A stretch of DNA of 64,000 bases from Dysidea avara. Its lineage: Eukaryota; Porifera; Demospongiae; Dictyoceratida; Dysideidae. Within the stretch, counting starts at the first letter, position 1, and each line of letters begins with the position of its first letter. Made by a program: the position numbers and the translations under genes. The notes under the pieces were generated by a model, which had not been told where the DNA came from, searched no databases, and worked only from the letters and a program-made list of their open reading frames with translations. Positions 1-64,000 of the stretch are shown in pieces. The stretch is from NCBI RefSeq assembly GCF_963678975.1, contig NC_089275.1, positions 62,001-126,000 on the forward strand, given 5' to 3'.

Positions 1-335
1 CTGTCAGTCAGCGTCTAGTCTTGCTTTTGGGTGGTGCTCACTGTAAAAGGTCTGGTCACAACCGCATACTAGACTTGAAAACTGTTTTTACAGGGTGGTT
101 GTGTCATTTAGTGATCAGCATGCATTCAAAATAGAAATACTCTAATAGAGCAGTCACTTAGATTATATAATTTGCAAATGGCTCAGAGTTTAAATTGTCT
201 TCATAGTATTTATAATTACATGAGAAAGGTGAAGTGAACTATCAACTTTTTTTTATAGAACTTTGCATGGGCGAGATTAAAGGGAAAAGTATACTTTAAA
301 TTTCATAAAGTACACTTTATGCTGGCTAACAGTGA
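1..335. other. No gene seen
   Basis: No convincing coding exon or RNA gene. The only item of note is one copy, at 139-157, of the dispersed motif ACTCTAATAGAGCAGTCAC that recurs throughout the window. Confidence 0.5.
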
Positions 336-394
336 TTTATTGCCCACAAAGAGTGCTTTAGTTGTACAATAAAGCACTCTTTGTGGGCAATAAA
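336..394. repeat. Perfect 25-bp hairpin
   Basis: Arms 336-360 and 370-394 are exact reverse complements (TTTATTGCCCACAAAGAGTG and onward) separated by a 9-bp loop. Probably the core of a small foldback element; no TSD was found. Confidence 0.8.
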
Positions 395-867
395 CCACAG
401 TTGCCCACATGCTCTAGTGCAGGCTAATAGCCTGCAGCGCTCACGCCAGTACAACTAATCGCCCAAGCCAGTGAAGGCTGATAGCTCCACCCCGCTGAGT
501 GGTCAATCACCCCAGCCAATACAAGTTCTACCACTGGATTGCTTTTATAGACATACCTAAATGCTACGATGATGGGTGGGAGAAGGTAACGTTGCTGTTA
601 TGTTTGTTAATGTAAACGGACAAGTCCTGGAGATATCACAGAAATACTTTACCATGTGTCACAATAGAAGCAATTATGGAGTGTTACCAAAACCTGCCAA
701 AATACATGGTGAACGTCTATCATGCCAAACTAGGGTGAACTACGCGTGAGTTACTTTGTTAAACTAGTTTGTGTGCATTCAGGCTGCTAATAGTTCATGC
801 AACACATGTTAATTGCAAGTCCTAGTGTATGGTGAAGCTACACGACTAGAAAGTTTCATAAATCATT
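395..867. other. No gene; ancient dispersed repeat
   Basis: No coding exon. The stretch around 400-660 shares diverged similarity with about 35,850-36,010 (for example ATGTTTGTTAA followed by an ACAGGCAAGT-like string), so it looks like part of an old dispersed repeat. Confidence 0.35.
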
Positions 868-962
868 TAAAGCATTGCCTTGCTTGTGCTATATGAAAAA
901 TAAAGCACTCGGCCGCTTGCCTTGTTCTTTATTTTTCATATAGCACTCGTGGCAATGCTTTA
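868..962. repeat. Imperfect hairpin, 95 bp
   Basis: TAAAGCATTGCC near 868 is mirrored by GGCAATGCTTTA ending at 962, and TGCTATATGAAAAATAAAG is mirrored by CTTTATTTTTCATATAGCA. The arms differ by a short insertion. A small foldback/MITE-like structure. Confidence 0.75.
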
Positions 963-1099
963 ACATATACATAATTGGCATATTTACAAGGATCTAGTTA
1001 CTTAAAAATGCATTGTGCCTAGTAGAAGGAGCACACGGTCTCCTCTTTGTAGATACTGGTTCGCCATCATGCTTCTACTACTGATCATACAGTACAATA

Positions 1100-1600
1100 G
1101 TATAGTAGGGGCCATAGAGGTTTGGGCGTGGCCCATGAAAAAAAAATCGCCGAATAACCAGCCTCACTTTTCCATGACAACTATGAGGCAGTATTGGTCA
1201 GGTGAAACTAAGCCCAAACAAGCCTTCAGATCAGCCCCGAAATGCTTTCAAGAAGTTGCTACGGAAGTTTTTAAAAATTTATTAAACAGAATTTTCTAGT
1301 GACTGACTGACTGACTGACTGACTGACTGATGCCTTCAGACAAGCATAACTCGATAACGGCTAAGGCTACATACAGGCTTGGTTTTTTCACTGTTCGATG
1401 TTGCTTCACCCAGACATGTGCCTTTTGGCATACCGCAGTACATGCAATACATTCTTCATGGACCTCCTTTGTGTCCCATTCATCTTTGCTGGCAGAAAAA
1501 AGTGTTGATTTGGCGGTAACATCTGATGGCTTCCCATAACAAAAATTGTGCATATTTTTCATAGTGGCTACTTTGATTACAGAGATGCTTTTCAAACTTT
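1100..1600 (+). repeat. Dispersed A-(TGAC)n-B repeat, copy 1
   Basis: Left block A (1,120-1,298) resembles 60,600-60,880. A (GACT)n microsatellite lies at about 1,299-1,330. Right block B (1,331-1,575) resembles 46,985-47,260, 61,855-62,110 and the inverted 60,300-60,540. ORFs across it are repeat shadows. See the foldback element at 59,880-62,400, which carries the family in inverted orientation. Confidence 0.7.
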
Positions 1601-1636
1601 TCTTGATTTGTAATGCTGTGTAATGGGTTGAGAGTA

Positions 1637-1795
1637 CCTAGTGAGTATGTTACACATTCAGGGTGGACTATGACTCTGTACCTACACTACACTACAGTAC
1701 CTAGTGAGTATGTTACACATTCAGGGTGGACTATGACTCTGTACCTACACTACACTACAGTACCTAGTGAGTATGTTACACATTCACCCTAGGTA
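1637..1795 (+). repeat. 63-bp minisatellite, forward arm
   Basis: Units starting CCTAGTGAGTATGTTACACA begin at 1,637, 1,700 and 1,763, an exact 63-bp period, about 2.5 copies. The same unit recurs in reverse complement at 2,041-2,665. Confidence 0.9.
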
Positions 1796-2040
1796 CCTAT
1801 TTCAAAACACCAACAAATGTTTTTATACTTGCAATCAAGCAAATTATGTGAGCAGTAGCTAATGTTACTAAGGAAAGTGATCAGTGAACTAGGTGGTATA
1901 TACAGGTGTAGGTTGCAGGAATGCATGTAGGTATTGTTGTATCATAGGCTAACATTGTACTATATATATACACTTTAGTAGAAAGTTAAATGTTTATACC
2001 GAAACAGTGTAACTAGTAGGGCATATGCAGGTCAGCAGTC

Positions 2041-2665
2041 TACCCTGAATGTGTAACATACTCACTAGGTACTGTAGTGTAGGTACAGAGTCATAGTCCA
2101 TCCTGAATGTGTAACATACTCACTAGATACTGTAGTGTAGTGTAGGTACAGAGTCATAGTCCACCCTGAATGTGTAACATACTCACTAGGTATTGTAGTG
2201 TAGTGTAGGTACAGAGTCATAGTCCATCCTGAATGTGTAACATACTCACTAGGTACTGTAGTGTAGTGTAGGTACAGAGTCATAGTCCATCCTGAATGTG
2301 TAACATACTCACTAGGTACTGTAGTGTAGTGTAGGTACAGAGTCATAGTCCATCCTGAATGTGTAACATACTCACTAGATACTGTAGTGTAGTGTAGGTA
2401 CAGAGTCATAGTCCACCCTGAATGTGTAACATACTCACTAGGTATTGTAGTGTAGTGTAGGTACAGAGTCATAGTCCATCCTGAATGTGTAACATACTCA
2501 CTAGGTACTGTAGTGTAGGTACAGAGTCATAGTCCATCCTGAATGTGTAACATACCCACTAGGTACTGTAGTGTAGTGTAGGTACAGAGTCATAGTCCAC
2601 CCTGAATGTGTAACATACTCACTAGGTAGTGTAGTGTAGTGTAGTGTAGTGTAGGTACAGAGTTC
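2041..2665 (-). repeat. 63-bp minisatellite, inverted arm
   Basis: About ten reverse-complement copies of the 1,637-1,795 unit, some shortened by one GTAGT step. Because 63 is a multiple of 3, a 135-residue minus-strand frame with a 21-residue period stays open. I treat that frame as a by-product of the array: it has no domain and no start context. Confidence 0.9.
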
Positions 2666-3123
2666 CATCATCAAGAAACAAAACCAAGGACCTCACAGTT
2701 TGAACACTCTAACCACTGTACATTACATGTTGGTTTGTCTTCTGTAAACCTACTTAGACTGTATGAATAGAACAGGTTTGTACTTGTGGTATGCATGTAG
2801 TTTACAGAAAGAATTCCTGCCAGTTTTGCTCTACACCCTTGTATTCAACATGCTGTCAACAACAGCAGTTACAAGCTTCTTTACAAGCTTCTTTACAAGC
2901 TTCTTTATCAGCTCTTTATGCTTAAATGAAAAGCTTTTAGTGTACAAATATTTGAGCTCTCATTTATGTGTTACGCAAGCAGGAGTGACGAAGAAGGAGG
3001 GCAAAGGTGGGTTGTACTCCCGGTCGAAGAGATTTTGGAGGGACTTAGTCCCTCTAAACTATCTCTAATTGTCATTGTATTACACCAGATAGCTACATAT
3101 ACAATGCATAGCTACCTGTAATT

Positions 3124-3760
3124 AGAGGTGTACTGATATCCAATACTGATGCCACCAAAAGAAACCAATAGTCGATCCAATATTTGCATTACAGTTTTAA
3201 ACAAGCAAAAGTGTACATTACCTATCCTACAACAACATGTGCATATATTCATTGTCATGCTCTATGCCTGTGGTGGTGGTAGCTTCTGTAATCCAGACAA
3301 TTAGGCACCCACAATTTTATGTATACTCCCATGAAGCCTTAGACGGATATTTCTGTATTACTCCGCATTTTAATGACTTGTGCGATGGCTGGTACAGCAA
3401 GTTTCCTTGGACTCTTCTTTTTATTACAAAGGTACTAGTGTATATCTGCTTCATTTTTAAAGACTGTGATAAGCTTCCCAACAAGAATCGTGTGTTTATA
3501 TGGCTTCTTGTAGCGTAGCGCTTGTAGAGTGAACAATAAGCCACTGCCACCATAGATATTATACATATAATATCTATGCTGCCACTAAACAGCCACGTGC
3601 ATAACATAGAAAACCAATATAATTATAATCCGTTTATGTACGAACTATTGCTACTATATAAATATCGGTCCTCCTATTGTTCTGTACCGATACCGATATT
3701 GGTTTTAAATGCCATGTCGGTGGCCGATATTTTAGCCAATCCGATTATCGGTACACCTCT
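3124..3760. mobile_element. Non-autonomous DNA transposon, 10-bp TSD
   Basis: Ends are AGAGGTGTAC (3,124) and GTACACCTCT (3,760), inverted, with further inverted similarity inside (CCGATA-rich). It is flanked exactly by ACCTGTAATT at 3,114-3,123 and 3,761-3,770. A 10-bp TSD fits Mutator-like elements better than hAT (8 bp). No transposase frame inside. Related CCGATACC-rich sequence lies at 6,788-6,990 and 55,318-55,975. Confidence 0.85.
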
Positions 3761-4569
3761 ACCTGTAATTCCAATAAATCTGGACTGTAAGTGCATCAAG
3801 ACCAATATACTCTAATAGAGCAGTCACCCTTAACAGTGGTCAACAAAATTAATACCAATGGTGACTGCTGAAAAACTCTCAGGTTTAATTTTTGATAATC
3901 TAATTCTCCTGGGGGGGGGGGGCATGCCTTCAGTCCCAATATAAAAGATACATATCCTAATAGAGCGGTATAATCACTCTCAAATTCAGTCAAGGTATAC
4001 CATTTGGGGGATTCCCCCTAGATTGGCATGCCTCATATACTAGTGTGCTTCGTACATTGATAACGTGTCACCCACTGTATGGATAAGCCTAGCTACACCC
4101 CCCAAGAGATGTCTTCTCTGACGCCATTTATAAGTGGTATTGCTACTTTATTTATAGAACAGTAAAACTAACCAAACAGTAATGATGTAATAATTTGTAT
4201 GCTTGTTTTTGCCTCAACTTTACTGGTAAGGTCACCATAAGTAATTAACCACAAATTCTTTGACATGTAATCAATTTAAAATGGAGCGATGGAGCCGCCC
4301 TGGCATCAAATATAGTACACAGTTTCCCTGGATCTTTTTGGAGGTTAAGACTGGAAGTACAGGAATATCGGCAAGAATACAGTTGTGAGTAATAAACTAA
4401 CAGGAGTTGTGGTTGATTTGTAATCGTTGAATGTGATACTTTAACACCTCTAGCTATGTGCTAGCTAGAAGTTCTGGTGCAATTACATGTTAAATATCGA
4501 CAATAGAAAGAGTAGCAATAAAAGTTAACATCTTCCAAGATTCAGTTAGACTGATCAATATTATAGTTA

Positions 4570-4969
4570 GGCCACTTCAACTAAATCTTTTGTTTCTCGG
4601 ACTGAAACTAGTTGAAAAGTGGGTTGGTAGGTACATATAAATAAAATAATAATAGGTAGTAATTATTTTTTTTAACTGAAGTTAATGCAACATGTGTAAC
4701 TATGGCGTTTGATCGCGTTCAATGACAAACTATTAGTTATGGTTAGTACATCTAAATGATCAAATGTCCATCCAAAGTCTGCTTTAACAACTCTTCTTGT
4801 GTTAATCAAGCTCGCCCCACGCATGGCAGATATGGATGGCCAACAATACATTGATGCCTCAAACTCACGCAATCGAACACGTGATCTTCAAAAATGAACA
4901 AAAACATTTCATTTACAAATTTTATGGGTCGGTCGAGTCCGAGAAACAAGAAATTTAGTTGAAGTGGCC
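4570..4969. mobile_element. PIF/Harbinger-like MITE, TTA TSD
   Basis: Inverted ends GGCCACTTCAACTAAAT / ATTTAGTTGAAGTGGCC, with inverted homology of about 38 bp (including TTGTTTCTCGGACT). Flanked by TTA at 4,567-4,569 and 4,970-4,972. A 3-bp TWA duplication and a GG start are typical of PIF/Harbinger. No coding capacity; the frame at 4,672-4,872 (-) is internal to the MITE. Confidence 0.8.
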
Positions 4970-5171
4970 TTAGCTCAAGTAGTTATACACAACATCCGAA
5001 TTGCCAAACTTTTGGTGTCTACTACTGGACCCTAGCAAACCGATAGATTTATAGTTCAATTACTGAGACCTTCGTACGTATTGCATAAATATAAATACAA
5101 ATATTGTCAGGTATCCCTTATGTCTCCTGGTATATGCCATGTGTTAACTTGTTACGTTGTGTAGTTGTGAG

Positions 5172-8100
5172 ATGAAGAGGCTGTCAACATGGTCAGGGAT
5201 TGGTAAGTGTGTTACCATGGTGATGCTATGGATATAGTGGTTGCTAAGGCAGCAGTCAGCAAGGCAGTGTCAGAGCAGTCATGTGACCAATGTGGAAATA
5301 TCATCGCTAGCAATTCCACCCTTAGAATGAAGAAGAGAAGACAAAAGAAAAGTTATAATCTTGTAAGTGTAATACACCTGAGCAGGTGAATGCTTTATGT
5401 GGTACATAAATGTCTCACTAGGAGAATTTAAAGTTGGCCTTTTTAAAGAGGTGGCCGCTAAAACAGTTCCATAGCACTATGAGTTCAACTTCATATTGTA
5501 AGGATTCAGTGATAAAATAAAGTGAAACGATAATTTGCGTGGTGGTAGCTTGGATATGGTATTGTGGTGTGGTCACTACCTTCCAGTGGCTTATCTACAG
5601 TAGGGTTTTGTAGGGCCTAGGCCCTCCTAAATTTGGCTAGTGCCCTACCAAACTGAAGACTACTAAACCCACAATCACCAACTTTTCATGGGTCATTGCA
5701 TTGTCTAACAATAGATAGTTACTCTATACTAAATTACTCACCAAAGTATTAATATTGAGCTGTCACGAAGCTAATAAATTATGATGATTCTAATTAACGC
5801 CCATTAATTGAGCATGTGATTGGATCACTTGTTAGTGATATTGATAAGGACGTGTCTTCCTAGTGTTCTTATAGTTCATATCTACAGATCCTTGTAAGAT
5901 TTCATCAGGTTAGGTGTAGTGTTGTCTTGTTCTAATGTTTTTAGTGTTACTGTACAATTTGAACAGGTTAAATATAGCTATATAAACTACTTCATGAAAA
6001 ATCTAAAAGCATGTTTTTTGTAGCTAAAATGGCCTCAGATGCCATTCTGCAGCTGTTGAAATCCATTTTTTTTTCCTGAGGGGAATGCCCCTACCTTCAG
6101 CAGCATATACAGTGCCCTACCAATAGGGAAAGCCTAGATACGCCACTGCTACCTTTTATTGCTGGAACCATATCATAGCTATTATACATGTGTTGCTGTG
6201 ACTGGTTTATCAGGGTATCTCATCTTGAGTGAGCTACAGATTAAGGGGCGTGGTTTGCCTTGTCTTAGTTTTTTGCAGCAAGATTAAAGTTGATTACAGC
6301 TATATCATTGAGGGGAGTGGTCACAGTGTGTTAAGGACATGGCAGCATTTGGGGGCGTGGTTGGCTCATGTGATCATTGTGCAGCTGCACATATCTACTT
6401 AACTGTGCCTCCTCTAAGGGAAGTGCAGAAAATTAATGCCTTGGTATGGTTTCCTTGCCTGAAGAAGAAGACGACTATGTAATTGGAGATTAAAGGAAAG
6501 GCAAAGTGCTGAAGGCAAACACTCGTTGGAACCAGAAAAGGCACATGTCACATTATGGTGGCCATGTGCTGCTTAGTTTAGCCTCTAGCCTAGGCAGGTA
6601 GCAGAAATCAGGTTTTTTTATCCACTATCTGGCCATCTGTGAGCTTTTGAGTTATTCTGATTTTATATATTTCTATGATATGAAGGTTTATGTATTTCTA
6701 TGATGGTTTATGTATTTCTATGTATTTCTATGTGTTTCTAAGATGGTTTATGTATTTCTATGATATGATGGTTTTAACTAGTGATTCAATGATAATAGAT
6801 TTTGTTGATTAGCTGACCAATACCAATAACCGATCCAATTTTTTTTAAACCAAAATTTCACATGTAGTTTGTAAAATTGTTTATTGTCTTACTGTAATTT
6901 CATGAAAACACTGGCATCATGGTCAGTAAAATTAATCAGCTAAATAATCTGCTAATTATTACCAATACCAATATTGCTGAAATATGGCTGATAAACTGAA
7001 ATTTACTCTGCGTGGGCAGTTCAAAGTTGCCGTCAGTACCATAATTTGTATTAGTCTTGCGTTGCCAAACCAATACACGCCAGGTGCTTATCGATATCCT
7101 GATTATAAGCGCCGGCTGTAATTGGTCTGGTGACATTACGACTCCTTACCAGTTCAATAGCGCAGCAAACGGTGTGCAAGCAATTAGTATAAACGGCGCG
7201 CATATATTATTATCCGGCCTTTACCAGGGTTTTACTCCTTAGTGACCATAGCAAATAAGAGGGTGAAACTGCTGAATGAGTAACGCTTGTAGTGGAGACG
7301 CAATAGACAGTGCCATTGACCTAGTAGTGAAGAAGCTTGGTTATGACGGAGTGAAAGATTTGCAGCGTGAAATAATACACGAAGTTGTTGTTGGTCGAGA
7401 TGTGTTCGCTGTATTGTCTACTGGTTACGGGAAGAGTCTGTGTTACGGGTGCCTTCCATTTCTCTTTGATGAAATTTACAAGCCTGATGAGCCAACCATA
7501 GTATGTGTAGTATCACCACTATTAGGAATAATTGAAGACCAGGTATTGTGACTACTAGTAATAGCGAGAGTAATAGCTACCAACTATATTCAGTGTAGCA
7601 ACGTGTCTTTTAGCTATTAATGTGGTAACTGATATCCAGCATGCAATGTTTTAAACGCTTAAGGCTTTTAATTTAGTGCATTAGCTACTTTACAGTGAAT
7701 TTAGCTCAAGATGCCTTGCAGGTGCATTCGTTTTCATCAAAAGGTATACCAACTGGATGTGTGTCAAGTACTTCAAGCAACCTTACAATGGATGGAGTCA
7801 GAAATGCCAAATATCAGCTGGTATTTTTTACCCCAGAAGCAGTGCTGCATGGTAGATGGCGAAAAGTATTGCATAGTGAACCTTATGCAACCAGATTATG
7901 TGTGATGGTGATAGATGAAGCACACACTGTTATCGAATGGTAAGTTATTTAAGAACAATAGTTTTGCTTAGATTATTGGATGGTGTACAGGGGTGATACA
8001 TTTCATTCAGACATGCTAAGATTGGGAGAAATTCGCAGTATTGTTCCAGAAGATGTAAGATTTATGGCCATGACGGAAACAGCATCCAAGGAACTAAGAA

Positions 8101-11100
8101 TGAAGTTGTCATCTACAATTGTTCTTATCAACCCTACAGTGATAGCTATTTCTCCATGCAAGAGTAACATCTCATATAATCTATCCAACTTTACATCCAT
8201 CAGTGAGACTTTTGGTCCAGGTCTCCATGAACTGAGAGGCAAGCTAACATCAATGGACAGAGTCATTATTATATTGTAGAAAGATTGAGGACTGCAGTGA
8301 CCTCTACTGCTTTTTTAAGCGTGGTTTAGGTGACAATTTCACATATCCCTCTGATGCTCCTTGTGAATTGTCAAAATACCGTTTGGTGGATATGTACACA
8401 AGTGTCACTGACCAGGACGTCAAACAGCAGATAATTAAATCATTCAGAAACCCCAGTACACCATTAAGAATGGTATGTGCAACAATTGCATTTGGGATGG
8501 GGATAGATACTCCCGATGTTCACAGAATAATACACTTTGGTGCTCCTAGCCATCTTCACTCTTACATTCAAGAAACTGGAAGAGGTGGCAGAGATGGGAA
8601 GCTGACAGTAGCTACGCTGCTAACTGTAAACAAATACAATAATTCATGCTCAAAACAAATTTTAAGCTACAAAAAGAATGTATCACAATGCCGACAAGAT
8701 TTACTTTTTTGTGACACAGACAGCTATACCATCACCTTGATATGGGTACCAAGTGTTTATGTTGTGACATATGTGCTGTAAACTGTGATTGTGGATCTTG
8801 TACAAATGTATATTCATTTAATCATCATTAATACTGCATATGTTGAATTCTTTATTGTACAGTAAAAAGTATCAATAACAGTTATCACTCTTCAAAGTAA
8901 CAGTTGATATGCTCCTTTACCCATTTCAGTATGTCATCATGTGGCATAGCATGCAAGGGGTCATGTGGCTTCGAAAAAGTCATATATTTCCTTCCAGGGA
9001 TCTTAGTGAGAACAGAAGCATTGTTCAAGCATTTCAATAGGGATTTAAAATCTTGCATGCTTTTTGCTTCTTTATGACTTGTAGATGTTTCAGCCACATG
9101 GTTGTCTTTGTCAAAATTATGCAAAAGTGGATGGACAGTACCCAGAGCACGAGCTACTCTTTCCATTGATTTGGTTGTTTTGTTGGCCTGCAACTGTGCA
9201 ATACTTGTTTTAACCAATTTGTTGAGGTGTTCACAATGTAAATCATTGGGGATGTTTCTCCCAGCCTGTCCATGTGTGTTTACAAATCTGCCCCAGAGCA
9301 GCTCCTCTGCTTGACGTGGACTTAGCAGGTAGTCATACTGCATTAAGAAATTCAAAGTTTCAATGGCATAATTTGTTCTCCCAGAATTAATAAACATTGG
9401 CAGCAGATATCTGTAGCACCTCAAGACACATATTCCATCCCCTTCCTTGATGGCATCCCGGAATTCCAAGTACATGCACCCAATGGTCAATAACCGTGAT
9501 GAATACTGGTATGCCATGTCTTCTGAGGATGCAGTGTGGGAGGTATTGTAATCTGTACAAAGAAATGACTTGACAATGTCTCTTGTAATTCTGTCTAACA
9601 GTGGCTTTCTTTTTCCATCCGTGCATGCCCAGGTGAGATCGCCTTTAGGAGCATACTGCTTAGAGGGAGTATCACTCAGGACTGCATACCTAGCAACTTC
9701 ATAGCTGCCGCAACAACATGTGCTTCAATGACTAAAACGAAGAAGTCTTCACAGGTATCAAACTATCGATTGGCTTGCTCTTAACATTTGTTCTTCCCAA
9801 CAAATTTCTAAGTCGATACAGTGTTCCACGTTGTGATCCAGAGCCAAAAGAATAGTAGTACTTCCATATTAGCTACAAGTAACAGGCACATGCTAATATA
9901 ATCAAATTAAATTCATACATATAAATAGCAACGTTGAAACCGGGTCACCACTGCTGACCCGGATGACCCACTGACCCGGATGTGACCCGGATTGACCTGG
10001 ATGTGACCCGTCGGCTAGTCTCGAGCGAGTGAACGAGTCTACATTTTGAGCGTTTGAATCGTGTTGAGTAAATATTGCAACTTCAGCCTAGCTGTAGGTT
10101 GAAGACCAAAAAAAAAAAAAAAAAAAAGGTCTTTACCTACTGACAATAGCTACCCCTCACCATAGATACCCTCAGTTTCGTGCTACATACTGCACTTACT
10201 AACAGATGGGCGTGACTAAGCATATGTTGGTAATGCGATAAGTGGGCGTGGCTCACGAAAGAGCTACGCGATAGCGTTTATAAGTTCCACGTCGTCAAAC
10301 GAACATTTTCGTTTCTCACGTGATCCAATCCGGGTCAGACCCGGATGACCCGGAGAAAATGTGACCCGGATGACCCGACCCAGTTTCAACGCTGATAAAT
10401 AGTCCTGCATAACGATATTGACGTGTATAAGTCCTATGTAAAAGGTGTAAATAGTAATACTACATATAGTAGAAGGGCAATATATCCAGGAGTCTGACAG
10501 GACCCTGTGTATAGTGTGTATAGCTAACTGGTCATGTACATTTTTATACCATAACTTGTGGTGATGTAGAATTGGTGGATAACATGACCGGAGGCCGATG
10601 CTGCCGCTTTCTTGAAGGTCCACGAGATTCACCAGGAGATGGCCTCCTTTTCCTCCCTTCTTTGCTACGTAGAAGTACGTTGGACTCTTTGTCAGTGTCA
10701 GTGCAACTTCTTGTATACCCAGCTATGTCTTCCAATGAGGCCACGAGTTTCTGGCTAACTGCACATATACGTATGGCAAGTTTGTTATAGCTGTTAAAGC
10801 AAGAACGACACATTCGCAAGTCGGCGGTCTCTGAGCAAGATATTTCATGTCCTTGTCGATGCAAGAGCTCTTTCCAAAGATATAACACTTGTTCACAAGC
10901 TTCGCTGTTGTCCCCTTTGTAGTCAGTGCCAAGGTTTCTTCTTATCTTTGGTGTTTTCGTAATATCTAACCCACAGCCAAAGCAAATAACTGGCCGTGCA
11001 ATGTAGGGGCTACCTACACTTCCCTAGTTACAAGTGAAGTATCTATGGAAAGCATCGCTACCGCCATAGTTATAATGCGCATGCGTTACATTCCAGTGGA

Positions 11101-11670
11101 ACTGGTAATGAGTGGTAATGTCACCAGACCAATTACAGCCAGCCCTTATAATCAGGATATCGATAAGCGCCTGGCGTGTATTGGTTTGGCAACGCGAGAC
11201 TAAATTTGTATATGGCACTGTTGCAGACCGCAGCCCTGCCTGTTTAAACACACTAATGCCCGTTGTATAACTATATATTAACAAACAGTATAGTGGAATT
11301 ATATCTTCACACTCATATTCAGTATTTAGTGGGCTGTAGGTTCCCTAAGACCCTTAACTATAGAGAGACCCATAAAGTGTAAAATCTTAATGTAGTCCAA
11401 TCCATAGTTCCAGTACGAATAATTTTAACAATATTCGCTAATTATATTATGATTGTTTGTCAATAGAGGGTGACCTGCAAGTTGTGCCAGAGCAAGTTTG
11501 ATAAGATTACCATGACAACAGTGTCACAACCAGCAGCCAGACCACACCATCCAGTGAATAAGTCACGCTACCAGTTGAAAGCCGCAGTGCTTAAAAAGAA
11601 ACCTAAATTAACAATGACCAGTCCATCAATTAATTTAAGAGATTTTCTGTGTGAAACAACAACAAAATAG
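5172..11670 (+). CDS. UPF0711/C18orf21-like zinc-ribbon protein (spliced)
   Basis: Three exons join in phase: 5,172-5,202, 5,238-5,362 and 11,467-11,670 (stop TAG), giving about 119 codons. The second exon has CDQCG followed by a basic stretch (MKKRRQKKSYNL); the last exon has CKLCQSKF and ends NLRDFLCETTTK. Two CxxC pairs plus a C-terminal SxxxLRDFL-like motif match the layout I recall for vertebrate C18orf21 (UPF0711), a zinc-ribbon family related to RNase P subunit Rpp21. The protein is shorter than its vertebrate counterpart, so a middle exon may be missing from my model. The 6.1-kb last intron carries the RecQ/DUF6589 transposon and a 565-bp MITE. Splice junctions and shared CxxC spacing are seen; the family name is from memory. 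Confidence 0.5.
5584..6148. mobile_element. hAT-like MITE, 8-bp TSD
   Basis: Begins CAGTGGCTTATCTAC and ends GATACGCCACTG, an imperfect TIR of the CAGTGGCGTA type. Flanks CTACCTTC (5,576-5,583) and CTACCTTT (6,149-6,156) form an 8-bp duplication with one mismatch. No transposase. It lies in the intron of the UPF0711-like gene. Confidence 0.75.
6788..6990. repeat. Degenerate CCGATACC-type element relic
   Basis: Contains ACCAATACCAATAACCGATC near the left and ACCAATACCAATATTGCTGA near the right, resembling the 3,124-3,760 element interior. Ends and TSD not resolvable. Confidence 0.4.
7276..8831 (+). pseudogene. RecQ-like DNA helicase, decayed, transposon-borne
   Basis: Exons 7,276-7,542, 7,722-7,939 and 7,991-8,831 join in phase at both introns (GIIEDQ|VHSFSS; IE-W|GDTF). 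RecQ-type motifs appear in order: Walker A as STGYGKSLCYG, motif Ia region VVSPLLG, DEAH box VIDEAHTVIEWGD, motif III MTETAS, motif V AFGMGIDTPDVHRIIHFGAP, motif VI QETGRGGRDG. The product would be a 3'-5' superfamily-2 helicase. No HRDC or full RQC domain follows; instead a cysteine-rich tail (CLCCDIC, CDCGSC) ends at 8,831. Two frameshifts break the last exon: near 8,272, where motif IV should read VIIYC, and near 8,735, before the cysteine-rich tail. It starts about 110 bp inside the left TIR and converges on the DUF6589 gene. Could alternatively be an assembly with indel errors, since splice sites are intact. Confidence 0.85.
8885..11013 (-). pseudogene. DUF6589 family protein, decayed, transposon-borne
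   Basis: Read on the minus strand. An N-terminal exon (11,013 to about 10,550) carries CFGCG and, some 60 residues on, CRSCF, a likely zinc-binding pair, then a basic tail. A long 3' exon (9,876-8,885) carries GSGSQRGTLYRLRN, FVLVIEAHVVAAAM, DAIKEGDG and GRNIPNDLHCEHLN, hallmarks I recognise from DUF6589 proteins of sponges, cnidarians and fungi. Function of the family is not established; a transposase-like role is an inference from its position in a TIR element. Frameshifts lie near 9,763 and 9,681. The intron between the exons contains a 466-bp MITE, and compared with full-length relatives a large central portion seems missing. The start codon exon is not certain. Confidence 0.8.
9929..10394. 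mobile_element. hAT-like MITE nested in the DUF6589 intron
   Basis: Ends CAACGTTGAAACCGGGTCA and TGACCCGACCCAGTTTCAAC-GCTG are inverted. ATAAATAG occurs directly outside both ends (9,921-9,928; 10,395-10,402), an 8-bp TSD. The subterminal zones are full of GACCCGGATG repeats, and an A-tract lies near 10,110. A diverged second copy is seen at 58,505-58,757. Confidence 0.85.
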
Positions 11671-12792
11671 TAACATAAGGTTAATGTTGATGATTAGTGT
11701 AATGCAAGATTAACTGATGTGTTATGATGATTGATATGATGGTTATTATAACTTTGTTGTCATTATAAGGATGTAGGTACTAATATGGTAGTCACCATAT
11801 AGATACTACTAATATGGACACCACTCTTCTCTGTTGTCCATAATTATACATGGTTAGTAATATGAAGTGTTTATCCTAATAAGGTAGCAGTTGTTACCAT
11901 GGTGATTACTAAGATGTTATGGGATGGTGAGTACACCAGAGGATGTCAGTCATCACTTCAGTGCCTCATTCCTTCTGTGATGTCATACAAACCTACCACT
12001 CCAACACAATACATCACTTTCCTAGCTAAGAAGCAACTACTACATTTTCCATACTTGTGACAAAAAGTGTTTACAATATCAACACCAGTCAGTTGGTTAT
12101 AATTAAATTATAGTTTCTCAACCACACATGTACAAAAGAATAACAACGACAGAGAGAGTAAGTAATTGAACATGACAGCAAAGAGGACTGCCAGTATAGC
12201 CTGGTACAATTATCCCATTTACTTAAATACAAACCTGTAACTGAAGTATTTGTAGAATAAAAAGGAGAAGATACTATCACATATAAACAATACATCATTT
12301 GCTTTAGCTCTGCCCAGGTCATGATGACTTCAGTGTTACTGCATGGATATATATATAACAGCAGACTTATTCATTTTATTGTGATCAAAAGCAAACACCA
12401 CGTACCGTTATGTCATGACAACAAACTTGGAATCTCATGATCATGCATGATGCAGTGAAGTTAACTAAGGTAACACTGCCACCACTTGTTTTGTGGTTAA
12501 ACATCTGATGTGTACATCTGATGTGTACATCTGTTAGCTATCACTTAGGAAGATGAGCTGTTTTTCAGCCATGCCCTGAAGTATAGTATATAGTCAGTAG
12601 TGCTGTGTAATCTCCCTGTATATGGTGGTGATAGCTAACCTTATAGCTAGCAACCCCCGCGTCTCACATTATTGAACTTGCCTTATTTGTCACTATTAGT
12701 AATAGGGTTAGCACGTGATGCGATAGTTTTGTTTGTACGTTTACTAAATCAGTTAATATACGGAAAATAGTGTTTATGTGTACCACAAGAAT
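11671..12792. other. Intergenic; no gene seen
   Basis: Between the UPF0711-like stop and the RasGEF start, both on the plus strand. It should hold the RasGEF promoter, but I see no diagnostic motif. The minus-strand frame at 12,089-12,322 has no recognisable feature. Confidence 0.45.
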
Positions 12793-15700
12793 ATGAGTAG
12801 CTCGCCAGCGATGGAAGAAGATGAGGCTAACAGCGGAACTAGCAGTGAGGTATGTGTATAGGGATCAGACCTTATTGTTGTCCGTTACACCGCACATGCC
12901 GTATATTTAAACCACACGAAACATGGTATAAACAACACGTATCTCTCGTGGCCAGACCGCTTTTTATTCCCGGTCTTATTTATAAATGACAGGGAAAAGT
13001 GGTCTGCCCACGCAAGATGTGTATATGAGTATGGTTTACTAGAGATGATAACAGATATGCGATAACGTGTTGTTTCTTGGTGTGTGTGTCATGTAATACT
13101 CATCTTTTTGTGTGGGCTACATTGGCAAGTGGTAACCACCCCCTGGACAACTTTACTACCCCTCTGATGGCTACAGCTGGCTGTGCCTGTGTGGTATGGT
13201 GTAGGAATACATTGTTGTAGTCCCATATAAGGATAGCTTAGTGGTTGAGGGAGGAAGCCATATTTGGTGAAGTCAATCAAGTGATGAAATAATAGCCAAT
13301 AGAAACCCTTCATTGTTGTATTGACTGTTCACTGGCTATTAATAATAATATTCCCACTACACAACTCATTGTACTATACTACATACTACACTCCCATACC
13401 ACATACTATGCCCCTGTACCACATTCTATACTACACTACATACTACAGTGGGACCTGTCTCTTGAAATAAGGATACCTGGTATAATCTGGACACTTGGTA
13501 ATGATCTCTTACTACATAAAATGACTTGGAGAAAGGATGCCTCAATAATCAGAACATCTCAATAATTAGGACACTTGTTTGGTCCCAAGGTGTCCCTAAT
13601 ATACTGGCTTTACTGTAGGCAGCTTTTCAGCAGTACATAGATACTGAATACCACATCCTTACTCCTTCAATGAAAGTGAGTAACACAAGTAATATTACCT
13701 ATCATAACTGCTATGTTGATCCCCTTTCCTGTCACCCCCTAACATATTTACTATTCCTCTCTGCTACATGTTTATGGTAAATAATTGTAGCTGTCAGCTA
13801 CTGTTAATAGATGATGAATTTCACTGACTCCTGGGTAGTACCAGATGCCATAACAACCTTATAGTAGTCCCTCTGGGTCCTGGTTAATAACACCCTTACT
13901 AATAGTACTACAATCTATTCTGACATGATATCCCATCATTACTGAGTCATAGTCCTTTAATATATCTGATGTGTATGATGATATTCTCAGCCTGATATTC
14001 CATCATTACTACCATTCTCCGAGGCAACCACCACTGGCAGTGGAGCTAACGGAGTGACAATGACACTGGACAGATATCGGACTAACAAACCTAGAGGACC
14101 ACGTTCAGCACGACCTAACAGTGTTGGTAGTGATAGTGGAGGGAGCAGTAGCATTAGTAGTAGTACTGACGCCTTATCAATAACCGGCACAATGGAGTTT
14201 GATATTAACCGATGCCTACCCACTGCCCTTACCATGAAGAGGGCTGCAGAGAATACTTGTAGTGAAGTGACACTAGAGTGTGAAGCACTACCTGCTGTAT
14301 CCACTTCTGACGAGGCTAAAATGAGACCAGTTACTATTAATATGGAACCTGTTGATGGGGGGCATCATTTGGAACAACAACTTGACAATGTTGTAATGGA
14401 AGAAAGAAATCGTCGCACAAACTCAACATATAGTGTTGACTCTGGACTAGAAGCAGATAAGGATGGTAACGGCACTCCAGGACGTTGCCGTGCCAACACT
14501 GATGGACATGTCAGGGGACATCCCCTTAGGCCCAACACATTTGCCGGTCACCCTAGCAACAGGAATACAGTAATGTTGTCAGAGTATTGTGTTGTGACGG
14601 TAAACTTGCCAGCGTACATTGCTACTGGACAGAAGGGAAAAGGTGCCATTCTCAAATTTCGCTTCTCTCCTTACACAAAGATTGAATACCTTCGCATCGC
14701 CATCTTAAAGGTTTGTCTTGTTAGCAATTGTCACATGATCCAACCAGTATTGTTTACTATTAGCACTTCCATGAGAAATTCAACGCTCCAGTGAAGGAAT
14801 TGTCCAAACTTCATTTGTGTCGTTATGTTGAGGTGGGTATAGCCTGAGGAGGTTATTATCGTAATAATGTGTAATTACACTACCAAATTAGTTAAGGCCC
14901 TAACCATATTTGGTGTTGTCAATGATAGATTATCACAAGATGAATGTTGTGTGACCAACTTCCTATGGGGTGGGATGGGTGTGTTATTGTTGTCATGGTT
15001 ACTAGGAGGAGGAGGGCTGGGAGTGGTTAATGGAGGAGGACAGTCTTCATCATTACAATTTGCCCAAGGAGGTGAGTGGTGAACATGTTGTCATACAAAC
15101 ACTAGTAAGGTTTAATTGTTGTATAGTGCAAGTTTGATTTGAAACCACTGGAGCCTAATTACCATGACGTCCGAGTAGTTATTCCCCAATTAGAGAGCAC
15201 CATGAATGTGGAATATGATCAATTCTCTACAGTGAAGGATGTGCTTCAACAAGTACTCACCCAGACACAGCAGCCACCTACACAACCACCGCTACATATT
15301 GACGTGTCAGCATATACCTTGTTTCACGTTAGACTGAGAGTAAAGTGAGTGTCTGTCCGTCTGTTGTAGCGTATTGGTGTGTGATACATAATTAAGGTCC
15401 TGGCTTGTACAAGACTACAAGTTGTCTGGGGATGAATCCCCACCTGGTATGGTTTCAGTACCTGCTACCAAGGATTTCAGTTCCATTTGAAAATAGGTGT
15501 TGTACATGATGATGTAATCAAGTTGTTTTTAACCTGTTGACATTATCAAGCAAACAGCACAATTCTCTGAAATCTATAATTTCCTAGCTTCTTGGTGGTC
15601 CATAGCTGAGTTTGTTCAATACGTCACACTTTGCTAATTAGTTGACATCACATTGTAGCAGCTGGTTGATCAGTCATTGATGCATGTAATTTAACAAGTG

Positions 15701-18700
15701 GACCATGTGAATTATTGATCAACAGTACCTGGTCATTGATCAACAGTACTTGGCCATTGATCAAGAGAACCTTACTGATTACAAAGTTAATCACCCTAAC
15801 TACTAAAAGTGGTACTGTATGATGATGTACCTTCCGTGACAATCCATATCACTAAATGTTCCTATTGTAATTCACTAATTGAACCATTTCCATATTTGTA
15901 TATGGTGTGTTATACTACATCACAGCTTAGATGTGCAAGAGGCTGGTACAGTATGATGGGGGGAGGGTATGATTATGGGTTTGTATTCAGTGTATGTGTT
16001 ATTATGATGTAATATGACATCACACAGCCTGGACCTACAAGAGAGCCTGGTACATTACGAGGTTTGGAGGTCAGACACTTTAGAGTGTAAAGTGAGTCAT
16101 ACAGTGGATTACATGATATATTATTGTGTCATGTGATCTTGTAGCCATCATCACGGCGTAAACTAGACCCCATCATCGTCACGGTGATCATACCAGCGGT
16201 ACAGAGTTCACGTAAGGTTCAAGTTTGTCTTGAGGAAACAGTTGGTGACCTTGTCAGTATGTTAATGAGAAGGGTACCTGACCCAGGGAGCACTAATTGG
16301 AGTCATATGAGTCTATATCTCACCCCTCGAGTGCAAGGAGAACGGGGAACATGGTTGGAAGACTTCAAATTCTTGTCTGCTTACAAACTCAAGTCTACTG
16401 TAAGTAGTTGATAGTCTTGCTAAGCCAGGTGACGTTTCCTTTTTATGTGTGGGTGTAGCGCTTATGATCTCCTGGTGGTAGAAACCTTGCAGTTTATTAT
16501 GTGTCCACCAGACCCCCCTACCCAATAACAATGATGTGTCCACCAGACCCCTAACCCAATAACAATACTGTGTCAACCAGATCCCCTACCCAATACCACT
16601 ACTGTGTCCACCAGACCCTACCCAATAACAATACTGTGTCCACCAGACCCCACCCCATAATAACAGTGATGTGTCCACCAGACCCCCTAACCCAATAAAA
16701 TACTGTATCCACCAGACCCCCCACCAAATAACAATACTGTGTCCACCAGACCCCCCACCAAATAACAATACTGTGTCCACCAGACCCCCCACCAAATAAC
16801 AATACTGTGTCCACCAGACCCCCCACCAAATAACAATACTATGTCCACCAGACCCCCCACCAAATAACAATACTATGTCCACCAGACCCCCCACCAAATA
16901 ACAATACTGTGTCCTTCAGATCCCACCCCATAATAACAGTGATATGGTCACCAGACCCCCCTAACCCAATAACAATACTGTGTCCACCAGACCCCCCCAC
17001 CAAATAACAATACTGTGTCCACCAGGCCCCCCACCAAATAACAATACCGTGTCCACCAGACCCCATCCCATAATAACAGTGATGTGTCCACCAGACCCCC
17101 TAACCCAATAACAATACTATGTCCACCAGACCCCCCCACCAAATAGCAATAATGTGTCCACCAGACCCACCCCATAATAACAGTGATGTGTCCACCAGAC
17201 CCCCTAACCCAATAACAATACTATGTCCACCAGACCCCTACCAAATAACAAAACTGTGTCCACCAGACCCCCCTAACCCAATAACAATACTATGTCCACC
17301 AGACCCCCCACCAAATAACAATACTGTGTCCACCAGACCCCCCCTAACCCAATAACAATTTAAGGAATCTCTCTAGAGTCTCTTTGTCAATAGGATGTAC
17401 TGGAGTTCCGGGCTAAATATCGTCCAATGACATTTGAACTGAAGGTGTTCTCACATGACCACACCCCCGACACCTCATATACAAACCCTGAACTACTGGT
17501 TGCCCAGGAAACACTAGTCAGTGACGTTGTTGATTTGTTATGCAGTTCTTGGTGAGTCACCATGGCAACAAAGACATTACTTTATTACATGCACACACAG
17601 TTCATTAGAGTATGCTCCTCACTTCTATGGCTTGTTTCTGCATAATAATGAGATGTTGCCACACACGTCATCAATGTGGGAGTACCTTGACCAGCAGTTT
17701 CCATCTGGTTACCAAGACACCCTGGTCTTACACATGATGTATAAACCAGTTAAAGTCAGTCATGAATTGGACCAGACCAGGTATGTGTCTGTCTGTGTGT
17801 ATGTCCTGTTTTGTGAGTGCATTCAACCAAGCATGCACACTTGGATTCCTAATGTCTTTCTGGGATGACAGCTTTTAGTGGTTCTTTGTTTATACTTCTT
17901 GAGTAACAATTGATGAATTGCTCGATGATTGACGAATGAATTAAATTAGTAGTTAATGATAGTAATAACTAATTGATATGAAGCCATTATGTGCTATTTA
18001 ACAACTTTATCAATTTCTCAAACTGAGCTGCCTGGCCAAGTAACACTTAGCTGCTATAGCTGATATTCCATGACAGTGGATGGTATCAACGTTGTGTCCA
18101 TTACTGCCATATTCTAGTATCACACAGTAAACAAGTGACCATCTTGTAAACAACAATACTGATGTATTACATGAAAAGGTTGTTAAACAATAGGCTATTG
18201 TTGCCATTGTATGCAGGGCATATCCTTATTACATGGCATCATATGCTCCACTACAATAAGTCATTACATTGTATAGTAGAGTTGTCTGTCTGTCTGTGTG
18301 TTGTGGCTCATTCACTGTTGCCATGGTTATAGCTCACAAATGATAATGGTTGACTTCAGTGAGCCTTGTCTTACTTTGAGAGATTTGTTATGTCGTCGCT
18401 ATGGTGTACGTAACCCGTCACTATGTGGACTAAGATATGAAGGTACATGGTTTGTATTAAATGTTGATATTATGAAGAAGAAGTGGCAGAGACTACAAAT
18501 TAACACCTCCACTAGTTATACAGAGTGTTAGGTCCAACCAGTTGTTTGTTATGAGAACACACTACTATGAGGTGTATGTCTTCATCACTTCTTAGTATCA
18601 TTTAGTACATACTGATCACATGATCTCTCAACAGGTTTTCCTCTCAAGCTAGACCTTTCACTACATAATCAGGGAGTACTAGAGAGTCAAACAGTTGAGC

Positions 18701-21700
18701 TGATTTATCGGTCACAGCGTCAAACTACCCCCTCAGTTTATGAGCCATCCCTGGATCACCTGATCATTGCACCATCACCTGATCCATCAGGACACTCTGT
18801 CAGCTGCTCGGTAAGGGGTGTGTCCTCTTCTGCTCATGTGATCCTTGTTACTTGTAGCCTGAAGACTCGGACAGTGATAGTATTGATGCTGGACGACCAG
18901 TATCCTATATGTTGACTGATGGTGAGTATGCAAAACAGTATAGTAGTAGTAATAGATTTCCCTTCTAAAATTAATGTTGGATGCTAAAATGCTGCCTTTT
19001 ATATATATTTTTTATTTTATTGCCAGTATTTAATATTTGGTTTGCCAACCTGATCACATTTGCAAAGGCTAGAGCAACTCATGGTCATCATTTTATTCCA
19101 CAATAACAAGCTCACATGTGTCATGTACTCTTTCTAGTTCTGATGAGTGTCTGCCTTCTGTGTGCTTGCCTTTCATTTGATCATGGTCAACTTCTTCATG
19201 CAACGAAGCGATATTGAGATGTTAATTTTCCATATCAAACATTAGAAAAAATGTACCACTAGGCTACTGTAAGAGAGAGTAGATACCTGTAGCTACACTC
19301 GGTGATAACCACTAGACTACTGTAAGAGAGAGTAGATACCTGTAGCTACACTCGGTGATAACCACTAGACTACTGTAAGAGAGAGTAGATACCTGTAGCT
19401 ACACTCGGTGATAACCACTAGACTACTGTAAGAGAGAGTAGATACCTGTAGCTACACTCGGTGATAACCACTAGACTACTGTAAGAGAGAGTAGATACCT
19501 GTAGCTACACTCGGTGATAACCACTAGACTACTGTAAGAGAGAGTAGATACCTGTAGCTACACTCGGTGATAACCACTACACTACTGTAAGAGAGAGTAG
19601 ATACCTGTAGCTACACTTGGTGATAACCACTACACTACTGTAAGAGAGAGTAGATACCTGTAGCTACACTCAGTGATAACCATGCCCTTCAGCATTCTGC
19701 CACACCCTTAGGCTTAGAACATAGCTATCACTTATCTACGTTGCTGCAATCATCTGCAGTTGCTGTAGACATGGTAACCACGTTCCTTAATCTATTCCAT
19801 AGCTTAAATACGTAAGTAGAGAGAGTAAACCAGTCACTGCCACATGTTTGTGTCATAGCTATGCTAGTGGATTTAGCAATTTTAGATAAAAAGTAGTGAA
19901 ACAAGATTTAGAGTTATAGCTTGGGGGAAATCCCTACTTCAGCAAATGGTGGTAACATGCCAACGTAGAAGTTATTACAGAAGCGAAACATGAAGTGATA
20001 AAAAGAGATAGCCACTGCATCTTCTAGCAGCACTGCTAGATTGATTGGTATAAAGTGATACCTTGTTCACAAGCCCATCCATTGCTCAATCTGACAAAGC
20101 AAAGCTCCTCGCGATTAGATGTTCGCTAGCCTGAGGTGTAAAAGAATTAACCGTAACATATATGTCCTCTTCCTCATGGGCGGCAGCAACAATTATTATG
20201 TTTTTTAAAGGTGGGACACCTCAGGGTAAGAAACACTGCCCTCAAGGTAAGACACCTCCTATAAGTTGCCATAATTCTCACATGCTTCAGTTGATTCCCA
20301 AATTTGAAGGTTGCTAGTAGTACCAAGCTACATCACCTACCACAGATTGGCCACTTGCAGTAGTGAGAGCAATCACATGTGAGATAGTAAGTACTCTAAT
20401 AGGACAGTCACATGTGATGGTAAATACTCTAATAAAGCAGTCATTATATTTAGCAAGCAATAATGAAGTTATAAATTAACATCATCCTTGACTATTATTT
20501 GTAATACTTCCAACTCCAGCAATGGTCTGCAGTAGGCCGATGTGTCTGTAACTCATGTGACCCATATAAGGTGATCCATAATCTATTTTTATTCTAGCTG
20601 GTAAGAACATCTGGGAGGAAGGACCAGACAGTGAAGACAACTTGCAATTTGATCGTCGCAAGTTCCCCTACCAGGTATATAGTATTCCCTCGATTAGAGG
20701 AGGCTGGTCACAGATTTCTAAAATTATAACAAATTGTATATGTGTCCCAGATCCCTTACAAACCTTCTCAACATAATGCAAACTAACTACTTAACCCCAG
20801 GTGCCATATTTGGTAATGTAATCACACATCAAAGGGTAATGACCAGCCTCCTCTGCCCTCCCTTTGTTAGCAATGTCCGTTATAACCACTCCCCCCTCAA
20901 GGTGTCTGCTGCCACTTTCAATAAACTGGTAGAGAAGCTGACTGCTCCTAAGGATCATGGTATGGTAGCTCCCTGTGTTGCCGCCATTACACTGTCTCCC
21001 TGTAGATATGATCTTTGTAAAGACCTTTCTGCTTAGCTACCAATCCTTCACTACACCTGACAAGTTATTACACAAACTAATTGAGCGATACAACGTGGTA
21101 CGACCTGAGGGCATGGGACTGCAGCAGTTTGAGGCCATCAGGACTACAATACAGGTACGTGCTGTATATTTGTGAGTGTATGTGTCTGTGCATGTATGTG
21201 TGTGTGTGCTTGCACGTTTGTTTGCAAGCAATATACAGCTTATGGTCAGAGATTCACAGCTTATGGTCAGAGAGTCACAATGGTAAAATCGACTGGTGTG
21301 CTACAAACTACCCATGTGAAGTGTTGGTTAGATAACAAGGCAATAGTATAATTCGTAAAGAAATGATACAAGACATAGCTACTTAAAACCTTGCCTCAAA
21401 ATGACCATTGTGAAACTATTATTGAAGACATTTTGTTATATTATCTATAGGTGTGTGATAGTGTCCATAACACACACACACACACACACACAATGTTGGA
21501 TCACATGATCCTTTGTACAGGTTAGAGTGATCAATGCTATCAGATTATGGCTGGAGATGGCTATAGACTTTAAAGGTAAACGTTATTATATACTAATTAG
21601 TGATTGACTAGCTTGTGTGCTACTATATAGACAATGGTGTGCTCCAATCAGAATTACTACACTTCATCACGTCAGTATTAACAGTTGATCATCCTAAACA

Positions 21701-22972
21701 TGCTAGACAACTAAGAACTAGTTTGTTGATTATTAAGGTGTGTCATCATGTGATCCAATCTGCTCATATGATCACTCTACACATCAGGGGGTCATTCAGA
21801 AGAAAAATGCTAAAACATTTACAGAACCACCACCCCCTGTGAAGGTAAGTGTGGTCCTTATTGCAGCCAATCAAAATGATATATCACACATTTGTAGATC
21901 CCTCCCAACTCAGCATCCGTCCTAACATTATTTGATTTTGATCCTGAGGAGATTGCTAGGCAACTAACAATCATTGACTTTTCTTTGTTTGTGAGGATTA
22001 AACCAATGGAGTTGATGAACCAGGTAACCATGGATACTGTTGCAATGTCACAGTTGGTTACTATGGATACTCGTAGGTATGGTTGAAGCCCAAACAGAAG
22101 CACAAAGCTGCTAACTTGTTAAGACTTGTTGATCGTATGAACAACCTCACCTATTGGGTAGCCACCACTATTATATCACAAAAGGTAACCATATGTGGTG
22201 TATGTGCCATAGCTCACATGATTCCTATACACAGGATATTCCCAATAGAGCTAAACGTATCACAACATTTGTCCATATTGCATCGGTGAGTAGATCACAT
22301 GATGTCACATGATGTAATGTGATAACATCGTAGCATCTGCATCACATGAGAAACTACTGTACCCTGATGAGCGTATTAAACGGGTTGAACCACCCTGCTA
22401 TTAAGAGGTTGAAGAAAACATTCCCCAAATTGGATCGTAATGTCCTCAAGAGACTTGATGAACTGCAGGACATGGTCCGGCCCGGTAACAACTTCAAATT
22501 GCTGAGAGAAGATTTAAAGAAAGCATCACACGTGTCTCCCGCCTCTTGTATACCATATTTGGGTGAGTTTCCTTAGTGACTGACAGCTTGTTGTATTGTG
22601 TTGTCGTGGTTACCAGGTTTGTTCATGTCAGACTTGACATTTCTCGACAATGGTAATCCCAACTTCCTTGCCAATGGGTTAATCAACTTCAACAAGTGTC
22701 GACTGATTCATAATAGAATAAGTGATCTCATTTTGTGTCAGGTGAGCTAGCTTGATGTGCTTATACTGTAATCCAATTGGCTGGATAGGACAAGCCATAC
22801 AACTTTGAACAAGTTCCACCACTGCACGATGCCCTCACAAAGTTTCATTTCCTTGACAACGACACTTTGTATGATGTGTCATTACAGCGTGAACCAAGGT
22901 GAGTGATCAGCATTATGATGACACCGTTACTATGACAACAATACCAATAGGGATAAAGATATTGATCGATGA
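12793..22972 (+). CDS. Ras-family GEF with tandem ubiquitin-like/talin-head-like domains
   Basis: Twenty-five exons join in phase to about 1,133 codons: 12793-12849, 13619-13675, 13991-14710, 14764-14832, 15127-15344, 16028-16091, 16145-16399, 17394-17551, 17601-17780, 18333-18442, 18635-18810, 18858-18921, 20598-20674, 20902-20959, 21006-21154, 21521-21575, 21631-21737, 21788-21844, 21898-22023, 22077-22184, 22235-22285, 22334-22562, 22617-22741, 22789-22898, 22951-22972. Residues about 40-230 are low-complexity and Ser/Thr-rich. Residues about 236-665 look like four or five successive ubiquitin-like folds; two (about 398-590) follow the talin F0/F1 pattern (GTWLEDFKFLSAYKLKSTD, then LEFRAKYRPMTFELKV). 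RasGEF-N lies at about 736-860 (FVKTFLLSYQSFTTPDKLL). The CDC25 domain at about 885-1,130 has QLTIIDFSLF, NDIPNRAKRI-like and FKLLREDLKKA-type motifs and PYLG. Expected role: GDP/GTP exchange on a Ras/Rap GTPase, possibly at membranes through the N-terminal modules. The GEF assignment is firm; the talin comparison is by eye. Confidence 0.85.
12949..13008. repeat. Short inverted repeat in RasGEF intron 1
   Basis: GTGGCCAGACCGCTTTTTATTCCC is mirrored, with mismatches, by GGAAAAGTGGTCTGCCCAC about 20 bp later. May be the footprint of a small foldback element. Confidence 0.45.
16495..17358. repeat. About 34-bp minisatellite in RasGEF intron 7
   Basis: Some 25 imperfect copies of a unit containing CAATACTGTGTCCACCAGAC followed by a C-rich run and AACCCAATAA. 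Length varies with the C-run. Minus-strand GG/W-rich frames across it are array shadows. It lies between the exons ending 16,399 and starting 17,394. Confidence 0.92.
19257..19682. repeat. 53-bp minisatellite in RasGEF intron 12
   Basis: Eight copies of a 53-bp unit starting CACTAGACTACTGTAAGAGA. The first five or so are almost identical (recent expansion) and the last ones carry point differences. Confidence 0.95.
19885..20110. repeat. Relic of the hairpin element family (RasGEF intron 12)
   Basis: AAAAAGTAGTGAAACAAGAT followed by GGGGGAAATCCCTACTTCAG matches the left arm of the intact hairpin at 43,897-44,114. The right arm is not recognisable. Confidence 0.5.
21228..21345. repeat. Dispersed repeat, copy 1 of 2
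   Basis: Contains TTATGGTCAGAGAGTCACAA and GCTACAAACTACC then GTGAAGTG, shared with 23,555-23,650. It lies in the RasGEF intron after the exon ending 21,154. Confidence 0.7.
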
Positions 22973-23935
22973 TGTCATCACTGTGTCACATGATCTCATT
23001 GTATATTATAAAGTACTTTATTTTGTATCTTCATATATTTCATAATATTTGTATATTTTCTCTTATATTTCATTTTTACTCCATGAACAACTGCAGACCT
23101 GGCCTACACTAGCAAAAATTAATGATTGTGGTAGTGAACTAGCATATGCTTGTAGGCACTTAGTGATGATTTTCATTCACAATTGTCAGAGTGTGTAGTT
23201 TGTATCGAGGTTTATATAACATTTTGTGTGATACAGGACAGCTTCACCTAGCCAGTCAAGTCTTCCCTTATGGTAGATTCATGATGATCATGATCAGGTA
23301 TTGAGAACCCTTTATTGGGTTTGACTTGTCATCACCAGACCAACTTGTAGTGGTGCAGTGAAACCATAAATATAACTACCTCCCAAAGTCTAGTTACTGG
23401 GGATTAAATAATAAACCGCAGTTGATCAAGTATAATAATAGATGCTGCGTAGTCGTTTGTTGTTTCATGATCAGTTGTATAGCATTCAACACTTATATTA
23501 TTGGGCTGGGGTGTATTAATCACTGCATCTCTGCAGACGACCATGTAGCTGTGTCAGAAATTCACAGCTTATGGTCAGAGAGTCACAATGGTAAAATCTA
23601 CTGTGCTACAAACTACCTGTGTGAAGTGCTGGTTGGATAACAAGGCTCTGATAGAGCAGTCACAGTTATTAGAGCAGTGTGTAGTGAGCCATGTAAAGAT
23701 AATTATTTTATGTACATCATCAGTGATAAAATGCGTAGTTGGTGAGGTGGGTAGCTATTGTTAGCTGGCTGTGACTTTGAGCTCACCTTACCAAATTAGA
23801 CAATGTAGTGCCATGCCATTTCATTTTAACCCTCCTTTTCCAAAAGTCTGGATCCCCCCTGGCCTATACCACTGCTCATGTTTTGTGTGAGGGTAACTTC
23901 ACTTATAACGTAACAACAAAGTTTTGCACTTAGTA
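22973..23935. other. Downstream of RasGEF; repeat copy, no gene
   Basis: A second copy of the 21,228 repeat lies at 23,555-23,650, followed by a variant of the dispersed motif (CTCTGATAGAGCAGTCACAG) at about 23,645. No exon identified; the RasGEF 3' UTR is presumably at the left. Confidence 0.5.
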
Positions 23936-24803
23936 CAGTCAAAAATGGCAATTCCGTGACCACTCTTCGGCTAACAATGTTTTGATGATTGATTTCACTT
24001 CTTGGGGTCATTTATTGAAAATTTAGCTCCCGGGTCCCTCCCAAAGGTCCCGGCATTTTTTGCCATGGCACGAAATTTAAAATTGCTGCTAGCGCAACCT
24101 AAAATCAGGGTATGCTGTGTACAATAGTGCACAAAGACACTTTAGGATAAATAAACCTCAAGGATTCCAATTATCAGTGGAATTAGTTTCATGCTATGAC
24201 CTTTATCGGACCCAATAATCAATAATAGTTTCAATTGGAAGAGCGAAAAAGTGTAAAATCAAGGTAAATGCTTCAGTATAATTATACATGTAGAAACTTC
24301 AAGATGAAACTTGCACATTTAGCAGTATGTGCATAATCATGCAGGAATATTGAGATTTAGTATAAATACAGATTTTTTTGAGCCACTAGCTGTAGTTTAG
24401 TCAGTTTAAATTGTCAATTTGGGTAAGTCACCTTTTATAATACAAGAATTTGTGGTACTAACTGCTATACTCTTAGCCCTCTGATAAGAAACACCAAAAA
24501 GCACATTATTTTTGCAGCTGCATCAAGAAAAGGTATGTGGACTAAATGGTTATTTTGGTACTATAGTTAAGCCCATTTTGGCCATAACATGTAGATTGTA
24601 ACAAGAATAATGGAAACAGCTGAAGTACCATGCATGCTTTAGTGTGGTGAACCTTGTAATCCAGCCACGGATTCCATTGATTCCATTGAGAGGTGCAGGC
24701 AAAAGGCTCTCCTCTGGAAAGGTCTTGACAAGTTTGGAAGTGTTCATGAATGCGTAGATTAGGTAAAAGCTCCAGTTGGACACTTTATTCATGATTCCTG
24801 CAG

Positions 24804-25262
24804 ATTGACACTTAGCAATACAAAGAAGCTAGAACAGGCTCTAAAGAGACAGAAGAAATGTGAGCTGGATGAATGCCAGTCGCAGTCTTCATCCATAGCT
24901 GAGGTCAGTTCCCAAGATGAAACTGCCACTGCCAAGAGGCCGTGATCAAATTTAGGCTGATTCATGACGAAAACAGATGTGTTTGGTGTTGCAAACCAGA
25001 ATCAGCAAAGCATCCAGAGTCAAAGCTTTTGTTGATTTCATATGACCATGTATGGGCTGCTTTCAAGAGCCACACAGTGGCCCTTGAAGATCAGAAAATG
25101 TGTGACAGAATCAACTGTTTGATTGATTCTGCAGCTGATCAGCCCTATGCTCTTGAAATCAGGTATCATCACAAATGCTGGCTGAAGTATGTTCGGAAAT
25201 TCCAGAAAATGAGTGAAGATGATAAGCTGTCACACATTTTAAAACAGGTTTATTTATCCTAA
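24804..25262 (+). pseudogene. Zinc-binding-type ORF inside the long-TIR element
   Basis: After a likely acceptor (CCTGCAG at 24,803) a frame reads LTLSNTKKLEQALKRQKK and stops at 24,943. Shifting by one base continues with KFRLIHDENRCVWCCKPE, then MCDRINCLIDS and EIRYHHKCWLKY before a stop at about 25,260. The CxxC plus later HHKC arrangement suggests an N-terminal zinc-binding domain like those on mobile-element proteins in sponges and cnidarians. Only the N-terminal part is present and it ends at the right arm. A frameshift near 24,943 indicates decay. I cannot name a family. Confidence 0.5.
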
Positions 25263-25449
25263 AAGGTGTCTTTGTGCACTATTGTACACAGCATACCCTG
25301 ATTTTAGGTTGCGCTAGCAACAATTTTAAATTTTGCACTATGGCAAAAAATGCCTGGACCTTTGGGAGGGACCTGGGAGCTAAATTTTCAATAAATGACC
25401 CCAAGAAGTGAAATCAATCATCAAAACATGTTAGCCGAAGAGTGGTCAC

Positions 25450-25952
25450 TAGGGACCCGCCGATTATGCTCATTATTTTACCTATTATGATATGCTGCAC
25501 TGCTCAAAAATTTACCTATCATGCTTAAATTAATGCTCAATATTTACCTATTATGCTCAAATTATGCTCAATATTTTTACCTCAGTTCCCATGTTTTTCT
25601 AATAACTTTGTATTTTATGGAAAAGCAGTAAGTGGTTGAAGCACAGACTGTAAATCCTTGCTTGTCAAAATACATGTCACAGAAAAGATCGATATACTCT
25701 AATAGAACAGTCAGCTACCTGATAATTTTATTAGAGTTACCGACTGTTCTATTAGAGTATATCGATCTTTTTGTCGGATATGTATTTTGATAAGCAAGAA
25801 TTTATAGCATTGCACAAGTTTTCTGCCTATTATACTAGCATTATGCTCAATGCTTTCAGGCACCTATTATGCTCATAATTATGCTAGCATATTAAATGGC
25901 AATCAAGTTCCGTGACCACTAGGGACCCGCCGATTAAATCGGCGGGTCCCTA
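25450..25952. mobile_element. hAT-like element nested in the right arm of the long-TIR element
   Basis: Left end TAGGGACCCGCCGATT (25,450-25,465) and right end AATCGGCGGGTCCCTA (25,937-25,952) are perfect 16-bp inverted repeats. GTGGTCAC flanks both (25,442-25,449; 25,953-25,960), an 8-bp TSD. The interior has repeated CCTATTATGCTC-type strings and a hairpin at about 25,685-25,770 bearing the dispersed CTCTAATAGA motif in both orientations. No transposase. Confidence 0.9.
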
Positions 25953-25978
25953 GTGGTCACGGAACTTGATTGCCATTT
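25894..25978. repeat. 85-bp near-perfect palindrome at the transposon/target junction
   Basis: Arms 25,894-25,935 and 25,937-25,978 are exact 42-bp reverse complements around one A. Each arm contains target sequence of the outer element (CAAGTTCCGTGACCAC) plus the 16-bp hAT-like TIR, so flank and TIR are duplicated head to head. Confidence 0.9.
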
Positions 25979-25987
25979 TTGACTGTA

Positions 25988-26158
25988 CTATTTGGCCTTT
26001 CATTGCATCCAGATCCTTCCAAAACTGATCAAGTCTGTTCTTGAGTTGGCTAATTGACTGAGCATTAATCACAGGTGGGGGTAAACTGTTCCATTGGTCA
26101 ATGATACGATTGCTGAAGAATTTGGATCGGATAAGGAGCTTTGATCTCGTTTATATAT
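25988..26158 (-). mobile_element. 3' end of an old LINE (LINE C), detached by insertion
   Basis: On the minus strand it reads SKFFSNRIIDQWNSLPPPVI then SQLKNRLDQFW, the typical C-terminal end of CR1/L2-type reverse transcriptase proteins. It is the continuation of 29,530-30,425, separated by the insertion of LINE A. Confidence 0.7.
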
Positions 26159-26164
26159 ATATAT

Positions 26165-29100
26165 TTTTTTTTTTTTTTTTTTTTTAAAGAAAGAAGAACC
26201 GGCCCAAGTTGGCACTCCCATCCACCACACTCTACTCTATGCTAAGATGTTATATAAAATGGGTTTAGCCTATTCCTACACCTACAGAGCTACTGAAACA
26301 GAACATAGAATAGGAAAAAAAAAGAAATGGGGCTTAAACGGTCCCAAGATGCCCCTCCCCCAGTGCAAGGTCAACTGCTGCTGGAACATGACCCTTAAAG
26401 GGATGACCAGAGGAGGAGCGAGAACCCCTTATGCACATGATGGCAGAGCACAATAAAGAGAAGCCAAGACGGCAGTGAAGCCAGCTCATCACCCTACTTT
26501 TATTTATTTATTATTGTTTACTGAGCAGTCAGCCCTGCTGGTGTGCTCAGGAATCACATAAACAAATACATTAGGTACAATAATATGATTGGAGTCTAGC
26601 TGTAAATAGATCAGTATCTGCAATTTCAATTGTGTCAGTTGGTAGTATGTTCCACTCGTTTATTGTTCTTGAGAAATAGCTGTTTTGGTATGCCGTGGTG
26701 GATGAGGTAGGTAAAATATAGTGAAGATGGTGGTATTGTCTTGTTGGTCGTGTTTTTGGTAAGTAATAATGAGGAATTTGGAGTAATAACTGTTGGTAGT
26801 GTATCTTATGCAATATTTGTAACCTAGATAATTTCCGACGAATTTGTAATGTAGGCCATTTCAGCTGATCCAACATTAGAGAAACTGAACTGAATCTGCC
26901 ATGGTCATTCAACACCCAGCGCGCTGCTCTTCGTTGTACTTTCTCTAACTCTGAAATATCTCCAATGTGGTAGGGATCCCAGACAGCAGATGCATACTCT
27001 AGTTGTGGTCTCACCATTGTTAGGTAAGCTGATTCTTTAACTTGTTTTGAACATTTGTTTAGATTGCGTTTTAAGAAATTGAGTGTTCTAGATGCTTTAT
27101 TGACAACATTTGATATGTGAGGTGACCAAGACAGTGATTTATGAATTAAGACTCCTAGGTACATATGTTGATCAGATATATCTAGTATGTGACTGTGAAG
27201 TGTGTAGTCGTAAGTGAGTGGTGATAAGGATCTCGTACAACGTATAACTGTACATTTACTAATATTGAACTTAAGTTGCCAAGTATCGGCCCATTCTGAC
27301 AGTTTATTTAAATCTTCTTGAAGTCTGTTGATGTCTTCTACACTATTGATAACTCTATAAAGCAAGCAATCATCAGCGAACAGGCAGAGTGGTGAGTTGA
27401 TGTCTTTAGTTATGTCATTTATATACAATAAGAACATTAGAGGTCCAAGAACTGTGCCTTGTGGTACCCCAGACATTACCGACACTGGACTAGAGGATTC
27501 AGTAGGGTGATTTCCACTTACAAGATAGGAGGAAGGCCAGGCGCTTGTAAGCCACAGTGGTGGAGGCACCCATGCCTCCAGAAGTTGAAAAACAAGAGGA
27601 CTAAAATTACCATGTTCCACCTCTCGCACTCTCTCCTCATACTGACGGCACTTCGAAGTTTCATGCTGGCGATAGGGATTACAACGGTTTGAAGGGGCAT
27701 AAGGGTTAAATATTCTAGCATCAAAAAAAGTAGGTTCAAACCGAGAACCCCAGAATCCAGAAGCCTTGATGTCCAAGCGAGCACCGACATCTTGGTTAGC
27801 TGTACGTAGCGAGGTACGTAGGGAGAGAGATTCACCACTCAAGGGCTGAAGGGGAGGTTCAGTAGATACATCATGACAAACCTCTGACATTAATTCTGCA
27901 GTCAAATCTCGGATGTCATTGTGGCGGATGGTAGGGAAGGCTCCGTTCAGACAGCTGAGAGCATGTTCAGTGTTGTTCAATCTGCCACAGACACAGCTGA
28001 CAAGAAGATTCTTAGGAGACCAACCATAACGGAGAGCTAACGCATCACAAAAGCCACCTTTGTGGAGAGCAAATCCATGACATTCCAAAGGCAAAGTGGA
28101 AAGCCAGGAGGATGCACCCTTCTCACCAGCAAGTTTCAGGGACAGTTGGAGATTGTTGGGCAAAGTCGAGAAAAACTCTGAAAATCTTTGAGAGATTCTG
28201 ACGTTTGATGGATAGAGCTTCTTGTTTGCACGCTGTTGTTGTAGGATGGAGGAATCAAAGCAAGAAAGCTGATTCAGGATGTCAGATGCTAGGGGGGATG
28301 TAACAGATGTGGAAAACTGATAGTTGTCTTGGGAAGATTTACAAGGGTCAAATACACCAAGGCCCCCTTGACGTATTGGCAAAGCAAACATAGCCTGTTC
28401 AGAGTCATTAGGGGTATGGAGACATAACTTTGGCAGCAAGTGCAGACGAATAGCCTCCTCAAGGGGAGCGAGTTGAGAGGACAAATCACACACAGTCCTA
28501 GTTAAAAAGGTCCAACGAGATGACAGGCCGTGTATCATAGCGGAATGTGCAGCATGTGGCTGACTGGAGGCAAAATTGGAAAGCTGAATAATGTCATTCC
28601 GCCATTGACATACCCTTTCCTGAAGAAAGATGGATTTAAATTCAGGGGAACCCCAAGTAGGGACGACCTTCAGTTGTAATGCGCAGGGAAGTACCAGCAA
28701 CTAAAGTGCAGGCAGTGTCATAGTAATCTTCTTTAACAACCAACCAGGACTTGGAAGCATTCACGTAATACCCATAACCAGGACCCAAACCAGACAACTG
28801 TTTCCACCAGACCAGCAGGTCAGCAAGAGACCCGGCAGCAGCAGCATCATCTGCAAACCATACTTGAGTGGCCAAGCCATCCAACTTTTGTATAAGAGGA
28901 ACAGTAGAGAGCACATACATGGCCATATAGCCAAGGGATCACCCTGAGTGGTCCCCTCTTCAGAGAGTAGACATCACCATCAATAAATAAAGAGGATGCC
29001 TCCCTATACCCATTGGTAAGAGTAACAGCAAGTGGAGGGCAGATAAAGTGTAAATTGTGTAAAGAAACATGCCGATTTAAGGAATTAAAAGCGTTGGAGG

Positions 29101-29530
29101 CATCGGCCAAAAGCACAGCCTGGGTGTTAGAAGAATGGAAAAGGCTTTGCATAGCATGGACTGCAGCTTCACAGCCAGCCTCTTGACCAGCACAAAGTTG
29201 GAGGTTGCCTGCAGCCTCCAAAATGTCAGTCTTCACCATAAAAAGAATAGCTTTGGATATAATCCGACAACTCGTCTCACCTATACCGATGGGACGAACG
29301 CCTGGATTCTTGTCGAGGGCAATAAGGCGGCAAGCCAAGAGGGGTGAAAGGCCATGAGGATTTATGTAAGCAGATGCCATCCATCTAGCAACAGAGGCAA
29401 GGGAATCACACAAATCAGCAGATGCAGACTGGAAGGAAGTACACATATGCCGCCAACCAGCAGCATCAATACCAGAGGGACCAGCAGCCCCATCAGTTTT
29501 GAGGCAGGAAATAATCCTGTCCTTTGTGAA
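26165..29530 (-). mobile_element. LINE A: reverse transcriptase with C-terminal nuclease-like domain
   Basis: The minus strand carries a reverse transcriptase: AAGPSGIDAAGW, then LIALDKNPGVRPIGIGETSC, the acidic motif VLLADASNAFNSLNR, and the second catalytic motif FADDAAAAG. Downstream is CVCGRLNNTEHALSCLNGAF then IRHNDIRD, and an acidic/Lys cluster (ARLDI, FFDARIFNP, HETSKCRQYEERVREVEHG) that looks like a restriction-like nuclease. The protein resumes on the other side of LINE B (WLHCRLGFSLLCSAIMCIRG near 26,400-26,490), followed by a 3' UTR and an A-tract (T-tract at 26,165-26,186 on the plus strand). Frameshifts near 28,930 and 28,655, plus the LINE B insertion, make it defective. Family name unresolved. 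Confidence 0.8.
26499..27520 (-). mobile_element. LINE B: 5'-truncated CR1/jockey-like LINE inside LINE A
   Basis: Minus-strand frame continuous with LINE A upstream: SGVPQGTVLGPLMFLLYIND, FADDCLLYR, WQLKFNISKC, YLGVLIHKSLSW, VRPQLEYASAVWDPY, VQRRAARWV, then a terminal NEWNILP. This is the C-terminal half of a reverse transcriptase; the 5' half is absent. It ends in an AATAAATAAATAAA tail on the minus strand (26,499-26,515). Because it joined LINE A in frame, a 709-codon chimeric ORF (26,571-28,700) results; that ORF is not a natural gene. Confidence 0.8.
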
Positions 29531-30425
29531 ATTTATTGGTGATAGGGTTAAAAAATTATTAGGATCAATGTTTGAGTGGTTTTTAAAAAATTTAAATGTC
29601 TCTATCAAGTCGCCTTGTTGTCTTCTGCAATACAAGGGAAAAGGTTTAATTCTTTCAGTCGCTCTTCATAGGGTAGTTAGATAACTCTGGAACAAATTTA
29701 GTAGCACAGTGTTGGATCTTCTCTATCGGATCAATATATTTTGCGTAATATGGATTCCAAGCTTGAATGCAATGTTCAACATGTGGATGTATGTAAGTTT
29801 CATAAAGCATGTTAAAGGAACCTTTTGATACAAACTTAAAGTACGCTTAATTGTTGCAAGACTCTGCATTGCTTTATTATAGGACTTCTGGCACTGAATG
29901 CTATATATGGGTTGCAAATAAAGTTGATGTTATCCACACACCAAGCCAAGATCTTTTTCACAATCTGTAGTAGAGAAACTGTGATTAACATTATTCATGT
30001 CTGCTATGCTATATAAATTCAAAGTGACTAGTTTAGCCCCAATTGACATGTGCTTACACTTATTAACATTAAATCTAAGTAGTCAATCACTAGCCCACTT
30101 GGCTAGTGCATTCTAATCATCTTGCAGTTACAGGAATCGGCAATGTTTTTAATGGCGGTGCAAATTTTTGTATCATCAGCAAACATACTAATATTAGCTA
30201 CATCCAACTTGCTCAGGTATATCATTTACATAAACTAAAGGCCCCATTACAGAGCCCTGAAGAACTCCACTTGATACTGAGAAAGTTTTAAAAGAATGAC
30301 TTGCTGTGAACAAATTCATTAGAAAATTCCTGATCCTTAATTCCATATGCATCCAACTTCTTCAATAATGGACAATGTGGTACAGTATCGAATGCCTTCT
30401 GGAAGTCTAGGTAGACAATCATTTA
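29530..30425 (-). mobile_element. LINE C: decayed CR1/L2-like reverse transcriptase, 5' part
   Basis: The minus strand shows YLDFQKAFDTVPH, SGVLQGSVMGPLVYVNDIPE, a MFADDTK-like site, and near 29,650 YCRRQQGDLIETFKFF, all interrupted by stops and shifts. LINE A sits at its left edge; the last part of the protein is at 25,988-26,158. Confidence 0.75.
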
Positions 30426-30612
30426 ATGCCGTTAACAGATTCATCATACCACAAGTGATTCTCCGCAAGCAACAATTCCTTACTATGTATACCCCATATC
30501 ACACAGAGATATTGTTCTTTACAATGAGAGAAGCAACTTAGTAGAACTGACCTTTGATTTAGTAGGACATTCATCAAGTCTCAGCCAGGAATAGGCAAAG
30601 GAAGAAAGAGTG

Positions 30613-30945
30613 TCAAGAAGTACAGTCTGGAATTTGATCATCTAGCATTCCGTTTTTTATATTATGATACAATAGAAATAAGCGTCTTAGGCCATTATCT
30701 GCCATCTTCTTTGTTGTTGTTTCAGAACTGTGTTCAAAATAAGAGCAATAAACCTGCAGACAAATTTTTGTCTTGTCAGCTGTTGTTTCAATCTCTTTTT
30801 CAATTTTATGGTAGCTAAGAGATTGCCCAGTGAGTCTTAGAAATTGATCACTTTCCATACCTAAATTACTTATACCAAGAGTACATAATAAAAATATTAC
30901 TATTTTTATACTTATTGAAAGCTTTTCCTTTCCTTGACACACCAT
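30613..30945 (-). CDS. Hypothetical 110-residue ORF with N-terminal hydrophobic stretch
   Basis: Starts MVCQGKEKLSISIKIVIFLL and continues with CTLGISNLGM, resembling a signal peptide or anchor. The remainder is polar with three Cys (CLQVYCSYF; IPDCTS end) and no repeat. I do not recognise it. It lies immediately beyond LINE C, so it could be chance or repeat-derived. Confidence 0.25.
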   Translation of the reverse strand: MVCQGKEKLSISIKIVIFLLCTLGISNLGMESDQFLRLTGQSLSYHKIEKEIETTADKTKICLQVYCSYFEHSSETTTKKMADNGLRRLFLLYHNIKNGMLDDQIPDCTS

Positions 30946-32282
30946 GCACTGTCAGTATCATTTCAGTGTAGTTATCATAGCTTTTGTTCTCTGGTGCGAT
31001 AGTACAACATGTTATTGTGGTGGATCCTCTAGTAGTATTGGACTTAGTCGCGAATGTAGCTAATCCTCAAACTGATTTGTGTTCAAACAATACCACTAGC
31101 AAGAAATCATGATCATATGATGTTGTTTGGTCCCCTGACTCTCCTCTCCTCTCCTCTACTATACTATATGTTATGATGATATAGGAATAGTGTAGCTGAT
31201 CTGTCACGTATTCTTCATAGCAATGGCTCTGAAATGACTGTGACTAAAATGCGATCATATACAGGAAAATCATGATGATAATTGCTGCTTGACTGGCTCA
31301 TGATGGTGACTCTAACTCTTTAACTCTTGAGATCATGATGTAGTTAAATTCTGCTATAATGAGTGCCCCAGTTTGTATTGCATTTTGTATGTGTATGTAT
31401 ACAAACTGCTAATCATGGAGTTAGCATCATATTATAAGAGCACCGGGCTAAATTAATCCTCCAGATATGATTGTATCAGTACCCAAGAGGTTGGCATTCC
31501 AATAATCCTGTACTCCTATCCTCATCCTAGGTCATACTCAAAAATAAACCCTGATCCTTGACTTGACCCTTGACCTAAAAGCTACATGACAATAATATAA
31601 AATTATGTTCATGCGGCTGAAAAGTACCATTTGTGGCCATACACTTTATGAGTAATATTATTGTGCTTGTCCTTTGCTAGCTTGACTTTTACTTTGACCA
31701 ATAGTTCAAGGAGGATGAGGATCAGAGTACAGGATAATAGGAGTGCCACTCCCTTAATAGCTACCTATCCTTTGGAACATGCCAGACCACCATCGCATAG
31801 CTTGAGTCCCAAACTGCACCTGGCACTGACCATAACAGGAGCCCCCTAGCCATAAATGAGTGCCGCAAGGCAGCCCCCGGGTAGCATAAATATTTTGAAA
31901 GACAATATTTTTGAGGATGAGCATAATATTATTACGGCAGCGTATTATTTATTTATTTGTTTATTGTTTAGACATTGAAGGGTAAAACACTCATATGCAA
32001 AACTGAATCATAGTAGTAATACTGTATAAGTAGTCTTTGAAAGAGATCAGGGTTTATCACAATTATAACTGAGTTCCCGGCAATCTGGGATTGTTGTGGC
32101 AACATTTTTTGGAAGTGGAACTATGTATAGCTATGTGGAGGATAAAATTATCACTTTTTCCCTCCCAAAACATAATATGTAGGTTGTCGAAAAATTTTCC
32201 CCATAATGTGCATAGGCTATGGTAAGCAAGGGGCCCGCGCATTGGTCCGGCCTTTGCAGGCTGGTGACACCATCACGTGAGT
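30946..32282. other. No gene seen
   Basis: No exon with domain content; a CTCCT microrepeat lies near 31,140. The last 100 bp presumably hold the promoter of the gene starting at 32,283. Confidence 0.4.
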
Positions 32283-33124
32283 ATGGCGGCAGCGGTGATA
32301 CTATCAGATGATTATATTGAACGATTCTACCGGGAACATGTCGCAGTGGCGGGTAAAGCTAACCTTGATGACGACATCAGAGCGATTGAGGAAGAAATTG
32401 ACAAGTAAGTTATACCTCGTGTTAGCGTTCACACATCACGTGCGGGTTAGGGTAAAGCGATACCAGTCAATGTTAAAGGGCGGGATACCCTCAAGGTTTG
32501 ACACATCAGGCGCGCTAAACTCTTGCGGGAACTCTGACGCGTCATCGGATGATAATCTTAGTGGAGATGAATATGTAGTGAGTGGGCGAGATAGTACACT
32601 TGTTCACGTGATCTTTATCTTAGGAACCTACACCCACCTCAGTGTTTAAAGTGTATGATAGCTCACGTGATCCACTGCACGGTGCCCCTACAATGGACAT
32701 ATTTAGTTGGGCACGCCTCCAGCTGGTATCACATGATCACTCGTACTACAGTACAAGTAACCATGACAACACTTCACTGATAGATCATGGGTCAATATGT
32801 GTTGAGAATGTACGATGGTAAGTAAGATCATGTGATCAGTACATGGTTGTTATGGTAATACACAGGGGGGCACTCAAAGTACCTGACTACAATAATGCTA
32901 TACGAAAGCTGTTAGGCATCATCAGTTGTCATGACAACATAGATACAGCAGTTGAAGGGGCTAATTCATTGGATAGAATTCCGAGGGATTTGTCACGTTT
33001 TGTTAAAGTAACTAGTGTTAGGGGTAGAGATAGTGATTACCATGGCAACAGGTCGATGCCACTACGAAGGAGCGGTGGTAAGTGTTGTATTGGCAACGTC
33101 TATGTGTCCCTGTGTGTTTTATAA
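32283..33124 (+). CDS. Unrecognised spliced gene, probably partial
   Basis: Exons 32,283-32,404, 32,496-32,577, 32,624-32,817 and 32,866-33,077 join in phase with GT-AG introns. The protein begins MAAAVILSDDYIERFYREHV with an acidic DDDIRAIEEEIDK segment, then a Ser/Asp-rich stretch (DASSDDNLSGDEYV), then SVFKVYDSSRDPLHGAPTMD and WGALKVPDYNNAIRKLLGII. Exon 4 either splices at a GTAAGT at 33,078 or reads through to TAA at 33,122-33,124. The sequence downstream is a transposon cluster, so further exons could lie beyond it; I found none. No family recognised. Splice sites and composition make it likely real. Confidence 0.6.
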
Positions 33125-33200
33125 GAACAGTCACCATTGGCTCTGTGCGTGTGACTGTGTGTGTGTATTAGTTATAGTTGTTGATTCCTAAACCTCTTTG

Positions 33201-33804
33201 TTAACCCTTTATTACCGAAGTTTTTTTTACAAAACCGCAAGTGTGAAAACTTTTAATGGCTTCTGTGAACTGTGTGCGATACGAGTGGACCCCACCCATT
33301 AATTAACCCATCAAGCTATATACCGTTTGATAGCCATCTCTCTCTTCTACCAACACAGCTAGAATACTTACAGATCACACACACAACTCACGCGCTATGA
33401 AGCGAAGAAAGCGTGTCTTCTCCGTATCGCCATGGCATTGAAAGATGGGTGCCGCCATCTTACTAATCAACGTGATGACATCACACTATTTATTTTTAGA
33501 ATCCTTATCACGTGGGGAATGGAGTAATTCTAACTAAAGCCTCCTAGTAGCACGGTGAAGGCGGACATGGAGTTTTAAACAGGTATTATTGTTTTGTATA
33601 TGCTATTTTATATTGCCAAGTGCCATAACTTGCCCATGCTTCTTCCTATCGCCGAACGGTAAACTTCATTAGAAGCGCCCGGTCCTTCTGAGCAGTTTGG
33701 TAGCAATTTCAGCTTCGTAGCCCCTAGGAAAAAGGAGTTATGGCTCCGTTTATAAAGGGCACTTGTTATGGCAATATATTGGCCATTCGATAACAAAGGG
33801 TTAA
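33201..33804. mobile_element. TTAA-bounded (piggyBac-like) MITE
   Basis: TTAA at 33,201-33,204 and 33,801-33,804 flank inverted ends CCCTTTATTACCGAAG / TTCGATAACAAAGGG. TTAA targets with CCY-starting TIRs are the piggyBac signature. No transposase inside. Confidence 0.75.
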
Positions 33805-33862
33805 AACAGTAAAACAAACCCATTAAGGAGCAATGCATCGCAAATTTGTTTTGTTGCGAAGC

Positions 33863-34250
33863 CAGAGGAGGGCGGTCACGCTTTAAGCGCTATGTAAAAT
33901 TATTGCTTTAATTGCATAGTTGAACTTGATATTTCATGTGAGCCTCAACAGACCCAGTACAAATCTAGTGGACGGTGGGGTTGAATGGGGTTTACTGGAT
34001 AATCAAATTGGGTTTAGTGTAAGTTTTAAGATGGTACGTTTGGTTTTTCAAAAACCCTTTGGTTTATGGCAATATTAACAATGTCATGTATATCGGGCAT
34101 TATTACCTCAGTCCTTCGCATACCATACGGAGCAGCAATAAACATTGCGTGGTAACTCCTGTCGTAAGCTTAGTGTTCTTCAGCACGTTGTAAACGAACC
34201 ATTTGTATAATATGTTTTAGCAGCGCTGAAAGCGTGACTGCCCTCCTCTG
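33863..34250. mobile_element. Mutator-like MITE, 9-bp TSD
   Basis: Ends CAGAGGAGGGCGGTCACGCT and the inverted AGCGTGACTGCCCTCCTCTG with about 29-bp TIRs. TTGCGAAGC flanks both sides (33,854-33,862; 34,251-34,259). 388 bp, non-coding. Confidence 0.88.
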
Positions 34251-34337
34251 TTGCGAAGCCATTCAAGATTGCATAAGCACATGATTATTGATTTCGTGTA
34301 CAATAAAATCACATGTGTCAGTGGGTGGGAGAAAATC

Positions 34338-35512
34338 TTAACCCTTAAACCAGCATAGGCCAGAAAACTGGCCCGAAGGCTTGTGACTTGCACTAACTTT
34401 TGAAGCATTTATTCTATGGCTGCGTAATTTGAGTCATTCTACTTGTGATATAACAAGGATTAAATGATACATAGGGTTTTTCCTTAACACTAAACGGTCA
34501 TGCCATAACTATAGTATGTACACATTGAGCTGAATCCTCAAAAACATTTAATAACTCATGGATGATGCGGTTACACACGATCTTGAAATTTGGCTCGTTT
34601 GTACTAAGGTTGGAATGAATGTACATCCTCCGTAGCTTCTTTTGAAAATGTTACTGAAGCTTTATTACAAATGTCACGTCAACTTATAATTAATGAACAT
34701 AATTGATGGTTATTAGGGGTACTGTACACTGTCGTACAAACTCCTACACTTTGTTGTAGCCACACCAAAAAATATATAAATGGCAGCTTCCACAAGGAGT
34801 GACAGTACTTGTGCAACTGGTTTAACATGTTAATATCCATGGTAACGAGGCTTTGGTGGGGTAAAGCAGCATCCGAATGTTATGAAACCGAATAAAGCTT
34901 CAAACTATTTGTCTCAATCCTAATTTATAGCACTGCTTGACCCGCTAAGAACATTTCAAAATCTTTTTGTTCAAAATGCCCAACACAATATGTATAGTAA
35001 AACTAAAATTTCTACCATACATGTCATGGGAAGCCATAAAAGTGCTGTATCCATAACGATTATCCATTACAATAACTTGTAATAGAGCCAAACCACAAGA
35101 AGTGTGTGTGTTGTCACCTTTACTGTTACCACTAATCATCTGGTTGGCTAAAATGTTAATTCGCTTGAGAAAAAAAAAATCCACTTCAATTTTAGTACAT
35201 ACTAATAGCCGTGTAAAAACTTTTTGACAAGAAAACATGCAAACTCTTTACATACCTTCATTAGATGATCTATACCTTCATTAGATGATCTATACCTTCA
35301 TTAGATGATCTATATCTCGATAGTGGTCTATATCTCGATAGTGGTCTATATCTCGATAGTGGTTGCTCCTATCAATTTGCAAAAATTTCATTCAATTTGC
35401 TGTAAAATTTTCTATCAGGCCATATATGGCTTACGTTACAATGTTCATTTAACCTTAGCCCAGTGAACTGATGTGTGTTATTTGCCATGCGTGCCCCAGG
35501 TTTAAGGGTTAA
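34338..35512. mobile_element. TTAA-bounded element, 1.2 kb
   Basis: TTAACCCTTAAACC at 34,338 is mirrored by GGTTTAAGGGTTAA ending at 35,512. The inside has no recognisable transposase and includes two short tandem arrays. May be related to the 33,201-33,804 MITE. Confidence 0.6.
35253..35362. repeat. Two adjacent short tandem arrays
   Basis: Three copies of ACCTTCATTAGATGATCTAT followed by three copies of an 18-bp ATCTCGATAGTGGTCTAT unit. Confidence 0.9.
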
Positions 35513-36759
35513 ATTATCCACAGAATTTATTCTATCGCTGTAAAAGGAATAAACAAGCAGCTGGGGAATATTTGACACTACACGACAACTTGTGTTCACA
35601 TATCACAACCAGGCAGTGATGTTATTATATAAAACGAAGCGCTTTGTCTCAATAAGATAATCATACCTTCTATGTATTGCCTTTGTTACAATGTTAGACA
35701 GGCCAGGGGCCATGTAATAGTTGTATTGTGGGCCCGAGTGATTTGCCTGATATGTACACCCAAACTTGAGGGCCGTCAGCCCTGAGAACGTGGATGTACA
35801 TATCAGGAAAATCACGAGGGCACGTGATACAACTGATATGTACCATGCCAATTGCAGGCTAAGAACCTGTGGGCGAATAATCACCCAAACCAATACATAA
35901 CTGACCGCTGAATTTATCATATAGGCCAACTTGTGAAATTCAATTATGGGACAGTAGCACCTAACATTGTGATTATGTTTGTTAACATGAACAGGCAAGT
36001 TACTAAACACTTATAGGGGTAAGCTTTGCTGTAGAGTGTTTACCTCGAAAAGTGGGCTTGTCCATATTAAAAATGTGGTGAACCACTTGTGAATATGCTA
36101 TAGCACTAGTTCTCACCTTAAACCAACATTTCTCAACTCATAGAATGGCCAGGGTGACAAATCGCTTCCGTCTGAGTGCTGTAAGATGCAAAATCAGACG
36201 AATGGTTTTCATCATGAAACCAATAATAAATTCCCATAATTAATTTCGGCTTGAGTTTTTTATGAAGAAATTGGCAGCAAGGCCATGGGCCCATGGTACA
36301 TTTACATGTACGATATGGTTAACTTAAATGTACCATGTCCAGCCAGGATTTATAGGATATGTACCCTGAAATTTGCCTTTGAATTTCATGGTACATTCTA
36401 CTTGGCTTACAATTGTCCTACAAGGACAGTACACAACTCGATACACAAAGACTGTCACTTTCGTGCTCATTAACAATGATGTAATTTGTTTCTGACATCA
36501 TTAACTTGAATGGCTTCATGCATAAATAGTTCACGATGCATTGCCCCTTTAATGCAGTAATGAATATTTTGTGAATATTTGAACTTCATGATGTGGAAAT
36601 AACCATGTAGGTTTTTGTGGCAGTCTGCAGATGTAGGTGACCTCCCTTGTTTCCCTACTTTTTTTCAACCCAATTTACTCTTTCATAACATTATTATGAC
36701 TGGTGAACCCATGTATACCGCATGAAAAGAAAGGATGCTGCCAGAGTTAATGTTTTAAT
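35513..36759. other. No gene; repeat relics
   Basis: Around 35,850-36,010 is a diverged copy of 400-660. At 36,620-36,720 the strings GACCTCCCTTGTTTCC and TTATTATGACTGGTGAACCC match the hairpin at 62,482-62,744 and the flank at 59,820, so an old hairpin-family copy decayed here. Confidence 0.45.
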
Positions 36760-37782
36760 TCATCTAAACGTGCACCCCAGCTATCAGTTACTGACTCAAA
36801 AGTGAGATGGTCTGCTTCACTTTCAGCTATAGTCAGCCCATCATTACACAGCACTACAAAGGGAGCCAATATTGACTTATGAAAATGCTCTGCAAGTTTT
36901 CCCACTCTTCCCAAGATAGCAGAAATTTGTAGTGCTTTGCCAATACCAAATTACAATGTATTACCAATGTAACCTAAGTGGGATAATTCTTTAGTGAGAG
37001 CATTATCGGTTGTCACCATCACAACCTTGGCAGTGATATCCCATTCCTCCATGAAATTGCATAATTCATCAGCAAGGTTTATGAGAAGAAGCAACTTCAC
37101 GTGTTTGTAAACAATAGTGACACATTCCCAGTCACTACTAGCGAAGGTGATATGTACCCACAGTTGTGTCCACAGGTTTGTTGTCAGGGAAACATATTCA
37201 ACCCCTTCAAGCTTCAGTCTGCTCATACTTTTGTGGTATAGTTATTGTGACGGACTGTAAGGATGAAATATGTGCAAAAATCAGAGCTATCTTATGGGCT
37301 GTAAATCATCACTAATAAAGGAAACAAGTACTTTCTGAAGCACTGCATACGTTGCACTGTCCATCTTGTGTGCCTCTTTTAACTTGATATCATTTCTGTT
37401 AAACTTAGCTGCTTCCCTGTTGTTGTTGAACTTAGAGTTTCCTCTGATTCTCCTTCTTCGTTTTGTATCACTGAGATTATTTGATGAAATGATGGCATTT
37501 CAGATGTGTTAGCCAGTAATACAATTTACAAATGACTTAATTTGTTTAGTGTATAAATAACTTAACCACTATCGTTGGCAAGGAAGCCAAAAATATTTCC
37601 ATGGTCTTCTTGAAGACAGATGGGAACTGTTGCTTGATAAACTCGTCAGGCTGCAACATGTTATCTGAATGATTTGCCATTTTAATAATTTGATATGAGC
37701 ATGTGCAAATATTGATATTGTATATTATGTGATACAATGAGAATATCATGTGATACAATGAGAATATCATGTGATACATCAA
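36760..37782 (-). pseudogene. hAT/ZBED-type transposase fragment
   Basis: On the minus strand: MANHSDNMLQPDEFIKQQFP near 37,680; YVSLTTNLWTQLWVHITF and EEWDITAKVVMVTTDNALTK (37,226-36,951); then LQISAILGRVGKLAEHFHKS and LTFESVTDSWGARLDELK (36,930-36,770). TTNLWT and VVTTDNA correspond to the conserved first blocks of hAT transposases, and the later part to the segment before the dimerisation region. Several stops and shifts; the C-terminal hATC domain is not seen. Confidence 0.75.
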
Positions 37783-38310
37783 TTCCTATCACGCATCACA
37801 TTATCAGCCATCAGCACTTGAATGTACTGAGACACAATTGGCCATACTGGCCATTGTATCGATAATACAGCACAGTTTGGCACTTTGATCCTGCCCACAC
37901 AAAATGACAAGACGATGTGCTACTTCTAAAACTATACGCCATGCAGCTAGCTAGCTCATCTGGAATTAGGGAGACAGTACTAGTTGCTTTACTGTTAATA
38001 TCAATGAGTATATAGTAATTTTTTTTGCCGATGCAGTTGTTATAGCTCGAAGTGAATATGCCGTTCCATATGAGAAGCCATAAAATGAACGAATAAAGTG
38101 TTATATTTGCTTGAGTAATCTATTTGCTTGAGTAATCAAACAGCTCAGGAAACCTGTGGTCAAAGATTTAGATGGCTTTTCTTACCATATATGGGTGGGT
38201 CGCTATGATGTATTGTCCATCTAGCATTAGAAAATATATTTCCTTTGAAGTTTGAGGTTACAAGAAACCTGTGGCGAGGATACGTGTATGTTAGTTTGTA
38301 GGTTTTTTGG
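37783..38310. other. No gene seen
   Basis: Possibly the remaining end of the hAT element. No TIR found. Confidence 0.3.
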
Positions 38311-38434
38311 TAGGTTGGAAAACCTGAGGGCGAGGTTTTGTCACCGAGGCATGGCATTAGTGACCGAGGTGCAGCCAAGGTAACTAATTAATGCCCGCCG
38401 AGAAGCCAAACCGGGCGTGAAGGTTTTCAACCTA
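38311..38434. repeat. Short foldback (about 125 bp)
   Basis: GTAGGTTGGAAAACCT is mirrored by AGGTTTTCAACCTAC; the interior has GACCGAGG-type repeats. Non-coding. Confidence 0.65.
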
Positions 38435-40125
38435 CTGAAAAGCTACAGTAGGAAAAGGCAGTTCGTCACAATGGTCACGTACCAGCTGGCACGAAAGAAG
38501 CAGAAAGTGAATAATTTCCTGTGCAGTGTGCGCACGCGTGTGTGTGTTTGCCTGTGTGCTAGCTAAATTAATGTCTTGCTTTCACTAGCTTGTTTTGTCT
38601 CAGAAACATGGTTTTATAGTTAGCAGCTGCTATTGTGTGTCCAAGGCTTGTTTCTACATCTTCCTGTTGCAGAATGACAAGCTTTACACTGGCATTCAAA
38701 GGTCAATTATTCAAGTAAGCTACTTCACACAATAAACTACTGTGTACACTCCTCACCTTGTAGCAGCTCTACCGAGGACACAATCAATAGCAACAGCAAG
38801 GCTTAGTAGGATCTATATTCCTAACACTAAGCTAAACTACTTTCAATACACTTCACTACACAATTGCTACAAAACCACAATACTGTAGTCAACCATCATA
38901 CTCGAGTAATCGCCTGAATTTATTAGAGTTAAAGATGACGGTTACCCTCCCAACTTATTTAAAAATGTATAGCCATGTATGACGAAGCTAAGGAGTTAGG
39001 TAAACCCTTAGTAGATCAATATTCCAGGCTAGACATAGTAAAACTTTTGAAAGTTTAGCTAAGCTTAACCTTAGGCTTATCCATCACCCACATCTTAAAA
39101 ATAAGTAGCTAAATAGTTTCGAAGAGTATCTTTACCTTTGTCACCTTGATTCTAATATATTTGGGTAATTACTTGTATGATGGTTGACTATACCTAAAGA
39201 GAAATCATAGTAGTTTTGTAGCGATTGTGTAGTGAAGTGTATTGCAAAGCAGTTTAACTGTTAGGCTGTTTTTAACATGAAACCCTTTTAAGGCTTGCTG
39301 TTGCTGTCTGAGCCAAACACCATCACAAAGCAACACCCAAATGGTACAGCTGGCCACAAAGCAACTGATTACAGTGACAAGCCTTGTTACAGACATGGTG
39401 AACAAGGCCATGAATCATCCAAAAGGCTTTATTTCAGCTGGCTAGGAAGGGACAGGCTTTGTTTAATAATTGGCCACGAGGCGAAAGCGAAAAGCTAGTT
39501 TAATACACAGCCAACGAAAAGGTGGTGAAACGTTGTTATTTCAGCAACAAGGATTGTAATTACCACCATGAACAGGTAGGCTGAAGCGTGTATGGTTAAT
39601 GATGGCATGCTACAGTGAATAGCAAACACGATAGAGGAGCTTGAAAACTAGCCAACCATTAAATAGGCAGCTTATGGATGTACATCGAGAAGTTGGCTCA
39701 TTATCAGCACAACTACATTTGAGTTTGTACAGTGTTGGTATGGCTGATACAGGTGCTCAAATCACTCAAACAAACCAACAGTACAGCCACTGATTACATT
39801 ATTGACATTCATCGCTTGAAATAGTCACATCACATCTCTAAATGTCATTTAGAAACCTCACCTCAGGTCTCTGAATGTATTAATAACCTCATTGACTGTG
39901 TCAACATCAAAGAGAATTATTCATGCTGCTTTCTATTAAATAGTAACCTGTGGTCTAGCTGATGGTTGTCATAGTAACCTGTGGTCTAGCTGGTGGTTGT
40001 TTACTACATCAAACAAAACAAAAAAATTGGCAAAGCCTAAAACAGAATGTCCTTACTGTTAGTGTATTGTCTGGACAAGACAGGCATGTTTTAGCAGTGT
40101 TCAGGAACAGTAACAATACACACTA
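38435..40125. other. No gene seen
   Basis: No supported exon or repeat structure. Frames at 39,205-39,498 on both strands overlap and lack features. Confidence 0.35.
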
Positions 40126-40127
40126 CA

Positions 40128-40170
<43 letters not shown>

Positions 40171-40235
40171 CACATACATACACATACACTCACACACACA
40201 CACATACACTCACACACACACTACACGCACACACA
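40126..40235. repeat. (CA)n microsatellite
   Basis: A long run of CA dinucleotides with occasional CTACACATACA interruptions. Confidence 0.97.
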
Positions 40236-40359
40236 GTGACAGTATCTCTGCTACTACTGGTAGTTTCAACTGGATTTAGTAGCAGCAGCAGCACAGATAA
40301 CAGGCCTCAGCATCGTATTTCTCGAGGTTGGGTTTGAGGTAGAATTCCTCCTATCAGAA

Positions 40360-40446
40360 GAGCCCATCTTGACATGTGGTTTACATCTTGACATGTGGTT
40401 TACATCTTGACATGTGGTTTACATCTTGACATGGTAGTTTACATTC
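40360..40446. repeat. Short tandem repeat, about 20-bp unit
   Basis: Four copies of CATCTTGACATGTGGTTTA, the last with a GTAG variant. Confidence 0.85.
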
Positions 40447-40849
40447 CAACAGTTTCTTGCCCTACAGTGGGATCACACTGTAGTAGTCTAGCTTTTATCT
40501 GCAAGTGACTGGACTCTGTGAATTATACAATATTGACAAGTAGTCACTGTAATGCATCATTTTCAGGGGTGTGATATCTGTGTAATCCCACTTGTGTGTC
40601 TGGTAGAGTGTCAGCATTTGCTTACTCAATAACTCACCTTCAGGTAAACTACTATAGCTACTGCTGGGACCAGTAACACTGCGGGCACCACTAACCGGCA
40701 TAGAAACAAGCACTGGCCTTCTCATCTCAAGTAGTAGAGACCACCATCGCTTTATCACCAGCAAACTTCATGGAATCTCCGTACCACCATGCGGCAGATT
40801 GAGAGTATTGCCTCAATCCTGTAATGGTACCAGTTATCGTTTTTCCTGT

Positions 40850-41425
40850 TTTCCCCAGAAAAATAGTGTTGTTTCAGTTAACTGTAACTAAAACTAAAAG
40901 TACTTTTAGTAAGGTGAATATATTTAAGTTAACTACAACTATAACTAAACCAAACGTATATAATCACTGAAACTATAACTATATACTAAAATCAAATCTA
41001 CATTATAAAATTGGCAGGTCTTGTAATACAAAGATTTTGTATTACTAAGCTGGAAAAATGGTACTGAAATTATAACAAGAGTTTTGTTCACATAAAATAT
41101 AGTCACTTGGTGCTTACTATTAAAGCTAAACAAGGTTTTCTATAGGTTTTCAGATACATAACTAAAACTGTAGCTAAAACTAAAAGGTTTTCATGTTTTA
41201 ACTATAACTAAAACTAAAACAACAAAGAGTGAATAACCATAACTAAATAACTAAAAAGAATTAAGAAAGATTACTAAAACTAAAACTAAAATTATTGATG
41301 AAACTAGCTACAACTAAAACTAAAACTCCATACTAAAACTCCATACTAAAACTCCATACTAACACTCCATACTAAAACTCCATACTAACACTCCATACTA
41401 AAACTCCATACTAAAACAACACTAC
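40850..41425. repeat. ACTAAAAC-rich region and 13-bp array
   Basis: A stretch dominated by ACTAAAACTA variants leads into about seven copies of the 13-mer ACTCCATACTAAA at 41,328-41,420. Low-complexity, non-coding. Confidence 0.85.
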
Positions 41426-43896
41426 AGAAAAACATAGCAAACTGCAGATATTTTCCTAGGCACGTGTCCCACTACGGTAGTCCCCTCACACACTGCAATA
41501 GCAAAATGATCATGGTGGTTGAGAACATCATGGCGACAGTACAAAACTTCTCCAATAAAACCGGACTAGATATCCTTGTAAACATGATATCCTCTGATCA
41601 TAGAGTCCTATAGTAAGAGATTCCACTTAATACGAGAGCTCAGGTGCCATTGCACATATAGCAAACCACGAGTCTCAAACGAGATGACGTTTTATGGTGA
41701 TTGAATGGATTGCAGGTATATATTACTGCTGACCAAGTAGATTTAAACTAGAATTTTCGTGAGCTGAGCAACTGACAACAGCAGTTCAGTGGTTAATGGT
41801 TTGGGAGTTGAGCTTTGGGAAACTTCTTCGTCAAAGTTTTTCCTTTACTACTAGGTGACTGTTGTATTAGAGTATTTTTACCTCACGAATTTACATTATG
41901 TTTTATTCTCTGTAGCCCGTCACTGTGATTTCTTTAAAACCACAAGTCATATTGGAGATAAACAATTTCTGAGACCTGTAGTGAAGCTGTCACTACAAAA
42001 GTTAACATTTCTTACTGAACTACAATTGTTCCTTCATGGGTTAAGACCGTTTCGTAGATGTTTCTTGCTAGGCCATTTGCGAAAATAGCTATCCTGAGCG
42101 TCGCGAGTATGATATAGTGCTGACGATTCTTGCACTTTTACGGCTACTCGTACGTCACAAACAACAACATCTTGTCATTACATCATAACTTCACAATACG
42201 CCCTTCTGCAGGGGTTTATGAGAGTAGGATACTCTCCTCAGTATATATATATTATGAACTCTTGATAGTAGTTAGACTTCAGACCACAGAGATCTAAGTA
42301 ATTTAGTAATCTGGATGGCCCTGTGTCGTGGCACCTGCTACTACAGGACCTGAGGGTTACCAAATCACTTAGATCCCTGTTGTGTGAAGTTAAGTTGTTT
42401 AGACCCCTTTTTGTAGTTGTACCTTACCACTGTTGACAGCTGCTTGTAACAGAAATATAGCATCCATTAGTAGAAATGAGCCATTACTCCGCCCTGTTAC
42501 GGGTTTAAAATTAATTTTCAGGTGGCGATGCGTATAAAGGTGGGTTTCGTAGTGGATGTGGCAATTCTACGAGGGATGGTCATTCCTATCAGGCTACTTG
42601 ACAGAGACTACAGAAGGAAGACTCGCCAGCAATACACACTCTGCACCCTGCTACGCTGTCCACTACAAGGATAGACTACACCGCTGTGCACTAGACAAAG
42701 TATAGCTACTGTGACATGAAGACAAGCACGTCAGGGACTATAGACAGACCTAAAACGGAGGATTACTGGCATACCACTGCAAGGGAGAAGGAAAAAGTCA
42801 AAGAAAGGATAGTTTCATAGTGGGTGTGGCAAGTTAACAAGCGATGATCACTCCAATCAAGCTGCCTAACAGCCTGCAGGATGACACTATCGTGCGTGAG
42901 GAAGAATGGAAGATTACGTTCAACTACTCTAATAGGACATACAACTACCTTACCAGGCAACGAATCATGGACAAGATCTATTGCAGTCTTCAATGAACAT
43001 ACATCGCTATATCTACCCTAATAGAACACACACGACCTCTAATTGAGCAACCATGCTTCGTATGAAGGATTCACCTCGGCTATGCCGATACCTTAATTCT
43101 GAAAGCAACTAAAATACTACTCTTCTCTATCCAAATACACATGCTGGTGTTGACCTTCTTGCTCAGTATTAACTTGAATTACCCATACTCAATACTGTAC
43201 TGCATACACACTTTGTCACGAAATATTGTAAACAACGTTACCATGACTAGGATGTAGAAATGGACCTCCAATTCAGATACTCTAATAGACAACACAATCT
43301 AACTAAATATAAACCACTGTACGTGACAAACACGAGTTGAATTAGAATATAGCTCATTGTAGTGATGCACCAACTATTAGTAAACTGATCCTCGTATCAC
43401 ACTCAGACACTTTATGTTGGTTCATGCAGCATCATCTAAACGAAGTAGAGAACATCCCAATTGTGGCATTTTCCGCTCAAAACTAATCTCTTTTATGTAT
43501 ATGTGCATGGTTGTAAAGGGACACTTCTTGATACGCCACCTTCATGAAGACTGTGTAGATCTCTGCATGTGTAGAGCCTGTAGCTGGACACATGCATCTT
43601 GATAATCCATCCGCAGGAGTACTGTACAGATGTGCGAACCAGTGACATCTGTACAGTACGCCAACCTACATTATAAAAACTATGACACCAGACACTCTTT
43701 GTTGATGCAAGATCACCAACATTATAGCTGGATGTTAGTGCCACACACCATTGAAGAAATTATGCGTGCACATTAGTAGCTATACGTAGTCATGTCTTTG
43801 TTGGTATGTGATGATGTGATTACTCCTTGATCAACACATTACAATTGTCTTATTATCACGTGCATTTTGCACAGGTACAACTAGTATAAATTATAT
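41426..43896. other. No gene; internal duplication
   Basis: GTTTCGTAGTGGATGTGGCA (about 42,545) recurs as a diverged copy at about 42,810, with similar following sequence, so a roughly 270-bp duplication is present. Copies of the dispersed CTCTAATAGA motif lie near 41,860, 42,925 and 43,275. No convincing exon. Confidence 0.4.
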
Positions 43897-44114
43897 AATT
43901 TAAATATGAAGTTGGGATCCAAGTGATAAAAAGTAGTGAAACAATAGATGAATGATGGTATTACAGCATAGCTCAGTGGGAAAATCCCTACATTGGCATG
44001 TTATATTCAATGCCAATGTAAGGATTCTCTCACAGAGCTACGCTGTAATACCATCATTCATCTCTTGTTTCACTACTTTTTATCACTTGGATCCCTACTT
44101 CATATTTAAATTAA
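43897..44114. mobile_element. Full-length hairpin element, 218 bp
   Basis: Two arms of about 105 bp with few mismatches, starting TTTAAATATGAAGTTGGGAT and containing GATAAAAAGTAGTGAAACAA. Only about 8 bp separates the arms. It belongs to the same family as 58,105, 59,519 and 62,482. Confidence 0.88.
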
Positions 44115-46359
44115 TTTAATATATGAGCAGGTTGCCAATACAAATTTTGTGTAGTTGACCATACACAAAAAAATATTAAACACATGTATGATGTAATATA
44201 CTATATCCCACAATGAAAAATCATGATGACACTGAGATTAGGAAAATGGAACTGGAAGATGCTACCAAGGTGGATGCTACTGTTGAACAATTCTTTAAAA
44301 GTCAAGATGACTGACATGACGAAGGCATAGGAAACTGTAGTAACGCTGGTGCATATGTTTATGACATGAAGGCTCCCTATAAAGCTGATACGTACAAGGA
44401 TACGTACGTATTCCTTAACTTTTCATGCATCATCCGTATGGACAACACAAGATGATAATCGCCTCGTACTCATCTACTCATCACAGAGAGCTTAAACGTA
44501 TTGTGATGGAAAGAGAAACACCGAAGTTGAGGAGTGCATGTTAGAAGAGAGGAATATGACAGACCGGACATGAGACAAAAGAAATGCCAAAACAAGCAGA
44601 ATTAAGAAGAGCTATACGAGACAACAGCATGACAGACACAGGAGAGATCAGTTACCTACAGAACAACATCAATTGTGACTGGATTTTGGAAAAATGATCC
44701 GAATCGCACATTAGAAGTTTCGAGATAAACGGTTTTAAAGAATTCAAGCCAGCGTAACTCTCCAGCAAACACGCGTATAAAATTTACACAAAAGATGCAT
44801 CAATCTATTACCTTTCAAGCCACTTCCAGTACTTATAGCTGCTTGTAGAGTTTCCTGCCAAATAAGGTAGAAAATCTGAGCAGTTGGATGAGCGAAGTAG
44901 TATCACGAGTGCTCACAAAGGGGTGGGGGGTGGTGGGGTGGGCAAGGGTTAGACCTCAAAATGGAGGCAGACCACGACTGAAGTCCAGAAACGAGATTAC
45001 AGGGCTGTGCTGGCTCCTTAGTGGTTGATATGTAGCAAAATCAACAGAAAAAATGTCTGGTCAACATTGTCAGGCTGTCCACTAGTAAACCACTTGTTCT
45101 TGCCAAAAGCCAGGTCCTTCACAAGGCCTAAAACCGCCATTCGAGCTCTACACACACCCCAGAAAAAGACGTCTGTTAAAATCAGCCTCGAGTAGTTTGA
45201 GTAGTACTGAGTGTCAAAACTGTTGCTAATACTAAAATGCCTATCAATGCAGTTTAATGTTATTTAAAATTCCATGAAAAAAATGTACAATTACAAAATT
45301 CCCACCTGTAGGGCACTGAATTCCTGCAAAAGACGTACGAATCCCCACCTATGCCCAGGAGGGGAAGTGCGGCTTGACATTGATAGGTGCGTAATCCCCA
45401 CCTTGACACTCAAGCCCCACCTTGACTCTCAGTTGTAGTGCTCAAAGTAGCCAGTCAAAATATATCATGATGACAGTGCCACCAATACTGCACACTGTTT
45501 AATCATCCAAGTGTCACTGCTAAAATGACAGAATTTATTATTATGGATTCATTGCAATTATTAAATGTGAAGTGTGTCAGAAATAGCTTGCCCTTTACTG
45601 GCAAATCAATTTTGCACAATCTTGCTCTTTCTTTTCCACCTACAAAATATCAACACAACATGATATACCTAACCTTCAATCATTCACAAATACAATTCTT
45701 CTTGCTTAGGCTTGCCTCACAATGTTGTTAACATCTGTCTAGTATACTAGTTTGTTTAGTATACTAGTTTGTTTATAGTATACTAGTTTGTTTAGTTTTT
45801 TGTAATAGCATACAGCTATACACATGTGACTGTTCTATTAGGGTGACTGTTCTATTAGGGTGACTGTTATATTTGATTATCTCGAGTCAGCCAGGGTGCG
45901 TGTCTCTTTCAAATTTTCATTGTGCTAGCATCATGAATATACCTAGGCCAATGCCGTAAAGAGGGTATAATGTGTGTAGCACAATTTCTGTGAAGTGGCA
46001 ATTTTTCAGCCACTAAAAGTTCATAATTTCATTGATGATTTATCAATAGAAATTCTACTACAGTTTGATCTAGGGAATCAGACAAGTAAGGTTGTTTAGT
46101 GCATATTCTGTGGCCACTGTGTTGGCTATAGCCATTGGCTGCTTGGTAAACGTATTGGTTACCTTTGATCCGGTGATCTTTGGTTACGTTATGGCCCCAC
46201 AATCGACTTTTACATGTCAGGCTATAAAAGAATTTGAACTGTGAGGCATCTTCTACCTATTAGGTGAGGTGTCGTAGCACTCTCGGCTGCCAGCACTTGT
46301 GCAATGCTGCACAAACCGTAGCCAGTGCAATACCTGTATATTGCACTGCAGTAACTTAA
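44115..46359. other. No gene; small repeats
   Basis: Broken frames only. TAGTATACTAGTTTGTTT is tandemly repeated three times at 45,738-45,795, and GTGACTGTTCTATTAGG is repeated at 45,825-45,865. Confidence 0.45.
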
Positions 46360-46440
46360 ATGCACTCGCTGCGGTCTGCAACAGTGCCATATACCAATTA
46401 TGGCACTGGCAGCTCCTTTGAACTGCCCACACAGAATGGT
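46360..46440 (-). repeat. Unoccupied paralogue of the RecQ-transposon target
   Basis: Read on the minus strand: GGGCAGTTCAAAG, then CCAT, then AATTGGTAT (46,391-46,399), then ATGGCACTGTTGCAGACCGC. These are the two flanks of the 7,052-11,202 transposon joined around a single copy of its 9-bp target (one mismatch to AATTTGTAT). It is therefore a repeat copy that never received, or lost, the element. Confidence 0.85.
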
Positions 46441-46984
46441 ACACTTGATCATGTGTATTGAAACTAATGGAGTGCAGCACAGTTTTGAGAACACACATAG
46501 AATAATCCTCACCATTATGTCTTGGCCTTAATAACAAGGTGGCCTTATTATGAGGTCCTAAAGTACTGTTTAGCAATATTTGGGACTTACTAGAGGTGGT
46601 TTTATTAAAGAGGTGGCCGCTAAGTAAGGTTTCACTGTAGTAGCTTTATTTTCGAATTTTCTGTACTAACTGGTCAAATGCAATATCTCAAGTGGCTGTA
46701 GTACTGGAGAGGGAACGTCACTGCAGCATTCAGCTTGGTCACCCACAATCGATGTTAGAACCTTTATAAGAGTTGTAGCTGTCTTGTGAGACTCTCCCTA
46801 CATAACAGTTATACAATGTACACTCATACTCTGCCTGTATTAATCCACTTGCCTTCAGGCCTAACGGTCCTGTGGGCAGATCAAAGGATTTTTTATGGTA
46901 TACACAAACTAAGCCAAAAAATTCCTTCAGTACTCTCTGAAACACTTTTATTGTCATTTTGTGAAAATTCTACTGACCAACTTA

Positions 46985-47260
46985 CTGATGTCTGCGTAAC
47001 TTGATAACAGCTGGGCGGGGCCATTAGGCTTGATTTTTTCACTGTTCGACTTCATTCAGCCCAAGAGGTGCCTTTTGGCATATTGCAGTACATACATTAC
47101 ACTCATCATGGACTGCCTTTGTCTTTGTGTCCTAGTTCTTTTTGCTGACCATGCAAGTGTCTATTTGCAGTAGCGTGATTGATACGGCTTCCATGTGGCT
47201 GGATATCACGCTTATCATCCATGTTTTCCATAGTGATTGGATTGATTGCAGAAACAATTC
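46985..47260 (+). repeat. Dispersed repeat, block B only
   Basis: GGTGCCTTTTGGCATA, CATCATGGACTGCCTTTGTC and TTTTGCTGACC match block B at 1,330-1,575 and 61,855-62,110. No adjacent microsatellite or block A. Confidence 0.7.
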
Positions 47261-48473
47261 TCATGTTGCTCTTCATTTATAATGATGTCTAACAGGCGAA
47301 ACATAACTGAAAATGAAATGCATTAGCCACGTTACTTTCCAGCGATTGATAGAGTTGCGCGGCCAGTAAAGCAGAAATGTGTGCCGCAGACAGTAAATGA
47401 CGTGACCACTACACGTGAGGATTTTACAGGAACAAACGTTGTCAAATTCGGCCTGTCTGTAACTCACCCATCACTTACGCTATCTGAAACTCTAGAGCTG
47501 AACTCATTATGTCACTAGTAATTACCACACAAACAGTGAAGCATATCCATGTGGACAGTTTCTAGATCGAGATTGCCAACATCAAAGAGGAGGTTTCTTT
47601 TTTTGGTTGTTTGTTTTTTTCACATGCGGTTATACGCAACCGTAGGTGTATGCCTTGCGTTCCTTTGTGCATTCTGAACATTGATTGCTATTGCTTAAAT
47701 GTTTTTTCAATCACCTCAAGATTCACATCATCGATTTTGCCATACATCATTACCCTACAGTCATAATTTCAGCACCAAACGAAGTTTCAGTCGTCCTCAG
47801 TCGACCTAGAGGCCAAATACAAGCCCCATATTGTTGTTTTCCGCAATACTTGCTTGGCATGTAGGGCAATGTGTATTTAAACTGTTCTAAAAGTTTCGTT
47901 GAGATTGTTACATGTTTTCGAGAATGGCTAGTTTGATTAGGCACCCCAACATAATTTGCTCTATAAAGGCACCGCTTAAGAATTTAAAGAATGACGCAGA
48001 GCACAACTGTGGTCACCAGTTATTGGGCTGTAAATAGTAAGTGTAGTTAATCAGTGCATGTAGCCATAGAAGTGTGCAAAAAAAACTACACCATCATTCA
48101 AGAATGGTTGGTTTAAAATTTGAATTTAGTCTCCCGCACATAATTTGCCCTCTAAGGGCACGGCTACCAGTTGTTGAGACAAGCTGTGAGTGTGTGTATT
48201 TAATTACTGCATGTAGATAGCTAAAAGGAAGTGTGCAAAACTGCCAATAATTTAGAATTGTCATTGTGCATTTTATAATACCCCCACACAAAATTATATG
48301 GGTACACATGTAGTTACAACATACAGAGGACACATGAATCATTTTTCACAATGTAAGAATTGTACAATAATGACTGTGATACAACTGCAATGAAAATAAT
48401 GGTCTCCACTTCTCCAGTGGCCCACCATGGTAGCAAGTCTCACACGACGACATATTCATCCTAATACAGATAA
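47261..48473. other. No gene seen
   Basis: No supported exon or repeat structure. Confidence 0.35.
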
Positions 48474-48660
48474 ACAATCGGAGTAAGTGCACTGACAACG
48501 AGTTGGTATGACTCCATTTGTAGAATCCAGATAAACAATGGGAGTAAGTGCACTGACAACAAGTTGGTATGACTCCATTTGTAGAATCCAGATAAACAAT
48601 GGGAGTAAGTGCACTGACAACGAGTTGGTATGACTCCATTTGTAGAATCCAGATAAGTGG
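48474..48660. repeat. 61-bp tandem repeat, three copies
   Basis: Unit GGGAGTAAGTGCACTGACAA and onward; copies start near 48,480, 48,541 and 48,602 with one or two substitutions. Confidence 0.95.
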
Positions 48661-49276
48661 GTGTGGCTCCAGTATGTCTAAATAGTTAACACACATTTAT
48701 AGATATGTACTAGAGTTGCAACAGTATACGTAAAAATTTTCGAGGTGGAAAATTTTCGTAGATCACTTTTCACCTCCAAAATTTTTCCTCTGAATCCAGC
48801 AATTATGCAAATAATTAGCTACAGTATATAGCTGTTTAGCTACAAAAACGAATCTTGCCATAGTCGCTCATCTACGAAAGTTTTCTACCTTGAAACTTTA
48901 CGTATACGGTAGTCTCCATTGCATCACTATCAAACGACACTAAGTGGAGGACATTGTTACATCTCTAGTATATACACTCCATCAGTACAACCTGTCTTAA
49001 TGGCCACCAGTTTAATGTCGCAGGCACTGTTCATTTTTAGTGGAGAATATTATTACCATACTGTTTGATGATCAAACAAATTTCAATTTTGTTATAATAC
49101 ACTTAACTATTTTCTTTAATCACTAGTGGGTCTAGTAGGTTGTTTAGGGTTGATGGGTGGTTTCTAGTTATTATCTATTAAAATTTTTGCAAAAAAGAAA
49201 CATTTTTTTCTGAACCCATTGTAGTGATTTATGTTACAAGTACTCTTCTGGCTTAACCATGCATCTCTTATTCTAG
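48661..49276. other. Possible small element, no gene
   Basis: GTATACGTAAA at about 48,727 is mirrored by TTTACGTATAC near 48,897. The rest is AT-rich without exons. Confidence 0.4.
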
Positions 49277-49560
49277 CCAATCACAGCAAAGCATTCAGAG
49301 GACACAAAGGAGTGAGTTTTATTGTATTCTAATATTTTAACATACATGCTACCAACAGTTGTTACCGGCGACGTATAGTTTATGTAGAAGAAAAAGAAAT
49401 TACAGTGTTACCATGACAACAGAACAACCAAAGTCACACAAAAGACACTTTAAACATGAAGAGGTTGGTTGCCATGACTATTGCTCATATTAACCACATC
49501 ATTACAGGTATTAAAAGTCAGCCAATCAGAAGACACTGATCCTCCACTTATTGTAGACTA
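49277..49560 (+). CDS. Possible terminal exons of a small gene
   Basis: Candidate exon at about 49,359-49,459 reads LLPATYSLCRRKRNYSVTMT then TEQPKSHKRHFKHEE. It may join 49,508-49,560 (VLKVSQSEDTDPPLIVD, stop). An upstream candidate ends at a GTGAGT near 49,310. The intermediate donor is weak (GTTGGT) and phases are ambiguous, so this may be chance. Confidence 0.2.
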
Positions 49561-49565
49561 ATATA

Positions 49566-49645
49566 GTTGTCATGACAACAGTTAACACCAATTATAATCA
49601 CAGGTCCATATTAGGGATAATAAGCTGGGGACTACTAGTTTAGTT
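49566..49645 (-). pseudogene. Degenerate copy of the dihydropyrimidinase last exon
   Basis: Plus-strand AATCACAGGTCCATATTAGG, followed by diverged GGGACTACTAGTTTAGTTAG, parallels the coding complement at 51,738-51,790 (AATCACAGGTCCATCATAAG). The left flank (CCAATCAGAAGACAC) also parallels CCAATCAGACGACAC at 51,692. A remnant of a local duplication; no other exons recognised. Confidence 0.4.
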
Positions 49646-50009
49646 AGGCACCACTCACCCCTCTGCATCAAAAGGTCCAATGAAATACAAATCTTATCAG
49701 TTCTGGTGTGTGCTAGTCAATGAGATCATAGAAATCCTTTCTGTAAGGTTTGATGTTTATTATAAACACAGGCAAAACTACCGGTAGTACAATCGTAAGT
49801 GTATTATGTGAAATGTTTACAAATCACCTCAATAATGATGTTACATCACAGGACTGGTTTGTAACACACACCCTAGTGCTGTTAAATTTATATTGCTTTC
49901 CCAACTTTGACACCAGGTTGACATCTGATTATTGGTGATTTACTATATATTATCTCCATAATCAAACTTGCTATCTTAAGTGATCTAGATCTTTTATCTC
50001 CCAGCCCTG

Positions 50010-50150
50010 CTTCAGTGCTCCCTTGAACAGTAGAAATGACTGCTCTATTAGAGTATTTGAACAGGGCTCTACTGAATGGGTGTTGACTATCCGAATGTTT
50101 TGATGTTCTGACATGTCTTGATCCTGGTTGATCAGGGGAGCACTGTAGGA
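50010..50150. repeat. Small inverted repeat with dispersed motif
   Basis: CAGTGCTCCC near 50,012 is mirrored by GGGGAGCACTG near 50,138. Inside is TGACTGCTCTATTAGAGTAT, the dispersed motif in reverse orientation. Confidence 0.5.
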
Positions 50151-50374
50151 CACTGGGCATCAACGAGAAATAGTATTGTTTCTACCAATACACTAGTTAG
50201 TTACAACACCAAAGAACTGCTGTGTGATCTTATGGCTCTGTCTTCATGTGCTGTTCATAAAGAGAATCGTAGACAACTACTGTATTAGATATTTTGATAA
50301 TATTGTGCTAGCAGTTATCCAATGGTTATATCTAACAGACAATTTGCAGCTTGTTGACTAGCAGAGTTGAGGTT

Positions 50375-51330
50375 GCCTGCAGTAGCAGAATACAGATTTT
50401 CTCACGACTGGTGGCCAAAGTAGCAGTGACTGCTGTATTAGAGTGTTTTCAACTCAATTGCTTAAAAAATCATAAGATAAGTATATACAACTGTACTAAC
50501 AGAATGGCAATTGTATGTCTTGGTACAACATCAAATCTATCAATTAAAGAAAGTCCAGAGGAGTGTAGCCTATTTCATTATGAATGACTCAGTTTTCTAG
50601 ATTAAGAAGAAAATGTCTTAATCTACTTGTGCTCTGTAAATTGATTCATGCTCTTGTTGAAGTCTCATCAATTACTCTATCTCGTGTACTTGCGGTCACT
50701 CTCATTGTTATGCTATCAGTCCACCAATTAGAGCTGAAACATATTTACATTCTTTCTTGCTTTTAGCAGTAAAATTATGGAATGATCTACCTCAATCACT
50801 AATGTTGATGATTTTATGCAAGAACTTGAACTCTACATCTCTCACACCCTGTATGATTATCTGTGCTTGTTAACTCTTTAGACAGTAATTATAATAATAG
50901 TCAATTTTCTGTTGGTGGATAATGCACATCGCCCTTGGGGGTATCCTCAGCTTAAGTTGAAGTAACTGCTCTATCACAGAGCATTATTACACGTTTAACG
51001 TCATTACAAGCTTCTGAGAATTTTTTAACACAGTGGTATAGCTACATGCCAGCTTGGATTTAAGCCTTAATGTCATAATAGTGGTACTGTATGGTGCATT
51101 TGCTAGCTGACTATAATTATAACCTAGCCCCTGATACTGTCAGGATGATCTGCATTACTATGATCCACCATCAGAAATTTGTCCCAAGATATTATACAAT
51201 TGCCATTTGATCAGTACAGTTATATCCTTATGATTTAGCAATTGAGTTGCAAAACACTCTAATACAGCAGTCACTGCTACTTTGGCCACCAAAGTCGTGA
51301 GAAAATCTGTGCTCTGCTACCCCTTCAATT
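50375..51330. mobile_element. Long foldback element, arms about 175 bp
   Basis: The left arm includes CAGATTTTCTCACGACTGGT and GTAGCAGTGACTGCTGTATT. The right arm (about 51,160-51,330) is its reverse complement with indels, continuing inward through GGCAATTGTA. The loop is about 600 bp with no recognisable gene. No clear TSD. Confidence 0.8.
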
Positions 51331-51713
51331 GCAAATGAAGTGTTCTGTAGTGAAGGAATTTCATTTCCACCCATTTCTCGTTTCCTGTTTCTCCATTCCT
51401 GGTTTTACCACTACCTTACAATGTAACTGGTGCACGTGCTCAGTTATGCAGCAGCATCAGGTACAACCAGAACATCACTAGTATTCTCCTGTAAAAACCA
51501 CCACTGGTCTGACATGCCCAGTCTGTAACAGGCCAGGTGTGTTAGACTTACTATTATGTACCAATTCCACCTCATCATACAAGAACATGACAAGGTTAGC
51601 ACTCCTTCCCAAGTGTAGTAATACACAACATATCATCCTAATCAGATATCACTACCAAATTTATCACTAATACAACTTCAAAATAGTTATCCAATCAGAC
51701 GACACTACAGTTT

Positions 51714-55255
<3,542 letters not shown>

Positions 55256-55317
55256 GTTGGTGTCCAGTATTACTATGTATATAATTGGTTACATCATTCT
55301 TATGTGCAACAGAGATT

Positions 55318-55975
55318 AAAGGTGGACCGATACCAGTGGTATCGGTATAGGATCGGTATAGGTAATACAAAGTACAGATACCACAGTAGACACTCACCAC
55401 TTTTATTAAACCATCTCTAGCTAAGTTTCCAGTAGCAAATAACTTAGTTGAGCTAATTAGTAACTTAGTTGAACTATCAAAGTAGCGAAACAAATGACAC
55501 ATAGCTAGCTATTAAAATATCACAGTAATAGATTGATCTCAGTTCAATCAAGTTTTAAACATTCATTGTATAACAGCTAAACATGACAAACATCATGGTG
55601 GATTACTAATTTCTTGTAGTTTTCTTGTAAGCTTATTGATAAGGCAATTAATTACGTGGGCGGCCGATAATTGTACAGTATATGTTACAGCTTTTCAACC
55701 AAACCTTTTCATGAAAAAGCAAGCCAAGTAGTCATCAACTTATTTCTTGAGGAACAACTGCACTGCCATTTAAGTACAAAGGATTCGCATGCTCTAATAT
55801 AATAGAATACACACAGAGCAATTGCAGCAATGCTTGGAAAAGAGTAACAAAGAATAAACTTGTCTGGCTTCAATGCTTAGTATCGGTATCGGATCGGTAT
55901 TGGCAGATAATTTTAGTACAAATACTCGCATCGGAAGTATCGGTAAAAAGTGGTATCGGTCCATTTCTATCTGGG
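55318..55975. mobile_element. CCGATACC-type DNA transposon copy
   Basis: GGTGGACCGATACCAGTGGT on the left is mirrored by GGTATCGGTCCATTTCT on the right. GGATCGGTAT repeats lie near both ends. It resembles the end composition of 3,124-3,760. TSD not resolved; no transposase frame. Confidence 0.65.
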
Positions 55976-58104
55976 ATACACTGAATAGGCTGCTACTCCA
56001 TCATCTTATGTAAAGCTGCTTCGATAGTACGATTGTTGAGTCAAAGGTAGAGCTTGGAATAGTCAAGTGAAGTAATTTTGCGTGATTTCACGTGACTAGT
56101 GACTATAGAAAGACTGTCCTGCTAAGCCTGTACTACTATTCCTCCGTCATGCTTTCAAACTTTGTTTCCATAGCTTCGCTTTGTCGCAGCGGAAATGTGA
56201 CGTACTCAAGCATGCGCCTCAGCATAATATCCTAATTAAGAAATTTCAAAAGTCACTTATTTCACTGTTTACAGAGTTACATGTTCCCTTGTCCATAGGA
56301 TTCAATGTGCTCTTGATATACTGCTCATCCCTAATTTTTGGTATAATTTGGGTTAGGTGTGGACTACCGTTAAATACAAAGTTTGGAGTGACTAAAGTTT
56401 GGCGAGTTTGGCGAATTGAGGAAAATCGCCAAACTTTATTCACCAATCAGCTATTCAGTATATAGTTCCATATTAGCTGTATGGTAAATTCACACTTGAC
56501 AACAAACATCTTGAACAACCTACCTAGGTGAGTAACTTCTGATAAACGGCTTTAGATCGTTTGCTTTTTTGTCTACTTCCAATACATTCATGCGATTATG
56601 CAACTCATTGATTCTGATTGGCCAGCCAATATTTTGGCTGGATCACACTTCTAGGCCCAAGAAACTTGAGCATTGTCGGTGTTTGCGCATTAGCGCACCT
56701 GACTTGGCACAAGACTAGTTCATATTGCCTCAGAGTGCAGCACTATGGGATTTAGAGACCACATTTTCAGCCAATCAAATTTCAGTACCAAACTTGTTGT
56801 AGTCTAATATGTGTTGGAATGTTAGTTGTCTTGGTATTAAGTAGTTGGCATCACTTTTACTGTGTCAGTCACATGTATTCAGTTAATGTAATGTATATTT
56901 CTAATGCCTGCGATAACATGTGGGCACAAACTACACCTCACTACGCTATGTTACACACTGCTACAACACTTTTAGATTAGCAACTAACCATCATAGACAG
57001 ATGGTTATAACATTATGGGCCGATAGTTGAGTTTGTGTATGATTATGGCTATAGCCAGCTGAATGCAACATTGTATGTGTTGTGGTATTTTGTAGGTGGC
57101 TATCGTAAATTGTAACAAGAAGGATAATTAGCTATCTAGACTAGTAGTTAAATGGCAGTAATAGACAGTTGGGAAATCATTTATATGGATGTTAGAACAC
57201 ACACATATATATGTGGTAACATGTATATTATAATATTTAGTATCAAATCATTTCACTATTATTGTTTGTAAAGCACAACAGTAGTTATAAGTGCATGTAT
57301 AGTGAACATGCAATGGTTGTAACAAGATGTGGTTATGTTTTATAAAGCTTACAATAATAAGATGAAGGAAAGTTTATGTAATGTGTGTGTGGTTTATGTG
57401 GTGGATACAAGCGTACATAGATTATCAAGAGAGGGGATAGAAAACTATCACGTGATTTATTAAAATGTGCTGTGACAATCAGCCTTATGCGATTCTTTAT
57501 CACACACTAACACCATGAAATGGTTAATAGCACACTCTGGTAATGCTCACTCGTGTTCCATCAACTATCCACTGCCTGCTGGTCAAGTTTTATTCCCATA
57601 CTCCTCACCTACACCAGCCCACGAGCTTGTGGTACACCTTACAAGCAACAGGAGTGGAATTTGATAATTCTTGACAGATCTAACTCTTTACTGATGAATG
57701 TTATCCCTGAAACGTATTTAAAAAGTACTTTGGTCAAAGCGGGAAAACACGTTCAACTTCAAAACAATTCATGCCGGGCCCTTTGAAGTGCGAATTTGTG
57801 GTACGAGTTACTCCTCAATAAAAATGATTAGTTAGCTCTGCTTCGAGTTACAAAGTCAATTTGTGCTACTGTACACTCCAAAGAGAACAACTTTTCTCTA
57901 CAAACGTTTGTCATAGGTGAGTAGTTTTCTACCTCTCCTCTCAATAATCTAAGATACGTGTAGACAGTGTGGTAATAGACACAATAGATCACATAAATGT
58001 TGTAGGAACCTTATCTTAATAAACTCTTCAAATAAGGAAAGGACACAACAAAAAACACAGGACAAAAAGTTTGGTCCCAACAGGTCTAGTTAATCTATAT
58101 ATAT
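55976..58104. other. No gene seen
   Basis: The first dihydropyrimidinase exon and promoter may lie here or beyond, but I could not find it. A short hairpin (TAAAGTTTGGCGA / TCGCCAAACTTTA) is at 56,393-56,440. Confidence 0.35.
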
Positions 58105-58412
58105 ACAAGTATAAGGAAAAATTTGGAATTTTAAATTAGATTAGGGACAGTGTATAATGCTGTAATAAAAAGTACTGAAACAAGCTGGATCGGAATAGTA
58201 CGTAATGTCCAAATACTGTAAAACAATAAGAAGTGAATATCCCTACTGTGCATTGAGTGTAGCACAGTAGGGATATTCACTTATTATTGTTTTACAGTAA
58301 TTGGACATTACGTACTACTCCGATCCAGCTAGCTTGTTTCACTACTTTTTATTGCAGCATCATACACTGTCCCTAATCTAATTTAAAATTCCAAATTTTT
58401 CCTTATACTTGT
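58105..58412. mobile_element. Full-length hairpin element, 308 bp
   Basis: Ends ACAAGTATAAGGAAAAATTT and its reverse complement, with arms of about 150 bp nearly identical. Contains GTAAAACAATAAGAAGTGAA and a loop near GCATTGAGTG. Confidence 0.92.
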
Positions 58413-58504
58413 TTGTGAAGTTCTTTTGCAAGCTCATGACCATTAAATATCTGCTGAGTTACTCACAGCACTATTATACTAGATTATGACTCATACAATA
58501 ACAA

Positions 58505-58757
58505 CTGATCAGTGGGCGTGGCTCTACATAAGCCTGCAGACAATAATGGACGTCGATTCGTGCATATCTACATGGGCGTGGCTACCATATGTCTACAGAC
58601 AGTAATTTACGTAAGTAGGCGTGGCTCACAAAAGAAGCAGAGCTACACTATGACGTGTAGTAACACGTCCACATTTAATTTAGCATGTGGGGTCAGACTC
58701 AAATATTCTGTAAAGCAGGACCTGGATGACCCGACTCGGTTTAACATTGTTACTAAA
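58505..58757. mobile_element. Diverged copy of the 9,929-10,394 MITE
   Basis: GTGGGCGTGGCTC strings, GGCGTGGCTCACAAAAGAAG and the right end GGATGACCCGACTCGGTTTA parallel the MITE nested in the RecQ transposon. The left end is degraded. Confidence 0.6.
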
Positions 58758-59049
58758 TAAACTATACTTATTGACTTACACATTGCTATATTATATAGTT
58801 CGCCGTGAGTTGCTCTCTCTGATCGATATCAACAGCGAGTCTGACGTATGCGTGTGTTTTTGGTACAACCGGTGACCATGTGCATTCGAATAGTTTGATG
58901 CAATATACACTGGTATGGAAGCCGTACTGTAGTCTATTAACACTCAGCAGTAGAACCTTGACTGATGGCCATGGTAAAGAAGGATAAAAGGTAAGACAAT
59001 AGCACAAGCATTGTATGTTTATCAACATACCAAAGGTTTTTTCTTAAGC

Positions 59050-59450
<401 letters not shown>

Positions 59451-59518
59451 TATATTATATCACGGATTGCCCCCACACCTTTGATGTCCCTAATATACAG
59501 TACTATCGTACTGTATGA

Positions 59519-59811
59519 TAAGTACACAGGAATTTTCAACTAACTAGAGTAGGGACCATAACACATCGATAAAAAGTACTGAAACAAGCTGGAGTAGTGC
59601 ACGGTATTAAATCACAGTAAAACAATAAGAAGTGTTATATCCCTACTGTGCATTTCCATTATGGTATCTTGAGCACAGTAGGGATATAACTATAACTTAT
59701 TGTTTTACTGTGATTTAATATTGTTACTACTCCAGCTTGTTTCAGTACTTTTTATCGATGTGTTATGGTCCCTACTCTAGTTGAAAATTGAAAATTTTTC
59801 TGTGTACTTTT
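59519..59811. mobile_element. Full-length hairpin element, 293 bp
   Basis: Left end AAGTACACAGGAATTTTCAA and mirrored right end, with GATAAAAAGTACTGAAACAA inside. Arms almost identical; the loop is about 20 bp. Confidence 0.92.
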
Positions 59812-59892
59812 TTGTGAATATTATTATTATGACTGGTGAACCCGCACATGCCACATCTGAAATTGTGTCGCGTGCCCCAGCTATATCAATTA

Positions 59893-60295
59893 TCGTCTGA
59901 AAAGTGAAGCATCCATTACGCTTCGTTGTCAGCTATGTTGAACCCATTACACAGCATTTTGGATCTAGAACTGTTCAAAAAGCACCTCTGCAATCTATAC
60001 ATACCGAAAGAAATGGTGCCGCATGCCCCAGTTATAACAATTATCGTCTGAAAAGTGAAGCATCCATTACGCTTCGTTGTCAGCTATGTTGAACCCGTTA
60101 CACAGCATTTCGGATCTAGAACTGTTCAAAAAGCACCTCTGCAATCTATACATACCGAAAGAAATGGTGCCGCATGCCCCAGTTATAACAATTATCGTCT
60201 GAAAAGTGAAGTATTCATTACGCCTTGTTGTCGGCTGTGTTCAACCCGTTACACAGCAATACGAATTGAAAACTGTTCGAAAAGCACCTCTGCAA
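59893..60295. repeat. 151-bp tandem array
   Basis: Units beginning ATTATCGTCTGAAAAGTGAA start near 59,893, 60,044 and 60,195, almost identical for the first two. Diverged reverse-complement copies are at 62,120-62,390. Frames through it are shadows. Confidence 0.93.
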
Positions 60296-60930
60296 TCAAA
60301 ACAGCCACTATGAAAAATACAAATGATTTCCATTATGAAGGGAAGCCATCATGTGCTATCGTCAAATTGACACTTTTTGCTGTCAGCAAAGATTAATGGG
60401 ACACAAAGGAGGACACTGGTAAGTCCATGAAGAATGCATTGTACGTACTGCAGTATGCCAAAAAGCACCTCTCAGGCCGAAGCAACATCAAACAGTGAAA
60501 AAATCAAGCCCATAGCCTTAGCCATTATCAAGTTACACTTGTCTGAATGCATCAGTCAGTCAGTCAGTCAGTCAGTCAGGCAGTCAGTCAGTTAGTAGAA
60601 AATTCTGTTAAATAAATTATTTTTTAAATTCCGTAACAACTTGTTGAAAGCGTTTCTGGTCGATCTTGAAGGTTTGTTTGGGCTTAGTTTTACCTAACCA
60701 ATACTGCCTCGTTGTCATCAGGGAAAATTGAGGCTGGTTTTTGGGGATGTTATTTCATGGGCCACGCCTACTCCTCCATAACAGCTTGGCAGTATTGGCT
60801 AGACAAAGCCAAGCCCAAAAAATGTTTTCAGACGCACTCTGAACCCTTCCAGCAAGTTTCTACGAATTTATTATTTTTAATTGTATTTGGGGCGAGCCTG
60901 AGCAAGCCCCACAAATGGCAGTAGTCACTT

Positions 60931-61150
60931 GTACGTCCGACCGTACGTCTGACCATTCCCGAGAGTTTCGGTAATGAACACGGACAGCCCCACACTAGTA
61001 GTGCTCGACTGTACGTACGACCGTACGTCTGACCATTCCCAAGAGTTTACATAACGAACACAGACAGCCCCACACTGGTAGTGCTCAACTGTACGTACGA
61101 CCGTACGTCTGACCATTCCCAAGAGTTTACGTAACGAACACGGAAAAAAG
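60931..61150. repeat. About 80-bp tandem repeat
   Basis: Nearly three copies of a unit containing CGACCGTACGTCTGACCATT and GAACACGGACAGCCCCACAC, inside the foldback loop. The CGTACG core is itself palindromic. Confidence 0.9.
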
Positions 61151-62481
61151 CACCACATGGCTTAGAATTTGTCGCTTCTCACTTGAATCACTCACATACA
61201 TTGACATGGACAAAGAAGATCGTCTTGGAAGAAGGCCGGGAGAGAACGAGATAGGGCAAGGAGGGAACACTGGCAGGTGAATGCCCGAGTGAATGGTACG
61301 TGCGTCACGTTCACGAAAACTTCCTGTATGAAGAAGGCCGCATTTGCGCCACTTGGCTTAGAATTTGTCACGTAAGTTAACTTTTGTCACGTGGGTTACA
61401 ACTTCTTATCTACATAGACATGGACAAAGAAGACCGTCTTAGAAGACAATGAGATAGGGCGAGGAGCAGAAATGCCAGATGAAGCAGAAGCAAGTAGACA
61501 GCTGATAGACGCCATGCACACTCGCAGAAGAGAGCATGCAGTTGGCCAATGAAACTGCAGAAGACAGGGAGATAAGTCCTAGCTGACTATGCTTCCACAC
61601 AGTTATGTAGCTATATACTGGCAGGCCACTAAGCCTTCCAACTTGGAACTTTTTTCACCTTCCTCCAGCTATACCCCTAGAGTAGCCTGAGCATTTCTGT
61701 ATGTACAGTATAGCTACAAACACACACACATTAAATGCTATTCATGGAAATACAGTTGATGCCGCATCACTTTTTACACAACTCCGGCTTGCCCCATCAT
61801 GCTTTTAGCATCTGTCTAGTTAACAGAATTTTCTACTAGCTGACTGACTGACTGATTCCTTCAGCCAAGTGTGACTTTGGTTAGAGCTATGGGCTTGATT
61901 CCTTCACTATTCAACATCGCTTCTTCCTAAGATGTGCCTTTTCACCAACTGCTGTAGCTACAATGAGTGCATCATGGACTTACCTTTGTCCTCCTTTGTG
62001 TCCCATTTCTTTTTGCTGACACCACAAGGTGTCAATTCATGGTAGCACATGATGGCTTCTCAATAGTTTGCTATGCAAAAATTGCCCATATTTTCTGTAA
62101 CAAGTGGATTGCTTATAGAGGCAGTTGTCGTACTGTTCTTCATTAGAAACGCTGTGTAACATGTAACGTGCTCAACATAGCTTGAAACGAAGTGTAACAG
62201 CTACTTTACTATTGATTAATTGATAGTTGGGGCACGCGTCAATTTTTGTAGCAAGTGATCGTGCTTATAGAGGTAGTTGTCGTACTCTTCTTCGTTCGAA
62301 ATGCTGTGTAACATACTGAACATAGCTTGACACGAAGCAAAACAGCTACTTTATTTTTTGTTATTTGATACGTAATTGGGGTGCACGTCTAGACATTATT
62401 ACTAATGTCAGGTGCCATTCATTCTTTTGATGTGGTATGTGCAGGTGCACTAGTCATAATTATGTTGCAAAAATGTAAACA

Positions 62482-62744
62482 AACAAGTGCAATGAAAAAT
62501 TAGGAATTTCAAGTTCAATTAAGGATCATAAAATAAACAGTAAGGAAACAAGGGAGGTTGCCTATACCTGCAGGTATACAAGTGGATATTTAATCCCTAA
62601 TTTAGTTATGGGTATACAGAGTGAATTAGGGAGTAAATGTCCACTTGTATACCTGCAGGTATAGGCAACCTCCCTTGTTTCCTTACTTTTTATTTCTATG
62701 TTCCCTAATCGAATTTGAAATTCCTAATTTTTCATTGCACTTGT
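62482..62744. mobile_element. Full-length hairpin element, 263 bp
   Basis: Ends ACAAGTGCAATGAAAAATTA and its reverse complement, with AACAAGGGAGGTTGCCTATA and CCTGCAGG inside. Arms about 115 bp with few mismatches. Confidence 0.92.
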
Positions 62745-64000
62745 GATATATAAAGCTGAAAAGCCGTCTGACCATCTGGCCACTTACTCACCAAACGGTG
62801 CAATCTGTGCTGATAATGAAGCACTTATCATCCGGCTACTCTTAAGATTGTTATCACGAGTGCACGCGTGCTTCTGTTCGTTCTCTACAGCACGTAGAAG
62901 GCCAAGGTGTAGAGAAAACTTGAGCAACATTCCTTTGAAAACAACAGGACATACTGTTCAAGTGGTAGAACACCTGACTAGCGTGCGAATCCACATGTTG
63001 GCATACTTTTTTTTTCTTTCTACTCAGTACCTTTTTATGCGCACTTTTTTAAAACATGACTTTTAGCTCTAGTCTGGCAGCGCCCACTCCTTCACTTTTA
63101 GAGTAGGGGTCTAGTGACCGTAGTATAAGGTACTTGTACTACTACCACTATAGTGGTAGAGCCAATCAAATCACAGTATCCAGTTTAAAGAAGTATTTGT
63201 GATGTAAAACGTGTAGTTTGTGCCATGAATAACACAATAACCATGGCGACTGAATTCGGAATAGTTGGAACACTCCGCGCAAGACTCTGAGATACACATG
63301 CCATAAAGACTTACATTGAGAAGTATATGAAGTTTTGTGCTTTCTTTGCCGAGTTACAACAGCCCCATGAACAGGTAATTTATGTCACATACAATTTGAA
63401 ACCACATTTGAATTCTGGTCGCACAAGTCACCGTATACTATGGTCACCCTCACTCTATGTGAAGGGGCGGGTGCTACCAGATTATTTTAGCTCATCGTAT
63501 CTTGGCATGCAAAACATGTACTGATGCCACGGGAATTTAGCAAAATTAAACACCCATCATCTGGAAACTCGATTGTTGTTGTAGCAAAATCAAGACGTGC
63601 TTTTGTTCTCTCTTTATAGGGCGATGAAGACACTGGTATAGGGAAGGATTACTGAAAAGTTGAGCTACATTCCTGTCAGATGAACAACTGTGGCGATTTG
63701 TGCACCTCCCTTAACCCCAAGTTATTATAACCAACATGTTCAATCCCTGCCTAGGTCATAACTTTTTTTCCCACTTTTGGGGCACCTTTTTGATCAAGTC
63801 GCCATCTACAAACTCTTATGCTCAGTTTTTTCAACACTGGCACTGCCTCACATCATAGGGACTCTTATAACACTTTCAAGACAGGGCATGCAAATTGCCA
63901 ACATTTTTGGTCCATCTGTGTGTTGGTCCAGTGTGTTATATTAGAGTAGGTAAAAGCATCTTTTGCCAGATTCCAGAATCTATGTTTAACCGCATAAGTG
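62745..64000. other. No gene; old repeats and tRNA-like fragment
   Basis: GTGGTAGAACACCTGACTAG followed directly by CGTGCGAATCC (62,960-62,990) looks like a tRNA-derived SINE head lacking the anticodon arm. Sequence at 62,870-62,960 has a diverged relative at 63,590-63,690. The frame at 62,743-63,066 is not supported as a gene. Confidence 0.35.

Follow-up and report, generated by a model that had tools for sequence, protein, structure and literature searches.

The AcademH lineage of the Academ superfamily is reportedly the subject of a 2020 article by Kojima (Mob DNA 11:15), whose title places it in animals and fungi. According to PMC10045372, which cites Kojima 2020, AcademH elements encode a helicase and have target site duplications (TSDs) of 9 or 10 bp, whereas the sister lineage inside Academ, AcademX, has a nuclease in place of the helicase and TSDs of 3-4 bp; this difference in TSDs seems tied to the encoded helicase or nuclease. 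PMC10799480 reports AcademH in Basidiomycota, Ascomycota and Mucoromycota. PMC3627910 states "RecQ Helicase in Academ" and credits Kapitonov et al.; its reference 34 is PMC3520738, and such words were not found in the accessible part of that source. RecQ helicases have also been published for KolobokH and Kolobok-1_CCri, with one Kolobok lineage carrying the gene on the complementary strand (PMC9587614). An earlier note on the DNA studied here had regarded RecQ as not normal cargo of cut-and-paste superfamilies and the group as possibly undescribed. The first view fails because RecQ was already known from KolobokH, as well as from Academ, and the second is not supported in view of AcademH, whose helicase and 9-10-bp TSDs are already in print.

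We compared these groups with a 4,151-bp transposon copy (7052..11202) bounded by inverted repeats and a TSD in the window, the whole stretch of 64,000 nucleotides of Dysidea avara DNA that was analyzed. Its inverted ends, previously put at about 110 bp, were terminal inverted repeats (TIRs) of 104 bp at 7052..7155 (+ strand; 5'-TAGTCTTGCGTTGCC...) and 11099..11202 (- strand), 94% alike across their length with no gap, and their outer ends begin 5'-TAGTCTyGCG. The perfect 9-bp duplication that had been claimed was likewise observed, with AATTTGTAT identical at 7043..7051 (left) and 11203..11211 (right). The 20-base TIR terminus, allowing up to three mismatches, occurred at only two sites in the window, both of them element ends, against a chance expectation of 0.02. 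Several other repeats lie elsewhere in the window: 167-nt inverted repeats (23977-24143 and 25263-25429; 95% complementary, 1.1 kb apart) that could belong to a second transposon, two adjoining direct repeats (21245-21341 and 23553-23646) that are 96% and 91% alike and spaced by about 2.3 kb, and several inverted repeats (1150-1631 and 60241-60745) whose arms, 78-91% alike, are separated by 58-59 kb, which place related repeats near both window ends.

The plus strand of the element carries a RecQ-like helicase gene in three exons, whose borders were set by inspection: exon 1 (7276..7542), with the TGYGKS ATP-binding motif and a Pfam DEAD domain; exon 2 (7722..7939), with the DEAH box and GT-AG introns on either side; and exon 3 (7991..8781), with Helicase_C. 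The frame of exon 3 is broken near 8266-8281, where the C15 copy keeps an open helicase frame. Pfam matches were clear for DEAD (E 1.3e-18) and Helicase_C (E 1.4e-12), the match to TIGR00614 had an E-value of 5.1e-60 at 203.6 bits, which is under the curated cut-off of 219.8, and the closest solved structures were RecQ, WRN and BLM.

On the minus strand, the later part of a DUF6589 gene (8885..9875) matched Pfam PF20231 (E 2.2e-29) over profile positions 233-410 of 410. The protein could be aligned as far as about 9875, in broken frames (at least two breaks between about 9620 and 9770), and the Glu of its DLxxEHLN motif (codon 9230-9232) falls in the Glu column of the alignment. A nested 466-bp insertion (9929..10394), flanked by the 8-bp duplication ATAAATAG and missing from related copies at loci L009, L030 and L032, interrupts the gene; it has inverted ends of about 21 bp and repeated GACCCGGAT-type words, and resembles a hAT-type short element. 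At the deletion junction (10507..10511), the window copy has lost about 1.83 kb that L030 retains (776-2606), and with it the GDNID and GGDQLT exons that hold the first two catalytic-type Asp residues. An N-terminal Cys-rich part of the protein (CxxC ... CxxC; 10547..11023, - strand) had no Pfam match of its own. The two genes recognized in the earlier note thus stand on the strands given there, but both are broken and DUF6589 lacks its catalytic first part; similarly, the two genes do lie within the TIRs, but so does the additional insertion. The window copy is decayed and unable to encode an active transposase itself. Removing the insertion and restoring the deleted part gives, by arithmetic, an element of about 5.5 kb; the mean length given for Academ elements of bivalves is 5,565 bp (PMC10294476), a figure that is no test of the reconstructed length.

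The left TIR was searched in the 550.8-Mb assembly (108 contigs), where 40 of 96 candidates were scored, so that copy numbers are at least those given here; examination of the sequence around all 40 scored places yielded 28 loci. Complete TIR pairs were present at 17 of the 28, a count that leaves out L017, L028 and L033, whose ends are incomplete or odd, as well as the single-TIR loci L021, L023, L027, L030, L031, L032, L034 and L037. The 9-bp TSDs for which the earlier note had proposed such a search were exact in 11 of these 17 pairs and had one mismatch in three more, and the remaining three had none. In the 11 exact pairs the identity spanned 9 bp, never more or less, and no target-site consensus was plain by eye in the flanks of the 17 pairs. 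The 11 duplications represent 9 independent insertions, since L011, L012 and L013 (C2, 36.63-36.79 Mb), which are TIR-flanked and of unequal lengths, have the same target site; because these three copies hold one site in common, their locus was probably duplicated after insertion.

Structure prediction, which had been suggested as a way to look for an RNase H-like DDE core in DUF6589, gave an RNase H-like fold with a helical insertion that matched solved hAT (Hermes), P element and Transib/RAG1 members, at sequence identities of 7-13% in the fold alignments and with the caution that applies to comparisons of helical models. A plain Foldseek search of the DUF6589 model had no match at E <= 0.001, either in the PDB or among viral models, and a PDB sequence search with alignment A6 (52 of the 72 related proteins P0002-P0073) gave one chance-level row, an aminotransferase (E 0.044). 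An AlphaFold2 model of the Clytia protein P0006, built from a 6-row alignment, had a mean pLDDT of 34.7 and was left out of the fold reading. A D-D-E series was directly observed as conserved among DUF6589 proteins (D434, D606 and E856 in P0010 numbering); E856 is presumably the catalytic Glu, on the basis of range offsets and residue numbers, with D781 and D787 as other candidates. The Pfam DUF6589 match of P0010 begins at 485, beyond D434, and among four L030 pieces the domain was matched in two (one under the cut-off), the GDNID piece having no match. Of 7998 candidates in a protein search that included the L030 reading, at least 65 reached E <= 0.01. Taken as proteins alone, not as whole elements, PF20231 members occur in sponges, Clytia and Mycena, and a related protein lacking a Pfam DUF6589 match occurs in Dendronephthya. 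One predicted protein, P0067, has a GGDQLT-type exon fused with an rva_4 integrase core domain, and is perhaps a transposon inside a transposon. The predicted fold and the conserved residues together support the suggestion that DUF6589 is a DDE-like transposase.

The published features of AcademH (a helicase, 9-10-bp TSDs and RecQ in Academ) make it very likely that the element is an AcademH member. A RecQ-carrying group of DUF6589-type transposons that is related to Academ but lies outside it, and is so far unnamed, is an unlikely alternative. It would suit an assignment made from published features, and a literature collection in which we found no paper on DUF6589 and none on the subject for PF20231; against it, the helicase and the 9-bp TSD agree with the AcademH publications, and the animal-plus-fungal range, as seen for the protein, would fit them. 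Because of that same absence of relevant papers, the link of the DUF6589 domain to a DDE fold of the hAT/P/RAG kind may be unreported within the literature searched.

We also considered whether the TIRs belong to another transposon that captured both genes by chance, which we judge very improbable. Such capture would fit the short length (432-457 bp) of 11 of the 17 complete pairs, the longer TIR-bearing copies L011, L012, L013 and L035 (1.9-3.4 kb), in which no match to the helicase or DUF6589 was found, and the lack of an intact two-gene copy among the 28 loci, the DUF6589 frames being broken in the window, L009, L030 and L032. However, both genes were directly observed at four loci (the window, L009/L010, L030 and L032). 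These keep the convergent arrangement and, compared with the window, are 93-96% alike across 2.6-2.9 kb, and the fold predicted for DUF6589 is itself transposase-like. Among these four, the window alone combines a TSD with TIRs at both ends; L009/L010 (10.2 kb) also has its two TIRs but no TSD, and L030 and L032, whose helicases are known as tblastn pieces alone, have one TIR each within the 10 kb examined. The linkage of the two genes within precise borders was borne out, in that both are carried by a TIR- and TSD-bounded family. A Kolobok element, either a KolobokH or one resembling the red-alga Kolobok, whose RecQ gene lies on the complementary strand, would share the helicase, but is hardly credible because of the TSDs, which are 9 bp and varied in sequence instead of TTAA, and DUF6589 was the sole transposon-type Pfam domain in four window pieces.

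It is thus highly probable that the element is a decayed AcademH-type cut-and-paste DNA transposon with the DUF6589 protein as its transposase and the RecQ-like helicase as a putative helper, and the roles of the two proteins are probably as first read. In the transposase, an RNase H-like D-D-E core would carry a large helical insertion domain, a combination shared with the hAT, P and RAG/Transib enzymes, and the N-terminal Cys-rich part probably binds the element ends. Borders, TSDs and predicted fold support a model in which the transposase would cut at the TIRs and join the element to its target with a 9-bp stagger, which upon repair would become the 9-bp TSD. Hairpins form upon excision of hAT elements and in RAG cleavage, and judging from the fold we would guess the same here. 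The RecQ-like protein is a plausible accessory factor, which probably unwinds cut ends or repair intermediates; we know of no test of the role of a RecQ helicase in cut-and-paste transposition, for which a family with many short copies in one genome offers a test bed. The window copy, like the 0.45-kb copies, would depend on transposase supplied from elsewhere.

The element kind itself, AcademH, is already published. We consider it reasonably probable that the transposase of AcademH-type elements is DUF6589, seen here in a fungus as well as in sponges and cnidarians, and that it is structurally a DDE enzyme of the hAT/P/Transib/RAG1 class with a RecQ partner. This domain of "unknown function" would gain a likely transposase fold and a named transposon lineage, so that genomes bearing DUF6589 could be re-annotated as carrying transposons.

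Among the known systems, AcademX, with its XPG nuclease and 3- or 4-bp TSDs, differs from the window element in both respects, and KolobokH and Kolobok-1_CCri, although they share the RecQ helicase, have a Kolobok transposase and a TTAA target duplication. The hAT (Hermes), P element and Transib/RAG1 enzymes share the predicted catalytic fold with its helical insertion and the D-D-E order, but differ in sequence and in TSD length (8 bp for hAT and P, 5 bp for Transib); if the assignment is true, a helicase-coupled branch is added to the group that gave rise to the V(D)J recombinase. Compared through published descriptions, AcademH resembles the element as a DNA transposon that encodes a helicase and has TSDs of 9-10 bp (PMC10045372), and in the RecQ attributed to Academ (PMC3627910); the window copy differs in being broken, and the name DUF6589 does not occur in the papers found.
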